Origin: Pseudomonas brassicacearum
Lineage (GTDB): Bacteria > Pseudomonadota > Gammaproteobacteria > Pseudomonadales > Pseudomonadaceae
Length of the DNA: 64,000 bases
Reading direction: 5' to 3'
NCBI RefSeq assembly: GCF_000585995.1
Contig: NZ_CP007410.1
Span: forward strand, 4,553,430 to 4,617,429
Shown: one piece after another, positions 1 to 64,000 of the stretch
Layout of the letters: each line of letters starts with the position of its first letter
Position numbering within the stretch: the stretch's first letter is position 1
The notes under the pieces: model-generated
The model's input: only the letters and a program-made list of their open reading frames with translations
Database searches by the model: none
Told to the model about the DNA's origin: nothing
Translations under genes and position numbers: made by a program

Positions 1-343
1 CGATGCGTTGCGCCACCGGGGCGCTGAGTTCGACAAAGGCGCGGTTGAAATTCTTGCCACTGCCCAACTCGAAACGCCCCATGTGAGCGCTTTGCAGATG
101 CTGATCCAGACCGATGGGATTGGCCACCGGCACCAGTTCGATCACCCCCTTGAGCAGGCCCTGGGCCTCAAGATCGTTGAGCCGCTGCTTCAGCTCCCAG
201 GCGGTGCGCATGCCCGGCAATTCATCGGCGTGCAGACTGGCCTGGATGTAGGCCTTGCGCGGGCCATGGCCGTAGCGAAACACGCTGAGCCGGCGCTCTG
301 TGCCCAGGTGACTCCATGGCAGGGTATGGTCGATGCGTTGCAT
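1..343 (-). CDS. M14/AstE-like zinc carboxypeptidase or deacylase, N-terminal part (runs off window)
   Basis: The first 114 codons of a protein in the succinylglutamate desuccinylase/aspartoacylase (M14) superfamily; the rest lies beyond position 1. The zinc motif HxxE is visible at residues 38-41 (HADE), followed by the family-typical PG and an NPIG stretch near residue 73. The start at 343 is supported by a GGAG ribosome site six bases upstream. It follows the binding-protein gene at 447-1226 in the same direction, but a hairpin terminator lies between them, so it is probably read at a lower level from the same promoter. Members hydrolyse amide bonds of small acylated amino acids or amidated peptides; the substrate here cannot be told. 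Next to an amino-acid binding protein, a role in amino-acid conjugate use is a reasonable inference. Confidence 0.8.
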   Translation of the reverse strand, partial: MQRIDHTLPWSHLGTERRLSVFRYGHGPRKAYIQASLHADELPGMRTAWELKQRLNDLEAQGLLKGVIELVPVANPIGLDQHLQSAHMGRFELGSGKNFNRAFVELSAPVAQRI

Positions 344-401
344 GGGGAACTCCGGATGGCGATATCTCGATAGGCGCAGGGTAAAACAATCGCCCATGAA
401 A

Positions 402-435
402 AAGGTGGCCGACCGGGTCAACGGCGGGCCACCTT
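402..435 (-). terminator. Rho-independent terminator after the binding-protein gene
   Basis: Read on the minus strand, a 9-bp stem (AAGGTGGCC at one arm, GGCCACCTT at the other) closes a 16-nt loop and runs into TTTTT. It lies twelve bases past the stop of the 447-1226 gene and before the M14 gene, so it can work as a partial terminator that makes the binding protein the most abundant product. Confidence 0.8.
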
Positions 436-446
436 GGACTCAGCGA

Positions 447-1226
447 TTAATGCCCGTAGACGTCAAACGCGAAGTATTTGTCCTGGACCTTCTTGTAGGT
501 GCCGTTGGCGCGGATTTCAGTGATGGCGGCGTTGAATTTCTCGGCCAGGGCGTTATCACCCTTGCGCACCGCAATGCCGGCGCCACCGCCGAAATACTTC
601 GCGTCTTCATAAGTCGGGCCGACGAACGCGAAACCCTTGCCGGCGTCGGTTTTCAGGAAGCCGTCGTCGAGGTTGACCGAGTCGGCCAGCATGGCGTCGA
701 GGCGCCCGGCGACCATGTCCAGGTTGGCTTCCTGCTGGGAGCCGTAGCGCACCAGGTTGATACCTGCTGGCACCAGTACCTCGGTGGCGAAACGGTCATG
801 GGTACTGGCGCGCAGCACACCGACTTTCTTGCCCTTGAGTTCGGTGAGCGGGTCCTTGACGGCGGAGCCTTCCTTCATCACGAAACGCGCCGGGGTGTGG
901 TAGTACTTGATGGTGAAGTCGACGTTTTTCTTACGGTCGTCGGTGATGGTCATGGACGAGAGGATCGCGTCGATTTTCTTCACTTTCAGCGCAGGGATCA
1001 GGCCGTCGAATTCTTGCTCGACCCAGGTGCACTTGACCTTCATCTGCTCACAGAGCGCGTCACCGATATCCACATCGAAACCGGTCAGCTTGCCGTCGGC
1101 GGTTTTCATCGAGAAGGGTGGGTACCCGGCTTCGATCCCGAGGCGGATCGGCTTGGCCTCTTCGGCCACGGCCGACAGGGACAACACGGACAGTGCCAGG
1201 GCACCGAACATTGCTAGCTTCTTCAT
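447..1226 (-). CDS. Periplasmic amino-acid ABC transporter substrate-binding protein
   Basis: A 259-residue type-2 periplasmic binding protein of the lysine/arginine/ornithine/histidine (ArgT/HisJ/AotJ) family. It has a signal peptide at residues 1-21 ending AVA, the opening strand [13 protein letters not shown] that contacts the ligand, the [10 protein letters not shown] segment and a C-terminal YKKVQDKYF tail, all typical of the family. It should capture a cationic or related amino acid in the periplasm and pass it to an inner-membrane ABC permease not present in the window. The start has a CAGGAG ribosome site seven bases upstream. Direct repeats at 1253-1270 upstream may bind a regulator. 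The exact ligand is not determinable from the sequence. Confidence 0.88.
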
Positions 1227-1252
1227 TTTTGCTCCTGAGTGCGCAGGGTTTT

Positions 1253-1270
1253 TATTGGCAATTATTGGCA
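1253..1270. promoter_or_regulatory. Direct repeat TATTGGCA x2 spaced one helical turn
   Basis: TATTGGCA occurs at 1253-1260 and again at 1263-1270, exactly 10 bp apart, 27 bp upstream of the binding-protein start (1226, minus strand). Helically phased direct repeats suit a tandem-binding activator or repressor. The regulator is unknown, and chance occurrence is possible. Confidence 0.35.
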
Positions 1271-1382
1271 GATTCGTAGGCAGCGTTCGGTCAGCGAGGA
1301 ACCGAAGTGGGCGGGAGTCTAGAGGGGTGCTCAGGAGGGGAATTGTGTTGAGGCGACAAATAGTTACGAAAACGGCTTGATT

Positions 1383-1626
1383 TGTGTGTATATCCGTTGC
1401 TGCGGTAACGGCTTCTTAGGGTTCCGCTCTTACAGCGGGTCACTTTCGAAAATCCGGAAGCCGGCCCAGGCGAAAGTAACCAAAGCGCTTTTGCCCCACC
1501 ACTCGGTGCCTCGCCTAGGCTCGGCATGCCCGAACGCAGGCATTGCTCCGTGGGCCGCCGAGATCAACGTCCGGCGCGAGGCGGCCTGATAGCCGACCTG
1601 TCTCTTTTGTCGTACTCCGATCCAAC
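1383..1626 (+). repeat. Long dispersed repeat, copy A (short form)
   Basis: This stretch matches positions 4107-4453 in inverted orientation over nearly its whole length, including the shared edge (GTGTGTATATCCGTTGCTGC) and the inner edge (CTGTCTCTTTTGTCGTACTCC). Copy A lacks an internal block of roughly 100 bp that copy B carries. It has no convincing coding sequence: open frames here are short and differ between the copies. It abuts a REP doublet at its inner edge, as copy B does. Confidence 0.75.
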
Positions 1627-1716
1627 TGTGGGAGCGAGCTTGCTCGCGAAAGCGGTGGGTCAGCTTGCATGGATATTGGCTGTGCTGACGTCTTCGCGGG
1701 CAAGCCCGCTCCCACA
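1627..1716. repeat. REP doublet (REPIN)
   Basis: Two inverted REP halves, TGTGGGAGCGAGCTTGCTCG and the complement of the GCGGGCTTGCCCGCG type, flank about 45 bp of unique loop. Each half is itself palindromic. It directly adjoins dispersed repeat copy A. Confidence 0.9.
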
Positions 1717-1761
1717 TTGGTTTTGAGGTGTTCATGGAAATTGCAACGGCTCCAAATCCTC

Positions 1762-1851
1762 TGTGGGAGCGAGCTTGCTCGCGAAAGCGGAGGGCCAGTT
1801 TGCGGTGATGTTGGCTGTGCCTACGTCATCGCGAGCAAGCTCGCTCCCACA
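1762..1851. repeat. REP doublet (REPIN)
   Basis: A second REPIN of the same GTGGGAGC family, 45 bp after the previous one, with both halves carrying the GAGCTTGCTCGCG palindrome. Confidence 0.9.
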
Positions 1852-1933
1852 AGTTTTTGACGCTCCGCGTTCCGTTTCTGAAATCAATTGCTCCCCCCTG
1901 GCCTTCTGAAAATCTCGTAGGAATTCACTCATC

Positions 1934-2053
1934 GTGGCGAGGGAGCTTGCTCCCGCTGGGCTGCGAAGCAGCCCCCTCTTTTCGTCAGACCAACCCCATG
2001 CCCCAGGGTTTACGGCGGCTGCGCCACCGAGCGGGAGCAAGCTCCCTCGCCAC
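1934..2053. repeat. REP doublet of the second family (GTGGCGAGGGAGC)
   Basis: Inverted halves GTGGCGAGGGAGCTTGCTCC and its complement are separated by about 70 bp. This is a different REP family from the GTGGGAGC type; another copy lies at 32710-32839. Confidence 0.88.
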
Positions 2054-2113
2054 GGGGTTTGCGGGCGTCCTACAGGTCGGTTGTTGCCTCAAAAATCCCC
2101 TTCTATAGTTGGG

Positions 2114-2249
2114 CTCACCTGCTGGCGTTAGTCAGCAGGAGGGTTTCGCAGCCCTGGTGAGTTAGAATCACAACCGTCAAAAATCGGCATAGGCATTCGC
2201 GCCTACGTTCGGCTTTTCATGGCGGCTGTGTGTGGGAGATCTTCGGGTC
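2114..2249 (+). promoter_or_regulatory. Structured RNA leader, 5' part (split by IS)
   Basis: Two folded domains can be drawn. Domain 1 (2114-2161) is a three-way junction: outer stem CTCACC/GGTGAG (2114-2119 with 2156-2161), hairpin TGCTG/CAGCA (2120-2124 with 2133-2137) and hairpin AGGG/CCCT (2140-2143 with 2152-2155). Domain 2 begins at 2221 with a 16-nt strand whose partner lies beyond the insertion at 3651-3666, followed by AGATC, a UUCG tetraloop (2242-2245) and GGTC. Joining the flanks across the insertion completes the fold, which supports an originally continuous leader for the small gene remnant at 3715-4008. The family name is not recognised. Confidence 0.55.
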
Positions 2250-3613
2250 GGGGGTGTCAGAAATTTTGTGTTCGGGCATAACATGAGTAAGAGGTGCATG
2301 TATGCCAACCAAGAAGAAACCCGCGTTGCGAGAGCTGCCGAAAATCCCGAAAGAGCTGCTTGAGCAATTTACCGATGGACCGATGACCGCTGAAGCCATT
2401 GAGGATGCCTCTGCGGCGTTCAAGAAGGCTTTGATCGAGCGAGCCTTGAGTGCTGAGCTTGGCCACCACCTGGGCTATCCGCCGGGCGCGCAGCGCCCAG
2501 AGGATGAAACCAACCAGCGCAATGGCAAAAGCGGCAAGACGGTTCTAACCGGTGATGGTCCGCTCCGACTGGATATTCCTCGCGACCGGGACGGCAGTTT
2601 TTCTCCCATCCTGATCCCCAAACACGAGCGGCGTTACACTGGGTTCGACGACAAGATCATCGCCATGTATGCCCGCGGAATGACTGTTAGAGAGATCCGT
2701 GCGTTTCTTTCCGAGCAGTACGGTACGGACGTTTCTCCCGACTTCATTAGCTCTGTAACCGACGAAGTCATGGCAGAGATCGGTGCCTGGCAACAGCGGC
2801 CTTTGGAGCCGATGTATCCGGTTATTTTCTTCGATGCTCTGCGGGTCAAAATCCGCGAAGAGGGGCTGGTTCGCAACAAGGCAATCTACCTGGCCTTGGG
2901 TGTTTTGCCTGACGGAACACGCGATATTCTCGGCATTTGGATCGAAACGACCGAGGGCGCCAAATTCTGGATGAAGGTGTTCAACGACCTCAAGACACGC
3001 GGCGTCGAAGACGTGTTGATTGCTGTGACCGATGGCCTTAAAGGCATGCCGGAAGCTCTCAGCGCTGTATTTCCGGACACGACACTGCAAACATGCATTG
3101 TTCATCTGATCCGCAACAGTCTTGATTACGCGGCTTGGGATAAGCGCCGCGAACTGGCCAAGGCGCTCAAACCGATCTATCAGGCAGTCACCGCCGAAGC
3201 GGCCGAGCAAGCGCTGGATGCGTTTGAAAGCGGGCCATGGGGCAAGCAGTATCCGACGGTAGTGGCTGCTTGGCGCCGCGCTTGGGATCGTGTGATTCCT
3301 TTTTTCGTTTTCCCGCCGGCGATCCGAAAAGTGATCTACACGACCAACGCCATTGAGAGCATCAACGCTCAACTGCGCAAGATCATCAAGACCCGAGGCC
3401 ACTTCCCGACCGACGATGCGGCGACCAAGCTGATCTGGCTTGGGCTGCGCAATATCACAGCAAACTGGGGTTCAGCGGCCCATGACTGGAAAAGTGCGAT
3501 GAATCAATTCGCGATTCTGTACGGAGATCGATTTATCAGACCGACCTGGTAAAAGCATGGCCTGCCTAACGGCAGGCCGTTACCGGCCCGCACACAAAAT
3601 ATCTGACAGTCCC
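2250..3613 (+). mobile_element. IS256-family insertion sequence, complete
   Basis: A 1364-bp element with imperfect 28-bp terminal inverted repeats (2250-2277 and 3586-3613, sharing TGTCAGA.ATTTTGTGT) and one transposase gene. It is flanked by an 8-bp direct duplication TTCGGGTC at 2242-2249 and 3614-3621, the size IS256 elements generate. Intact ends, an intact duplication and a full-length transposase indicate a fairly recent insertion that may still be mobile. Confidence 0.93.
2302..3552 (+). CDS. IS256-family transposase
   Basis: A 416-residue mutator-type DDE transposase that cuts and joins the ends of the surrounding element. The catalytic triad is visible: Asp178 in FFDALRVK, Asp244 in VTDGLKG and Glu352 in TTNAIESIN; the CxxH pair typical of the family (Cys265, His268) sits between the second Asp and the Glu. 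Length is normal and there is no internal stop. The ATG start lies 52 bases inside the left inverted repeat with a GTAAGAGG ribosome site. No other IS copy is seen in the window. Confidence 0.96.
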   Translation: MPTKKKPALRELPKIPKELLEQFTDGPMTAEAIEDASAAFKKALIERALSAELGHHLGYPPGAQRPEDETNQRNGKSGKTVLTGDGPLRLDIPRDRDGSFSPILIPKHERRYTGFDDKIIAMYARGMTVREIRAFLSEQYGTDVSPDFISSVTDEVMAEIGAWQQRPLEPMYPVIFFDALRVKIREEGLVRNKAIYLALGVLPDGTRDILGIWIETTEGAKFWMKVFNDLKTRGVEDVLIAVTDGLKGMPEALSAVFPDTTLQTCIVHLIRNSLDYAAWDKRRELAKALKPIYQAVTAEAAEQALDAFESGPWGKQYPTVVAAWRRAWDRVIPFFVFPPAIRKVIYTTNAIESINAQLRKIIKTRGHFPTDDAATKLIWLGLRNITANWGSAAHDWKSAMNQFAILYGDRFIRPTW

Positions 3614-3716
3614 TTCGGGTCTGCCGAGTCCTAACTCCTCGGTCTGCGAACCCGCACATGGCTGCCACCCAATTGTTTCGCAGCAAAACGGTGGCAAATT
3701 CTCTCTTGAGTTAGGG
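3614..3716 (+). promoter_or_regulatory. Structured RNA leader, 3' part, with possible pseudoknot at the ribosome site
   Basis: This continues the leader interrupted at 2249. Hairpin CCGAG/CTCGG (3624-3628 with 3638-3642) carries the loop TCCTAACTC (3629-3637), which is complementary over nine bases to GAGTTAGGG at 3708-3716, just where translation of the downstream gene should begin. The 16-nt strand 3651-3666 pairs throughout with 2221-2236 (allowing G-U). A further hairpin GCCACC/GGTGGC (3664-3669 with 3690-3695) overlaps that strand by three bases, so the two stems compete. The layout resembles a translation-controlling switch; this is inference from base pairing only. Confidence 0.5.
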
Positions 3717-4008
3717 ATTTACTACGACTACCGAACAATCGTCCCACCGCTTCGCCCCGCTTACACCAATTGCCAACACCCACCCCGTCCTGTTCATCGA
3801 TAAAACGGCCCCGTTGCCCGAGCTCCACGCCTGCGCCAGCGAACGCCTGCACGCCACCCTCGACTACCTGACGCTCATGGCCTGCACGACCCTGCGCGAT
3901 TCAGCCGAGACCGACCTCAACACCATCACCAACATCGCTCGGATCATGGTCCAGGATGTGGCGGATGTTTTTGGGGTAATTGAGCAGCGCGGGCTCGAAG
4001 GGCAATAA
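3715..4008 (+). pseudogene. DUF3077/DUF6124-like small protein remnant without a start codon
   Basis: An open frame of about 97 codons resembles the small DUF3077/DUF6124 proteins that are abundant in Pseudomonas: an LF.V-like strand, an ALHxA/CAxxRL-type helix and a terminal helix with IARIMVQDV. A related gene is intact at 30700-31041. In this copy the frame runs back to a TAG at 3712-3714 with no ATG, GTG or TTG before the TTG at 3814, so the N-terminal start (usually MKK... shortly after the leader) appears to have been deleted. With its leader also cut by the IS, the gene is very probably dead. An unusual internal start at 3814 is the alternative. Confidence 0.55.
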
Positions 4009-4016
4009 AGCTTCCC

Positions 4017-4106
4017 TGTGGGAGCGGGCTTGCTCGCGAAGAGGCCAGCACATTCAACATCTTCATCGACGGTGACATCGCCTTCGCGAGCAAGCCCGCT
4101 CCCACA
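4017..4106. repeat. REP doublet (REPIN)
   Basis: Inverted GTGGGAGCGGGCTTGCTCGCG halves with a loop of about 45 bp, adjoining the inner edge of dispersed repeat copy B just as the REPIN at 1627 adjoins copy A. Confidence 0.9.
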
Positions 4107-4453
4107 GTTGGGCCGGAGTACGACAAAAGAGACAGGTCGGCTATAAGGCCGCCTCGCGGCGGACGTTGATCTCGGCGCCCCATTAACCACGCTGGCCGAA
4201 CGCAGGCATTGTGGAGTGGGCATCCCGGCATGGATGCCGGGATAGCTGCGCTGGGCCATGGATGGCCCTTCGCAGCGGGCCCACGGAGCAATGCCGGAGT
4301 GAGGGCACACCGAGCCTAGGCGAGGTGCCGAGTGGTGGGGCAAAGCGCTTTTGGTTACTTTTGGCTGGTCCGGCTCCCGGCTCTTCCAAAAGTGACCCGC
4401 CGTCAGGGCGGAACCCTAAGCAGCCGTTACCGCAGCAACGGATATACACACGA
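4107..4453 (-). repeat. Long dispersed repeat, copy B (long form)
   Basis: The inverted counterpart of 1383-1626. It includes an extra internal block of roughly 100 bp containing the palindrome CCCGGCATCCATGCCGGG. Copies A and B face each other across about 2.5 kb that holds three REPINs, the split RNA leader and the IS element. No protein is supported here. Confidence 0.75.
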
Positions 4454-4467
4454 ACCATAAAACCAAG

Positions 4468-4902
4468 TCAGCAGTCACAACGGATAGCCTGATCCGCCAC
4501 CCGCTCCACCAAACCGTTCAGGCGAAAGCCCTCATCAAGCCAACCCATGACCCCGCCAATCATCTCCTTCACCGGATACCCCAAGGTCGCCAGACGCACC
4601 GCCGCCTTGTTCGCCCCATTGCAATGCGGACCAGCGCAATACACCACGAACAAGGTGGTCTTGGGATAGGCCGCCAGTGCCTCGGCGGTGAGCGTGCGGG
4701 TGGGCAGGTTGATCGCCCCAGGCACGTGCCCGCGTTCATAAGCCAGGGGCCCACGCACATCCACCAGCACAAAATCGACATCGCCGGCCTGCTGGCTGGC
4801 GTGAACGTCGGAACAATCGGTTTCAAACGTCAGGCGACTGCTGAAATGCTGCAGGGCGATCTCGGACGGGGCGGCAGGCACTTCACGAACCAGGCTGGTC
4901 AT
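4468..4902 (-). CDS. Rhodanese-like domain protein
   Basis: A 144-residue single-domain rhodanese. The cysteine of the persulfide-forming active-site loop is Cys89 in VVYCAGPHCNGA; the VDVRGPLAYERGHVPGAINLP segment upstream is the domain's hallmark. Members move sulfane sulfur or sense it. The ATG at 4902 was preferred over an upstream in-frame codon because GGAG lies eleven bases before it and the added N-terminus is not rhodanese-like. It is divergent from the GlxA/FtrA-type regulator at 5004 with about 100 bp between starts, suggesting the regulator controls it. Substrate unknown. Confidence 0.88.
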   Translation of the reverse strand: MTSLVREVPAAPSEIALQHFSSRLTFETDCSDVHASQQAGDVDFVLVDVRGPLAYERGHVPGAINLPTRTLTAEALAAYPKTTLFVVYCAGPHCNGANKAAVRLATLGYPVKEMIGGVMGWLDEGFRLNGLVERVADQAIRCDC

Positions 4903-5003
4903 CGGCGGGTACTCCAGGGGGATGAGGGCGTAAGAAGACTTTATCCGTCTGAGGCTTAAGGCTACAGTGGCGTACAAGACACTCTGTGGGAACTTTCCGC
5001 CAA

Positions 5004-5963
5004 ATGCAGCCTAACCCCGGTCTGGTCGCGATCCTCGCCTACGACGGCTTGTGCACGTTTGAATTCGGCGTTGCCGTCGAGATCTTCGGCTTGGAGCGAC
5101 CCGAATTCACTTTTCCCTGGTACCAGCACCGGATCGTCGCGGTCGATGACGGCCCGATGCGCGCCATGGGCGGTTTCCAGGTATTGGCCGATGGCGGCAT
5201 GGAACTGCTGGAAACGGCGCGAACCATTGTCATACCTGGTTGGCGCAGCCGCAGCGAACCACCGTCCGAAGCCTTGCTCGATGCACTGCGAAGGGCCCAC
5301 GCCCGCGGCGCGCGCCTGCTCTCGATCTGCTCCGGGGCCTTCGTACTGGCCGCCGCCGGGCTGCTCGATGGGCTGGGCGCCACCACCCACTGGCGCTACA
5401 CCGACGAACTGGCTGAGAGCTTTCCCGCCGTGCGGGTGGACCCGGATGTGCTGTACGTGGATTCAGGACAGGTCATCACCTCGGCGGGCAGCGCCGCTGG
5501 CATCGATGCCTGCCTGCATCTGGTGGCGCGGGACTTCGGGGTACAGGTCGCCAACACCGTGGCGCGCCGGCTGGTGATGTCACCGCAACGCACGGGCGGG
5601 CAGGTGCAGTTCATTCCATCACCGGTCAGCCGCACGCCACGCAGCGACCTGTCGAGCGTCATGCAATGGGCCCGCGAACGCCTGCATCAACCCCTCGGCG
5701 TGCGCGAACTGGCCAGCCAGGCGGCCATGAGCGAACGGACCTTCTTGCGCCACTTCACCCAAGCCTGCGGCGTGTCACCCAAGGCCTGGCTGCAACATGA
5801 ACGCCTGGCCCGGGCCCGCGAATTACTGGAAAGCACCACGGACAACACTGACAACATCGCGCAGTTGTGCGGCTACCGCTCGGTGGAAAGCTTTCGCGTG
5901 GCATTTCGCAGCGTGGTCGGGTTGGCCCCGTCGGTGTATCGGGAGCGGTTTGGGCGGGGGTAG
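5004..5963 (+). CDS. ftrA: GlxA/FtrA-type AraC-family transcriptional regulator
   Basis: A 319-residue regulator with an N-terminal DJ-1/PfpI (class I amidotransferase-like) domain, residues 5-190, carrying the nucleophile-elbow cysteine Cys109 (LLSICSGAFVL), followed by a C-terminal AraC double helix-turn-helix (about 215-315; AMSERTFLRHF and CGYRSVESFRVAF). The ATG at 5004 is chosen; a GTG at 4986 is in frame but less likely. Divergent pairing with a rhodanese gene is the arrangement I associate with regulators annotated FtrA, so activation of the rhodanese is inferred. The effector is unknown. Confidence 0.88.
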   Translation: MQPNPGLVAILAYDGLCTFEFGVAVEIFGLERPEFTFPWYQHRIVAVDDGPMRAMGGFQVLADGGMELLETARTIVIPGWRSRSEPPSEALLDALRRAHARGARLLSICSGAFVLAAAGLLDGLGATTHWRYTDELAESFPAVRVDPDVLYVDSGQVITSAGSAAGIDACLHLVARDFGVQVANTVARRLVMSPQRTGGQVQFIPSPVSRTPRSDLSSVMQWARERLHQPLGVRELASQAAMSERTFLRHFTQACGVSPKAWLQHERLARARELLESTTDNTDNIAQLCGYRSVESFRVAFRSVVGLAPSVYRERFGRG

Positions 5964-6197
5964 CTTGGGTTCGAGCCGCGAGTTGGCCTGCCCCCCTTTC
6001 TGTTTGGGGGAGCGGCAGATTGTGCTGCACCACGCCATCAACAAAAATTTTTCAACGATTCAGCGAGGTGAAAACAAGACAGCCTTATAGGCGATGCATG
6101 GCGTAATGAGCGTTAACAGCCTGTTGAACAACGCCCTACGCCGCCTTACCGATGATTCAACAGCCTGCTAACCCAAATAATCAGTGAGATTCCTAGC

Positions 6198-7520
6198 ATG
6201 GCGCCCTCGATAAAACGCATCCACAGCGATGAAAAGTTTCCCTCCCAGGCTGATGTAGTGATCATCGGCGGCGGGATCGTCGGCGCAACCACCGCCTATT
6301 TTTTGGCAAAACGGGGACTCTCGGTCGCTCTGATCGAGAAGGGCTATGTTGGCTGCGAACAGTCGAGCCGCAACTGGGGCTGGTGCCGCCAGCAGAACCG
6401 CGATGCGCGCGAGTTGCCACTCTCCGGTGTAGCCATGCGGCTATGGGGCGAACTCACGGCGCAGATTGGCACTGATCTGGGGTTTCGCCGCTGTGGCCTC
6501 AAGTACGCGACCGACGATGCCAAGCAGCTCGGCGACTGGGAAGCGTGGCTGGATACGGCGCGCCAGTTCGACATCAATACGCGGATACTGAGCCCCGCCG
6601 AGGCCTCCTCCGCAATCCCATCCGTGGGGCGGCAATGGCTCGGCGGCGTCCACTCCGTCGAAGACGGCAAGGCGGAGCCCTCTATCGCGGCGCCGGGGAT
6701 TGCCGAGGGCGCACGCGCGCTGGGCGCCAGCATCCACCAGAACTGCGCCGCCTACGGTCTCGATATCACCAATGGCGCGGTGACAGGCGTGATCACCGAA
6801 AAAGGGCTTATCCGCACAAATGCGGTCCTGTGCGCCGCCGGCGCCTGGGCCTCGGCGTTCTGCCGGCGTCATGGGTTGCGCTTTCCCCAGGCAAGCGTAC
6901 GCCAGACCGCGATGCGTACACGCCCGGCACCGAACATTGGCGAGGTGATCTACACGCCGGATTGCGCGCTGACCCGCCGCCTCGATGGCAGTTATACGAT
7001 GGCCATCAGTGGCAAGGCACGGCTTGAAATCACCCCGCAGGGCCTGCGCTACGGCAAGGAATTCCTGCCCATGTTCATCAAGCGCCTGGGCGCCATGGAT
7101 TTTGGCGTCGGCAAGTCTTTCATCCACGGTCCGGAAGGGTTGGCCGGCTGGGGCTCGGATAAACCCTCCGCGTTCGAGCACATTCGTGTACTCGATCCCG
7201 AGGCCAGGCCCGAGGCCATTGCCGAGATCCTGAAGCGAGTCAGAAAGCGCTTCCCGGCCCTGGCGAACATCGAAGTGGCCGAGACCTGGGGGGGCTACGT
7301 GGATTGCACGCCCGATGCAGTGCCGGTGATCTCCGCCGTGGATGGGGTGTCAGGCTTCTTCCTTGCGGCGGGCTGTTCCGGGCATGGGTTCGGCCTGGGG
7401 CCGGGGATTGGTCATTTGGCGGCAGATCTGGTCGCCAACGATACGCCCTGTGTAGACCCCAAGCACTACCGCCTTTCGCGCTTGAACGATGGCTCGAAGG
7501 TGGAGGTAGGCGCTATCTGA
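6198..7520 (+). CDS. FAD-dependent amine/D-amino-acid oxidoreductase (DadA/DAO family)
   Basis: A 440-residue flavoenzyme. The dinucleotide-binding motif GGGIVG sits near residue 24, the conserved SSRNWGWCRQQ stretch of Pseudomonas DAO-type oxidases near residue 55, and the C-terminal FAD-contacting GCSGHGFGLGPGIG loop near 400. Such enzymes oxidise the C-N bond of amino acids, polyamine conjugates or D-amino acids. It stands alone, with about 230 bp of non-coding sequence before it and cobF convergent after it, so the substrate cannot be inferred from neighbours. Start ATG with GAG seven to nine bases upstream. Confidence 0.85.
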   Translation: MAPSIKRIHSDEKFPSQADVVIIGGGIVGATTAYFLAKRGLSVALIEKGYVGCEQSSRNWGWCRQQNRDARELPLSGVAMRLWGELTAQIGTDLGFRRCGLKYATDDAKQLGDWEAWLDTARQFDINTRILSPAEASSAIPSVGRQWLGGVHSVEDGKAEPSIAAPGIAEGARALGASIHQNCAAYGLDITNGAVTGVITEKGLIRTNAVLCAAGAWASAFCRRHGLRFPQASVRQTAMRTRPAPNIGEVIYTPDCALTRRLDGSYTMAISGKARLEITPQGLRYGKEFLPMFIKRLGAMDFGVGKSFIHGPEGLAGWGSDKPSAFEHIRVLDPEARPEAIAEILKRVRKRFPALANIEVAETWGGYVDCTPDAVPVISAVDGVSGFFLAAGCSGHGFGLGPGIGHLAADLVANDTPCVDPKHYRLSRLNDGSKVEVGAI

Positions 7521-7662
7521 ACGGGCGCGCAGGGCGTGAAAAACAGCCCTTTTCAGCGAGCAAGGCTGATTCGGCCGGGTTTGCGGGAGCCGCTTCGCGG
7601 CCAACGGGGATAAATCCCCCTCGCCACAGGGTGGGGCGCGCCCTATGAATGAGGGTCTGGCT

Positions 7663-8418
7663 TCAAGGTTTACGCAGCAAGTACGTATCCATGATCCACC
7701 CATTCGCCTGCCGCGCAGCCTTGCGGGTGCGTTCAATGTCGTCGGCCACATCCCCCAGTCGGCCGGCGATGAGGATCTCATCCGGTGTTCCCACATAGGC
7801 GCCCCAGTAAACGTGCGTATCAGGATCGCTCACCTGGCGATACGCATCTTCGGCATCGAGCATCACCACCACGTTCGCCGCGTCGCCCACCTGCCCCGCC
7901 GCCAACCGGCGTCCGGTGGTAATTTCCAGAGAACCGCCAATGCCGTTCAACGGCACTTTGTGGCGGGCCGCAAGGGCCTGGACGCTGGTGATGCCGGGGA
8001 TCACCTCGAATTCAAAGGCGCAGCGTCCGGCGTCGAGAATCGTCTGCAGGATGCGCAGGGTGCTGTCGTACAACGCCGGATCGCCCCAAACCAGAAAACC
8101 ACCGCACTCCCCGTCGGACAGTTCTTCATCGATCAGCCGCTCGAAGGTGGCCTGCTTCGCACGGTTCAGCGCTTCGACACTGGCGGTGTAGCCCAAGTCG
8201 CCGCGTTCACGCTCAGGGCTGTAGGCTTCGACGAAACGGTACGTACGATCGACGATGTAGCGCTGGCAGATTTCCCGCCGCAGATCCAGCAGCTTGTGCT
8301 TGGCGGGCCCTTTGTCCATGAGGAAAAACACGTCCACCCGATTCAAGGCTTTCACCGCCTGCATCGTCAGGTAATCCGGATCGCCGGCGCCGATGCCGAT
8401 GACTGATAACTTTTTCAT
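7663..8418 (-). CDS. cobF: Precorrin-6A synthase (deacetylating) CobF
   Basis: A 251-residue tetrapyrrole methylase of the aerobic cobalamin pathway. CobF methylates C-1 of precorrin-5 with S-adenosylmethionine and releases the extruded two-carbon unit as acetate. The N-terminal SVIGIGAGDPDYLTMQA motif and the internal VIPGITSVQALAA and WGDPALYDST segments are diagnostic. The ATG at 8418 overlaps the stop of the upstream phosphatase gene by four bases (ATGA), so the two form an operon. No other cob gene is in the window, which fits the scattered cobalamin genes of Pseudomonas. Confidence 0.92.
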   Translation of the reverse strand: MKKLSVIGIGAGDPDYLTMQAVKALNRVDVFFLMDKGPAKHKLLDLRREICQRYIVDRTYRFVEAYSPERERGDLGYTASVEALNRAKQATFERLIDEELSDGECGGFLVWGDPALYDSTLRILQTILDAGRCAFEFEVIPGITSVQALAARHKVPLNGIGGSLEITTGRRLAAGQVGDAANVVVMLDAEDAYRQVSDPDTHVYWGAYVGTPDEILIAGRLGDVADDIERTRKAARQANGWIMDTYLLRKP

Positions 8419-8993
8419 TCCTCTGACTCCTGGCCAGGCCCCTGGGCACGCAATCGCCACACGCCGTTGAAACGCAACTCGATGGCGGACAGCGGTTCGA
8501 TGTCAATTCGGTTGAACGTGGCTGCCGGGCAGTGCAACACATTCACCAAAGCCGCGCGGATCACGAACGGATGGGTGACGGCCAGCCAATGTCCCGGTTG
8601 TTCTTCCAGGCTTGCCAGCCAGTCCCCGACACGGCGACACAACCGGGCGACGGATTCGCCACCATGGGGAACGGCCTCGGGGTCGTCCAGCCAGGTTTGC
8701 AGTTGTTGCGGCTCGGTCTTGAGCAAGTCGTCGATGGACAAACCGCGCCAGCGCCCCAAATCACAATCGGCCAAGGCGTCGACCACTTGGGGCTCATCGC
8801 CGAACAACGCAGCGGTCTGGCGAGTACGCAGCTCTGGCCCACAGAGCACCTGCCGGACATTTCGATAGCCCTGGCCAGCCTTCGGGCGCTGTACCAACCA
8901 GTCGGCCTCCAGCGGCTCTTCCAGGGCAAAGCGCGCCCGTTTCTGGGCGACGGTGCGGGCGTGGCAGATCAGGGTCAGGCGGGTGGCTTGCAC
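8415..8993 (-). CDS. Histidine phosphatase superfamily protein, translationally coupled to cobF
   Basis: A 192-residue branch-1 histidine phosphatase. The catalytic His is residue 11, but the usual RHG signature reads CHA (LICHART), so the Arg before the catalytic His is replaced by Cys. A second conserved His is in LAVTHPFVIRA near residue 140. Coupling to cobF suggests a CobC-like step (alpha-ribazole phosphate dephosphorylation), but this is inference and the altered signature leaves activity uncertain. About 250 bp of AT-rich sequence separates it from the divergent RpiR gene; no cobalamin riboswitch was recognised there. Confidence 0.8.
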   Translation of the reverse strand: MQATRLTLICHARTVAQKRARFALEEPLEADWLVQRPKAGQGYRNVRQVLCGPELRTRQTAALFGDEPQVVDALADCDLGRWRGLSIDDLLKTEPQQLQTWLDDPEAVPHGGESVARLCRRVGDWLASLEEQPGHWLAVTHPFVIRAALVNVLHCPAATFNRIDIEPLSAIELRFNGVWRLRAQGPGQESEE

Positions 8994-9242
8994 GCGGGGT
9001 ACTCACGCAATCAGTGGACGGATACTCGGGCTTTTTCTTGTACAGCACCTTATATGAAATCAAATAACTTAGACAAAAAGGCGTTATATCTGACACAAAC
9101 TGAAGCACCGACTGACATATCCCCTCCAGACAACCAAGCCCAAGTCCTACAGGGGTTTCGCACCATCTTCGAGCATTTTAAACGGAACGAAAAAACCACT
9201 GGACATGTAGTACCAGCTACATAAATACTATTTTCAGGAGTA

Positions 9243-10136
9243 ATGAAAGAAATCCAACACCCATCCCAGCAAGGAGCACGGATGCCGCCCCTCAGAGACC
9301 TGATCACTGATCCCGGCCTCGTTTTGACGCCGTCGGAACGTAAGGTCGTACGCGCCCTGCTCGATCACTATCCACGCAACGGCCTGGGCCCGATGTCGCG
9401 CCTGTCGGACCATGCCGGCGTCAGCGACCCGACCATCGTGCGGCTGGTGAAAAAACTCGGTTTTGGCGGTTATGGCGAATTCCAGGATGCGCTGCTCAGT
9501 GACATGGACCATCGCCTGCGCTCCCCTCGCACGCTGTTGCAACCACGGGCCAAATTGCCGCAAGGCGATACCTGGAGCCAGTACCTGGCGGCCAGCCAAC
9601 GCGCCCTCATCAATACCCAGGCCCTGACCCAGCCCGAAGACGTGCGTATTCTCGTCCAGTGGCTGCTTGACAGCCGGCACCAGGTGCATTGCTTCGGTGG
9701 ACGCTTCAGCAGCTTTCTTGCCCACTATCTGCTCAACCACTTGCGCCTGCTGCGCGCGGGCTGTTTTGCCCTGGAAGATAACGCCCAACTGCCTGACCGG
9801 CTGTTCGACGTGCAGCGCCAGGACGTGGTGGTGATCTTCGATTATCGTCGCTACCAGGCCCAGGCCCTGCGTGTAGCCAGCGCAGCCAAGGAGCGCCACG
9901 CCCGGGTCGTCCTGTTCAGCGACATCTACGCTTCGCCATTGCGCGAGCTGGCCGACCTGATCATCAGTGCTCCGGTGGAGTCGGTCTCGGCCTTCGACAG
10001 CCTGGTACCGGCGCTGGCCCAGGTCGAGGCGCTGATCGCCTGTATGACCCCGCAATGCCCTGACCTGGCCGAACGCCTGGAAGGCATCGATGCCTTGCGC
10101 ACGGAATTCAACACGCACCTGTTGGAGGAAAAATAA
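9243..10136 (+). CDS. MurR/RpiR-family transcriptional regulator
   Basis: A 297-residue regulator with an N-terminal RpiR helix-turn-helix (about residues 28-85; LSDHAGVSDPTIVRLVKKLGFGGYGEFQ) and a SIS sugar-isomerase fold (about 130-255). The start has an AGGAG site three to seven bases upstream. It is the first gene of a tightly packed series (next gene two bases after its stop), so it probably controls itself and the four genes behind it. RpiR proteins usually sense phosphosugars, but several in Pseudomonas govern amino-acid or amine catabolism; the neighbours here favour a nitrogen compound. Confidence 0.9.
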   Translation: MKEIQHPSQQGARMPPLRDLITDPGLVLTPSERKVVRALLDHYPRNGLGPMSRLSDHAGVSDPTIVRLVKKLGFGGYGEFQDALLSDMDHRLRSPRTLLQPRAKLPQGDTWSQYLAASQRALINTQALTQPEDVRILVQWLLDSRHQVHCFGGRFSSFLAHYLLNHLRLLRAGCFALEDNAQLPDRLFDVQRQDVVVIFDYRRYQAQALRVASAAKERHARVVLFSDIYASPLRELADLIISAPVESVSAFDSLVPALAQVEALIACMTPQCPDLAERLEGIDALRTEFNTHLLEEK

Positions 10137-10138
10137 GG

Positions 10139-10783
10139 ATGTTCTCGCTCCCCCATCGCTCGCCACGGGATTTACCCTTCGTTCACGACCACACGGCATT
10201 GCTGTTGGTGGACATGCAACGGGCCTGGCTGGAACCGCAATTCGATGCTCACCTGGATGCGCCCGAGGCCGAGTATTTCATTCGTCGTGCCCGCCAACAG
10301 GTGATTCCCAACCAACAGCGTTTGCTCAACGCGATGCGCGCGGCGCGGCACAACGTGTTGCACACCCACATCGAAAGCCTCACCGCCGATGGCCGTGATC
10401 GCTCCCTGGATCACAAGCTGTCGGACATGCACCTGCCCAAGGGCAGCCCCGAGGCGCAGATCATTGCCGAGCTGACGCCGCTGGAAAATGAAATCGTGCT
10501 GCCCAAGACGTCCTCGGGGGTTTTCAACTCCACCAATATCGACTACGTGCTGCGCAACCTGCAGACCCGCCACTTGATCGTCGCCGGCATCGTCACCGAC
10601 CAATGCGTCGACATGGCCGTGCGCGACGCCGCCGACCGCGGCTACCTGGTCACGCTGGTGGAAGATGCCTGCGCCACTTACACCGAACAACGGCATCTGG
10701 CGTGCCTGAACGCGATCAAGGGCTATTGCTGGATCACCGATACCGACACCGTCCTCGGGCGCTTGCAGGAGATGCAGCCGTGA
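10139..10783 (+). CDS. Isochorismatase-family cysteine hydrolase
   Basis: A 214-residue alpha/beta hydrolase with the complete triad of the family: Asp25 (LLVDMQ), Lys123 (VLPKTSSGVF) and Cys156 (GIVTDQCVDMAV). Members hydrolyse amides such as ureidoglycolate-type carbamoyl groups, nicotinamide or other N-substituted amides. It lies two bases after the regulator gene and overlaps the next gene by four bases (GTGA). In this operon an amide-cleaving or deaminating step before ligation or deformylation is the likely role; substrate unknown. Confidence 0.88.
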   Translation: MFSLPHRSPRDLPFVHDHTALLLVDMQRAWLEPQFDAHLDAPEAEYFIRRARQQVIPNQQRLLNAMRAARHNVLHTHIESLTADGRDRSLDHKLSDMHLPKGSPEAQIIAELTPLENEIVLPKTSSGVFNSTNIDYVLRNLQTRHLIVAGIVTDQCVDMAVRDAADRGYLVTLVEDACATYTEQRHLACLNAIKGYCWITDTDTVLGRLQEMQP

Positions 10784-12132
10784 GCCGCCCCGAGGCCGCA
10801 ACGCCCCTGGCACCGTTGCCCGTCACGACGCTGGTGAGCACCGACTTGATCGGCGTGACCCGCGGGCGCTCGTTCCCCAGCGATGAACTGCCCCACTACG
10901 TCACCGCAGGTTGCGGCTGGGTGCCGGCCAACAGCGCGCTGACGCCCCAAGACATCATCGCCTCGACCAACCCCTGGGGCGCTTATGGCGATCTGCGGCT
11001 GATCCCGGACCTGTCCAGCCGCGTCACCGTCAACAACGGCCCCGACGCCCAGGCCCCGGCCCTGGATTTCATCCATTGCGATGTGCGCGAGACCGACGGC
11101 CGGCCCTGGAGCACCTGCCCGCGCACGCTGCTGCACGATGAAGTGGAGCGTTATCGGACCGAGCTGGGCCTGCAGGTGTTCGCCGCGTTCGAGCATGAAT
11201 TCAACCTCAGAGACACGCCTTCCCAACCCGATCGCCTGGCCTTCAGCCTCCAGGCCCAGCGCCAGCAGGCCGTATTCGCCGGATGGCTGCTCAGCGCATT
11301 GCGCGCCGGTGGCGTCGAACCGGAAATGTTCCTGCCCGAATACGGCAAGCAGCAGTACGAGATCACCTGTCGCCCCACCCTGGGCGTGGCCGCCGCCGAC
11401 CGTGCCGTGAACGTGCGGGAGATCACCCGCGAGATCGCCCGGCAAATGGGCCTGGCGCTCAGCTTCGCTCCCAAGACCTCGGAAAATGCCGTGTGCAACG
11501 GTGTGCATCTGCACCTGAGCCTGCAAGACCTGAGCGGTGATCCCGTGCTCCATGACGCCGCCAGCGGCAACGGCTTGTCCAGCCTCGGCCAGCACTGGGC
11601 CGCCGGTGTGCTGCATTATCTGCCAGCGCTGTGTGCGCTGACCGCTCCAACACCGGTGTCCTACGAGCGCCTGCAACCCCATCACTGGAGCGCGTCCTAT
11701 GCTTGCCTGGGACAGCGCAACCGCGAAGCGGCGCTGCGCATCTGCCCGACCGTGAGCCTGGGAGGCAAACCGCTGGCGAACCAGTACAACCTGGAATTCC
11801 GCGCCATGGACGCCACCGCTTCGCCGCACCTGGCGATGGCCGCGCTGCTAATCGCCGGGCGCCTGGGCATCGAACAGCGGCTGGTGCTGAATGCCGTGAC
11901 CGATGAAATACCCGATGAATTGAATGAAGAACAACGTCGCGCCCGTGGCATCATCGCCCTGCCGACGACCCTGACCCAGGCACTGGATTGCCTGCGCCAC
12001 AGCGGGGCGCTGCTCGAGGCCCTGCCCGGCCCTCTGGTCGAAACCTACTTCGCCTTGAAGGCCCAGGAGCTGGCCTTGACCCAGGCGCTGTCACCTGCCG
12101 AGCGTTGTGAGCACTATGCACGAATCTATTGA
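10780..12132 (+). CDS. Glutamine synthetase-family gamma-glutamyl ligase
   Basis: A 450-residue member of the glutamine synthetase superfamily, with the beta-grasp N-terminus, the glutamate/metal motif in FAAFEHEFNL, the NGVHLHLSL ATP-site histidine motif, and the C-terminal NLEFRAMDATASPHLAMAAL metal motif. It is shorter and more divergent than GlnA and resembles PuuA/GlnA3-type gamma-glutamylamine ligases. The GTG start at 10780 overlaps the preceding stop. With a formylglutamate amidohydrolase and an APC permease behind it, it probably glutamylates an imported amine or amino acid. Confidence 0.87.
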   Translation: MSRPEAATPLAPLPVTTLVSTDLIGVTRGRSFPSDELPHYVTAGCGWVPANSALTPQDIIASTNPWGAYGDLRLIPDLSSRVTVNNGPDAQAPALDFIHCDVRETDGRPWSTCPRTLLHDEVERYRTELGLQVFAAFEHEFNLRDTPSQPDRLAFSLQAQRQQAVFAGWLLSALRAGGVEPEMFLPEYGKQQYEITCRPTLGVAAADRAVNVREITREIARQMGLALSFAPKTSENAVCNGVHLHLSLQDLSGDPVLHDAASGNGLSSLGQHWAAGVLHYLPALCALTAPTPVSYERLQPHHWSASYACLGQRNREAALRICPTVSLGGKPLANQYNLEFRAMDATASPHLAMAALLIAGRLGIEQRLVLNAVTDEIPDELNEEQRRARGIIALPTTLTQALDCLRHSGALLEALPGPLVETYFALKAQELALTQALSPAERCEHYARIY

Positions 12133-12868
12133 ATGTGCTGAGTCGGGCCTCTACACCGGGCCGGCCTACCGACTGGTCCGGGAAGACGCCGAGCACCCGT
12201 TGGTGCTGGTGTGCGAGCACGCCAGCCGCTTCATTCCCGCTGCGCTGAACGATCTGGGCCTGGACGAAACCGCCGCTCAGGAACACATCGCCTGGGACAT
12301 CGGTGCCCTGGCGCTGGCCGAACGTCTGTCCGAAACCCTCGGCGCGACCTTACTGACGGCCAATTATTCACGGCTGTTGATCGACCTCAACCGTCCGCTG
12401 CACGTACCGGACAGCATTCCGCCCCAGAGCGAGATCTACCAGGTCCCGGGCAACCAGTCCCTGGACGAGGCCACGCGCGAATATCGCCGCCAGTGCCTGT
12501 TCCATCCCTTTCATGATCGTTTGCGGGCGTTGATCGACCAGCGCCTGGCCGCCAACCGGCCAGTGCGAGTGGTGGGCATCCACAGTTTCACCCCGGTGTT
12601 CTATGGCCAACCACGCGCGCTGGAAGCCGGCGTGCTGTTCGGCGAAGCCAAGGAGTATGCCCAGCGTATCGTCGAGGGGCTGAGCCGGCATTCGCTGCGC
12701 GCGGCAGGCAACCAGCCCTACAAGATCAACCCCTTGACCGACATGACTGTCCCGGTGCACGGCGACGCCCGCGGCCTGGATTCGGTGTTGATCGAAGTGC
12801 GCAACGATCTGCTGCGCAGCCCCGAGTCGGTACGGACCTGGAGCGCTTACCTGGCCCCATTGTTGTAG
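12107..12868 (+). CDS. N-formylglutamate amidohydrolase family protein
   Basis: A 253-residue protein of the HutG2-like N-formylglutamate amidohydrolase family, which splits N-formyl-amino acids into formate and the amino acid in a zinc-dependent reaction. Family features are LVCEHASRFIP near residue 33, AWDIGALALA near 63, YSRLLIDLNRP and GIHSFTP. It overlaps the glutamine synthetase-like gene; start may be the GTG at 12107 or the ATG at 12116. No histidine utilisation genes are nearby, so its substrate is probably an intermediate of this operon's own pathway. Confidence 0.87.
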   Translation: MSTMHESIECAESGLYTGPAYRLVREDAEHPLVLVCEHASRFIPAALNDLGLDETAAQEHIAWDIGALALAERLSETLGATLLTANYSRLLIDLNRPLHVPDSIPPQSEIYQVPGNQSLDEATREYRRQCLFHPFHDRLRALIDQRLAANRPVRVVGIHSFTPVFYGQPRALEAGVLFGEAKEYAQRIVEGLSRHSLRAAGNQPYKINPLTDMTVPVHGDARGLDSVLIEVRNDLLRSPESVRTWSAYLAPLL

Positions 12869-12944
12869 GAAAGCAGTGGCGAGGTTTGAGCGGCAAGCGA
12901 CAAGCAAGAGCACACCCACACACAGCTGAGAAGGAGAACGGCTT

Positions 12945-14294
12945 ATGAGTATCGAGGCATTTGGCTACAAACAGGAATTGAAACGCAGCCTGTCGCTGAC
13001 AGACCTGGTGGTGTACGGGATGATTTTCATGATCCCCATCGCACCGTTTGGCGTGTACGGCTACGTAAATGCCGAAGCACCGGGGATGGTGCCACTGGCG
13101 TATATCATCGGCATGGTGGCAATGCTGTTTACCGCGTTGAGCTACGGCAGCATGGCCCGGGCCTTTCCAGTGGCCGGTTCCGTCTATTCCTACGCACAAC
13201 GGGGACTTAACCCACACGTCGGCTTCATCGCCGGTTGGCTGATGTTGCTGGACTACCTGCTGATCCCGCCACTGCTGTATGTCTACGCTGCCATGGCGTT
13301 GAATCATTTGTACCCGGACATTCCCAAGGTCGGCTTCATCCTGGCCTTCCTGGTCAGCGCGACTTTCGTCAACCTGCGGGGCATCACCTTCACCGCGCGG
13401 ATGAACATCATTTTTCTGCTGGCGCAGCTGGTGGTGCTGGGGATCTTCCTGTTCTACGCCTGGAATGCCCTGCACGGTGGCGCCGGTAACGGCCAGCTGA
13501 CCCTGGCGCCGCTGTACAGTCCGGAACACTTCAATTTCGCGCTGCTGATGCAAGCCGTGTCGATCGCGGTATTGTCGTTTCTGGGGTTCGATGCCATCTC
13601 CACCCTGGCCGAAGAGATCAAGAGCGACCCGGGCCGCAGCATCGGCAAGGCCGCCCTGGTGACCTTGCTGGTGATGGGGGCGATTTTCGTGGTGCAGACC
13701 TGGATCGCCACCGACCTGGCGGCCGGCATGGGCTTCAAGTCCGCCGACACCGCGTTTTATGAGATCGCCGAACTGGCGGCCGGCAGCTGGCTGGCAACCT
13801 TGACCGCGGTCGCCACGGCGCTGGCCTGGGGCGTCGCTGTGGCGATCACCTCGCAAGCAGCGGTGTCGCGCCTGCTGTTCGGCATGGCCCGGGACGGCAA
13901 GTTGCCCAAGGTACTGGCCAAGGTCCATCCGAAACACAACACCCCGTACGTGAGCATTTACCTGGTCGCGGTGCTGTCGTTGCTGATCTGCTACCTGTTC
14001 ATCAACGCCGTGGACACCCTGACCTCCCTGGTCAACTTCGGCGCCCTGAGCGGCTTCATGCTGCTGCACATCACCGTGATCAACCATTACTGGCGCCGCC
14101 AGCGGTCCGGCCAGGTGATTCGCCATCTGCTCTGCCCGCTGGTCGGCTTCGTGATCGTCGCGGCCATCATGTACAACATGGGCGTGGATGCGCAGAAACT
14201 CGGCCTGATCTGGATTGCCGCGGGCGTGATCTATCTGTGTGTGCTGAATAAATTCGGCAGCCCTACGGCGCTACCGGATCCGGCCGCTCCTTGA
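12945..14294 (+). CDS. APC-family amino acid/polyamine permease (PuuP-like)
   Basis: A 449-residue inner-membrane transporter with about twelve hydrophobic segments. The TM1 motif IPIAPFGVYG and the TM6 stretch SFLGFDAISTLAEE are typical of the amino acid-polyamine-organocation superfamily, close to the putrescine/ethanolamine permeases. It ends the RpiR operon, 76 bases after the amidohydrolase and behind its own AAGGAG ribosome site. It presumably imports the amine or amino acid that the enzymes process. Confidence 0.9.
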   Translation: MSIEAFGYKQELKRSLSLTDLVVYGMIFMIPIAPFGVYGYVNAEAPGMVPLAYIIGMVAMLFTALSYGSMARAFPVAGSVYSYAQRGLNPHVGFIAGWLMLLDYLLIPPLLYVYAAMALNHLYPDIPKVGFILAFLVSATFVNLRGITFTARMNIIFLLAQLVVLGIFLFYAWNALHGGAGNGQLTLAPLYSPEHFNFALLMQAVSIAVLSFLGFDAISTLAEEIKSDPGRSIGKAALVTLLVMGAIFVVQTWIATDLAAGMGFKSADTAFYEIAELAAGSWLATLTAVATALAWGVAVAITSQAAVSRLLFGMARDGKLPKVLAKVHPKHNTPYVSIYLVAVLSLLICYLFINAVDTLTSLVNFGALSGFMLLHITVINHYWRRQRSGQVIRHLLCPLVGFVIVAAIMYNMGVDAQKLGLIWIAAGVIYLCVLNKFGSPTALPDPAAP

Positions 14295-14404
14295 GGCCCG
14301 GCGGTCGAAAGGTTCGACCCGTCGTGGTTGTTACGCGTGGACATCGACAGTGATCGTCAAGCCCGGTGCCTGTCACCGGGTCCTCTGGAACAGGAGTGCA
14401 ATCC

Positions 14405-15421
14405 ATGCTGGCTTTACGTCCAGTGCAATTAACCGATCTGCCACAACTGCAGCAACTGGCCAGTGACAGCCTGGTGGGCGTCACCTCGCTTCCAGACGAT
14501 ACCGAGCGTCTGCGGGAGAAAATCCTCGACTCGTGCGACTCGTTCGAGGCCGATGTACGAAGCCCTGGCGGGGAGAACTATTTTTTCGTCTTGCAGGACC
14601 TGATATCCGGGCGCCTGACAGGCTGCTCGGAGATTCTCGCCAGCACCGGTTGCAACGAACCGTTCTACAGTTTGCGCAACCGACCGTTCTCCAGCGAGTC
14701 CCGGGAATTGAACATCCACCATGGCGTGCCGGCGCTGTCGTTGTGTCAGGACCTCAACGGCCAGACGTTGCTGCGCGGTTTTCACATCGACGCCGAGCGG
14801 GTGCGCACGCCAGAGTCGGAGTTGCTGTCCCGGGCCCGGTTGATGTTTATCGCCGCTCACCCCCATCGCTTTGCCGAATCGGTGATCACTGAAATCGTCG
14901 GCTTCAGCAGCGAGGATGGCCAGTCGCCCTTCTGGGACGCCATCGGCCAGCATTTCTTCGACCTGCCCTACGTCGAAGCCGAGCGGTTGTGTGGCCTGCA
15001 AAGCCGTACCTTCCTCGCCGAGCTGATGCCGCAATACCCGATCTATGTGCCCATGCTGCCCCCGGCGGCCCAAGCCTGCATTGGCCGGGTGCATCCCGAC
15101 GGCCAGGAAGCCTTCGACATCCTCGAGCGCGAGGGTTTTGAAACCAACAGCTACGTGGACATCTTCGACGGCGGGCCGACGCTGCACGCCCGTGTCGCGA
15201 ACATCCGCTCCATCACCCAAAGCCGTGTCGCCATGGCCCGGCAAAGCGCGCAGATCGACGCCCGTGGGCGTTATCTGGTGAGCAACGACAGCCTCGGGAG
15301 CTACCGGGCCATCGTGGCCGAACTGGATCTCGACGCCGAGGGCGCCGTGGCGCTGTCACCTGACATGCTGGCAGCCCTGGGCATCACGGATGGCGAGCGG
15401 GTCCGGGTGGTTGCCTTATGA
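14405..15421 (+). CDS. aruF: Arginine/ornithine N-succinyltransferase, alpha subunit (AruF-like)
   Basis: A 338-residue AstA-family acyltransferase, transferring succinyl from succinyl-CoA to the alpha-amino group of arginine or ornithine, the first step of the AST pathway. The opening LRPVQLTDLPQLQQLA, the GVTSLPDD motif, SPFWDAIGQHFF and FLAELMPQYPIYVPML match AruF. The ATG at 14405 has GGAG ten bases upstream. In the usual aru operon aruF and aruG lie among aruC, aruD, aruB and aruE; none of those is here, so this is a separate pair, possibly a paralogue serving another amino acid. Confidence 0.88.
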   Translation: MLALRPVQLTDLPQLQQLASDSLVGVTSLPDDTERLREKILDSCDSFEADVRSPGGENYFFVLQDLISGRLTGCSEILASTGCNEPFYSLRNRPFSSESRELNIHHGVPALSLCQDLNGQTLLRGFHIDAERVRTPESELLSRARLMFIAAHPHRFAESVITEIVGFSSEDGQSPFWDAIGQHFFDLPYVEAERLCGLQSRTFLAELMPQYPIYVPMLPPAAQACIGRVHPDGQEAFDILEREGFETNSYVDIFDGGPTLHARVANIRSITQSRVAMARQSAQIDARGRYLVSNDSLGSYRAIVAELDLDAEGAVALSPDMLAALGITDGERVRVVAL

Positions 15422-15482
15422 ATATCATTCGATCCCGTGCCGTGCATCGACGCTTCGACCGACACGATGAAGGAGCTGCATC

Positions 15483-16517
15483 ATGATTGTCCGCCCGGTC
15501 GCCATCACCGACCTGCCCGCATTACTGGACCTCGCCCGCTGCGCGGGCCCCGGGTTCACCAGTCTGCCGGCCAACGAAGAGCGCCTGGCCCATCGCGTAC
15601 GCTGGGCCCAGCGCACCTTTGCCGGACAAGTCGAACGTGCCGATGCCGATTACCTGTTCGTGCTCGAGGACGATGACAGGCAAGTGGTGGGCATCAGCGC
15701 CCTGACCGGCGCGGTCGGGCTGCGCGAGCCCTGGTACAACTACCGGGTCGGAGTCACCGTCAGCTCGGCGCCTGAGCTGGGTATCCAACGGCAGATCCCG
15801 ACGCTGTTTCTCAACAATGAGATGACCGGGCAATCGGAAGTCTGCTCGTTGTTCCTGCATCCCGAGCAGCGTCGCGGCCACAATGGGCGGCTGTTGTCCC
15901 TGGCGCGCCTGCTGTTTGTCGCTGAGTTTTCCCAGTTGTTTGGTGAAAAGCTGATTGCCGAATTGCGCGGCCATGCCGATGAACAAGGCTGTTCGCCGTT
16001 TTGGGACAGCCTGGGACGGCACTTTTTCAAGAAGGATTTCAGCTACGCCGATCAGTTGTCCGGCATGGGCAACAAATCGTTCATTGCCGAGTTGATGCCG
16101 CGCCAGCCGCTGTACACCTGCCTGCTCACAGAACAGGCCCAGGCAGTGATCGGCAAGGCTCACCCGAACACCGAGCCGGCCATGAAGATTCTCGGCGCCG
16201 AGGGCTTTGCTCATAGGGGCTATATCGACATTTTCGACGCCGGTCCGGTGATCGAGGCGCCGGTTTCGAAGATCCGCACCGTGCGCGACAGCCAGCCGTT
16301 GACCCTGGCCATCGGCACGCCGGACGAACAGGCACCGGTCTGGTTGATCCATAATCGCCGCCTGGAGAACTGCCGCGTGACCAGCGCCCAGGCACGCCTG
16401 CACGGTCACAGCCTGCTCGTCGACCGGCTCACCGCCAAACGCCTGCAAGTACAACCGGGCGACACGGTGCGCGCCGTGGCGTTGCTCAAGCAAGGGCAGC
16501 AGGCGGTGGCCGCATAA
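15483..16517 (+). CDS. aruG: Arginine/ornithine N-succinyltransferase, beta subunit (AruG-like)
   Basis: A 344-residue second subunit of the succinyltransferase, matching AruG: MIVRPV start, GFTSLPANEERL, AVGLREPWYNYRVG, SPFWDSLGRHFFKKDF and FIAELMPRQPLYTCLL. It begins 62 bases after aruF behind a GAAGGAG site and should form a heteromer with it. The pair follows the RpiR operon in the same direction after a 110-bp gap, so co-regulation is possible but unproven. Confidence 0.88.
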   Translation: MIVRPVAITDLPALLDLARCAGPGFTSLPANEERLAHRVRWAQRTFAGQVERADADYLFVLEDDDRQVVGISALTGAVGLREPWYNYRVGVTVSSAPELGIQRQIPTLFLNNEMTGQSEVCSLFLHPEQRRGHNGRLLSLARLLFVAEFSQLFGEKLIAELRGHADEQGCSPFWDSLGRHFFKKDFSYADQLSGMGNKSFIAELMPRQPLYTCLLTEQAQAVIGKAHPNTEPAMKILGAEGFAHRGYIDIFDAGPVIEAPVSKIRTVRDSQPLTLAIGTPDEQAPVWLIHNRRLENCRVTSAQARLHGHSLLVDRLTAKRLQVQPGDTVRAVALLKQGQQAVAA

Positions 16518-16674
16518 GCCTCGCTTGTTGCTGCACCCAAGTCCCACGGGATCGACTTCGGCCAGTCTGTCCCTGTAAATTCGTCATCATCTTCGGCCGT
16601 CCCACGTGATAGCTTTCCATCCTTCGGCGTTGACACTTTTGCTCAAGCCTTTCCATTCCATTGGTGGAACTCAT

Positions 16675-17544
16675 ATGTCCAGGCTTTCTCATCAAGATTT
16701 GCGTCGTAACTTTCGTCAACTGCTGGCTTCCAAGACCTGCTATCACACCGCGTCGGTGTTTGACCCAATGTCGGCGCGCATCGCTGCCGACCTGGGTTTT
16801 GAAGTAGGGATCCTCGGTGGCTCGGTCGCGTCGTTACAAGTATTGGGCGCCCCGGACTTTGCCCTCATCACCCTCAGCGAATTCGCCGAACAGGCCACCC
16901 GCATCGGCCGCGTGGCCCAACTGCCGGTGATTGCCGACGCCGACCACGGCTATGGCAACGCCCTGAACGTGATGCGCACCATCATCGAGCTGGAACGCGC
17001 CGGCGTGGCTGCGCTGACCATCGAGGACACCTTATTGCCGGCCCAGTTTGGCCGCAAATCCACCGACCTGATTGGCGTAGCCGAAGGCGTCGGCAAGATT
17101 CGCGCGGCGCTGGAGGCGCGCGTCGATCCGGAAATGGCGATCATTGCCCGGACCAACGCCGGGATTTTGCCGGTCCAGGAAATCATCAGCCGCACCCAAC
17201 AATATGAGCGGGCTGGTGCGGACGGGATTTGCATGGTGGGTGTGCAGGACTTCGAGCACCTGGAAAAAATCAGCGAAAACCTGACGCTGCCGTTGATGCT
17301 CGTCACCTATGGCAACCCAAAGTTGCGCGACGACAAACGCCTGGCCGAGCTGGGCGTGCGGATCACCATCGACGGCCACGGCGCCTATTTCGCCGCGATC
17401 AAGGCCACCTACGACAGCCTGCGGGAACAGCGGCAGATCTTTACCCAGGCTTCGGACCTCAGCGCCACCGAACTGACCCACACCTACACCCAGCCCGAGG
17501 ACTACATCCGCTGGGCCGAGGAGTACATGAGCGTCAAGGAGTAA
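16675..17544 (+). CDS. Oxaloacetate decarboxylase / isocitrate lyase-PEP mutase superfamily
   Basis: A 289-residue TIM-barrel enzyme of the isocitrate lyase/PEP mutase superfamily, matching the oxaloacetate decarboxylase branch known from P. aeruginosa PA4872. The metal-binding [14 protein letters not shown] motif is near residue 84, IEDTLLP near 118 and RTNAG near 159. These enzymes decarboxylate oxaloacetate to pyruvate with Mg2+. The ATG at 16675 was chosen, with GGTGG eight bases upstream. Its link with the succinyltransferase pair before it (about 160 bp away) is uncertain. Confidence 0.87.
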
Positions 17545-17570
17545 GAAGGCTCACTGTCCTGGAGGCCGCC

Positions 17571-17595
17571 ATCGCGAGCAAGCCCGCTCCCACAG
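17571..17595. repeat. Single REP half-element
   Basis: A lone ATCGCGAGCAAGCCCGCTCC-type REP unit without a nearby inverted partner, in the 266-bp gap between the decarboxylase gene and the convergent acyl-CoA dehydrogenase gene. Confidence 0.8.
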
Positions 17596-17640
17596 TGGAT
17601 TTGCAGTGCGACATAGATCTCGGGCACACCCCCCGTTCCC

Positions 17641-17730
17641 TGTGGGAGTGAGCTTGCTCGCGATAGCGGTAGACCGGCCAATATCAATGGCGACTGATCC
17701 GACGCCATCGCGAGCAAGCCCGCTCCCACA
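17641..17730. repeat. REP doublet (REPIN)
   Basis: Inverted GTGGGAGTGAGCTTGCTCGCG and GCGAGCAAGCCCGCTCCCAC halves. Its loop is nearly identical to that of the REPIN at 20159-20246, showing that the whole doublet was copied. Confidence 0.9.
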
Positions 17731-17810
17731 GGAGGATCGTGGTGAACACCAATCCTGGATTCACCCAACACACCCTGCTCGCGATGGCGTTGCCAAGGTA
17801 AAACTGGCCT

Positions 17811-19040
<1,230 letters not shown>

Positions 19041-19217
19041 GAGCAGCACCTTCTTGGCAGAGGTTGTTTTAGGTCATGAAATCGATGCTAGTTCAGCTAC
19101 GAAAATTTACCTAACCTATTCTCGGCGTGTATTAACATTCATCACCGATATATGTTTCACTGATTCGCATCGCCATCCGGCACCTCACAACACGTCCAAG
19201 AATAAGAGTGCAGCGCC

Positions 19218-20147
19218 ATGAATCTGAGCAAGGTCGATCTCAACCTTTTCATTGTCTTCGATGCGATCTACACCGAAGCCAACCTGACCCGCGCCGGGCA
19301 GATCGTCGGCATCACGCAGCCGGCCGTGTCCAATGCCCTGGCCCGCCTGCGAGAGACGTTCAACGACCCGCTGTTCGTGCGCACCGCCCAGGGGATGGTA
19401 CCCACACCCATGGCCCAGAACATCATCGGCCCGGTGCGCAACGCCCTGTCGCTGCTGCGGGTGTCGGTGCAAGAAAGCCGGATCTTCAACCCGCTGCAGG
19501 CGGTCAAGACCTACCGCATCAGCATGACCGACCTCACCGAAGGCGTGATTCTGCCGCTGTTGTTTCAACGCCTGCGCCGCCTGGCGCCGACCGTGGCCAT
19601 CGAGAGCTTCCTGTCCAAACGCCGCGAAACCACCAAGGAACTGGCCGCCGGCCGCCTCGACTTTGCCGTGGACGCGCCGCTCAACACCGATCCGCAGGTG
19701 CGTCACGTCAAGCTGATGGAAGACCGTTACGTGTGCGCCATGCGCAAGGGCCACCCGCTGGCGGGCAAGGAAAAGATCAGCCTCGACGATTATCTGGCCC
19801 AGACCCACGTGCATATTTCCAGCCGTCGCAACGGGCTGGGTTATGTCGACCTGGCCTTGGGCAAGATGGGCATCCAACGCAAGATCGCCCTGCGTTCCCA
19901 ACATTACCTGATGGCCTCCCAAGTGCTGCAGCAGACCGACATGGTCATGACCGTCCCCGAACGCTTTGCACGTCGCCACGATTTGCATGCCTTCCTGCTA
20001 CCGGTCAACGATGTGCCGCCGGTTGAAACCCACTTGTATTGGCACGAAAGCACCGACCAGGACCCGGCCAACCGCTGGATGCGCGAGCAGATGATCGAGT
20101 TGTGCCAGCAGGTGACGGCTCATGAGAAGAAGCTGGATAAGGTTTAA
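19218..20147 (+). CDS. LysR-family transcriptional regulator
   Basis: A 309-residue LysR-type regulator with a winged helix at residues 1-65 (VDLNLFIVFDAIY, ITQPAVSNALARLRETFNDPLFVR) and a periplasmic-binding-like effector domain after residue 95. The N-terminus resembles NodD/LeuO-type members. Its position divergent to the acyl-CoA dehydrogenase suggests that gene is its target. Effector unknown. Confidence 0.88.
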   Translation: MNLSKVDLNLFIVFDAIYTEANLTRAGQIVGITQPAVSNALARLRETFNDPLFVRTAQGMVPTPMAQNIIGPVRNALSLLRVSVQESRIFNPLQAVKTYRISMTDLTEGVILPLLFQRLRRLAPTVAIESFLSKRRETTKELAAGRLDFAVDAPLNTDPQVRHVKLMEDRYVCAMRKGHPLAGKEKISLDDYLAQTHVHISSRRNGLGYVDLALGKMGIQRKIALRSQHYLMASQVLQQTDMVMTVPERFARRHDLHAFLLPVNDVPPVETHLYWHESTDQDPANRWMREQMIELCQQVTAHEKKLDKV

Positions 20148-20158
20148 AAGATCGAAAC

Positions 20159-20246
20159 TGTGGGAGCGAGCTTGCTCGCGATAGCGGTAGACCGGCCAAT
20201 CAATGGCGACTGATCCGACGCCATCGCGAGCAAGCTCGCTCCCACA
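20159..20246. repeat. REP doublet (REPIN)
   Basis: Inverted GTGGGAGCGAGCTTGCTCGCG halves; the loop (GATAGCGGTAGACCGGCC...) matches that of 17641-17730. Confidence 0.9.
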
Positions 20247-20281
20247 GGTTCATGCCTGTCATGCAGTGCCGGCCCCCATGC

Positions 20282-20297
20282 TTGACGCGAACGTCAA
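20282..20297 (+). promoter_or_regulatory. LiuR-type operator and promoter of liuR
   Basis: The inverted repeat TTGACG-CGAA-CGTCAA lies 46 bp before liuR. Its first arm can be a -35 (TTGACG) with a candidate -10 (TAGCTT, 20306-20311) 18 bp later, so the dyad falls in the spacer, where MerR proteins bind. The arms match those in the liuA upstream region, consistent with autoregulation. Confidence 0.5.
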
Positions 20298-20342
20298 CCT
20301 GCCATTAGCTTAGCGCCAGCCCCTTTCGTTTCGAGCGCTTCC

Positions 20343-20744
20343 ATGAGCAGCCAGACCTACAGCATCTCCGACCTCGCCCGCGAACTGGACATCACCACCC
20401 GGGCCATCCGTTTCTATGAAGAGCAAGGCCTCTTGAGCCCTGAACGACGGGGCCAGGAACGTATCTACTCGCCCCGAGACAAGGTCAGCCTGAAGCTGAT
20501 CCTGCGGGGCAAGCGCATTGGTTTTTCCCTGGCCGAATGCCGCGAACTGATCGAACTCTACGACCCCACCAGCGGCAATCAGAAACAGCTGCACAGCATG
20601 TTGGCGAAAATCGCCGAGCGTCGGGAACAACTCGAACAGCAATTGCTGGACATCGAACAGATGAAACTGGAACTCGACACCGCCGAAGAACGCTGCATCC
20701 AGGCGCTGGAGCAGACGATCGAGGGGCAGGAAGCCATTCAGTAA
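20343..20744 (+). CDS. liuR: MerR-family regulator of leucine/isovalerate degradation, LiuR
   Basis: A 133-residue MerR regulator: N-terminal winged helix (SISDLAREL, TTRAIRFYEEQGLL, IYSPRDKVSLKLILRGKRIGFSL) followed by a dimerising coiled coil from about residue 80. No metal-binding cysteines are present, as in LiuR, which responds to branched-chain acyl-CoA intermediates. It is followed by liuE and lies near liuABCD, and dyads matching one another precede both liuR and liuA. Confidence 0.9.
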   Translation: MSSQTYSISDLARELDITTRAIRFYEEQGLLSPERRGQERIYSPRDKVSLKLILRGKRIGFSLAECRELIELYDPTSGNQKQLHSMLAKIAERREQLEQQLLDIEQMKLELDTAEERCIQALEQTIEGQEAIQ

Positions 20745-20753
20745 CACTTTCCC

Positions 20754-20840
20754 TGTGGGAGCGAGCTTGCTCGCGATGGCGGCACATTCAACATCAGTGC
20801 AAGCTGATCCACCGCTATCGCGAGCAAGCTCGCTCCCACA
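20754..20840. repeat. REP doublet (REPIN) between liuR and liuE
   Basis: Inverted GTGGGAGCGAGCTTGCTCGCG halves inside the liuR-liuE intergenic space. If the two genes are cotranscribed, the doublet forms a large mRNA hairpin that could affect the liuR/liuE ratio. Confidence 0.9.
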
Positions 20841-20893
20841 ATGGGTTCATCATTGCGCTCGACATATTGGCAACTCACTACAGGTCAATCCCC

Positions 20894-21793
20894 ATGTCCC
20901 TACCCTCCTTTGTACGCCTGATCGAAGTCGGCCCCCGCGACGGGCTGCAGAATGAAGCTCAACCCATCAGCGTCGCCGACAAGGTGCGCCTGGTGGACGC
21001 TTTGAGTGCCGCCGGCCTGGGCTACATCGAGGTCGGCAGTTTTGTCTCGCCCAAGTGGGTGCCGCAGATGGCTGGATCCGCCGAAGTGTTCGCGCAGATC
21101 CAGCGAAAGCCCGGCGTTACCTACGGTGCCCTGGCCCCGAACCTGCGTGGTTTTGAAGACGCGTTGGCGGCCGGCGTGAAAGAAGTCGCGGTGTTTGCCG
21201 CCGCGTCCGAAGCCTTCTCCCAGCGCAACATCAACTGCTCCATCAAGGAAAGCCTGGAGCGCTTCGCACCGATCATGGACGCCGCGAAACAGCACGATGT
21301 CAGCGTGCGCGGTTACGTGTCCTGCGTGCTGGGCTGCCCGTACGAAGGCGCGGTCAAGCCCGAGCAGGTCGCCTGGGTCGCGCGGGAGCTGTATGCGATG
21401 GGCTGTTACGAAGTGTCCCTGGGCGACACCATCGGCACAGGCACCGCCGGCGCTACGCGCAAGATGTTCGACGTGGTTTCGGCTGAGGTGCCTCGCGACA
21501 AGCTCGCCGGACACTTCCACGACACCTACGGCCAGGCCATGGCCAACGTCTACGCCAGCCTGCTGGAAGGCATCGCCGTGTTCGACAGTTCCATCGCCGG
21601 CCTTGGCGGCTGCCCCTATGCCAAGGGCGCCAGCGGTAACGTTGCCACCGAAGATGTGCTGTACCTGCTCGATGGCTTGGGCATTGAAACCGGCGTCGAC
21701 CTGGACGCATTGATCGCCGCGGGGCGGCAGATCTGTGACGTGCTCGGTCGCCCGACCGGTTCGCGGGTCGCCAAGGCACGCGCCGCACAGTGA
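20894..21793 (+). CDS. liuE: Hydroxymethylglutaryl-CoA lyase LiuE/MvaB
   Basis: A 299-residue TIM-barrel lyase that splits 3-hydroxy-3-methylglutaryl-CoA into acetyl-CoA and acetoacetate, the last step of leucine degradation. IEVGPRDGLQNE near the start, CVLGCPYEG, HFHDTYGQA metal ligands and the active-site cysteine loop GLGGCPYAKGASGN are all present. The ATG at 20894 was chosen; the frame is open further upstream through a REPIN, which is not plausible coding. It sits downstream of liuR rather than after liuD, so the pathway is split in two units. Confidence 0.94.
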   Translation: MSLPSFVRLIEVGPRDGLQNEAQPISVADKVRLVDALSAAGLGYIEVGSFVSPKWVPQMAGSAEVFAQIQRKPGVTYGALAPNLRGFEDALAAGVKEVAVFAAASEAFSQRNINCSIKESLERFAPIMDAAKQHDVSVRGYVSCVLGCPYEGAVKPEQVAWVARELYAMGCYEVSLGDTIGTGTAGATRKMFDVVSAEVPRDKLAGHFHDTYGQAMANVYASLLEGIAVFDSSIAGLGGCPYAKGASGNVATEDVLYLLDGLGIETGVDLDALIAAGRQICDVLGRPTGSRVAKARAAQ

Positions 21794-21795
21794 GG

Positions 21796-21836
21796 TGTTA
21801 CCGCGCACCTTTGTAACGGCGGCGAAACGAGTAACA
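21796..21836. promoter_or_regulatory. Probable CbrB activator sites upstream of the sRNA
   Basis: TGTTAC (21796-21801), GTAAC (21813-21817) and GTAACA (21831-21836) lie about 85-125 bp before a sigma-54 promoter. The two-component regulator CbrB is known to bind TGTTAC/GTAACA sub-sites when activating crcZ-type genes. Spacing and sequence fit that arrangement. Confidence 0.6.
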
Positions 21837-21917
21837 CGGAAACAATTTGTCAGGTTTGCTCCGTCAGATTTTTCAGCAAAAAAAGATAATTCATTGATTT
21901 ATATAGATTTTTAAAAG

Positions 21918-21934
21918 TTGGCACGCCACCTGCT
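21918..21934 (+). promoter_or_regulatory. Sigma-54 promoter of the CrcY/X-like sRNA
   Basis: TTGGCACGCCACCTGCT has the GG (-24) and GC (-12) elements ten bases apart, as RpoN requires. Transcription is expected to start near 21944. Confidence 0.75.
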
Positions 21935-21943
21935 ATATCTCTG

Positions 21944-22320
21944 ACATAACAAGAATAAAAAAATGCAGCAAACCCAATAAAAACAAGACGAAACGACTCT
22001 GACATAACAAAAACAACACGGCAGAGACGCAGCTAACAGATTTTTTTGGAGAGGATGTGCTTTTCAGGGTGCTTTCAGAAGCAACCCGCAACCGGGCAGA
22101 GAACAATAAAACTACCTTCAGGTAGCTCCCGAATCGGTTGGATCGCTAGGCGAAAAAGCAGATCAGCGCTCAAAAAAATACGTTTGCTCTTGATCCCGGA
22201 TGGGGATCGCCAAAAACAGCGGTAAGGGTCACGGCTACCAAAAACAACAACAGGCCGCCCCTCAATAATAAAAAAAGAGCACGCGACGACAAAATTAAAG
22301 GGGAGCTTCGGCTCCCCTTT
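21944..22320 (+). ncRNA. CrcZ/CrcY/CrcX-family Hfq/Crc-sequestering small RNA
   Basis: A non-coding, A-rich stretch of about 377 nt between liuE and a convergent gene. It carries at least six AANAANAA-type catabolite-activity motifs (around 21949, 21977, 22007, 22105, 22239 and 22265) that would bind Hfq with Crc, is driven by a sigma-54 promoter with CbrB-like sites, and ends in a strong terminator. As I recall, P. putida crcY also follows mvaB (HMG-CoA lyase), so position, promoter and content agree. It should relieve carbon catabolite repression on poor carbon sources. Start and exact family name (CrcY versus CrcX) are inferred. Confidence 0.8.
22297..22320 (+). terminator. Rho-independent terminator of the CrcY/X-like sRNA
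   Basis: Ten-bp stem AAAGGGGAGC/GCTCCCCTTT closing a TTCG tetraloop, with the T-run beginning in the stem's 3' arm. Its symmetry may let it serve transcripts on both strands. Confidence 0.85.
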
Positions 22321-22347
22321 GTGCTTTCCGGATTTCACATTTCCCCC

Positions 22348-22436
22348 TGTGGGAGCGAGCTTGCTCGCGATGACGGCGACACAGCCAACCTATCTGTCAA
22401 CTATCCCGCCGCCATCGCGAGCAAGCTCGCTCCCAC
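22348..22436. repeat. REP doublet (REPIN)
   Basis: Inverted GTGGGAGCGAGCTTGCTCGCG halves between the sRNA terminator and the 3' end of the convergent acyl-CoA ligase gene. Confidence 0.9.
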
Positions 22437-22446
22437 CGTATTGTGG

Positions 22447-24144
22447 CTAGCTTTGCTTATCGCCCAGTTCTTCAACGCTGATTTCGCGCATGCGAAATTT
22501 CTGGATCTTGCCGGTCACGGTCATTGGGAATTCTTCGACGAATTTGAAATGACGCGGCGTTTTGAAGTGGGCGATGCGCGCCTTGCACCAGTCCTGTAGC
22601 TCCTGCGCCGTGGCGCTGTGGCCGGGATGGAATTTGATCCAGGCGACGATTTCCTCGCCGTAGCGCGAGCATGGGATGCCGATCACCTGCACATCCGCCA
22701 CCGCCGGGTGGGTGAAGAAGAACTCTTCCAGCTCACGGGGGTAAACATTCTCACCGCCGCGGATGATCATGTCCTTGTTGCGTCCAACAATGCAGACATA
22801 ACCCTGCTCGTCCATCGTCGCCAGGTCACCGGTGTGCATCCAGCGCTCCAGGTCGATGGCATCGGCGGTACCCTTGGGGTTGTTCCAATAACCGAGCATC
22901 ACGCTGTAGCCACGGGTACACAACTCGCCGATGGTGCCCCGGGGGACGACCTCCCCGGCTTCGTTGATAATCTTGCTTTCCAATTGCGGCTGGGTGCGAC
23001 CGACGGTGGTCACGCGCAATTCCAACTCATCTGAAGGACCGGTCTGCAATGACACCGGACTGGTTTCCGTCATGCCATAGGCTATTTGCACTTCAGCCAT
23101 GTGCATCTCGTTGATGACCCGTCGCATCACTTCGATCGGACACGTCGCCCCAGCCATGATCCCGGTGCGCAGGCTGGACAAGTCGAATTCGCCTCGCTGC
23201 GGCTGATCCAGCAGGGCGATGAACATGGTGGGCACGCCGTACAGCGCAGTGGCTTTCTCTTCGGCCACGGTGCGCAGGGTCAGCAACGGATCGAAGGCAT
23301 CGTTGGGATAGATCATGGTGCTGCCGTGAGTCATGCAGCCCAGGTTGCCCATGACCATGCCGAAACAATGGTAGAGCGGCACCGGGATCACCAGACGGTC
23401 GGCGGCGCTCAGGCCCAGGCTTTCGCCGACCATGTAACCGTTGTTGAGGATGTTGCGGTGGCTAAGGGTCGCGCCTTTGGGAAAGCCGGTGGTACCGGAG
23501 GTGTACTGGATATTGACCGGTTGATCGAAATGCAGGCTGGCCTGGTGCTCAGCCAATTGCCCAGACGTCACCGCTGCGCCAAGGGCTGTCAGTTGCGACC
23601 AGGGCAGGAAGCCTGACGGCGGCTGGGGATCGAGACTGATCACACCGCGCAGGTCCGGCAGGCGCTCGCTGTGCAGGTGGCCGATCGATTGCTCCGCCAG
23701 CTCTGGCGCCAGCCCCTGCAACATGGCGTGGTAATCCGACGTCTTGAACGCCCCGGCGCACACGAGCCACTGGCATCCGGATTGTTGGAGTACGTACTCC
23801 AGCTCGGAGGCGCGATAGGCCGGGTTGATGTTGACGAGAATGACACCGATCTTCGCACTGGCGAATTGGGTGATGCACCACTGGGCGCAATTGGGCGCCC
23901 ACACGCCGAGGCGGTCGCCGGTTTTCAAACCTAACGCCAATAAGGCTCGGGCGTGCAGGTCGACGGCTTCAGCCAGTTGTTGCCAGGTGTAGCGCAGCGC
24001 TTGATGGCGAACCACCAATGCCTCGCCCTCCGGGTAGCGGGCCACCGTCTGGTCGAAAGCCTGGCCGATGGTCTGGGCCAGCAAGGCCTTGGCCTGGGAG
24101 CCACGGGTGTAGCTGAGCTGCGAATGCGAACCGAGTTGATCCAT
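22447..24144 (-). CDS. AMP-binding acyl-CoA synthetase
   Basis: A 565-residue adenylate-forming ligase that activates a carboxylic acid with ATP and CoA. The phosphate-binding loop [12 protein letters not shown] is near residue 218, the A5 motif YGMTETSPV near 345, [13 protein letters not shown] near 425 and the C-terminal catalytic lysine in [12 protein letters not shown] near 550. Length and motifs fit medium/long-chain fatty acid or branched acyl-CoA ligases. It is divergent from liuA across a region with two LiuR-type dyads, so it probably activates a branched-chain acid such as isovalerate for this pathway. Confidence 0.9.
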
Positions 24145-24218
24145 GACGCCCCCTCTTGTCTTTATTAGTGGGTATATCGGTGAACCTCATGCACAAAGCG
24201 CCCTTACTCTCGCCCAAG

Positions 24219-24277
24219 TTGACGTTAACGTAAAGGACGATTGACAGTCATTCATCACAGGCTTACGTTAACGTAAA
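24219..24277. promoter_or_regulatory. Two LiuR-type operators between the ligase gene and liuA
   Basis: TTGACGTTAACGTAAA (24219-24234) and CTTACGTTAACGTAAAG (24262-24278) share the perfect palindrome ACGTTAACGT, with centres 43 bp apart. One site suits each divergent gene. Arms match the dyad before liuR (20282-20297). Confidence 0.7.
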
Positions 24278-24332
24278 GGTGAGAGCCATTCCTCAGCTCT
24301 CCGCACCCGATAAAAAAAGCCAAAGGTGTCCC

Positions 24333-25496
24333 ATGAGCTACCCATCCCTGAACTTTGCCCTCGGCGAAACCATCGACATGCTGCGCGACCAGGTTCAATC
24401 CTTCGTCGCCAAAGAGATCGCCCCCCGCGCCGCTCAGATCGACATCGACAACCTGTTTCCCGCCGACCTGTGGCGCAAGTTCGGCGACATGGGCCTGCTG
24501 GGCATCACCGTCCCGGAAGAATACGGCGGCGCCGGCCTGGGCTACTTGGCCCACGTGGTGGCGATGGAAGAAATCAGCCGCGGTTCAGCCTCGGTCGCCC
24601 TCTCCTACGGCGCCCACTCCAACCTCTGCGTGAACCAGATCAACCGCAACGGCAACCATGAACAGAAAACCAAGTACTTGCCCAAGCTGATCAGCGGCGA
24701 GCACATTGGCGCCCTCGCCATGAGCGAGCCAAATGCCGGTTCCGACGTGGTTTCGATGAAGCTGCGCGCCGACAAACGCGGCGACCGTTACGTGCTCAAC
24801 GGCAGCAAGACCTGGATCACCAACGGCCCCGATGCCAACACCTACGTGATCTACGCCAAGACCGACCTGGAAAAAGGCGCCCACGGCATCACCGCCTTCA
24901 TCGTCGAGCGCGACTGGAAAGGCTTCAGCCGCAGCAACAAATTCGACAAGCTCGGCATGCGCGGCTCCAACACCTGCGAGCTGTTTTTCGATGACGTCGA
25001 AGTGCCGGAAGAAAACATCCTCGGCGTGCTCAATGGCGGTGTGAAAGTACTGATGAGCGGCCTGGACTACGAACGCGTGGTGCTCTCCGGCGGCCCGACT
25101 GGGATCATGCAGGCCTGCATGGACCTGATCGTGCCCTACATCCACGACCGCAAACAGTTCGGCCAGAGCATCGGAGAATTCCAGCTGATCCAGGGCAAGG
25201 TCGCCGACATGTACACCCAACTCAACGCCAGCCGCGCTTATCTCTATGCCGTGGCCCAGGCTTGTGAGCGCGGCGAAACCACCCGCAAGGACGCCGCCGG
25301 GGTGATTCTCTACAGCGCCGAACGCGCCACGCAAATGGCCCTCGACGCGATCCAGATCCTGGGCGGCAATGGCTACATCAATGAATTCCCGGCTGGACGT
25401 CTGCTGCGTGACGCCAAGCTGTACGAAATCGGCGCGGGCACCAGTGAGATTCGTCGGATGTTGATCGGCCGCGAACTGTTCAACGAAACCCGCTAA
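24333..25496 (+). CDS. liuA: Isovaleryl-CoA dehydrogenase LiuA
   Basis: A 387-residue acyl-CoA dehydrogenase. It oxidises isovaleryl-CoA to 3-methylcrotonyl-CoA, passing electrons to [17 protein letters not shown] (FAD contact), [23 protein letters not shown] with the catalytic Glu expected for isovaleryl-CoA dehydrogenases, and [21 protein letters not shown] near the end are present. Length is standard. The ATG at 24333 was chosen because the preceding in-frame codons overlap the operator region. First gene of liuABCD. Confidence 0.94.
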
Positions 25497-25507
25497 CGGA
25501 GCTGACC

Positions 25508-27115
25508 ATGGCCACGCTGCACACTCAGCTCAATCCGCGTTCGCCGGAGTTCATCGCCAACCGCGATGCGATGCTCGACCAGGTCGAGGCCCTGCGAACC
25601 TTGCTCGCGCAAGTCGCGCAAGGTGGCGGTCCGAAGGCACAAGAACGTCACACGTCACGGGGCAAGCTACTGCCTCGTGAGCGGATCAATCGTCTGCTGG
25701 ATCCCGGCTCGCCGTTTCTGGAAATCAGCCCACTGGCCGCCTATGAGGTGTATGGCGAAGACGTTCCAGCCGCCGGGGTGATTGCCGGCATCGGCCGCGT
25801 GGAAGGCATCGAATGCATGATCGTCGCCAATGACGCCACCGTAAAAGGCGGATCGTATTACCCGCTGACGGTGAAAAAACACCTGCGCGCCCAGACCATC
25901 GCCCAGCAGAATCGCCTGCCCTGCATTTACCTGGTGGACTCCGGTGGCGCCAACCTGCCGCGCCAGGACGAGGTGTTCCCGGACCGCGAGCATTTCGGCC
26001 GGATCTTCTTCAACCAGGCGAACATGAGTGCCCAGGGCATCCCGCAGATCGCCGTGGTCATGGGCTCCTGCACCGCCGGTGGCGCCTACGTGCCAGCCAT
26101 GGCTGACGAAGCGATCATGGTCCGCCAGCAAGCCACGATTTTCCTCGCCGGACCGCCCCTGGTGAAAGCCGCCACTGGCGAGGTGGTCAGTGCCGAAGAC
26201 CTGGGCGGTGCCGATGTGCATTGCAAGATCTCCGGTGTCGCCGATCATTACGCCGACAGCGACGAACATGCCCTGGCCATCGCCCGCCGCAGCATCGCCA
26301 ACCTCAACTGGCGCAAGCTTGGTGAAGTGCAGCAGCGGGCTCCAATCACTCCGCTGTACAGCAGCGATGAGTTGTACGGCGTGGTGTCGGCCGACGCCAA
26401 GCAGCCGTTCGATGTCCGGGAAGTGATCGCGCGGCTGGTGGACGGTTCGGTGTTCGACGAGTTCAAGGCGCTGTTCGGGACGACGCTGGTGTGCGGCTTC
26501 GCCCATCTGCACGGCTACCCCATCGCGATCCTCGCCAACAACGGCATCCTGTTCGCCGAAGCCGCGCAGAAAGGCGCGCACTTCATCGAACTGGCCTGTC
26601 AGCGCGGCATCCCTTTGCTATTCCTGCAGAACATCACCGGGTTCATGGTCGGCCAGAAGTACGAGGCCGGCGGCATCGCCAAGCACGGCGCGAAACTGGT
26701 GACCGCCGTGGCGTGCGCCAAGGTGCCGAAATTCACCGTCATCATCGGCGGCAGTTTCGGCGCGGGTAACTACGGCATGTGCGGTCGCGCCTACGATCCA
26801 CGTTTCCTGTGGATGTGGCCGAACGCCCGAATTGGTGTGATGGGCGCCGAACAGGCGGCCGGTGTCTTGGTGCAGGTCAAGCGCGAACAGGCCGAACGCA
26901 GTGGCCATCCTTTCAGCGCCGCCCAGGAAGCCGAGATCAAGCAACCGATTCTCGACCAGTACGAAGAACAGGGTCACCCCTACTACTCCAGCGCGCGGTT
27001 GTGGGACGACGGCGTCATCGACCCCGCCCAGACCCGCGATGTGCTGGGCCTGGCCTTGTCCGCGTCGCTGAACGCGCCCATCGAACCGAGCCGCTTCGGC
27101 GTGTTCCGGATGTAA
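25508..27115 (+). CDS. liuB: Methylcrotonyl-CoA carboxylase carboxyltransferase (beta) subunit LiuB
   Basis: A 535-residue biotin-dependent carboxyltransferase that moves the carboxyl from carboxybiotin to 3-methylcrotonyl-Co[21 protein letters not shown] near residue 50, [33 protein letters not shown] and the [20 protein letters not shown] oxyanion-hole region are diagnostic. It starts eleven bases after liuA behind a GGAG site and works with LiuD. Confidence 0.95.
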
Positions 27116-27128
27116 ACGGTGAATGCCC

Positions 27129-27944
27129 ATGGATAACTTCAACACCCTCGAACTGCTCACCGACTCCCGTGGCGTCGCCACCCTGTGGCTCAGCCGCGAG
27201 TCGAAAAACAACGCGTTCAACGCCGAAATGATCCGCGAGCTGATCCTGGCCCTGGATCACGTCAGCAGCGATCCGAGCCTGCGCTTCCTGCTGATCCGCG
27301 GGCGCGGCAAGCACTTCAGCGCTGGCGCCGACCTGGCCTGGATGCAGCAATCGGCCGAGCTCGATTACCACACCAACCTCGACGACGCCCGGGAACTGGC
27401 GGAGCTGATGTACAACCTCGCCAAGCTGAAAATCCCGACGCTGGCGATCGTCCAGGGCGCGGCGTTTGGTGGCGCCCTGGGGTTGATCAGCGCCTGCGAC
27501 ATGGCCATTGGCGCCGATGAAGCGCAATTCTGCCTGTCGGAAGTGCGCATTGGCCTGGCACCCGCCGTGATCAGCCCGTTCGTGGTACAAGCCATCGGTG
27601 AGCGCGCGGCCCGGCGTTACGCCCTGACCGCGGAACGCTTCGGTGGGCAACGGGCGAGGGAAATCGGCTTGCTGTCGGAAAGTTACCCGGCCGCGACACT
27701 GGATCATCAGGTCGAGCAATGGATCGACAACCTGTTGCTCAACAGCCCGGCCGCGATGCGCGCCAGCAAGGACCTGTTGCGAGAGGTCGGCAACGGCGCC
27801 CTCACCCCGGCGCTTCGGCGCTACACCGAGAATGCCATCGCCCGCATCCGTGTCAGCCCGGAGGGCCAGGAAGGGTTGCGGGCCTTCCTGCAAAAACGCG
27901 CGCCGAATTGGCAAGCCGAATCGAATAACAAGGAGCCGCGTTGA
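27129..27944 (+). CDS. liuC: 3-methylglutaconyl-CoA hydratase LiuC
   Basis: A 271-residue enoyl-CoA hydratase/isomerase (crotonase) family enzyme that hydrates 3-methylglutaconyl-CoA to HMG-CoA, the substrate of LiuE. HFSAGADLAWM (CoA pocket) and IVQGAAFGGALGLISACDMAIG (oxyanion hole) are present. The ATG at 27129 is preferred to 27123 because GGTGA is spaced correctly. It overlaps liuD (TGATGA). Confidence 0.93.
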   Translation: MDNFNTLELLTDSRGVATLWLSRESKNNAFNAEMIRELILALDHVSSDPSLRFLLIRGRGKHFSAGADLAWMQQSAELDYHTNLDDARELAELMYNLAKLKIPTLAIVQGAAFGGALGLISACDMAIGADEAQFCLSEVRIGLAPAVISPFVVQAIGERAARRYALTAERFGGQRAREIGLLSESYPAATLDHQVEQWIDNLLLNSPAAMRASKDLLREVGNGALTPALRRYTENAIARIRVSPEGQEGLRAFLQKRAPNWQAESNNKEPR

Positions 27945-29893
27945 TGAGCGCCCCCGTCCTCACCACGTTGCTGGTGGCCAATCGCGGTGAAATCGCCTGC
28001 CGCGTGATGCGCACCGCCAAGGCCATGGGCCTGACCACCGTGGCCGTGCACAGCGCCACCGACCGCGATGCCCGCCACAGCCGCGAAGCCGACATCGGCG
28101 TCGACCTGGGCGGCAGCAAGGCCGCCGACAGCTACCTGCAAATCGATAAACTGATTGCCGCCGCGAAAGCCAGCGGCGCTCAGGCGATTCACCCTGGTTA
28201 TGGTTTTCTTTCGGAGAACGCTGGGTTCGCCCGGGCGATTGAAGACGCCGGCCTGATCTTCCTCGGCCCGCCCGCCTCGGCCATCGACGCCATGGGCAGC
28301 AAATCCGCCGCCAAGGCCCTGATGGAAACCGCTGGCGTGCCCCTGGTGCCCGGGTATCACGGCGAAGCCCAGGACCTCGACACCTTCCGCGACGCCTGTG
28401 AACGCATCGGTTATCCGGTGCTGCTCAAGGCCACCGCCGGTGGCGGCGGCAAAGGCATGAAAGTAGTCGAGGACGTCAGCCAACTGGCCGAAGCCCTGGC
28501 CTCGGCCCAGCGAGAAGCGCAATCGTCGTTCGGCGATTCGCGGATGCTGGTGGAAAAATACCTGCTCAAGCCGCGCCACGTTGAGATTCAGGTCTTTGCC
28601 GACCAACACGGTAACTGCCTGTACCTCAACGAGCGTGATTGTTCGATCCAGCGCCGGCATCAGAAGGTCGTCGAAGAAGCACCCGCGCCGGGCCTGAGTC
28701 CGGAGCTGCGGCGTGCCATGGGCGAAGCCGCAGTGCGCTCGGCGCAGGCCATCGGTTATGTCGGCGCCGGTACCGTGGAGTTTTTGCTGGATGCGCGCGG
28801 CGAGTTCTTCTTCATGGAGATGAACACGCGCCTGCAAGTCGAACATCCGGTGACCGAAGCCATTACCGGACTCGACCTGGTGGCCTGGCAGATCCGCGTG
28901 GCACGTGGCGAGCGACTGCCGATCACCCAGGAGCAAGTGCCGCTGCTGGGCCACGCCATCGAAGTGCGGCTGTACGCCGAAGACCCGGCCAACGATTTCC
29001 TGCCGGCCACCGGGCGCCTGGCGTTGTATCGCGAATCTGCCGAGGGGCCGGGACGTCGTGTGGACAGTGGCGTCGAAGAAGGTGATGAGATTTCGCCGTT
29101 CTACGACCCGATGCTCGGCAAGCTGATCGCCTGGGGCGAGGACCGTGAACAGGCGCGCCTGCGATTGTTGAGCATGCTCGATGAATTCGCGATCGGTGGG
29201 CTGAAAACCAATATCAGCTTTCTGCGACGGATCGTCGCCCACCCGGCCTTCGCGGCGGCGGAACTGGACACCGGATTTATCCCCCGTTACCAAGCACAAC
29301 TGCTACCAGAGCCTGGCGAATTGGATGACGACTTCTGGCTCGCAGCGGCCCAGGGCTTCGCGTTGAGCCTGACGCCGCGTGTACGCTGCGACGACCCCCA
29401 CTCGCCCTGGGCCAATGCCGCCGGGTTGCGCCTGGGGCTGCCAAGGGAAACCACCTTGCACCTCAGCTGCGAGGGTCAGGATCGGGCGATGACGCTGGAC
29501 GTTAAAGCCCCTTGCACGCAACTCCAGGGCGATCAACTGATCATCGAGCACAACGGCCTGCGCCGCAGACATCGCGCCATCCGCCAGGGCGACAGCCTGT
29601 ATCTGCAATGGGAAGGCGACCTGCACCGAATCGATGTGTATGACCCGTTAGCCGCCGCTGAGTCCAGCCATGGCCATCAGGGCGGCCTGACCGCGCCTAT
29701 GAACGGCAGCATCGTTCGCGTACTGGTCAATGTCGGCCAAACGGTAGAGGCCGGGACGCAACTGGTGGTGCTGGAGGCGATGAAAATGGAGCACAGCATC
29801 CGCGCGCCCAAGGCCGGGGTGATCAAGGCACTGTATTGCCAGGAAGGTGAAATGGTCAGCGAGGGCAGTGTGCTGGTGGCGTTCGAAGAATAG
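27944..29893 (+). CDS. liuD: Methylcrotonyl-CoA carboxylase biotin-containing (alpha) subunit LiuD
   Basis: A 649-residue biotin carboxylase plus biotin-carrier protein. The N-terminal LVANRGEIACRVMRTA, ATP-grasp loop KATAGGGGKGMK, EMNTRLQVEHPVTE and the C-terminal VVLEAMKMEHSI biotinylation site (the Lys between the two Met) are intact. It carboxylates its own biotin with ATP and bicarbonate and delivers it to LiuB. AGGAG lies eight to twelve bases upstream of the ATG. Last gene of the operon. Confidence 0.95.
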   Translation: MSAPVLTTLLVANRGEIACRVMRTAKAMGLTTVAVHSATDRDARHSREADIGVDLGGSKAADSYLQIDKLIAAAKASGAQAIHPGYGFLSENAGFARAIEDAGLIFLGPPASAIDAMGSKSAAKALMETAGVPLVPGYHGEAQDLDTFRDACERIGYPVLLKATAGGGGKGMKVVEDVSQLAEALASAQREAQSSFGDSRMLVEKYLLKPRHVEIQVFADQHGNCLYLNERDCSIQRRHQKVVEEAPAPGLSPELRRAMGEAAVRSAQAIGYVGAGTVEFLLDARGEFFFMEMNTRLQVEHPVTEAITGLDLVAWQIRVARGERLPITQEQVPLLGHAIEVRLYAEDPANDFLPATGRLALYRESAEGPGRRVDSGVEEGDEISPFYDPMLGKLIAWGEDREQARLRLLSMLDEFAIGGLKTNISFLRRIVAHPAFAAAELDTGFIPRYQAQLLPEPGELDDDFWLAAAQGFALSLTPRVRCDDPHSPWANAAGLRLGLPRETTLHLSCEGQDRAMTLDVKAPCTQLQGDQLIIEHNGLRRRHRAIRQGDSLYLQWEGDLHRIDVYDPLAAAESSHGHQGGLTAPMNGSIVRVLVNVGQTVEAGTQLVVLEAMKMEHSIRAPKAGVIKALYCQEGEMVSEGSVLVAFEE

Positions 29894-29922
29894 GCATCGG
29901 CCCTTTGTTCGGGCCGATCCAG

Positions 29923-30570
29923 TTAGAACCTGATGGTGGCCTGCACCACCACACCGATAATGCGGCATTGTTCGGTGTACAGGTTTTTCGGGTAAGTCGG
30001 ATTGAGCGGAACCAGGTAACGCTGCCCGCTCTCTTCGATCAGTTTGCGAAAGGTCGCATCGCTGCTGTCAGGCAACTGAGCGACCACCAGTTTGCCCGGC
30101 ACCGCCTCGATGGCCGGGTCCACGAGGATCGACATGCCCTCGGGGATGCTCAACCCGCTCGGAGCGGTCATCGCATCGCCGACCACTACCAACCAGAACG
30201 CGCGCCCCTGGGCGTGGTAATCCGTCAGCTCATAGCGCGCCTGGCGGTAGGCGGTGAGATCGCCTTCGCGGATTTCACCCACCTCGTTCCAATCGCTCAC
30301 TGGGTAGCGGAAGTACGGGTTGTACTTCTGCGCCAGGGCCATGCCTTCTTCGGTCGTGGTGTCCGGCTCGCGAATTACCATCGCCACTTCCAGAAATTCC
30401 AGCCCCAGCTCCTGCAGAACCCGATTCATGTCTTCGACACTGGGCTGCCGGCGCTTGGTCAGCCAATGGCCGACGCCGCCCTGAGACATGCCCAAACGTT
30501 CTGCGAGCACCACTTGCGTGACGCGCAGCTCCTTCATCTTGGCCTTGACCAACTCTATCCATTTATCCAT
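29923..30570 (-). CDS. XRE/S24-type (CI/LexA-like) repressor with altered catalytic serine
   Basis: A 215-residue protein with an N-terminal helix-turn-helix (about residues 10-55; LRVTQVVLAERLGMSQGGVGHWL) and a C-terminal S24 peptidase-like domain, as in PrtR and phage CI repressors. Residue 133 is Ala in VVGDAMTAP, where the self-cleaving serine should be; the partner Lys176 (ATFRKL) is kept. The repressor is therefore not expected to cleave itself after DNA damage. The ATG at 30570 was chosen. Divergent to the DUF6124 gene at 30700, with a dyad operator between. No prophage or pyocin genes are nearby. Confidence 0.87.
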   Translation of the reverse strand: MDKWIELVKAKMKELRVTQVVLAERLGMSQGGVGHWLTKRRQPSVEDMNRVLQELGLEFLEVAMVIREPDTTTEEGMALAQKYNPYFRYPVSDWNEVGEIREGDLTAYRQARYELTDYHAQGRAFWLVVVGDAMTAPSGLSIPEGMSILVDPAIEAVPGKLVVAQLPDSSDATFRKLIEESGQRYLVPLNPTYPKNLYTEQCRIIGVVVQATIRF

Positions 30571-30627
30571 GTGCGGCACGATACGTGGCTGGCTCTGACC
30601 ATCAAAACACAAATTGTAGTATTTAAA

Positions 30628-30648
30628 TTATCGTCACAATTACGATAA
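30628..30648. promoter_or_regulatory. Dyad operator TTATCGT-N7-ACGATAA
   Basis: A perfect 7-bp inverted repeat with a 7-bp spacer in the 129-bp region between the S24-type repressor and the DUF6124 gene. Position and symmetry fit the binding site of the adjacent repressor, possibly controlling both genes. Confidence 0.55.
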
Positions 30649-30699
30649 GTACTATTCTGGACTGAGGATTTCAGCCCCCACACGGAGAATCTCGACATC

Positions 30700-31041
30700 A
30701 TGGACACCCCCAACAAGGATCAGCCCAACAGCCCTTTCAACAGCACGTTTCCTTCACTGCAGGATTGCCCGGCCGCCCAACGCGCCCTCGACTACTACTT
30801 GAAACCAAGTGTTTCGGATGCACAGCAAGAGCACCGTTTCTTCGACGTCAACCACAACATCAGCGCAGAGGAAGCCCTGGTTCACGCCTGTGACCTGCTG
30901 CGCTGTGCGGCGGCCACCGCCCACGAATCCGCCAACCAACTCAATGGCTCGAGCCGTGACCTGGCATTTTCGGTGGTGCATATGATTGATCTGGTCAAGG
31001 TGATGCTTGACCGATCCCTGGATGGCTACCCTACTCGCTAG
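30700..31041 (+). CDS. DUF6124/DUF3077-like small protein
   Basis: A 113-residue soluble protein of a family common in Pseudomonas, of unknown function. It has a disordered N-terminus (residues 1-35), a FFDVNHNISAEEALVHACDLLRCAAATAHESANQL core and a C-terminal amphipathic helix. Start ATG behind ACGGAGAA. Unlike the broken relative at 3715-4008 it has no recognisable structured leader and instead lies opposite an S24-type repressor. Confidence 0.75.
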   Translation: MDTPNKDQPNSPFNSTFPSLQDCPAAQRALDYYLKPSVSDAQQEHRFFDVNHNISAEEALVHACDLLRCAAATAHESANQLNGSSRDLAFSVVHMIDLVKVMLDRSLDGYPTR

Positions 31042-31121
31042 GCGTAACACAGGGGAATGGCGTGGCGAACGCGCACGCGAGAAAAAAAATTCCAATCGAT
31101 GCGATAAAACCATTTGACTTG

Positions 31122-31144
31122 CAAATGATAATGATTATTATTGC
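31122..31144. promoter_or_regulatory. Fur box of prrF
   Basis: CAAATGATAATGATTATTAT-type sequence matching the GATAATGATAATCATTATC consensus, directly upstream of the PrrF transcript and overlapping the expected -10 region behind TTGACT (31114-31119). Confidence 0.85.
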
Positions 31145-31147
31145 ATC

Positions 31148-31261
31148 AGCTGGTCGCGAGATCAGTCGATAGGCCAGAAGACCTTAGGTCGGACTTCTGG
31201 AATATCTCCTCATCAGGCTAATCACGGTTTTTGACCCGGCTTTTTGCCGGGTCTTTTTTTT
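31148..31261 (+). ncRNA. prrF: PrrF iron-responsive small RNA
   Basis: About 114 nt beginning CTGGTCGCGAGATCAG, the conserved 5' hairpin of PrrF, then the targeting core CTCCTCATCAGGCTAATCAC and the terminator. PrrF is repressed by Fur with iron and, with Hfq, blocks translation of iron-containing enzymes such as SodB and TCA-cycle proteins when iron is scarce. Only one copy lies here; P. aeruginosa has two in tandem. Confidence 0.92.
31233..31261 (+). terminator. Rho-independent terminator of prrF
   Basis: GACCCGGC/GCCGGGTC 8-bp stem with a TTTTT loop, followed by eight T. Confidence 0.93.
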
Positions 31262-31334
31262 GCCGATTTTCGGCTTATGGCTTCAGGCTAATGAAGTCTT
31301 TGGGTGTCGCAAATTCGGTGGCGGCGATGATAGC

Positions 31335-31350
31335 AAATGAATATTCATTT
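31335..31350. promoter_or_regulatory. Perfect 16-bp palindrome AAATGAATATTCATTT
   Basis: Found in the 290-bp non-coding stretch between prrF and the M14 gene. It resembles a Fur-like or other dimeric-regulator site, but no start of a gene lies close by. Nothing else is apparent in this gap. Confidence 0.35.
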
Positions 31351-31550
31351 ACAAGCATCCGTCCGCCACACCGGCGAAAACAATCGATAGGCAAGCACTT
31401 GAGTATCCATCGCTGACTCTCTAAGCTGCTTTGGCGTCCAGGGAGGGCGCCCCCTTCTTCACCCCTTTTTCAAATGACGCAAATCGTCTGACTTTTCCCT
31501 TCTTGCGTGTAAAGTAACGGCCATAAAAATCCTTTTCAGGAGCCGTGACC

Positions 31551-32696
31551 GTGGCTAAATCCTCTTTTGATATCAGCGCCAATTTTGACAGCGGCAACAT
31601 TCAGGTCGTCGACATCAGCAACCCGTTGCAGTCGCTGCTGAAGATCAGGCCCGACACCCGCAGCGCCCACTTCCAATGGTTCCACTTCAAGGCCAGCGGC
31701 CTGCATGTGGGTCAGGAATATTCCTTTCGCCTGCTCAATGCCAGCCAATCGTCCTACAACAAGGCGTGGACCGGTTACCAGGCGGTCGCCTCTTACGATC
31801 ATGTGAACTGGTTCCGTATTCCCACACAGTTCGAAGGCGACGCCCTGCGCTTTCACTTGGAAGCCGAACAACCTCACGCCTGGTTTGCCTACTTTGAACC
31901 CTACAGCCGCGGCCGTCACGATTGGCTGATCGAGCAAGCGCTGCACAAGGCCGGTACCGAACTGCTGGCCACCGGTAAAAGCGTGGAAGGTCGTGACATT
32001 CCATTGTTGCGCAAAGGTAGCGGTGCGCCAGGACGGCGCAAAATCTGGATCATCGCCCAGCAGCATCCGGGCGAGCACATGGCCGAGTGGTTCATGGAAG
32101 GTGTGATCGAACGCCTCCAGCATCAGGATGACGCGCAACTGGAGCAACTGCTTGCCGAGGCCGATCTGTACCTGGTGCCGAACATGAACCCGGACGGTGC
32201 GTTTCATGGCCATCTGCGTACCAACGCCATGGGCCAGGACCTCAACCGAGCCTGGCAGAACGCCAGCCCGGAAGTCAGTCCCGAGGTATTTTTCGTACAA
32301 CAGCAAATGGAAAAGTACGGCGTCGACCTGTTTCTCGACGTTCATGGCGATGAAGAAATCCCCTACGTCTTCACTGCCGGATGCGAAGGCAATCCGGGCT
32401 ACACGCCGCGCATTGCCGAACTCGAAGAACGCTTTCGCAGCCATCTCAAGCATCAGACCAAAGACTTCCAGACCACTTATGGCTATACCCGCGACGAACC
32501 GGGCCGTGCCAACATGACCCTGGCCTGTAACGCAGTCGGTCAGAAATACGATTGCTTGTCCCTGACCCTGGAGATGCCGTTCAAGGACCACGACGACCAC
32601 CCGAACCCGCTCACTGGCTGGTCCGGCAAGCGCTCGATGCAATTGGGCAAGGATGTGTTGAGCACCGTTGCGAGCATGATCGACGAATTGCGCTGA
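31551..32696 (+). CDS. M14-family cytosolic carboxypeptidase-like protein
   Basis: A 381-residue zinc carboxypeptidase of the CCP/Nna1-like (M14D) group: an N-terminal beta-sandwich domain (about 1-125) precedes the catalytic domain with QQHPGEHMAEW (HxxE zinc ligands), NPDGAFHGHLRTNAMGQDLNR and the third ligand in FLDVHGDEE. Eukaryotic relatives trim glutamate side chains from tubulin; the bacterial substrate is unknown. The GTG at 31551 is chosen because AGGAG is then eight bases away, whereas the GTG at 31545 is too close. No signal peptide, so cytoplasmic. Confidence 0.87.
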   Translation: MAKSSFDISANFDSGNIQVVDISNPLQSLLKIRPDTRSAHFQWFHFKASGLHVGQEYSFRLLNASQSSYNKAWTGYQAVASYDHVNWFRIPTQFEGDALRFHLEAEQPHAWFAYFEPYSRGRHDWLIEQALHKAGTELLATGKSVEGRDIPLLRKGSGAPGRRKIWIIAQQHPGEHMAEWFMEGVIERLQHQDDAQLEQLLAEADLYLVPNMNPDGAFHGHLRTNAMGQDLNRAWQNASPEVSPEVFFVQQQMEKYGVDLFLDVHGDEEIPYVFTAGCEGNPGYTPRIAELEERFRSHLKHQTKDFQTTYGYTRDEPGRANMTLACNAVGQKYDCLSLTLEMPFKDHDDHPNPLTGWSGKRSMQLGKDVLSTVASMIDELR

Positions 32697-32709
32697 TCCA
32701 ACGATTCCC

Positions 32710-32839
32710 GTGGCGAGGGAGCTTGCTCCCGCTGGGCGGCGCTGCCGTCGTAAACCGGCCGACACGATCCACCTGGAAGATCGCGTCAACCCATCTAGGG
32801 GCGGCTTCGCCACCCAGCGGGAGCAAGCTCCCTCGCCAC
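32710..32839. repeat. REP doublet of the second family
   Basis: Inverted GTGGCGAGGGAGCTTGCTCC halves with a loop of about 85 bp, same family as 1934-2053. Confidence 0.88.
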
Positions 32840-32850
32840 GGGTTTGCCCA

Positions 32851-33387
32851 TCAGCCCTTGCCTCGCAACATACTGTCCAACACCTCATCCCGGCGCACCC
32901 AACCGTGAAACAGCGCCGCCGCCAGATGCACCAGCACAGTCAAGAACAACACATACGCCAGGTACCCATGGGCCTTGCGCAGCAGTGCGAAAGTCTGGGC
33001 GTCCGCCGGCAGGATCGAGGGCAGTTGCAGCGAGCTGCTGAGCATCACCGGGTCTCCGGCCGCCGAAATCATGCCCCAACCCAACAGCGGCAGGATCAGC
33101 ATCAGTGCATACAGCAAAACGTGCGAGGCTTTGGCCGACAACATCTGCCAGCCCGGCAGATCGGCCGGTAGCGGCGGTTGTCGGGTACTGAAACGCACCA
33201 CCAGGCGCACGATCACCAGCAGCAGAATCGCAATGCCCAACGGCTTGTGCAGTTGGATCAGCCATTCATGGCGCTCGGACACCGAGGCAACCATGCCGGC
33301 GCCGATAAACAACATCGCAATGACCATCAATGCCATCAGCCAGTGCAGCAACCGGGCCAACGGGGCGAAGTGACGAGGGGTGCTCAT
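32851..33387 (-). CDS. Cytochrome b561 (diheme, four TM helices)
   Basis: A 178-residue membrane cytochrome with four hydrophobic segments and the conserved heme-ligating histidines in LARLLHWLMA, IQLHKPLG, KASHVLLY and RKAHGYLAY. It overlaps the upstream catalase-like gene by four bases, so it probably delivers electrons from the quinone pool to that periplasmic heme enzyme. Confidence 0.9.
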   Translation of the reverse strand: MSTPRHFAPLARLLHWLMALMVIAMLFIGAGMVASVSERHEWLIQLHKPLGIAILLLVIVRLVVRFSTRQPPLPADLPGWQMLSAKASHVLLYALMLILPLLGWGMISAAGDPVMLSSSLQLPSILPADAQTFALLRKAHGYLAYVLFLTVLVHLAAALFHGWVRRDEVLDSMLRGKG

Positions 33388-34463
33388 GGGCGGGACTCCT
33401 TGGCAGGCAGTTGGCTGACTTCACTGGTACGCCGCAGATAGGAACTGGCATAGGCGGCGGAACGCGCCGCCAGCAGCGGGTCTTCGGAGCCTTCGATGCC
33501 GCTGGGCAAGATCAGCGGGTCATAGTTGATATCGCGGCACTCGCCATTGTCCTGTGGCTGGGTACGCTCCAGCACCAACGTGCCTGCATTGAGTACCTTG
33601 CGATCAGAGGGCCAGGCTTTGCTGGCATCGTTCACCGGGTCGCCCGGATTGGCCAGGGTGATGTTCAACTGCCAGCGCAATGGCCCGGCAGCGAGACGTT
33701 TCACCAGATCCTGCTCGAGAAAATCAGCGCCCTGGGGTGGCATCGCATCGGCAGCATCCTGGCTCATCGGCACCACGCCCCAGCGCACCGCCTGTCGTTG
33801 CCCCGCCGGGTTGACCAAATAGAACGCATTGATGCCGTTGTAGGTTTCAGTGGCGTAACTGGCCGACGGCTTGGCGGTCTTGATCCATTGCAGGAAAGGC
33901 ACAGCCTCCGGGTGCGCGGCGAAGAACGCCGGCACGGCGGCAGGGTTCGGTTTCCCTGTGGCCGGGTCCGGTGATTGAGCCTGTTGAAGTTGATAGAAGG
34001 CTTCGGGCGTGCCCACCGGAAACACTGGCATGCTGTTCATGCCGGTGCGCCATTGCTGGCCGTTGGCCTGGGTGAAACGCAACGCCAGGCTGCGGATCGG
34101 CACGCTGCCGTCAGGTGCATAGGGGTTGCCACTGGGCAAGGCAAAACGCCCGACCACCGGCGTTCGCGCGTCCATGAACACCTGAGCGCTGGAAAAGACC
34201 CGGGCCTCGCCGCTGCTCTCGAAGTAGCCGGCGACGCAGACACCTTTTGAGTGATTACGCCGGAAACCCGGGTGAACACCGTTATTTTTTTCCAGCACGT
34301 TGACCAGCGCATCCGGCGTCAGCCGCTGTGGGTCGAGGGTGCCATGGACATAGGCAAACGCCCCGGCCAGCGCGGCGACGATCACGGCAATGCCGCCCAG
34401 GCGCAGCGTCAGGCTGGCCACGCTCAACGGCGGCCGACTCAGTGAAGAGGAAGGGTCAACCAT
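33384..34463 (-). CDS. SrpA-type catalase-related heme peroxidase
   Basis: A 359-residue protein of the small catalase-like family (SrpA). A hydrophobic anchor at about residues 22-42 should place the enzyme in the periplasm. The catalase-fold segment GVHPGFRRNHSKGVCVAGYF carries the distal His (RNHSKG), and YNGINAFYLVNPAG follows. It probably destroys hydrogen or organic peroxides as a peroxidase using electrons from the coupled cytochrome b561. Divergent from an ECF sigma gene with 166 bp between. Confidence 0.88.
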   Translation of the reverse strand: MVDPSSSLSRPPLSVASLTLRLGGIAVIVAALAGAFAYVHGTLDPQRLTPDALVNVLEKNNGVHPGFRRNHSKGVCVAGYFESSGEARVFSSAQVFMDARTPVVGRFALPSGNPYAPDGSVPIRSLALRFTQANGQQWRTGMNSMPVFPVGTPEAFYQLQQAQSPDPATGKPNPAAVPAFFAAHPEAVPFLQWIKTAKPSASYATETYNGINAFYLVNPAGQRQAVRWGVVPMSQDAADAMPPQGADFLEQDLVKRLAAGPLRWQLNITLANPGDPVNDASKAWPSDRKVLNAGTLVLERTQPQDNGECRDINYDPLILPSGIEGSEDPLLAARSAAYASSYLRRTSEVSQLPAKESRP

Positions 34464-34561
34464 GAAGAAGCTCCAGGGCTCAAGGCCATTTGCGGAAAGG
34501 ACCCGTCAGACGAAGCCCTGACAGGTTTATTCCCACGCCTCATATTTATTTTTCCTGCACT

Positions 34562-34586
34562 GGAATAATCTCGTGCGCGGGTCGTC
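34562..34586 (+). promoter_or_regulatory. Candidate ECF-type promoter
   Basis: GGAAT (34562-34566) and CGTC (34583-34586) are separated by 16 bp, the pattern of many ECF sigma promoters, 44 bp upstream of the sigma gene. It may be the autoregulated promoter. Confidence 0.5.
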
Positions 34587-34629
34587 TTTCCAGTCCCGGT
34601 GCAGTGATGCCTACAGAAGCCATATTCCC

Positions 34630-35136
34630 ATGAACGAACTCGACGAACAGTTGCGCGAGCTCATCCCCAGGCTACGGCGTTTTGCCGTGTCGCTGACGCG
34701 TAACCCGAGCAACGCCGATGACCTGGTGCAGGCATGCCTGGAGCGGGCGTTGTCCAAATGGAACGACAAGCGCCCGGACGGCGATCTGCGGGCCTGGCTG
34801 TTTTCGATTCTTTATCGGCAGTTTCTCGACGCCCATCGCCGCTCCCGGCGCTATGCACGCATGTTGGAGTTTTTCACCGGCCGCGACGATGCCCATCCCT
34901 CGGCCGAGCGCAGCGTGATCGCGCAATCCTCCCTCCAGGCTTTCGAGCAACTCACCACTGAACAACGAGCACTGCTGCTATGGGTGTCGGTGGAAGGCTT
35001 GAGTTACCAGCAAGTCGCCGACATCCTCGGCGTGCCGACCGGCACCGTGATGTCTCGGCTGTCCCGCGCCCGCCAAGCCCTGCGCCAACTCAGCGACGGC
35101 GAAATCACCCGCCCTACCCTGCGGAGACTCAAATGA
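34630..35136 (+). CDS. ECF-family RNA polymerase sigma factor
   Basis: A 168-residue group 4 sigma factor: region 2 at about 15-80 (NADDLVQACLERAL, DLRAWLFSILYRQFLDAHRR) and region 4 at about 112-158 (LTTEQRALLLWVSVEGLSYQQVADILGVPTGTVMSRLSRAR). The ATG at 34630 follows GAAGCCATATTCCC. The stop overlaps the start of the anti-sigma gene. Divergent to the catalase/cytochrome b561 pair, suggesting an oxidative-stress regulon. Confidence 0.93.
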   Translation: MNELDEQLRELIPRLRRFAVSLTRNPSNADDLVQACLERALSKWNDKRPDGDLRAWLFSILYRQFLDAHRRSRRYARMLEFFTGRDDAHPSAERSVIAQSSLQAFEQLTTEQRALLLWVSVEGLSYQQVADILGVPTGTVMSRLSRARQALRQLSDGEITRPTLRRLK

Positions 35137-35885
35137 TCAACATGCCCCCCAGCGACAGCGACCTGCACGCCTATGTCGATCGCCAACTGAGTGACGACGA
35201 CCAGCGCCTGATGGAAACGTACCTCGGCACTCATCCCGAAGTCGCCGCTCGGGTCCGCGCCTGGCAACAGGACGTGCAACACCTGCGCACGGCCCTGAGT
35301 GGTGCTTTGCAACAGCCCGCTAATCCGGATCTCGATCCGGCAATGATTCGCCAACACCTGAAACATCGCTCCCGTCGCCATCTGGCCAGCGCCGCGGTGT
35401 TGCTGCTGGCGGTCAGCGTGAGTGGCTACAGTGGCTGGCAGGCACGGGAAATGACCTTCATCAGCGCCGCAGCGCCCATGGCAGATGCCCTGGAGGCGTA
35501 CCGGTTGTTCGCCCAGCAGGGCATCCTTCCAGCCGATTACCAAACGGGTGACGAGGGCAGCATGCAAGGCTGGCTCGACCGTTACTTCACCCAGGCCAAC
35601 CGCTTGCCGGACCTGTCGGGCGCGGGCTTCAAGCCGGTCAGCGGCCGCTTGCTCAGCACCGAGCAAGGCGCGGCGGCGATGGTGGTTTATCAGGACCCGA
35701 GCGGCCAGAAAATCAGCTTCTACGTACGCCCGCCCGGTCCGAAAAACTACCTGCTGCCCCGTGGCAGCCGCCGTGACGGCGAGCTGTTGGCCGCGTATTG
35801 GTCCGGGCCGGGATACAACTATGCGATGGTCATACCCAGCGATACGCCGACGGTGCAAAGGCTCAAGCAGACGTTGGACTTCTGA
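35133..35885 (+). CDS. Membrane-anchored anti-sigma factor
   Basis: A 250-residue protein translationally coupled (ATGA) to the sigma gene. Its cytoplasmic N-terminus (residues 1-85) starts DSDLHAYVDRQLSDDD, the typical ECF anti-sigma helix; there is no HxxxCxxC zinc motif. One membrane helix lies at about 92-108 (AAVLLLAVSVSGYSGW), followed by a periplasmic domain of about 140 residues. It should hold the sigma factor at the membrane until a periplasmic signal, perhaps peroxide or damage, releases it. Confidence 0.9.
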   Translation: MINMPPSDSDLHAYVDRQLSDDDQRLMETYLGTHPEVAARVRAWQQDVQHLRTALSGALQQPANPDLDPAMIRQHLKHRSRRHLASAAVLLLAVSVSGYSGWQAREMTFISAAAPMADALEAYRLFAQQGILPADYQTGDEGSMQGWLDRYFTQANRLPDLSGAGFKPVSGRLLSTEQGAAAMVVYQDPSGQKISFYVRPPGPKNYLLPRGSRRDGELLAAYWSGPGYNYAMVIPSDTPTVQRLKQTLDF

Positions 35886-35900
35886 GCTCCACCGTTCCCT

Positions 35901-35990
35901 TGTGGGAGCGGGCTTGCTCGCGAAGGCGACGGTACATCCAACATTGATGTCGTCTGGCACACCGCTTTCGCGAGCAAGCCCGCTCCCACA
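35901..35990. repeat. REP doublet (REPIN)
   Basis: Inverted GTGGGAGCGGGCTTGCTCGCG halves between the convergent anti-sigma and IclR genes. Its loop (GAAGGCGACGGTACATCCAACATTGATG) resembles the unit of the 49252-50965 array. Confidence 0.9.
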
Positions 35991-36019
35991 GGAAATCTGC
36001 GGTGTTCATCTGAGTCCAC

Positions 36020-36856
36020 TCACCCCTGCCCAAACACCTGCGAAGGCCTGCGCAGCAGCGGGTCGAACGGGTTGACCCGCGGTCCGATCAGGGCCGCCTC
36101 GCGCTTGAGCATTTCCACCACGGTTGGCAGGCGATCAGGCCCCAGTCGATCACTCACCGTTGCCACGCTCAAGGCCGCCACGGCCCGGCCTTCACGGTCC
36201 AGGATCGGCACCGCCACCCCGGCCATGCCTTGCAATACGCCGGTGTTCCGCCCGGCGTAACCCAGCGTGCGCACGTTCTCCACTTCCGAGCGCAGGAAGA
36301 CTTCGTCGTACAAATGGAAATCCTTGAGTCGTGGCAAGTTGTATTGAATCACTGTGTCACGCTCTTCCTCCGGCAGGAACGCCAGGATGACCAGGCTGCC
36401 CTGCCCTACGCCCAACGCCACGCGTCCGCCGATGTCGCCCGTAAACGTACGGATCGGAAACGGCCCTTCGCTGCGGTCCAGGCAGATGGCATCAAAACCG
36501 CTGCGCGCCAGCAGAAATAACGAATCCCCCAGGGATGCCGACAGCCGCAGCATGGCCGGCCGTGCAAGGTCGCGCAGGTTGCCGGTGTTGCCGGCGCGGG
36601 CGGCCAAGGCGAAGAAATCCAGGCTCAGGCGGTAGCGTTTACTGCGCGCGTCCTGCTCGACCATGCCCTCGTCCATCAGGCTGCGCAGCAAGCGATGGGT
36701 GGTGGGCTGGGACAGGCCGATGCGCTGGGCCAACTGCGTCACCCGCTCCCCGCCTTCGACGGTGTCGCCCAGGCTGCGTAATACGGCAAACAGCCTGGAG
36801 ACCGCGCCAACACCCACTTCGCTTTTCTCATTATTCCGATCAGTGGAATCTTTCAT
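36020..36856 (-). CDS. IclR-family transcriptional regulator
   Basis: A 278-residue regulator with an IclR winged helix (about 15-80; RVTQLAQRIGLSQPTTHRLLRSLMDEGMVEQD) and an effector domain (about 95-270) with GVLQGMAGVAVPILDREGRAVAALSV. Divergent to the ABC transporter-dehydrogenase operon at 37100-43803, which it presumably controls. Effector is likely the transported substrate. Confidence 0.9.
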   Translation of the reverse strand: MKDSTDRNNEKSEVGVGAVSRLFAVLRSLGDTVEGGERVTQLAQRIGLSQPTTHRLLRSLMDEGMVEQDARSKRYRLSLDFFALAARAGNTGNLRDLARPAMLRLSASLGDSLFLLARSGFDAICLDRSEGPFPIRTFTGDIGGRVALGVGQGSLVILAFLPEEERDTVIQYNLPRLKDFHLYDEVFLRSEVENVRTLGYAGRNTGVLQGMAGVAVPILDREGRAVAALSVATVSDRLGPDRLPTVVEMLKREAALIGPRVNPFDPLLRRPSQVFGQG

Positions 36857-36893
36857 TAAATTTCCAATTAATAAATTTACTCACCGAATGAAA
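36851..36893. promoter_or_regulatory. Candidate IclR operator region
   Basis: TTTCATT (36851-36857) and AATGAAA (36887-36893) form an inverted repeat around AT-rich sequence with two AAATTT palindromes, at the start of the iclR-like gene and within the 243-bp divergent spacer. Binding by the neighbouring regulator is inferred. Confidence 0.35.
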
Positions 36894-37099
36894 CTGAAAA
36901 TAGTCTTCGCTTCAGTGAAATAGTCCATTGAGCCCATCCTATTCTTCGTCCTACTCTGCGTCCATACAGGGGCGATTCGAACAACAGCGGCAGCCGACTA
37001 AGGTCGAGCGCCAACGCACCCCGCAGCACCCTTTCGTATCTGCCCATAAAAAAAGCGCGCCCCACGGCGACGCATAACAATCTCAGGTGGAGCGCAGCG

Positions 37100-38125
37100 A
37101 TGGCTTTTGTGCAACTTGAAGGACTTGGCAAACGTTACGGTGAGATCGACGCCGTGGTCGCCACCAACCTCTCGGTGGAGAAAGGCGAATTCGTCTCGCT
37201 GCTGGGGCCCTCCGGCTGCGGCAAAACCACGACGCTGCAAATGATCGCCGGCTTCGTCGAAGTCAGCAGTGGCCGCATCCTGCTGGACGGTCGCGACATT
37301 ACCCACGCCAAGCCGGCCAGCCGAGGCCTGGGCGTGGTGTTCCAGAGTTACGCGCTGTTTCCCCACATGACCGTCAAGGACAACGTCGCCTTCGGCCTGC
37401 GCATGCGCAAAGTGGCCAACGTCGAGCTGCAACAACGGGTGGATCGGGTGCTGAAACTGGTGCGCCTGGACCCGCACGCCGAACGTTACCCACGGGAACT
37501 CTCGGGCGGCCAGCGCCAACGCGTCGCCCTGGCCCGGGCGTTGGTGATCGAACCGCCCGTGCTGCTGCTCGACGAACCGTTGTCCAACCTCGACGCCAAC
37601 CTGCGCGAGGAGATGCAATACGAAATCCGCCGCATCCAGCGAGAAGTCGGGATCACCACATTGATGGTGACCCACGACCAGTCCGAGGCGCTGTCGATCA
37701 GTGACCGGGTCGTGGTGATGCAGGCCGGGCGCATCACCCAGATCGACGCGCCATACACCCTTTACGAACACCCGCGCACCGAGTTCATTTCCGGCTTCGT
37801 CGGCAAAGCCAACCTGCTGCCCGGCACCCGCGACAATGCAGGCGCCGTTCAAGTTTGCAGCCCGGGCAACGGGGGACTGACCCTGAGCCTGCGCCCGGAA
37901 AAAATCGACCTGTGCGAAGCCGGTTCGGGTCGCCTGCAAGGCACCCTCACCAGCCGCTTCTTTCTTGGCAGCCAATGGCTGTATGGCGTCTCGACCAGCC
38001 TGGGCGAACTCTGCGTGGTGCGCCGCAACGACGGCTCCGCGCCCATGGCCGAAGGCACGGCGGTGGGCCTGGACTGGGACCCGGCGCTGCTGCGGGTGCT
38101 GAGCGTGGACGAGGTGCCGGCATGA
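37100..38125 (+). CDS. Polyamine/opine-type ABC transporter ATP-binding protein
   Basis: A 341-residue PotA-like ATPase: Walker A GPSGCGKTT near residue 35, Q-loop VFQSYALFPH, signature LSGGQRQRVALARAL, Walker B LLLDEPLSNLD, and a C-terminal TOBE domain from about 260. It powers uptake through the two permeases that follow. Its stop overlaps the next start by four bases. Confidence 0.93.
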   Translation: MAFVQLEGLGKRYGEIDAVVATNLSVEKGEFVSLLGPSGCGKTTTLQMIAGFVEVSSGRILLDGRDITHAKPASRGLGVVFQSYALFPHMTVKDNVAFGLRMRKVANVELQQRVDRVLKLVRLDPHAERYPRELSGGQRQRVALARALVIEPPVLLLDEPLSNLDANLREEMQYEIRRIQREVGITTLMVTHDQSEALSISDRVVVMQAGRITQIDAPYTLYEHPRTEFISGFVGKANLLPGTRDNAGAVQVCSPGNGGLTLSLRPEKIDLCEAGSGRLQGTLTSRFFLGSQWLYGVSTSLGELCVVRRNDGSAPMAEGTAVGLDWDPALLRVLSVDEVPA

Positions 38126-38991
38126 AGCTGCTCGACGCGATGCGCCGGGGACGCCAGGGTTACCTGATGTCTGCGCCGGCCCTGGCCTTGTACGTGGGAC
38201 TGCTGGTCATTCCCCTGGGCCTGACGCTGGTGCTGTCGTTCAACGTCTTCGACTACAGCTCGGGCATTGACGGCGACGCCTATACCTTCGACCACTACGC
38301 CAGCCTGCTGGGCGACCCGTACTTCTACGAGATCTTCCTGCGCACGCTCTGGATCAGCGCCCTGACCACAATTTTGTGCGTACTGATCGGCGTGCCCGAA
38401 GCCTACGTCCTCAGCCGCATGCGGGCGCCGTGGCGCTCGATCTTCCTGATCCTGATCCTCACCCCGCTGCTGATTTCAGTGGTGGTGCGGGCCTTCGGCT
38501 GGAGCCTGTTGCTCGGCGCCGATGGCCTGGTCAACCAGGCCTTGCAAGCCTTCGGCGGCTCGCCGATGAAGCTGCTCTATACGCCGTTCGCCGTGGTCAT
38601 CGCCCTGGTCCACGTGATGTTGCCGTTCATGATCATTCCGGTCTGGACCTCGCTGCAGAAACTCGACCCGGCCGCCGAACAGGCCGCGCTGTCCCTGGGG
38701 GCCAGCCAGTTCACGGTGATCCGCCAGATCGTGCTGCCGCAGATCATGCCCGGCGTGCTGTCGGGCACGCTGATTGTGTTCGGTCTCGCCGCCAGCTCCT
38801 TCGCCATTCCCGGCCTGCTCGGCGGCCGCCGTTTGAAAATGGTCGCCACGCTGATCTACGACCAATACCTGTCGGAGCTGAACTGGCCGATGGGCGCGGC
38901 CATCGCCGTCGCGCTGCTGCTGCTCAACCTGCTGATCATGCTGTCGTGGAACCGGATGATCGAAGGCCGCTACAAGAAGTCATTGGGGTAA
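38122..38991 (+). CDS. ABC transporter permease (PotB-like)
   Basis: A 289-residue inner-membrane permease with about six helices and the EAA loop EQAALSLGASQFTVIRQIVLPQIMPG near residue 190 that docks on the ATPase. Overlaps the ATPase gene (ATGA). Six bases to the next gene. Confidence 0.92.
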   Translation: MKLLDAMRRGRQGYLMSAPALALYVGLLVIPLGLTLVLSFNVFDYSSGIDGDAYTFDHYASLLGDPYFYEIFLRTLWISALTTILCVLIGVPEAYVLSRMRAPWRSIFLILILTPLLISVVVRAFGWSLLLGADGLVNQALQAFGGSPMKLLYTPFAVVIALVHVMLPFMIIPVWTSLQKLDPAAEQAALSLGASQFTVIRQIVLPQIMPGVLSGTLIVFGLAASSFAIPGLLGGRRLKMVATLIYDQYLSELNWPMGAAIAVALLLLNLLIMLSWNRMIEGRYKKSLG

Positions 38992-38997
38992 TCAATC

Positions 38998-39792
38998 ATG
39001 TCCAGGAACGGTCCTTTCGCCCTGCTGTTTCATGCCTTGGTGGTGGTGTTCATGCTGGCGCCGCTGGTGGTGGTCTGCCTCGTCGCCTTCACCCCGGAAA
39101 ACACCCTGAGCCTGCCGACCACGGCATTTTCCCTGCGCTGGTTCCGCGCAGTGTTCGAGCGCGCGGATTTCATCGATGCGTTCTGCAACAGCCTGATCCT
39201 CGCCTTCTGCGCGGCCTCGCTGGCGACGTTGATCGCGGTGCCGGCGGCCCTGGCGATCACCCGGCTCGAGTTCCCTGGCCGAGACTTTTTCAACGGTCTG
39301 TTCCTGTCGCCGATCATCATTCCGCACCTGGTATTGGGCGTGGCGCTGCTGCGCTTGTTTGCGCTGATGGGCGTGAACGGCAGCTTTGCCTGGCTGATCT
39401 TCGCCCATGTGCTGGTGATCACGCCGTATGTGCTGCGCCTGGTGCTCGCTTCGGCCATCGGCCTGGACCGCAGCGCCGAACAGGCCGCGCAATCGCTGGG
39501 GGCCGGGCGCTTCACACTGTTTCGGCAAATCACTTTGCCAATGATCCTGCCCGGGGTGGCCGGGGGCTGGTTGCTGGCGTTCATCAACAGTTTCGATGAA
39601 GTCACGTTGTCGATTTTCGTCACCTCGCCGGCCACGCAAACCTTGCCGGTGCGCATGTACGTCTACGCCACCGAATCCATCGATCCGATGATGGCGGCGG
39701 TGTCGGCGCTGGTCATTGCCCTGACTGCGGTGACCATGATTCTGCTCGACCGGGTCTATGGCCTGGATCGGGTCCTGGTAGGCAAACAATGA
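38998..39792 (+). CDS. ABC transporter permease (PotC-like)
   Basis: A 264-residue second permease with about six helices and the EAA loop EQAAQSLGAGRFTLFRQITLPMILPG near residue 160. Pairs with the PotB-like subunit. Confidence 0.92.
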   Translation: MSRNGPFALLFHALVVVFMLAPLVVVCLVAFTPENTLSLPTTAFSLRWFRAVFERADFIDAFCNSLILAFCAASLATLIAVPAALAITRLEFPGRDFFNGLFLSPIIIPHLVLGVALLRLFALMGVNGSFAWLIFAHVLVITPYVLRLVLASAIGLDRSAEQAAQSLGAGRFTLFRQITLPMILPGVAGGWLLAFINSFDEVTLSIFVTSPATQTLPVRMYVYATESIDPMMAAVSALVIALTAVTMILLDRVYGLDRVLVGKQ

Positions 39793-39799
39793 GGGCGCC

Positions 39800-40090
39800 A
39801 TGGCTCTGCTGAAACGACTGGCCGAAGGCGACCGCCCGGCCCTGGACTTTACCCTCGATGGCAAACCTGCCAGCGGCCTGCTGGGTGACACGCTGCTGAC
39901 CGCCGTGCTGACCTGCAGCGAACATCTGCGCGGCAGCGACTTCAGCGCCGAGCCCCGGGCCGGTTTCTGCCTGATGGGCGCCTGCCAGGATTGCTGGGTC
40001 CGCCTGGGCGACGGCCGCCGCGTCCGCGCCTGCTCGACCCTGCTCGAAGCCGGGCAGGACATCCGCCGCGAGCCGGGGCGTCAGGTATGA
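39800..40090 (+). CDS. Small [2Fe-2S] subunit of a flavin dehydrogenase (HcnA/OoxC-like)
   Basis: A 96-residue ferredoxin-like protein with cysteines 57, 62, 65 and 78 in the C-x4-C-x2-C-x12-C arrangement that binds a [2Fe-2S] cluster. Proteins of this type are the gamma subunit of heterotrimeric enzymes such as hydrogen cyanide synthase (HcnABC), opine oxidases and hydroxyproline dehydrogenases. The two other subunits follow at 40257 and 41609. Confidence 0.88.
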   Translation: MALLKRLAEGDRPALDFTLDGKPASGLLGDTLLTAVLTCSEHLRGSDFSAEPRAGFCLMGACQDCWVRLGDGRRVRACSTLLEAGQDIRREPGRQV

Positions 40091-40111
40091 ACAATGCCGC
40101 CTGGAATGGCC

Positions 40112-40209
40112 CCATCGCGAGCAAGCTCGCTCCCACAGGGAAGCGGCAGCGCTCACACAACCAAAACCCGGCCCCGATCCAATGTGGGAGCGAGCTTGCT
40201 CGCGATGGC
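40112..40209. repeat. REP pair in tail-to-tail order inside the operon
   Basis: GCGAGCAAGCTCGCTCCCAC comes first and GTGGGAGCGAGCTTGCTCGC second, the reverse of the usual REPIN order, between the [2Fe-2S] gene and the alpha-subunit gene of one operon. Confidence 0.85.
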
Positions 40210-40256
40210 GGCTTCAACAGCACCATAAATCCACAGCGCCTGTCGATGAGGTGGCT

Positions 40257-41612
40257 ATGAAACCCGTCGTCATCATCGGCGCCGGCCCGGCCGGTATCCG
40301 TGCCGCGCAGACCCTGGTCGCCCACGGCGTGTACCCCGTCCTGCTGGACGAAGCCGCCCGCGGTGGCGGGCAGATCTATCGGCGTCAACCGGCCAACTTC
40401 AAGCGCTCGCCCGCCAAGCTCTATGGCTTCGAAGCGCACAAGGCCAGCGCCCTCCACCAGACCCTCGACGAGTTGCGCGAGCAGCTCGATTATCGTCCCG
40501 ACACACTGGTGTGGAACGCCGAAGCCGGCCTGCTGGACACTTTGCATGAAGGCCGCGCCGATCGTCTTGAATACGCCAGCGTGATCGTCGCCACCGGCGC
40601 CACCGACCGGATCCTGCCCGTGCCGGGATGGACCCTGCCCGGGGTGTACAGCCTGGGCGCGGCGCAGATCGCGCTGAAGTTCCAGGGCTGCGCCATCGGT
40701 GAGCGGGTGGTGTTCGCCGGCAGCGGTCCCTTGCTGTATCTGGTGGCGTATCAGTATGCCAAGGCCGGTGCCAGCGTGGTCGCGGTGCTCGACAGTTCGC
40801 CCTTCAGCGCCCAGGCCCGCGCCCTGCCCGGCTTGCTGGCGCAACCGGTCACCCTCGCCAAGGGTCTCTACTACCGCGCCTGGCTGACCGCCCACGGCAT
40901 CCGCGTGCATCAAGGCGCGAGTCTGTCGCGTATCGACGGGGAGCGCCGGGTCCAGTCGCTGACATGGCGCAACGCAAAAGGTGAGCAACCCCTCGCTTGC
41001 GACGCGGTGGCCTTCGCCCACGGTTTGCGCAGCGAAACCCAGTTGGCTGACCTGCTGGGCTGCGAGTTTTCGTGGAGCGCCCTTAACCGCGCCTGGCTGC
41101 CACTGCGCGACCACGCTGGACGCAGCAGCGTGCCCGGGGTTTACCTGGCGGGTGACGGTGCCGGAATCATGGGCGCCGACGCCGCCGAGATGGCCGGTGA
41201 ACGGGCGGCCCTGGCCTTGCTTGAAGACATCGGTTACTTGATCGACCCGCAGCGCTGCACCGAGCTGGAACAATCCCTCAAGCGCATCGGCCATTTCCGA
41301 CAAGGCCTGGAGCGCGCATTTGCCTTTCCCGAAGATTGGGCCGCCGACGCAGCTGACAACCTGATGATCTGTCGCTGCGAAGAAGTCAGCGTCGGCGACA
41401 TCCGCCAGGTGGTGGGCGAAGGTCATTGGGAGATCAACCGGGTCAAGGCCCATTGCCGGGTCGGCATGGGGCGTTGCCAGGGACGGATGTGCGGTGCCGC
41501 CGCAGCGGAAATCATTGCCCGCGAGAGTGGCCGCCCGGTCGCCAGCGTCGGCCGCTTGCGGGCCCAGGCGCCGATCAAACCGGTGCCGTTCGGCCTGGAG
41601 GTCGAGCCATGA
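40257..41612 (+). CDS. FAD/NAD(P)-binding dehydrogenase subunit (HcnB/OoxA-like)
   Basis: A 451-residue pyridine-nucleotide-disulfide-type flavoprotein. FAD motif VIIGAGPAGIRAA at residues 4-16, second GxGxxG-like VVFAGSGPLLYL near 155, VYLAGDGAGIMGAD near 300, and a C-terminal BFD-like iron-sulfur segment with CRCEEVSVGD and CRVGMGRCQGRMC (four-cysteine cluster). This is the alpha subunit of opine/D-amino acid dehydrogenase trimers. The ATG at 40257 was chosen because upstream codons read through the REP pair. Overlaps the next gene by four bases. Confidence 0.88.
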   Translation: MKPVVIIGAGPAGIRAAQTLVAHGVYPVLLDEAARGGGQIYRRQPANFKRSPAKLYGFEAHKASALHQTLDELREQLDYRPDTLVWNAEAGLLDTLHEGRADRLEYASVIVATGATDRILPVPGWTLPGVYSLGAAQIALKFQGCAIGERVVFAGSGPLLYLVAYQYAKAGASVVAVLDSSPFSAQARALPGLLAQPVTLAKGLYYRAWLTAHGIRVHQGASLSRIDGERRVQSLTWRNAKGEQPLACDAVAFAHGLRSETQLADLLGCEFSWSALNRAWLPLRDHAGRSSVPGVYLAGDGAGIMGADAAEMAGERAALALLEDIGYLIDPQRCTELEQSLKRIGHFRQGLERAFAFPEDWAADAADNLMICRCEEVSVGDIRQVVGEGHWEINRVKAHCRVGMGRCQGRMCGAAAAEIIARESGRPVASVGRLRAQAPIKPVPFGLEVEP

Positions 41613-42724
41613 TCGACGTGGATGTGGTGATTATTGGCGGCGGCATCGTCGGCGCCTCGGCGGCGTTGTTCCTGAGCAAGGCCGGACGGCGGGTGGCCCT
41701 GCTGGAGCGGGATTTCTGCGGTTCGCACTCCAGCGGCGTGAACTACGGCGGTGTGCGCCGCCAGGGACGGCCGTTGTCGCAACTGCCCTTGTCGCAACGG
41801 GCCCATGAAATCTGGAGCCAGTTGCCCCAGTTGATCGGCATCGATGGTGAGTACCAGCGCAGCGGCCATCTGAAACTGGCCCGCAGCGCTGAAGACCTGC
41901 AAGCGTTGCAGGACTATGCCGCCAGCAGCCAGGGTTTCGGCCTCGATCTGCAACTGCTCGACCGCGATGAGCTACGCGCGCGGTTTCCGTGGGTCGGTAC
42001 CGTCGCGGTCGGGGCGTCGTTTTGCCCGGATGACGGCCATGCCAATCCGCGCCTGGTGTCGCCGGCGTTCGCCCAGGCGGCCCGCCGGCATGGCGCGCAG
42101 GTCCACGAACAATGCGCCGTCAGCGCCGTGGCGCACGACGGCCAGCGCTTTGGTGTACACACCGAAACGGGCCTGGCATTCCACGCGCCCTGGCTGCTGA
42201 ACTGCGCCGGCGCCTGGTCGAGCCAGTTCGCCGCACAATTCGGCGAAGCGGTGCCGATGTCTGCCGGGCACCCGGCGATGCTGGTCACCGAGCCGTTGCC
42301 CTTGGTGATGAATGCCAGCACCGGTGTCGAGGGCGGCGGCATTTACGCCCGCCAAGTCGCGCGCGGCAATTGCGTGCTGGGGGGCGGCCAAGGTTTCGCC
42401 CTGGACGCTGCTCGCGCCCGGCCCGGGCAGAACGCGGTGATTGAGATCTTGCGCCAAGCGGTCGAACTCTACCCATTTTTGGAAGGTGCCCAGGCGATTC
42501 GTACCTGGAGCGGCACCGAAGGTTACCTGCCCGATCGCCAGCCGGTGATCGGCCACAGCAGCACCCAACCCGGTCTGTTGCATGCATTCGGCTTTGCCGG
42601 TGCAGGCTTCCAGATCGGCCCGGCGGTGGGCCAGGCGCTCACCGAGATCATCTGCAGCGGCGCCTCAACCACGCCGCTGGATGCGTTTTCCATCACCCGG
42701 TTTCACTCCATCTCCGTTGCTTGA
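41609..42724 (+). CDS. FAD-dependent oxidase subunit (HcnC/OoxB-like, DAO family)
   Basis: A 371-residue glycine oxidase/DAO-type flavoprotein with VVIIGGGIVGASAALFLSK at residues 5-23, CGSHSSGVNYGGVRRQGRP, and a C-terminal GYLPDRQPVIG / HAFGFAGAGFQIGPAVG FAD loop. It should be the catalytic subunit oxidising the C-N bond of the imported compound, passing electrons through the other two subunits to the respiratory chain. Confidence 0.88.
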   Translation: MIDVDVVIIGGGIVGASAALFLSKAGRRVALLERDFCGSHSSGVNYGGVRRQGRPLSQLPLSQRAHEIWSQLPQLIGIDGEYQRSGHLKLARSAEDLQALQDYAASSQGFGLDLQLLDRDELRARFPWVGTVAVGASFCPDDGHANPRLVSPAFAQAARRHGAQVHEQCAVSAVAHDGQRFGVHTETGLAFHAPWLLNCAGAWSSQFAAQFGEAVPMSAGHPAMLVTEPLPLVMNASTGVEGGGIYARQVARGNCVLGGGQGFALDAARARPGQNAVIEILRQAVELYPFLEGAQAIRTWSGTEGYLPDRQPVIGHSSTQPGLLHAFGFAGAGFQIGPAVGQALTEIICSGASTTPLDAFSITRFHSISVA

Positions 42725-42741
42725 TAGAGGAAGGTCGCGCC

Positions 42742-43803
42742 ATGAATAACGTCAAACGCAGTGCATTGTTCGGTTTCTGCTCGCTGGGTTCCGCTTGCCT
42801 GGGCGCCCTGCTCCCGGTCACCCAGGCATTGGCCGAACCGACGCTTTACCTGGGCATGAACGGCGGAACCATGGAGCGGCTCTACGCCGACAAGGTCTTG
42901 CCGGCTTTCGAGAAAGCCAACAACGTCAAGGTGGTGATCGTTCCCGGCACCTCTGCCGACATCCTGGCGAAAGTCCAGGCCAGCAAAGGCAACCCGCAGA
43001 TGCACGTGATGTTCCTCGATGACGGCATCATGTACCGCGCCATCGCCATGGGCCTGTGCGACAAGCTTGAGGACAGCCCGACCCTGGCGCAGATTCCGGC
43101 CAAGGGTCGCATCAAGGATCAGGCCGTGGCCGTTAGCCTGGGGGTGACGGGGCTGGCCTACAACACACGGTTGTTCAAGGAAAAAGGCTGGAGCGCGCCG
43201 ACCTCATGGATGGACTTGGCCGATCCGCGCTTCAAGGACAAAGTGGTATTCCAATCGATGGCCTCGTCCACATTCGGCCTGCACGGTTTCCTGATGTTCA
43301 ACCGGATCCAGGGCGGCAGCGAGGCCGACGTCGAGCCGGGTTTCAAGGCCTGGCCAAACACCGTCGGACGCAACGTGCTGGAGTACATCCCGAGCTCGGC
43401 GAAGATTTCCGAAATGCTGCAGACCGATGAAGCCGCGCTGTTCCCACTGACGCCGACCCAGGTCACCGCGCTGAAACTCAAGGGCATGTCGGTCGAGTAC
43501 GCGCAACCGAAGGAAGGTGCCGTAGTACTCAATGTCGCCGAATGTGCCATCGCCCAAAACACCCAGCCTGAACTGGCGCAAAAACTTGCCGCGTTCCTGC
43601 TGTCCCCGCAAGCCCAGGCCGTCGCCCTGGAAGAAGGCGACCAGATCCCGTCCAACCCCAACACCCCGACCACCGACAAGACCCGTGGCCAGGTCGAGGC
43701 GATGAAGCAATATCTGGAAACCGCGATTGCCGTGGATTGGGACCAGGTCAACGAACAGCGCCCGGCCTGGAACGCACGCTGGAACCGCAGCATCGAGCGC
43801 TAG
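42742..43803 (+). CDS. Periplasmic substrate-binding protein of the PotD/opine type
   Basis: A 353-residue extracellular solute-binding protein with a signal peptide at about 1-31 (ending ALA), the LGMNGGTMERLYADKVLPAFEK opening and C-terminal TTDKTRGQVEAMKQYLETAIAVDWDQV of the polyamine/opine family. It delivers ligand to the permeases encoded at 38122-39792. The ATG at 42742 follows GAGGAAGG. Last gene of the operon. Confidence 0.9.
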   Translation: MNNVKRSALFGFCSLGSACLGALLPVTQALAEPTLYLGMNGGTMERLYADKVLPAFEKANNVKVVIVPGTSADILAKVQASKGNPQMHVMFLDDGIMYRAIAMGLCDKLEDSPTLAQIPAKGRIKDQAVAVSLGVTGLAYNTRLFKEKGWSAPTSWMDLADPRFKDKVVFQSMASSTFGLHGFLMFNRIQGGSEADVEPGFKAWPNTVGRNVLEYIPSSAKISEMLQTDEAALFPLTPTQVTALKLKGMSVEYAQPKEGAVVLNVAECAIAQNTQPELAQKLAAFLLSPQAQAVALEEGDQIPSNPNTPTTDKTRGQVEAMKQYLETAIAVDWDQVNEQRPAWNARWNRSIER

Positions 43804-43897
43804 AACGGTGGCGAGGGGTTTTGTGTTGGGTTGATTATTGGTTAACTGTCGGGCTTCGGACCTAGCGCCCGCCCCTTGATCAACAGCGAACCCCTCC

Positions 43898-45244
43898 ATG
43901 GATACCCTCGCCCAACTCCGCGCCGGCCAGCTGTCGGGCATCACCCGGCTGGACTTGGCCTGCGGCCTGACGCAGTTTCCCCGGGAAATCTTCGACCTGG
44001 CCGATTCCCTTGAGGTCCTCAACCTCAGCGGCAATGCGCTGGACACGCTGCCCGACGACCTGTATCGGCTGACCCGCCTGCGCGTGCTGTTCTGTTCGGA
44101 CAACCGCTTTACTGAACTGCCCGAATGCCTGGGCCGTTGTGCCGCGCTGACCATGATCGGCTTCAAGGCCAACCGCATCGAGCGCGTAACCGGCGCCGCC
44201 CTGCCGCCGCTGCTGCGTTGGTTGATCCTGACAGACAACTGCGTCAGCCAATTACCGGATGAGCTGGGCCAACGCCCACATCTGCAAAAGCTGATGCTGG
44301 CCGGCAACCGTTTGCAGCAATTGCCGGCGAGCCTGGGCCAGTGCCATCGCCTCGAACTGCTGCGCATTGCCGCCAATCAGCTGACCGAACTGCCGCAATG
44401 GTTACTGGAGCTGCCCCGCCTCAGTTGGCTGGCCTATGCCGGCAACCCGCTGGAAGCCCAAGCCGATGCCCTCGCTGCCACAACGCCTCTCGACTGGTCG
44501 CAACTGAGCCTGCAACAGCGGTTGGGCGAAGGGGCGTCGGGGGTGATTCACCAGGCACTCTGGCAGCCGCCAGGCCAGGTTGCGCGCAAAGTCGCGGTGA
44601 AGTTGTACAAAGGCCAGATCACCAGCGACGGCTCGCCGCTGCATGAAATGCAGGCCTGCATCACCGCAGGTCGGCATCCGAACCTGATTGACGTGTTGGG
44701 CCAGATCGTCGGGCATCCCGAGGAACAGGCCGGGCTGGTGATGGCGCTGATCGGGCCCCGTTACCGTAACCTGGCCGGGCTGCCGAGCCTGGCCTCGTGC
44801 ACCCGCGACGTGTATGCCGACGAGCTGCGCTTGAGCGCCCCGGTAGCCTTGCGCATCGCCCGCGGCATCGCTTCGGTGGCGGCGCACCTGCATCGCCAGG
44901 GCATTACCCACGGCGATTTGTACGGACACAACATCCTTTGCAATGACCAGGGCGATTGCCTGTTGGGGGACTTTGGCGCAGCGTCTTTTCACGCCAGCGC
45001 CGATACCTTGCAAACTCGAGCGCTGCAACGCATCGAGGTGCGGGCCTTCGGGATTCTGCTGGGGGAATTGCTGGCGCGGATCGAACCGGCGCTCGGTGCG
45101 CAGGATCTTGCATGGCTGTTGGATTTGGAGGCGCGCTGCTGTCAGCCGGATGTGCTGGCAAGGCCAGGCTTCGATGAAATCGAAGGTTCACTGCGCGTCC
45201 GTGGCGAGGGAGCACACTCCCTCACCACAGGGCATGGCGGGTAG
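43898..45244 (+). CDS. Leucine-rich-repeat protein kinase
   Basis: A 448-residue protein: seven or so leucine-rich repeats at about 15-195 (L..L.LSGN.LD.LPDDL pattern) followed by a eukaryotic-type kinase domain at about 205-435. Kinase motifs: glycine loop LGEGASGVIHQA, ATP-binding lysine in VAVKLYKG, catalytic loop HGDLYGHNIL (Gly in place of the Arg of HRD) and metal-binding GDFGAAS. All residues needed for phosphotransfer are present, so it is probably active. There is no signal peptide or membrane segment. The last codons come from a degenerate REP (about 45195-45236). Targets unknown; it stands alone after the ABC operon. Confidence 0.87.
   Translation: MDTLAQLRAGQLSGITRLDLACGLTQFPREIFDLADSLEVLNLSGNALDTLPDDLYRLTRLRVLFCSDNRFTELPECLGRCAALTMIGFKANRIERVTGAALPPLLRWLILTDNCVSQLPDELGQRPHLQKLMLAGNRLQQLPASLGQCHRLELLRIAANQLTELPQWLLELPRLSWLAYAGNPLEAQADALAATTPLDWSQLSLQQRLGEGASGVIHQALWQPPGQVARKVAVKLYKGQITSDGSPLHEMQACITAGRHPNLIDVLGQIVGHPEEQAGLVMALIGPRYRNLAGLPSLASCTRDVYADELRLSAPVALRIARGIASVAAHLHRQGITHGDLYGHNILCNDQGDCLLGDFGAASFHASADTLQTRALQRIEVRAFGILLGELLARIEPALGAQDLAWLLDLEARCCQPDVLARPGFDEIEGSLRVRGEGAHSLTTGHGG
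45195..45236. repeat. Degenerate second-family REP forming the 3' end of the LRR-kinase gene
   Basis: GTGGCGAGGGAGCACACTCC with the inverted GAGGGAG/CTCCCTC core matches the 1934/32710 REP family and encodes the protein's last residues (RGEGAHSLTTGHGG). Confidence 0.6.
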
Positions 45245-45247
45245 TGC

Positions 45248-45952
45248 TTAACCCGCCAACCCAACGAACATATCCTGCACATCATCATGGTTGTCGAGGC
45301 CTTCAAGGAACGCTTCGACTTCAGCCATTTGTTCATCGGTCAGGCCGCTGACCGGGTTTTTCGGCTGATAGCCCAGCTTGGCCGACAACACGGTAAAGCC
45401 CTGCTCCGGCAGCGCCTTCTGCACGGCGTCAAGGTCGGCAGGATCGGTGAGGAACAACGTCGCACCTTCTTCGCCCGGCTCGAAATCCTGGGCACCGGCC
45501 TCGATGGCGGCCATTTCCGGATCGGCGTCCGGGCTGTCCGGCGCGGCCTCGATCATGCCGACATGGTTGAAGTCCCATGCCACCGAACCCGAGGCGCCCA
45601 GTTGGCCCTTGCGGAACGCGACGCGAATTTCGGCAACGGTGCGGTTGATGTTGTCGGTCACGCATTCAACGATCAGCGGCACCTGATGCGGGGCGAACCC
45701 TTCGTAAGTGACGCGATGGTATTGCACGGTCTCACCGAGCTGACCGGAGCCTTTCTTGATCGCACGCTCCAGGGTCTCGCGGGGCATCGAGGCCTTCTTC
45801 GCCTGCTCGACCACCAGTCGCAAGTGCGCGTTGGTCGCGGTATCGGCGCCGTTGCGCGCGGCGATGGTGATTTCTTTCACCAGCTTGCCGAAGATCTTGC
45901 CCTTGGCGTTGGCAGCCGCTTCTTTGTGTTTAACCTTCCACTGTGCGCCCAT
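45248..45952 (-). CDS. YebC/PmpR-family protein
   Basis: A 234-residue YebC-family protein. [28 protein letters not shown] at the start, [25 protein letters not shown] and [15 protein letters not shown] helix are typical, as is the acidic middle domain. Family members act as transcriptional regulators (PmpR) or help ribosomes at polyproline. This looks like the paralogue related to YeeN rather than the copy beside ruvC, which is not in this window. Convergent with the LRR-kinase gene, only three bases between stops. Confidence 0.9.
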
Positions 45953-46171
45953 TACTCACTCTCTTGTCTGACGCGCCGAGACATCTGCCGGCCGGCGCTG
46001 TGGCGCAAGTTTATACGGCCTAAACCGGCTGATCGACCAAAAAATTTGGCCTGTTGAATCGACATTTGCGCAGGATGTTGTAGGGGGTTTCTGAAATAGC
46101 GATTCGCTAGCGCCGTTCTTCCCCAGGGTTTCGTACCCTCTGCGCCTTTCTCCCTGCGAGTAAGAGCCGCG

Positions 46172-47578
46172 ATGCGCAACGACACGGAAAGTCCCTTCAG
46201 CCTGACCCTCACGCAAAGCGACTTGCGACTGCAAGTATTGCGGTTCAACGGTCGGGAAGCCCTTAACCAGCCGTACCGTTTTGACCTCGAGCTGATCGGC
46301 CTGGCGCCGCCAATGAGTCCCGACACGCTGCTGGGGCAACCGGCCTTCCTGCGCCTGGACGGCGAATCGGGCATCCATGGGATTGTCCACAGCGTCAGCC
46401 TGAGCGCTCATGCCCCGCACCGCATCGGCTACCGTGTGACGCTGGTGCCTTACCTCCAGTATCTGGAACAAGGCCCACGGCGCCGGGTTTTCCATCGGCT
46501 CAGCGTTGTGCAAGTGCTGCAACGGCTGTTGGAGGACAACGCGTTGCCCACCCACACCTACCGTTTCGATTTGCCCCATGGGCAGTACCCGTGCCGTCCC
46601 TTCTGCATCCAGTACGAGGAAAGCGATCTGGATCTGTTGCAACGTTTATGCGAAGAAGAAGGCATCCATTATCACTTCGAACATGGTTTCCAGGGGCATG
46701 TCCTGGTGTTTGCCGAGGACCCGAAAAGCTTCCCCGCGCGGCCGGTCGAGCTGACGCTACAACAGGACGCCGGCCCCCAACCGGCGGTCCAGCGGCTGTA
46801 CCAACGTCACCACTCGATAGCCCCTGGCCTGCCTGCCGGCTTCAGCGACCGGGGGCTGACCGAAACGGCAGCCAGCGCAGCGAATCACGCTTTCAACGGT
46901 GTCGACCACGAAACCATGCGGAGCAATCCAGCGCTGGCTTATCGTGACCAGGTCGGTCGCCGACACCTTGAACGGTTGCGCTGTCGGCAACGACAGATCC
47001 ACGGCCACAGCACCCAGCCGGCCCTGCGCAGCGGTCATGTCGCGCAGATCAGCGAACACCCGGTCTCCGCCTTCAATGACCAATGGCTGATCACAGAAGT
47101 CCAACATCGCGGGCGGCAGTTTTCGATTCTTGAAACCGATCTGCCGCCCACACCGCCCGCCCAGGACTATCGCAACCGATTCTCGGCCATTGCCTGGTCC
47201 ACCGTGTTCAGGCCGGCACTCAAGCATCGCAAGCCGTGCATCCCCGGTTATCACCTGGCTCATGTGCTCGGCCCTGCCGGCCAGCCGGCCAGACTCGATG
47301 AGCGCGGCCACGTCAACGTCAGCCTGTGGGCGCCGGATGGCGAAGGCATCACCCTGCCCGTGTCGCGACTGACGCTGGAGGACTGCCCCGCCCTGATAGC
47401 CGGCAGTGAAGTACTGGTGAGTTTTCTCGACGGCGACCCCGACCGGCCGGTGCTGTGCCCGGGCGCGGTGGATACCGGCGCAGGATCGGCCGCCGCTGCG
47501 CCGAAACCACCGTTGCGCGATCACGATGCGGGGCTGCTGTTGGACTGGCTGCTGAACCCGCCGGACTTGACGCCTTGA
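46172..47578 (+). CDS. Orphan, short VgrG-like type VI secretion spike protein
   Basis: A 468-residue VgrG: gp27-like N-terminus (FSLTLTQSDLRLQVLRFNGREALNQPYRFDLELI), YEESDLDLLQRLCEEEGIHYHFEH near 160 and a gp5 OB-fold near 365-430 (GHVNVSLWAPDGEG...VSFLDGDPDRPV). It ends soon after the OB fold and so lacks the long beta-helical needle of usual VgrGs (600-800 residues); the last 30 residues are Ala/Pro-rich. No Hcp, effector or T6SS genes lie nearby. It could still cap a spike encoded elsewhere, or be a relic. Confidence 0.88.
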   Translation: MRNDTESPFSLTLTQSDLRLQVLRFNGREALNQPYRFDLELIGLAPPMSPDTLLGQPAFLRLDGESGIHGIVHSVSLSAHAPHRIGYRVTLVPYLQYLEQGPRRRVFHRLSVVQVLQRLLEDNALPTHTYRFDLPHGQYPCRPFCIQYEESDLDLLQRLCEEEGIHYHFEHGFQGHVLVFAEDPKSFPARPVELTLQQDAGPQPAVQRLYQRHHSIAPGLPAGFSDRGLTETAASAANHAFNGVDHETMRSNPALAYRDQVGRRHLERLRCRQRQIHGHSTQPALRSGHVAQISEHPVSAFNDQWLITEVQHRGRQFSILETDLPPTPPAQDYRNRFSAIAWSTVFRPALKHRKPCIPGYHLAHVLGPAGQPARLDERGHVNVSLWAPDGEGITLPVSRLTLEDCPALIAGSEVLVSFLDGDPDRPVLCPGAVDTGAGSAAAAPKPPLRDHDAGLLLDWLLNPPDLTP

Positions 47579-47708
47579 ACCAACCCCGTCGCGGGACTTC
47601 CTGCTGACAAAACTGATCTGACTCAAGCAAACCCAGCGAAACGGGCTTACAGTAAGCACACAACGCCGCAAAAGACGGCGCATTACCCTGATGTTGGAGA
47701 GACCTGCA

Positions 47709-48257
47709 ATGCCCTGGAAAAACTCGCAAAGCCGCTACAGTACCGTCACGGTGACCCTGCATTGGCTGATGCTGGTCCTGCTCGCCGTGGTTTACGCCTG
47801 CATCGAGTTCCGCGGGATCTTCCCCAAGGGCAGTGGCGGCCGGACCCTGATCAAGGAAGCGCATTTCATGCTCGGCCTGACGGTGTTTGTGCTGGTCTGG
47901 CTGCGCCTGTTCGCCCGCAGCATGGGCAAGGCACCGGCGATTTTTCCGGCTTCGCCTGTGTGGCAAACCGTCCTGGCGCGCCTGATGCACTGGGCGCTGT
48001 ACCTGTTCATGATCGCCATGCCACTGCTCGGCTGGCTGATCACCAGCGCCGAAGGTCACCAGGTGATGTTCTACGGTTTCGATTTGCCGCTGCTCATCGA
48101 TCAAGACAAGGACTTCGCCAAACGGCTGGAAGGCTGGCATGTGCTGGGCGGCACCATCGGCTATTGGTTGATTGGCCTGCATGCCTTGGCGGGGCTGTAT
48201 CACCATTACGTGGTGCGCGATAACACGCTGCTGCGGATGATGCCAAAGCGCGGTTGA
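47709..48257 (+). CDS. Cytochrome b561 (second copy)
   Basis: A 182-residue four-helix membrane cytochrome b561, with heme ligands expected in TVTLHWLML, KEAHFMLG, LARLMHWALY and GWHVLGG. The ATG at 47709 has GGAGAG about ten bases upstream. It differs clearly from the copy at 32851 and has no obvious partner enzyme beside it. Confidence 0.9.
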   Translation: MPWKNSQSRYSTVTVTLHWLMLVLLAVVYACIEFRGIFPKGSGGRTLIKEAHFMLGLTVFVLVWLRLFARSMGKAPAIFPASPVWQTVLARLMHWALYLFMIAMPLLGWLITSAEGHQVMFYGFDLPLLIDQDKDFAKRLEGWHVLGGTIGYWLIGLHALAGLYHHYVVRDNTLLRMMPKRG

Positions 48258-48264
48258 CGGCGGG

Positions 48265-49173
48265 TTACCCGAACCCTCGGCGGCCTTGCAAGCCGCCGGT
48301 GTGCACGAAGATCAAGCGGGTGCCCGGGACAAATCGCCCGGCCTCCACCTGCGCCTTGAGCAACATCAGCGCTTTGCCGGTGTACACCGGCTCCAGCTCG
48401 ATTGCTTCGGTGGTTTCGATGAAGGCGCTGAGTTCGGCATCGACCCGGGCGAACCCGCCACGGCTGCCGTCGAACAACTCATAACGCGGACTACAAAGCC
48501 CCGCCGCCGCCACGATACTTGCGACCTGCTGCGCCACGCCGTGATCCTGGGGCACCGCCAGCACGCCATGGACCGGGCGCTCCCCCGCTTCAGCCAGCAC
48601 CAGCCCCGCCAGCGATGTTCCGGTGCCGCAGGCCAACCACCAGCCCTGATAATCCGCCCACCCCAATGTCACCAGTTGTTCACGGGCACTGGTCACCCAG
48701 CTCATGCAGCCCTGCGCACCGGGCAATCCTGAACCGCCCTCGGGCACCGGATGCAAATGAGGATAACGCGCCTGCCACGGCCCCCAGAAATCCGCGGCGT
48801 GTCGCGCTCGGTATCCGCCATACCCCAACCAGTGCAGCGTCATACCGAACGCTTTCAGGTCGAGCACCGTTGGCGTGTCCTGGGGATGGCCGCGCAGCAG
48901 CCCGACCGTTGCAAAACCGAAGCGCTTGCCTGCCGCGGCCAGGGCATGCAGATGGTTGGAATACGCGCCCCCCAGGCTCATGACCCCTTCGGCACCGGCC
49001 TCGTGGGCGGCGCGTAAGTGGTGAACCAGCTTGAACCACTTGTTACCACTGATCAGCGGATCGATCCGGTCCAGACGCAACACCGCCACTTCAATGCCGG
49101 CACGGGCAAGCCAGTCCAGATGAAGGGGTTCGAGGTGGGGTTGGGGTTGCCAGTCGAGGGCGGGAAACAGCAT
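48265..49173 (-). CDS. PLP-dependent D-cysteine desulfhydrase / ACC deaminase-like enzyme
   Basis: A 302-residue fold-type II PLP enzyme. The PLP lysine is in ISGNKWFKL (Lys45), followed by GGAYSNHLHALAAAGKRFG and the glycine-rich phosphate loop ACGTGTSLAGL near 180. True ACC deaminases conserve specific Glu/Leu residues that cannot be checked here, so D-cysteine desulfhydrase or a related D-amino acid lyase activity is more likely. Its start abuts the REPIN array region. Confidence 0.85.
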   Translation of the reverse strand: MLFPALDWQPQPHLEPLHLDWLARAGIEVAVLRLDRIDPLISGNKWFKLVHHLRAAHEAGAEGVMSLGGAYSNHLHALAAAGKRFGFATVGLLRGHPQDTPTVLDLKAFGMTLHWLGYGGYRARHAADFWGPWQARYPHLHPVPEGGSGLPGAQGCMSWVTSAREQLVTLGWADYQGWWLACGTGTSLAGLVLAEAGERPVHGVLAVPQDHGVAQQVASIVAAAGLCSPRYELFDGSRGGFARVDAELSAFIETTEAIELEPVYTGKALMLLKAQVEAGRFVPGTRLIFVHTGGLQGRRGFG

Positions 49174-49251
49174 TGCGGTGGGCCAAATTGGAACGAGCTG
49201 GAATCTTAACAGCTCCCTCGGGGATGACCTCAGTATCCATGTTCATTGCAT

Positions 49252-50965
49252 TCCCTGTGGGAGCCCGCTCCCACAGGGGACTGGCGGCGGACACTGAGTT
49301 TGTGAACGGCCGAGAACAAATGTGGGAGCGGGCTTGCTCGCGAAGACGGCGGTACATCCAACATCGATGCAAGCTGACTCACCGCTTTCGCGGGCAAGCC
49401 CGCTCCCACAAGGGACTGGCGGCGGACACTGAGTCTGTGAACGGCCAAGAACAAATGTGGGAGCGGCCTTGCTCGCGAAGACGGCGGCACATCCAACCTC
49501 GATGCAAGCTGACTCACCGCCTTCGCGGGCAAGCCCGTTCCCACAGGGGGCTGGCGGCGGACACTGAGTCTGTGAACGGCCGAGAACAAATGTGGGAGCG
49601 GGCTTGCTCGCGAAGACGGCGGCACATCCAACCTCGATGCAAGCTGACTCACCGCTCTCGCGGGCAAGCCCGCTCCCACAGGGGACCGGCGGCGGACACT
49701 GAGTCTGTGAACGGCCGAGAACAAATGTGGGAGCGGGCTTGCTCGCGAAGACGGCGGTACATCCAACATCGATGCAAGCTGACTCACCGCTTTCGCGGGC
49801 AAGCCCGCTCCCACAGGGGACTGGCGGCGGACACTGAGTCTGTGAACGACCGAGAACAAATGTGGGAGCGAGCTTGCTCGCGAAGACGGCGGCACATCCA
49901 ACCTCGATGCAAGCTGACTCACCGCCTTCGCGGGCAAGCCCGCTCCCACAGGGGGCCGGCGGCGGACACTGAGTCTGTGAACGGCCGAGAACAAATGTGG
50001 GAGCGGGCTTGCTCGCGAAGACGGCGGCACATCCAACCTCGATGCAAGCTGGCTCACCGCTTTCGCGGGCAAGCCCGCTCCCACAGGGGACTGGCGGCGG
50101 ACACTGAGTCTGTGAACGGCCGAGAACAAATGTGGGAGCGAGCTTGCTCGCGAAGACGGCGGCACATCCAACCTCGATGCAAGCTGACTCACCGCTTTCG
50201 CGGGCAAGTCCGCTCCCACAGGGGACCGGCGGCGGACACTGAGTCTGTGAACGGCCGAGAACAAATGTGGGAGCGAGCTTGCTCGCGAAGACGGCGGCAC
50301 ATCCAACCTCGATGCAAGCTGACTCACCGCCTTCGCGGGCAAGCCCGCTCCCACAAGGGACCGGCGGCGGACACTGAGTCTGTGAACGGCCGAGAACAAA
50401 TGTGGGAGCGGGCTTGCTCGCGAAGACGGCGGCACATCCAACCTCGATGCAAGCTGACTCACCGCCTTCGCGGGCAAGCCCGCTCCCACAAGGGACTGGC
50501 GGCGGACACTGAGTCTGTGAACGGCCGAGAACAAATGTGGGAGCGGGCTTGCTCGCGAAGACGGCGGCACATCCAACCTCGATGCAAGCTGACTCACCGC
50601 TTTCGCGGGCAAGCCCGCTCCCACAGGGGACTGGCGGCGAACACTGAGTCTGTGAACGACCGAGAACAAATGTGGGAGCGGGCTTGCTCGCGAAGACGAC
50701 GGCACATCCAAAATCGATGCAAGCTGACTCACCGCTTTCGCGGGCAAGCTCGCTCTCACAAGGACTGGCGGCGGATACTGAGTCTGTGAACGGCCGAGAA
50801 CAAATGTGGGAGCGAGCTTGCTCGCGAAGACGGCGGCACATCCAACATCGATGCAAGCTGACTCACCGCTTTCGCGGGCAAGCCCGCTCCCACAGGGGAC
50901 TGGCGGCGGACACTGAGTCTGTGAACGGCCGAGAACAAATGTGGGAGCGAGCTTGCTCGCGATAG
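49252..50965. repeat. Tandem REPIN array: 12 units of 135 bp
   Basis: The sequence TGTGGGAGCG recurs at 49321, 49456, 49591, 49726, 49861, 49996, 50131, 50266, 50401, 50536, 50671, 50805 and 50940. Each unit consists of a full REP doublet (about 90 bp) and a constant 45-bp spacer (ACTGAGTCTGTGAACGGCC...). Spacing is 135 bp each time except one 134-bp unit (50671-50804). A collapsed doublet (49254-49277) begins the array and a single REP half ends it. Units differ at only a few bases. Because 135 is divisible by three, artificial frames of over 500 codons stay open on both strands; they are not genes. Confidence 0.95.
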
Positions 50966-50972
50966 TTGCGCC

Positions 50973-53033
<2,061 letters not shown>

Positions 53034-53251
53034 TCACGGGAATTGCGGAAGCTCTGCGGCTTCCATCAGTCATGCCCGACAGACTAAGAGCCGGGATGCA
53101 GGCGCTCAATGACCGTAACTGACAACTTAATGATCCAAATGCGCAGTGCGCCGATCAACAGCACGTGACTCTCGGCTGGGGGCGCCAGTCCTATGAAGGC
53201 TGGCCCAGGTGCTCAAACAGACAATAACGCTAATAACACGGTCGCCACTGC

Positions 53252-54469
53252 ATGCATCCCCAACGAACAATGCTGCACAACGAGTTGCACGCCCGCCCAT
53301 CGTTGTATTTCGACGAGCCGGCCCACGTCTTTCACCTGGCGTTTCTGGGCGACAATGCCCAGTGCAATGCACTACTTGAGCGCCTGTGCCCTGACACCGT
53401 CGTGCCGCATGCCGCACAGGGCATCACCCGGTTGCAAGGGCACCCGCTCAAGTGGGAGCGACACGCCGAGTTTTTCACCCTGACCCTGGTCGTGCCCGCC
53501 GACAGCCATGAACTGCAGTGGACAACGCTGCCTGAATACCTTGCCCGGGGTATCGAAGGTCACTCTCAGCACATCATCAACGCCGTTCAGGTCGTGGTGC
53601 GCGCAGAAGCTGGTCTCGACCTGCCCAGCTACGGGTTCAAGGACCCCTGCGGCTCTTGCGTGGGCGGTGGCGATGCCGTGGTCTGGAGTGATTTTCGCTT
53701 GACCGAGGACGGCACCAACCGCTTGCTGTTCATCAATCGTCGACTCAACGCCTATCGCCAGGGGCGCATGATCCGACGTCTGCTGGAAATCGAAACCTAT
53801 CGCATGATGGCGTCCTTATCGCTCAATATCGCCAAGACGCTGGACCCGCAACTGAACGAATTCGATCGTACCCTGGTGGCCCTTTCCGAACGTAACGCCA
53901 ACGCCAGCGGCGTGCACGCCAAAGTCCTGCTGGAAGACATCGCCCTGCTGTCTCGCCAGGTCGTTAGCAGTACGGTCAAGAATCGCCACCGTTTCAGCGC
54001 GACCCGAGCGTACGCACAACTGGTGTTCGAGCGCCTGGGCGAGTTGCGTGAGAGCCATCTGGGTGACTGCCAACGGCTGGGCGTGTTTATCGAGCGGCGT
54101 TTCAAACCGACGGTGCGCTATTGCGCGGCCACTGAACAGCGTCTCGAACAGTTGGCCATGAGCGTCGCCAACCTCGGCGACCTGCTTCAAGCACGGGTGC
54201 AGGTTGAAATGGAAGACCAGAATGCAGAGATCCTGCGCAGTCTCAACGCCCGCGCCGATGCACAGATAAAAATCCAGCGTGCGGTGGAAGGCTTGTCAGT
54301 CATTGCCATCGCCTATTACCTGATCAATCTGTTCAAATTAGTCTACAGCGGGCTGCACACACTGGGCGCGAACCTCTCGGCGCGTGATGCGCTACTGGGC
54401 ATGGCACCGCCCGTGTTGTTGATCATGTTGCTGATTTTGATTCGAATCAGGAAGGCCAAGAGTCATTAG
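53252..54469 (+). CDS. DUF3422-family membrane protein
   Basis: A 405-residue protein matching DUF3422: MLHNELHARPSLYF near the start, the long helical middle (about 160-350) and two C-terminal membrane helices (about 350-370 and 383-399). Its function is unknown. The topology, a large cytoplasmic domain anchored at the C-terminus, recalls bacterial CorA-like or stress-associated membrane proteins, but no function is claimed. Start ATG lacks a strong ribosome site; the ATG six codons later is possible. Confidence 0.8.
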   Translation: MHPQRTMLHNELHARPSLYFDEPAHVFHLAFLGDNAQCNALLERLCPDTVVPHAAQGITRLQGHPLKWERHAEFFTLTLVVPADSHELQWTTLPEYLARGIEGHSQHIINAVQVVVRAEAGLDLPSYGFKDPCGSCVGGGDAVVWSDFRLTEDGTNRLLFINRRLNAYRQGRMIRRLLEIETYRMMASLSLNIAKTLDPQLNEFDRTLVALSERNANASGVHAKVLLEDIALLSRQVVSSTVKNRHRFSATRAYAQLVFERLGELRESHLGDCQRLGVFIERRFKPTVRYCAATEQRLEQLAMSVANLGDLLQARVQVEMEDQNAEILRSLNARADAQIKIQRAVEGLSVIAIAYYLINLFKLVYSGLHTLGANLSARDALLGMAPPVLLIMLLILIRIRKAKSH

Positions 54470-54639
54470 GGCGCCTGGCAATCGCAACGGGCGTTCAGTG
54501 GCCTCATGGACGCCGTTGCGTAGGCTCCCAGTCAGCACAAATAAGCCCGCGCCCTTCGCTAATCCCTTGTTTTACCGTACCCTGCCCCGTAGCTCTTGAT
54601 GAAGCATCACGAACCTGCATACGGCCGCTGACTGTCCCC

Positions 54640-55770
54640 ATGCGCAAATTTCTGTACCTGCTGTTTTCACTGGCCTTGATTGCCGCCCTGATCACTTATG
54701 CACTGTGGACGGCGGATCGTCCGGCGGGTCATTACCTGTCAGACCTTCGCATCAACCTGGCGGTCGACCAGGGTACCCGCGCCGACCGGGGCAACTTGCT
54801 GGGCATCCAGCCCGAGTTGTTTCCCACCGACTACCAAAGCCCCGAGCACCTGCGTCGCAAACTGGCGGCCTATTTGCAGAACGCACGCGACCTGGGGTTT
54901 CTCAATGACAAAACCATCGTGGTCTTGCCCGAGCATATCGGCACCTGGTTGATGGTCAGCGGTGAAAAAGACGAGCTGTATCAGGCCGCCACGTTGAAGG
55001 ACGCCATGAACTGGTTGGCGATCAGCAACCCGCTGGCGTTTACCCGCGCGCTGTTCAGTGCTCAAGGCAACAATCGACTGGACGATGCTTACCTGCGAAT
55101 GAAGGCCGATACCATGGCCCGTGACTACCAGGCGCTGTTTGGCGGGTTGGCCAAGGAATTCGGCGTGACCCTGGTGGCCGGCTCCATCGTGCTGCCCGAA
55201 CCCAGCGTCAGCGAAGGTGAACTGAAAGTTGGCCGCGGCGCGTTGTATAACAGCAGCCTGGTGTTCGGCAGCGACGGGCGGCCGATCGGCCAGCCCCAGC
55301 GTCAACAACATCCAGTGTTCGAACAGCGAGACGTGCTGGGGACTGATCGCCCGAGCGCAACCCGTGTCATCGACACCCCTGCCGGCCGCCTGGGCGTACT
55401 GATCGGCAGCGACAGCTGGTACCCACTTCACTATCGACAACTCGACGAGCAAGGCGTGGAACTGATCGCCGTACCCGCCTTCGTCACCGGCCGCGACACG
55501 TGGGACAAACCCTGGAGCGGCTACAAGGGCGTGTCCACACCGAGCGAAGTAAGCCTCAAGCCTGGTGAAGTCAGTGAAGGCAAAGCCTGGCATCGCCTGA
55601 CGCTCACTGGCCAGCTGCCCGTCAGTCGGGCCAGGGGCGGTGTCAGTGTCTTCCTGCGGGGCCAGTTCTGGGACAGCGGCAGCGCCGGCCAGAGTTTCAT
55701 CAGCCACAACGGCGAACAGTTCCCCGACGGCGAGGCCCGTGGCGCCCGCCTGCTGAACCTTTGGCTGTGA
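54640..55770 (+). CDS. Membrane-anchored nitrilase-fold protein lacking catalytic Lys and Cys
   Basis: A 376-residue carbon-nitrogen hydrolase superfamily member with an N-terminal signal anchor (residues 4-24). The triad glutamate is present (Glu98 in VVLPEHIGTW), but the lysine motif (K-x-H) reads QRQQHPVF near 222, and the cysteine position in GVLIGSDSWYP is Gly256. Two of three catalytic residues are missing, so a binding, scaffold or altered role is likely. Its stop is two bases before the AraC gene. Confidence 0.8.
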   Translation: MRKFLYLLFSLALIAALITYALWTADRPAGHYLSDLRINLAVDQGTRADRGNLLGIQPELFPTDYQSPEHLRRKLAAYLQNARDLGFLNDKTIVVLPEHIGTWLMVSGEKDELYQAATLKDAMNWLAISNPLAFTRALFSAQGNNRLDDAYLRMKADTMARDYQALFGGLAKEFGVTLVAGSIVLPEPSVSEGELKVGRGALYNSSLVFGSDGRPIGQPQRQQHPVFEQRDVLGTDRPSATRVIDTPAGRLGVLIGSDSWYPLHYRQLDEQGVELIAVPAFVTGRDTWDKPWSGYKGVSTPSEVSLKPGEVSEGKAWHRLTLTGQLPVSRARGGVSVFLRGQFWDSGSAGQSFISHNGEQFPDGEARGARLLNLWL

Positions 55771-55772
55771 GC

Positions 55773-56810
55773 ATGAAACCGCAACCGATGCGCCTGGGGG
55801 ATCTGTCAGTGGGCTTCGTCCACAGCCTGGCGGACGCTGTTGCCAGCCATGGACAGGACCCCCTGCCCTTGCTTGAACAATACGGCCTGGATGCCGCACG
55901 CCTGGCCGAGCCAGGTGCTCGACTGTCGATCCCGCGCTACATGCGCCTGGGCCACGCCGCGATCCAACAGACCCAGGATCCGGCTTTGGGCCTGCGCATG
56001 GGTCAACTCAGCCGCTTGAGCCAGGCCGGATTGGCCGGCGTTACTGCCGCCCAGGCGCCGACAGTACGCGAAGCCGCGCGCTGCCTGATTCGCTTCGAGC
56101 CGCTGTACGGCTCCAACTATCGTGGCCAATCGAGTTTTCATGAGGACGCCCGGGGTGCGTGGCTGCGGTTCTACTCCATCAGCCCGTATAACGCCTACAA
56201 CCGCTTCGTCGTGGACTCGATCATCGCCGGCTGGCTGGCGCAGTTGTCCAGCGTGAGCGGCATGGCGCTACGGGCCGAACGCATAGACATCGAATTCGAG
56301 GAGCCGGCGTATCTGGAGGCCTACCGACTGTTCGGCGACTGCCCGATCCAGTTTGGCGCCGAACAGAATCAGCTGCGCCTGGGCCTGGACAGCCTCGCCC
56401 AGCGCAATCCACAGCATTGCCCCAGCACCTGGCAGCACCTGGTTCAACTGTGTGAACGGGAACTGGAGCAGTTGACCCGCACCCGCAGCCTGCGTGAGCG
56501 CATCATTCAACTGCTGGGACCATTGCTCAATGGCGGGCGGGAGCCCGACCTGGAAGAAGTGGCGGCACGCCTGAAGCTGCCGACCTGGACGTTGCGCCGC
56601 AAACTGGCCGAGGAAGGCACGCAATTTCGCGCCATCCTCAACGACACGCGCCGAGACCTGGCCATGACCTACATCCGCGATACCGAACTGGCGTTCGGCG
56701 AAATCGCCTACCTGTTGGGCTTCGCCTCAGCCGAGGCGTTTCAACGGGCCTTCAAGCGCTGGAACGACCAGACGCCCGGAGAGTTTCGTCGCAGTCACCG
56801 GATCATTTGA
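55773..56810 (+). CDS. AraC-family regulator (OruR/arabinose-binding type)
   Basis: A 345-residue regulator: N-terminal Arabinose_bd-type ligand domain (about 20-205) and C-terminal AraC DNA-binding region (about 240-340; WTLRRKLAEEGTQFRAILNDTRRDLAMTYI and YLLGFASAEAFQRAFKRWNDQTPGEFRR). The ATG at 55773 is two bases after the preceding stop, so the pair is one operon. Effector unknown. Confidence 0.9.
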   Translation: MKPQPMRLGDLSVGFVHSLADAVASHGQDPLPLLEQYGLDAARLAEPGARLSIPRYMRLGHAAIQQTQDPALGLRMGQLSRLSQAGLAGVTAAQAPTVREAARCLIRFEPLYGSNYRGQSSFHEDARGAWLRFYSISPYNAYNRFVVDSIIAGWLAQLSSVSGMALRAERIDIEFEEPAYLEAYRLFGDCPIQFGAEQNQLRLGLDSLAQRNPQHCPSTWQHLVQLCERELEQLTRTRSLRERIIQLLGPLLNGGREPDLEEVAARLKLPTWTLRRKLAEEGTQFRAILNDTRRDLAMTYIRDTELAFGEIAYLLGFASAEAFQRAFKRWNDQTPGEFRRSHRII

Positions 56811-56852
56811 GCTTCAGCTTGCCGCTTTTGATGTGTCGCCTGTCGCTGCATC

Positions 56853-56893
56853 AGAGCTCTGTCATTAGAGCCCCGTCATTAGAGCTCCGTCGC
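56853..56893. repeat. Three tandem 14-bp repeats
   Basis: AGAGCTCTGTCATT (56853), AGAGCCCCGTCATT (56867) and AGAGCTCCGTCGC (56881, partial) in direct order, overlapping the 3' end of the 28-codon gene. Origin unknown; probably replication slippage. Confidence 0.8.
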
Positions 56894-56965
56894 ATCCTCG
56901 GCGGGTTCCAGTGGGTCCAGTTCATACGCCTGGTATTCCAGCAGCTCTTCCTGATAATCATCCAT
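56879..56965 (-). CDS. Possible 28-residue acidic small protein
   Basis: An ATG at 56965 with AAGGA seven to eleven bases upstream opens 28 codons encoding MDDYQEELLEYQAYELDP and a further LEPAEDATEL tail, ending at TAA 56879. The peptide is very acidic and has a regular Glu/Leu/Tyr spacing compatible with one amphipathic helix. It is too short for usual gene callers. Paired palindromes at 57018-57061 lie 50-95 bp before it, where a promoter/operator should be. I do not recognise a family; conservation is untested. Confidence 0.5.
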   Translation of the reverse strand: MDDYQEELLEYQAYELDPLEPAEDATEL

Positions 56966-57017
56966 TATGCGTCCTTCCCCTGTCGTTGAAACCGATGCCT
57001 GATGGCGCTGGTATCAG

Positions 57018-57061
57018 CATAAAGCTGCTTTATGAACAAAACATGAAGCAAAAGCTTCATG
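57018..57061. promoter_or_regulatory. Paired palindromes CATAAAGC-T-GCTTTATG and CATGAAGC-AAAA-GCTTCATG
   Basis: Two perfect dyads with nearly the same half-site (CATRAAGC), at 57018-57034 and 57042-57061, centres about 25 bp apart. They lie between the 3' end of the lipoprotein gene (57133) and the 28-codon ORF. Four half-sites in such order suggest cooperative binding of two dimers of a regulator, which is not encoded alongside. Confidence 0.6.
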
Positions 57062-57132
57062 AATTAAACGTAGCACAGCGTCGGGAAATTACCGCGAGGA
57101 GGCTGGCAAGGGGTTAACCCTCGCCGAGCGCC

Positions 57133-57945
57133 TCAGGGAAGTGGCTGGATTGGCTCGGTCGGAGCCGGCAACGTACTGGGTGGCGGCGCAGTGATGGTTT
57201 CCGTCGCTGGCGCTGGCTCTGACGACTCGGGGGCAATCGGCGTCGACTCGGCTGGCGGGGCGATCGGCTCCGACACCGTCGGGGCGGTTTCGGCAGGTGC
57301 TGGCGCAGCTTGCGGCGCGGCAGCTTCAGGAGCAGGCGTCAACGCAGCCGGCTCGACCTTGGTTTCCGGAACGCCCAACTCGGTTTTTGGTTTTTCGACG
57401 TTCTCAACGGGTTTTTTCGCTTCTGGTGGCAGGAACAGTTCCACCAAGGCAAAGAATCGCTCGTAGAACTTGGCCGCCGACACGGTTTCGCTGGCGACCT
57501 TGACCATCGAATCATCTGACGAGCCGATCGGCATCGACACCGACCCCAACACTCCCACGCCCAGACTGGCGGAGTTATTGGTTTTCTTCAGCGCATAACG
57601 GTCCTGCAGGGCGTTGGCGAATATGGTCGCACGGTGCCCACCGCCGTCTTCGGCACAGACCAGGTTGAAGCTGATCTCCATGTGGGTTTCGCCGGTCTGC
57701 TGAAAGCTCTTGTGACCGCTGACCAGCTTCGCATCGCTGCTGGTAATGATGTAGCCCTGACTGAGCAACGCCCGGCGCCCGGCTTCACATGTCGCGGCAT
57801 CGCTCACTGGATAAGTCCGCGAGAACGTACCGGAATCATCGAAATTTTCATGCTCGTAAATGGCGGCTTTCTTGGACGAGCAACCGGCTGCGGCGGCCAG
57901 CGCCAATGCAAGCCCGAGGGTGCGCATGTGAGGTGATCTGAACAT
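57133..57945 (-). CDS. DUF2242-like lipoprotein with Pro/Ala-rich tail
   Basis: A 270-residue lipoprotein: signal peptide with lipobox AAAGCSSK (lipidated Cys22), a globular domain of about 150 residues (YPVSDAATCEAGRRALLSQGYIITSSDAKLV...) and a long Pro/Ala/Glu-rich tail from about residue 175. The globular part resembles DUF2242 lipoproteins; function unknown. The tail may span the periplasm or interact with peptidoglycan. The ATG at 57945 has AGGAT eight bases upstream. Confidence 0.8.
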   Translation of the reverse strand: MFRSPHMRTLGLALALAAAAGCSSKKAAIYEHENFDDSGTFSRTYPVSDAATCEAGRRALLSQGYIITSSDAKLVSGHKSFQQTGETHMEISFNLVCAEDGGGHRATIFANALQDRYALKKTNNSASLGVGVLGSVSMPIGSSDDSMVKVASETVSAAKFYERFFALVELFLPPEAKKPVENVEKPKTELGVPETKVEPAALTPAPEAAAPQAAPAPAETAPTVSEPIAPPAESTPIAPESSEPAPATETITAPPPSTLPAPTEPIQPLP

Positions 57946-58117
57946 TGAACATCCTGAGAAAAACAGTCCGGGCCGTATTGTGCAACAGAACACGGCTCGG
58001 CAGCGTGAAGTAATCACGACTAAAAGGGTGACCAGTCTACTGGGGGTTGTTGGCAGGAAAAAGGTGCGATTTCCACGGATCGACGAACATCCCGCCACTG
58101 GCAATAAGCAGATACAA

Positions 58118-58147
58118 AAAGACCCCGGCTTTTCGGCCGGGGTCTTT
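58118..58147 (-). terminator. Rho-independent terminator of ppiD
   Basis: On the minus strand AAAGACCCCGGC/GCCGGGGTCTTT forms a 12-bp stem with a 6-nt loop, followed by TT, 26 bp after the ppiD stop. Confidence 0.92.
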
Positions 58148-58172
58148 GCTTAACAGTAAGCCATCAAGGCAC

Positions 58173-60044
58173 TCAGAAACGCTTGATGTCCGCCTGGCTC
58201 TCCAACTGCTTGCGATAAGCCGCGAAGTCCTGCTGGCCGATACGAGAAGCGAGGTATTGACGGTACTGGGCTTTCTCTTCGTCGGTCGGTGCCGCCGCTT
58301 CATTCACGCCGTTCAGACGCACGACCACAAGACTGCCGTCGGGCAACGTCACGCTGGTGAATGTCGGCTTGTCTTTCGACTCGGGCTTGGGCATGCGGAA
58401 CAGTGCTTGCAGCACCGCCGGATCGATACCTTCCTGGTTGCGAGTGGCCGCTTCGCTGACTTTCCAGTTTTGGCCGGCGACAGGTTTATCCAGCGCAGTC
58501 TTGCCGTCACGCAGGCCGGCGATCAACTCATCGGCCTTGGTCTTGGCCGCCGCGCTGGCGTGCTCCTTGGACAGCTGGGTGCGAATCGCCGCAGCCACGC
58601 TTTCCAGCGGCATTTGCTCAGGCTTGCGGTGTTCCTTGGCGCGCAGCACCACGACGGTTTCCGGGTCCAGTTCGATGGCAGTGCTGTTGGCACCCTCATC
58701 CAGCACTTCCGGACTGAACGCAGCCGTCACCACGGCGCGGTTGGCGGCAATCCCCTCTCCGCCTTCGCGACCGAACGCTGCCGACGTGTGAACGGTCAGC
58801 TTCAAGTCCTGGGCCGGCTGCGCCAGGTCGGAGGCTTCGAACGAGGCGTCTTCCAGTTGCTTGGTCGCCTCTACGAAACGCTGCTCAACCTGTTGGGTTT
58901 TAAGCTCGCGGGTCAGCTTGTCCTTGAGACTGGCAAACGTCGGAACCTCAGGCGCTTCGACGCCCAGCAGCTTGATCAGGTGCAAACCGAAGTCGGTGCG
59001 CACCGGTGCCGAGACCTGGTCCTTGTTCAAGGCATACAGCGCCTTTTCAAACGCCGGATCGTAGACGCCAGGACCGGCATAGCCGAGGTCGCCGCCGTTG
59101 TTCGCCGAACCCGGGTCCTGGGAGAACTCCTTCGCCAGGGCTTCAAACGATTCGCCTTTGGCCAGACGGGCCTGGACTTCTTCGATCTTTGCCTTGGCCT
59201 GGGCCTCGGTGACCTTGTCGTTCACTTCGATCAGGATGTGCGCAGCCCGACGCTGTTCGGACAGATTCGCGATTTCTTTCTGGTAGGCCGCCTGCAGGTC
59301 TTCGTCCTTCACGCTGACCTGATTGAAGAAAGAAGCCTTCTTCAACTCCAGGTAATCGATGACCACCTGATCAGGCGTCATGAATTCCTTGGCGTGTTTA
59401 TCGTAGTAAGCCTTGACCTCGTCATCGGTCAGCTTCACGGCCGACGGGTCGACCTTGATGTTCAAGGTGGCAAAATCACGGGTCTGTTTTTCCAGGCGGG
59501 CGAATGCCAGCACCTGGGCATCCGTGACGAAACCGCTGCCTGCCAGACCGGCGCGCAGCTGACCGATCAGCATTTCCTGAGCCAGCATCTGGCGGAATTG
59601 CATGCGGTTGTAGCCCAACTGGCGAATCACTTGATCGAAGCGCTCAGGGCTGAATTTGCCATCGACCTGAAACTCAGGCGTTTGCAGGATGACCTGATCC
59701 AGTGCGGCTTCGGAGAACGCGAATTTCGCATCGTGTGCGCCTTGCAGCAACAGCTTGCGATCGATCAGGCCTTTGAGCGCCGAGTCACGCAGCATTTTTT
59801 CGTCCAGCAGGGAGGCGTCAAAATCCTTGCCCAGCTGTTGCATGAGCTGACGGCGTTGCATTTCGACCGCCTGGCTCAGCTCGTTCTGGCTGATTTCTTC
59901 GCCGTTGACCTTGGCCGCGTCATTGCTGTTCCGGGTGGCTTGAAAAATGGCATCGAAACCGGTCAACGCCATCAATGCGACGATAACCCCGATGATGGTT
60001 TTGGCAATCCAGCCTTGTGAATTGTCCCTGATATTCTGCAGCAT
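58173..60044 (-). CDS. ppiD: Periplasmic folding chaperone PpiD (SurA-like N-domain, parvulin PPIase)
   Basis: A 623-residue inner-membrane-anchored chaperone. A single helix at about 15-35 (WIAKTIIGVIVALMALTGFDAIF) is followed by the SurA-type chaperone region and a parvulin domain at about 265-360 (RAAHILIEVNDKVTEAQAKAKIEEVQ; GGDLGYAGPGVYDPAFEKALYALNKDQVSAPVRTDFGLHLIKL). It helps newly exported proteins leave the Sec translocon. Location next to hupB and lon is standard for the genus. Confidence 0.95.
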   Translation of the reverse strand: MLQNIRDNSQGWIAKTIIGVIVALMALTGFDAIFQATRNSNDAAKVNGEEISQNELSQAVEMQRRQLMQQLGKDFDASLLDEKMLRDSALKGLIDRKLLLQGAHDAKFAFSEAALDQVILQTPEFQVDGKFSPERFDQVIRQLGYNRMQFRQMLAQEMLIGQLRAGLAGSGFVTDAQVLAFARLEKQTRDFATLNIKVDPSAVKLTDDEVKAYYDKHAKEFMTPDQVVIDYLELKKASFFNQVSVKDEDLQAAYQKEIANLSEQRRAAHILIEVNDKVTEAQAKAKIEEVQARLAKGESFEALAKEFSQDPGSANNGGDLGYAGPGVYDPAFEKALYALNKDQVSAPVRTDFGLHLIKLLGVEAPEVPTFASLKDKLTRELKTQQVEQRFVEATKQLEDASFEASDLAQPAQDLKLTVHTSAAFGREGGEGIAANRAVVTAAFSPEVLDEGANSTAIELDPETVVVLRAKEHRKPEQMPLESVAAAIRTQLSKEHASAAAKTKADELIAGLRDGKTALDKPVAGQNWKVSEAATRNQEGIDPAVLQALFRMPKPESKDKPTFTSVTLPDGSLVVVRLNGVNEAAAPTDEEKAQYRQYLASRIGQQDFAAYRKQLESQADIKRF

Positions 60045-60115
60045 GCGTCCCCCAGAAACGGTTGAACTTCAAAATTAGGCAACCGTGGAGCGTGGGTAGA
60101 ATCCGGATAGAAGAA

Positions 60116-60137
60116 AGGCGCATCCGAGGATGCGCCT
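60116..60137 (-). terminator. Rho-independent terminator after the tRNA-like gene
   Basis: Ten-bp stem AGGCGCATCC/GGATGCGCCT with a 2-nt apex (effectively a tetraloop) and TTTCTT on the minus strand, ten bases past the CCA of the tRNA-like sequence. Confidence 0.85.
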
Positions 60138-60146
60138 TCTCGTAAC

Positions 60147-60221
60147 TGGCGGAGCGGACCGGGCTCGAACCCGCAAGCCCTGGCGTCACAGACCGGTAGC
60201 AACCGGTCGTATTACCGCTCC
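60147..60221 (-). tRNA. Degenerate tRNA-Asp-like gene with anticodon GTG
   Basis: Minus strand, 75 nt ending in encoded CCA. The acceptor stem GGAGCGG/CCGCTCC, discriminator G, the T loop TTCGAGC and the anticodon-loop frame CTGTxAC match tRNA-Asp. But the anticodon reads GTG (His codons; 60187-60189) instead of GTC, the D arm cannot form its stem, the anticodon stem has a C-A mismatch and the T stem a G-G mismatch. A competing hairpin GACCGG/CCGGTC covers the D arm. A rho-independent terminator follows. Probably a decayed or repurposed tRNA-Asp gene; a scanner may label it undetermined or pseudo. Confidence 0.55.
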
Positions 60222-60268
60222 GCTGCCAAGCCAGGCATGACCCCGACCCGGATAAACTCAATGAAACC

Positions 60269-60541
60269 TTAGTTAACGGCTTCTTTCAGTGCTTTACCAG
60301 CTTTGAAACCTGGCTTTTTGGCAGCAGCGATTTCCAGCGTCTTGCCGGTCTGCGGGTTGCGACCGATGCGAGCTGGACGATCGGTAACGGAGAAGGTGCC
60401 GAAACCAACCAGAACAACGGAGTCGCCAGCCTTGAGAGCGCCAGTGACGGATTCGATTACAGCGTCCAGCGCACGGCCAGCAGCAGCTTTCGGGATATCA
60501 GCGGATGCAGCGATAGCATCAATCAGTTCCGACTTGTTCAC
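60269..60541 (-). CDS. hupB: DNA-binding protein HU-beta
   Basis: A 90-residue HU protein: [26 protein letters not shown] start, the [26 protein letters not shown] arm with the DNA-intercalating proline, and the C-terminal helix. It bends and compacts DNA as an alpha-beta or beta-beta dimer. The start codon is GTG (60541) behind GGGGAC. Normal position downstream of lon. Confidence 0.96.
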
Positions 60542-60689
60542 TCTAAGTCCCCTTATATCTATTTGAGATGATTCTAAGTTTTTTTGGTGAAAGCAAAAAC
60601 GAGTGCTGAATGGCCTACAGACACTTAAGAGCCGCTTTATAACAAGGGCTCTAAAAAACTGTCAAGGAAGCCCCCCAGGCAAATGCGTA

Positions 60690-63086
60690 TTAATGCGTGC
60701 TAATTCTTTCCTTAGAGTCAGATTCTCGCTTTTCGTCCTTCGCGACTATCTCCGGAGCCACATCCGGCAAGGGCTCCGGCGCGTATTGCAGCGCAATTTG
60801 CAGGACCTCGTCAATCCATTTAACCGGTTTGATCTGAAGATCTTGCTTAATGTTGTCGGGAATTTCCTTCAGATCGCGGACATTCTCTTCAGGAATGATC
60901 ACAGTCTTGATCCCGCCACGGTGAGCCGCCAGCAATTTTTCCTTCAGGCCGCCGATAGCCAGTACCTGGCCGCGCAACGTGATTTCACCGGTCATGGCGA
61001 CATCGGCACGCACCGGAATCCCGGTCAGGGCTGATACCAGGGCCGTGCACATGCCTACGCCAGCGCTAGGACCGTCCTTGGGGGTCGCCCCTTCAGGCAT
61101 ATGGATATGGGTGTCGCGCTTCTCGTGGAAGTCCAGGGGGATGCCCAGGCTCCGGGCCCGGCTACGAACCACCGTCAGCGCCGCGGTGATCGATTCGACC
61201 ATCACGTCACCCAGGGAGCCGGTCTTGATCAGTTGCCCCTTGCCCGGCACCACAGCCGCTTCGATGGTCAGCAATTCACCACCCACTTGAGTCCACGCAA
61301 GACCGGTCACCTGACCAATCTGATCCTGCTGCTCGGCAAGGCCGTAGCGGAATTTGCGCACACCCAGGAAGTGCTCCAGCAGGTCCGCAGTGACCTTCAC
61401 CGAGAAGCGTTTTTCCAGCGCATGTTCCTTGACCGCTTTGCGGCAAACCTTGGCAATTTGCCGCTCCAGGCCACGTACACCGGCTTCACGGGTGTAGTAA
61501 CGGATGATGTCGCGAATCGCTTCCGCATCGAATTCCAGCTCGCCCTTTTTCAGGCCGTTGGCCTGGATTTGCTTGGGCGAAAGGTATTTGACGGCGATGT
61601 TGATTTTCTCGTCTTCGGTATAGCCCGGCAGACGAATCACCTCCATCCGATCCAGCAATGCCGCCGGGATGTTCATGGAGTTGGAGGTGCAAAGGAACAT
61701 CACGTCCGACAGGTCGTAGTCGACCTCCAGGTAGTGATCGTTGAAATTGTGATTCTGCTCAGGATCGAGCACTTCGAGCAACGCAGAGGCGGGATCACCA
61801 CGCATATCGCTGCCCATCTTGTCGATTTCATCCAAAAGGAACAGTGGGTTGCGCACGCCAACCTTTGTCATCTTTTGAATCAATCTTCCTGGCATCGACC
61901 CGATGTAGGTACGACGATGACCACGGATCTCCGCCTCGTCGCGCACGCCACCGAGGGCCATGCGCACAAATTTACGGTTGGTGGCGTGGGCAATCGACTC
62001 GGCCAGGGACGTTTTACCGACGCCGGGAGGACCGACCAGGCACAGCACCGGGCCACGAATTTTCTTCACGCGCTTTTGCACGGCGAGGTATTCAAGGATG
62101 CGTTCCTTGACCTCTTCCAGGCCGTAATGGTCGGCGTCGAGGATGTCTTCGGCACGAGCCAGGTCCAGACGCACCTTGCTCTGGGCTTTCCACGGCACCT
62201 GGACCAGCCAGTCGATGTACGAGCGTACAACGGTGGCTTCGGCCGACATCGGTGACATTTGCTTGAGCTTGTTGAGCTCGGCCTGGGCCTTTGCCAGCGC
62301 GTCCTTGGGCAGGCCAGCGGCATCGATACGCTTTTTCAGCTCTTCGATTTCGTTGTGGCCTTCGTCGCCATCGCCAAGCTCCTTCTGAATGGCCTTCATC
62401 TGCTCATTCAGGTAGTACTCGCGCTGGCTGCGCTCCATTTGCTTCTTGACCCGACCACGAATGCGTTTCTCGACCTGCAACAGATCGATCTCGCCGTCGA
62501 GCAATGCCAACACGTGTTCGACACGGGCCGACAGATCAATGATTTCGAGAATCTCCTGCTTCTGCTCGATCTTGAGGGCCATATGGGCCGCCATCGTGTC
62601 GACCAGTCGTCCAGGCTCGTCGATGCTGTTAAGCGACGACAGGACCTCTGCAGGCACCTTCTTGCCCAGTTGCACGTATTGTTCGAACTGAGACAACAGG
62701 CTGCGGACAAACACCTCTGATTCACGCTCGGGGGCATCCACCTCTTCGATCAGCGACACCTCGGCCCGGCAATGGCCGTCCACTTCACTGAAACGCTCGA
62801 CTGCACCCCGCTGCTCGCCTTCGACCAGGACCTTGACGGTACCGTCAGGCAGCTTGAGCAACTGCAGAACCGTTGCAATCGTACCTACGCGATAAAGTGC
62901 ATCCTCGCCGGGATCATCGTCAGCAGGATTTCTCTGAGCCAGCAGAAGAATCTGCTTGTCACCCGTCATCGCAGCCTCGAGGGCTTCGATGGACTTCTCG
63001 CGCCCCACGAACAGCGGGATAACCATGTGCGGATACACCACGACATCGCGCAATGGCAAGAGAGGCAATTCGATGGTTGTCTTCAT
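60690..63086 (-). CDS. lon: ATP-dependent protease Lon
   Basis: A 798-residue AAA+ protease of standard length. The N-terminal substrate domain ([27 protein letters not shown]), Walker [10 protein letters not shown] near residue 355, Walker [12 protein letters not shown], sensor segments and the C-terminal protease domain with the catalytic serine in [11 protein letters not shown] and the paired lysine downstream are intact. It degrades misfolded and regulatory proteins. A sigma-32-like promoter lies upstream. Confidence 0.97.
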
Positions 63087-63144
63087 GATTTCGCCTCTAC
63101 GGCGGCCACAAGGCCGGAAACAGATGGAAGTAAGCTTGAAACCA

Positions 63145-63173
63145 AGATGGGGGCAGCCTTGAAAAAAAACAAG
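63145..63173 (-). promoter_or_regulatory. Sigma-32-type heat-shock promoter of lon
   Basis: On the minus strand CTTGTTT (63173-63167) and CCCCATCT (63152-63145) are separated by 14 bp, close to the CTTGAAA-N11-16-CCCCATNT consensus. It ends 58 bp before the lon start. Confidence 0.65.
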
Positions 63174-63205
63174 CGCAAGACACGTCTAAAACGCGCTAAA
63201 AGAAA

Positions 63206-63223
63206 AGGGGCCCGAAGGCCCCT
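63206..63223 (-). terminator. Rho-independent terminator of clpX
   Basis: AGGGGCC/GGCCCCT stem with TTCG loop on the minus strand, followed by TTTTCTTTT, 24 bp after the clpX stop. It separates clpX from the lon promoter. Confidence 0.92.
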
Positions 63224-63246
63224 CCTTTGTTCCGGCAGCAGGACGC

Positions 63247-64000
63247 TTAAGCGTCCGGTGCGACCTTGGCAGTCGGCTCATTGTTTTCGTAGATATACAA
63301 TGGCTTGGACTTGCCTTCGATAACGCTTTCGTCGATCACGACTTTACTCACCTCGGACTGCGAGGGGATTTCATACATCGTGTCGAGCAATACGCCTTCC
63401 AGAATCGAGCGCAACCCACGAGCACCGGTTTTACGCTCCAGGGCACGTTTGGCAACCGATTTCAGCGCGTCGGAACGGAACTCCAGGTCGACACCTTCCA
63501 TTTCGAACAGCTTGGCGTACTGCTTGGTCAAGGCGTTCTTCGGCTCGGTCAGAATCTGCATCAACGCCGCTTCATCCAACTCGTCCAGCGTCGCCAGAAC
63601 CGGCAGACGACCCACGAATTCCGGGATCAGACCGAACTTGACCAAATCGTCAGGTTCGACTTCACGCAGGGACTCACCGACCTTCTTACCCTCTTCCTTG
63701 CTCCGAACTTCGGCGTTGAAGCCAATGCCGCCACGGGTGGAACGGTTTTGAATAACCTTTTCCAGACCGGAGAACGCACCACCGCAGATGAACAGGATGT
63801 TACGGGTGTCGACCTGCAGGAATTCCTGCTGTGGATGCTTGCGACCACCCTGGGGTGGAACGGAAGCGACCGTACCTTCGATCAACTTGAGCAAGGCCTG
63901 CTGCACGCCCTCCCCGGAAACATCCCGGGTGATGGACGGGTTGTCGGACTTGCGGGAAATTTTGTCGATTTCGTCGATGTAGACAATGCCCATCTGGGCT
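63247..64000 (-). CDS. clpX: ATP-dependent unfoldase ClpX, C-terminal part (runs off window)
   Basis: The last 250 or so residues of the AAA+ unfoldase partner of ClpP; the N-terminal zinc domain and Walker A lie outside the window. Visible are Walker [11 protein letters not shown], the [15 protein letters not shown] pore-2 region, the IGF loop that docks on ClpP ([10 protein letters not shown]), EFVGRLPV and the sensor-2 arginine in [10 protein letters not shown]. It unfolds substrates such as ssrA-tagged proteins for ClpP. Confidence 0.97.

Follow-up and report, generated by a model that had tools for sequence, protein, structure and literature searches.

The tract between a gene for a PLP-dependent enzyme and a fadH-like gene is probably a non-coding BIME-type array of RAYT-associated repeats that grew by recombination or slippage. 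Within the window (the whole stretch of 64,000 nucleotides of the Pseudomonas brassicacearum genome that was analysed), the array spans positions 49256-50962 and holds 12 complete REPINs at a pitch of 135 bp, one step being of 134 bp.

Structure of the array

TRF reported a single array at 49262-50962 (period 135, 12.6 copies, 95% matches, score 3115). Anchors placed on the left REP numbered 13, from 49314 to 50933, and were separated by ten steps of 135 bp followed by one of 134 and one of 135. The mean pairwise identity of the 12 units was 95.9%, which is near-identical tandem repetition. These results uphold a previous reading of the sequence alone (the 'sequence-only reading'), which had described twelve tandem units with few changes among them, each made of a full REPIN and a fixed 45-bp spacer; the spacer proved to be a CCAC-spacer-GTGG junction.

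One edge of the array is a REPIN whose middle is deleted, the start of the left REP being joined to the end of the right REP in a 20-bp palindrome (49256-49275; layout 'L R+3'). Next to it, at 49276-49320, lies the first 45-bp junction of a series of 13; the junction is the spacer of an inverse, or 'tail-to-tail', pair. The 12 complete REPINs, with their GTGG ends outside, then alternate with this junction from 49321 to 50894. The last junction copy (50895-50939) and a terminal lone REP (50940-50962) complete the array, 10 bp from the stop codon of the fadH-like gene. The latter (50973-53033, minus strand) resembles 2,4-dienoyl-CoA reductase genes of the FadH/old-yellow-enzyme family of oxidoreductases (25 NCBIfam matches shown, all below curated cut-offs). 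The other neighbour, also on the minus strand (48265-49173), is predicted to encode a PLP-dependent enzyme of the D-cysteine desulfhydrase/ACC deaminase-like family (8 matches, all below curated cut-offs). Its start lies about 82 bp beyond the edge opposite to the fadH-like gene, so that the array is downstream of one gene and upstream of the other. No Rfam family was found at gathering scores between positions 48000 and 52000 of the window.

The repeated element has the properties of a REPIN: an inverted pair of REPs with GTGG ends outside, a fixed spacing (73 bp between the starts of the two REPs, taken as 17-mers, in each of the 12 copies), and the capacity to form a hairpin. As a measure of the latter, the spacers of 58 isolated classic pairs had a mean fold z of -3.01, compared to -0.24 for the control. 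The array as a whole is built as a BIME, being extragenic, with REPs of alternating orientation and two kinds of inter-REP segment.

Two junction types of one REP family

The 45-bp spacer is not the mere filler that it had been taken for, but the second junction type of the same REP family, which is also dispersed on its own. In the classic REPIN, the GTGG ends are outside and enclose a hairpin spacer of about 43 bp; in the inverse pair, they are inside and border a weakly palindromic spacer of about 45 bp. The array alternates both junctions, and its pitch is the sum of the two. In 800 kb picked regardless of REP content, 234 REPs were found, with 43 isolated pairs in the classic order (LR) and 30 in the inverse order (RL), four of the latter sitting in one 489-bp tandem repeat. 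The exact pattern of a right REP, 10 to 70 bases and a left REP occurred at least 290 times on the plus strand, compared to 0 in the control. The lengths of isolated inverse spacers were collected over 1.2 Mb, one third of which (400 kb) had been picked to hold inverse pairs, the ratio of pair types being taken from the 800 kb only: 29 of 55 were 44 to 48 nt long by the measure applied there, and shorter ones clustered at 18 to 20 and 24 to 30 nt.

Palindromic positions made up a fraction of 0.469 in the long isolated inverse spacers (26 non-redundant), compared to 0.328 ± 0.014 after shuffling and 0.316 in the control. This fraction was 0.433 in the short ones (shuffled, 0.360 ± 0.026), 0.389 in array spacers taken as one representative per array (n = 13; shuffled, 0.323 ± 0.020), and 0.588 in classic spacers.

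The possibility that the array spacer is a duplicated local flank was not supported in the window, where its similarity to the sequence just outside the array was 0.14 on the single comparable side, for a baseline of 0.40. A local duplication of one REPIN with its flanks would then not suffice, and a unit would have to have been imported. An edge resembling the array spacer was observed at L033, L039, L040 and L085. Spacers were alike inside most arrays (mean identity 0.75 to 0.98; 0.68 in the mosaic array L042). Between the arrays of this genome (78 pairs), mean identity was 0.876 for the classic parts and 0.639 for the spacers; the window spacer resembled those of L037 to L041 (0.66 to 0.69, 99% limit 0.64), and not those of the other seven arrays.

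Arrays in the same genome and in other Pseudomonas

The sequence-only reading held that REPINs normally occur singly. This does not fit the genome, where REPINs are often in tandem, nor is rarity of such an array supported: 13 arrays were examined, window included, with 2 to 16 REPINs each at the mismatch limit used. The 12 others are fetched regions of other groups of tandem matches, and array and locus counts are to be read as 'at least'. The window unit had at least 286 matches in the 6.65-Mb genome, and at least 205 in a second search that scored fewer candidates. All 13 arrays share one layout, with local irregularities in L039 and L042: base periods were 133 to 137 bp, the REP starts inside a REPIN were separated by 73 bp (by 69 in part of L042), and successive REPINs by a step of 57 to 65 bp, apart from one irregular step in L039. 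The mosaic array L042 (genome positions 3789625-3790467) contains two kinds of spacer, one of which is like the reverse complement of that of L041; this suggests an exchange between distant arrays.

Several smaller or different repeats were recorded as well. Three REPINs are in tandem at genome position 78826, and two, built alike but with another spacer, at 1626-1853 of the window. A different type of array, at genome positions 426334-427062, is a direct repeat of a single REP (period 72 bp, 10.2 copies). A 489-bp tandem repeat of 3.9 copies, each containing an inverse REP pair besides a further REP-like sequence, is present at 206107-208030, and a 318-bp tandem repeat of about 21 copies, which may be a gene for a large repeat protein, at 193072-199706. 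The window also has a 14-bp tandem repeat (3.1 copies) at 56849-56891.

With the inverse gap left free at 15 to 75 bases, the tandem pattern was present in 38 of 149 Pseudomonas genomes, that is, in 37 besides our own, and no control matched; the pattern covers this REP class only and allows no mismatches, and the other 111 genomes were without it. Pitch was surveyed on 150 listed matches, which came from 8 of the 38 positive genomes and gave 58 loci. Among the matches listed, the modal gap from CCCAC to GTGGG was 43 to 49 in 49 of the 58 loci, the gap in the window being 47; a pitch near 134 bp thus recurs in other Pseudomonas. Exceptions include a long array in one genome (G034), with a gap of 38 and a pitch of about 126 bp.

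Spacers of different loci had seemed mostly unrelated, a view overturned by the weak consensus that they share, though they are strongly diverged. For the 49 of 58 listed loci with a gap of 45 to 49, mean best identity between genomes was 0.582, compared to a shuffled median of 0.529, and 103 of 1004 pairs were above the 99% limit set by shuffling, as were 53 of 172 pairs within genomes. Linking at the 99.9% limit gave 4 groups, one of them of 46. In view of this consensus, equal length may be plain descent, and from the sequences compared, the constant pitch may reflect either constraint or descent.

Age and turnover of the array

As judged from the relatives' sequences, the array probably expanded in this lineage and is young, in line with the recent expansion proposed earlier. 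Its age is not fixed, since the contigs of four or five relatives stop at the site (the count depends on whether G035, which ends on the fadH side, and L092, which ends on the other, are the same genome). In none of the 35 same-genus relatives for which the site was fetched do the two genes flank an array of this REP class. Of the gap values, 27 were below 1 kb, with a median of 143 bp, although two of these do not represent real gaps (L067 is a contig end, and no second gene was found in L073); in the eight longer gaps, no REP of this class was detected at 3 mismatches. A relative sequenced as one contig, G010, has one REPIN at the site. Among 80 named loci, ten had at least 81% protein identity, including records of P. 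brassicacearum, P. thivervalensis, P. corrugata, P. tehranensis and P. agronomica; six of these ten had one REPIN in the gap, and four had a contig end. All seven readable close relatives (G010 and the six named) therefore have a single REPIN. Contig ends at the site were commoner in the ten closest loci (four) than in the other 70 (also four; Fisher P = 0.007). The contig of G035 likewise stops there, inside a REP, and such sites could hide arrays. The outer flank of the window array was 0.60 to 0.64 alike to those of five relatives, for a 99% shuffle limit of 0.63, so that orthology of the REPIN position rests on the shared gene pair and not on flank identity.

REPIN number differed from that of G010 at 8 of 10 comparable loci, which amounts to the length polymorphism of BIMEs between species. 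The complete REPINs numbered 12 in the window array and one in G010. Equal numbers were found at L033 (three in both) and L034 (two in both). At the remaining loci there were 16 REPINs here for one pair in G010 (L035), 7 for 3, with four inverse junctions (L036), 7 for none (L037), 8 for two left REPs 133 bp apart (L038), 16 for nine right REPs at steps of about 134 bp (L041), 9 for one inverse pair (L043), and 8 for one REP (L044). Right flanks were matched for 9 of 10 loci (L039 being the exception), and L040 and L042 gave no left flank; adding the window, L033 and L034 to the flank-matched set gave the ten loci compared. Where both genomes had arrays, spacer similarity reached 0.74 at L036, whereas the spacers of L034 (0.55) and L033 (0.48 to 0.57) were not similar; the mean of 0.53 for L041 includes unrelated stretches. 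The array is probably a length-polymorphic marker.

RAYT genes and the growth of the arrays

Two RAYT genes were found in the genome. A RAYT of 152 aa (NF047646, 146.9 bits for a cut-off of 80) sits between two inverse junctions of the array REP class, in the layout R-s-L-[RAYT]-R-s-L, the final L of which is degenerate and was assigned by eye; as for BIMEs, a cognate intact RAYT is thus bordered by inverted REPs of the same class. The second RAYT gene is an open frame of 249 aa (L046, 7208-7957, minus strand), and no REP of the array class was found in the 15 kb of its locus. A scan with a short motif, run without a chance control, covered 26 of the 30 RAYT loci retrieved (L253 to L256 were left out): an inverse junction of 44 to 47 bp was present on at least one side in five (L227, L229, L232, L234 and L236), and junctions of 20 to 27 bp in six more (L237, L240, L241, L246, L247 and L251).

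Two routes fit the growth of the arrays: unequal exchange or slippage, and RAYT circles. We prefer a scheme in which REPINs were spread by RAYT, after which near-identical 135-bp units recombined by unequal exchange of the RecA type, or slipped during replication, until the array had 12 units in this lineage. The array would be for the most part selfish or neutral, and any effect on the 3' end of the fadH-like transcript would be incidental. Three observations favour this route. Divergent units occur at or near the edge of five arrays (window, L035, L037, L040 and L043), and not in L036, L038, L041 or L044. Order effects were detected in three of nine arrays tested at three lags, with uncorrected P values (window, lag 3, P = 0.035; L038, lag 2, P = 0.012; L040, lag 1, P = 0.022), and were absent from L035 and L041. 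Lastly, array length differs between species.

The second route, which we regard as possible though distinctly less likely, is that RAYT itself makes the arrays: a unit would be excised as a single-stranded circle of about 134 nt, which would then either serve as template for rolling replication or integrate into a REPIN already in place. The pitch would be the length of the circle, and the inverse junction its closed end. Room for such circles is left by the near-constant pitch (gap of 43 to 49 in most of the listed loci of eight genomes) and by spacers that are alike inside most arrays and mostly unlike the outer flanks. The inverse junctions bordering some RAYT genes point the same way, and a rolling-circle model has been published for BIMEs (PMC2817692). 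However, 15 of the 26 RAYT loci had neither junction by the uncontrolled short motif, the weak spacer consensus allows descent to explain equal length as well, and recombination alone can copy and homogenise units.

A broader proposal, which we consider doubtful, is that the pitch of about 134 bp is a functional constant in Pseudomonas. RAYT or gyrase would read the unit length, which would therefore be kept even as the sequence of the inverse spacer diverges almost to chance level. The length read would be either that of a circle of about 134 nt, closed at the inverse junction that borders some RAYT genes, or that of about 130 bp of DNA wrapped by gyrase. If so, arrays would be RAYT concatemers or phased gyrase tracts and not random duplications. 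Among the titles and abstracts listed by the literature searches, none dealt with such a fixed pitch.

Gyrase and IHF binding

By analogy with E. coli, where DNA gyrase binds BIME-2 elements and gyrase sites are enriched in them, with a motif 130 bp long (PMC6379681), gyrase binding at the array is possible. That selection maintains the array as a tract for gyrase binding or nucleoid structuring, its pitch matching gyrase-wrapped DNA, appears improbable, even though the near-constant pitch would agree with it. Phasing of A/T at 10 to 11 bp, used as a proxy for gyrase, was significant in none of the 13 consensus units (lowest P = 0.072; window, P = 0.098). Moreover, readable relatives have no array at the site, the long array of G034 departs from the pitch, and most genomes searched were without the tandem pattern of this REP class under exact matching. 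The IHF binding also proposed earlier found no support: the best match to the IHF consensus in the array had 3 mismatches, the commonest value in 300 shuffles (2 mismatches in 59, 3 in 193 and 4 in 48), so that an IHF site between REPs, as in E. coli BIME-1, is no better than shuffles provide.

Assembly and coding potential

A repeat collapsed or inflated during assembly is a very improbable explanation. The array is 1.7 kb long, and the excess of contig ends among the closest relatives might be cited in its favour; however, the genome is a single contig, each of its many arrays has a spacer of its own and variants specific to single units, and arrays are also present in G010.

Open frames of 509, 537 and 538 codons cross the array, as had been pointed out. 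The divisibility of the period by three, however, is incidental: the array periods of the genome run from 133 to 137, and shuffling of the consensus unit, which has 3 of its 6 frames open, left at least one open frame in 4458 of 5000 cases and three or more in 1288. The array is most likely non-coding, and a repeat protein encoded by these long frames can be dismissed almost entirely, since open frames are expected for a 135-bp unit, the 21 variable columns are spread over codon positions without bias (7/8/6), and readable relatives have no array at the site.

Comparison with known repeat clusters

Both tandem REPIN clusters and BIMEs have been published before, and the array adds a large and clean case to this known class of repeats. 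Bertels and Rainey (2011, PMC3116915) described tandem clusters of REPINs with flanking sequence in P. fluorescens SBW25, which are likewise extragenic and RAYT-associated. They reported 16 ordered clusters, the largest with four REPINs and a REP, compared to 12 REPINs here and up to 16 elsewhere in this genome; the window array also differs in that its spacer is unlike its readable outer flank. REP doublets separated by 60 to 70 bp are known in the P. fluorescens group (PMC3390384). In the nomenclature of REP dimers (Di Nocera et al. 2013, PMC3733652), our classic pair is HH (tag outside) and the inverse pair TT (tag inside). These authors described TT spacers with complementary ends in P. 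putida and P. entomophila, and dimer clusters reiterated in tandem; a fixed array pitch of about 134 bp as the sum of HH and TT was not found in the available part of their paper. The BIMEs of Nunvar et al. (2010, PMC2817692) share with the array the alternating REPs, the two-segment modules placed head to tail and the RAYT between inverted REPs; in that work, RAYTs are bordered by REPs, and a third of them by BIMEs. What could matter beyond these precedents is the almost equal pitch, despite strongly diverged spacers, at loci in eight Pseudomonas genomes. Together with the same junction at some RAYT genes and the differing array length in related species, this regularity makes the link between RAYT and BIME arrays testable.
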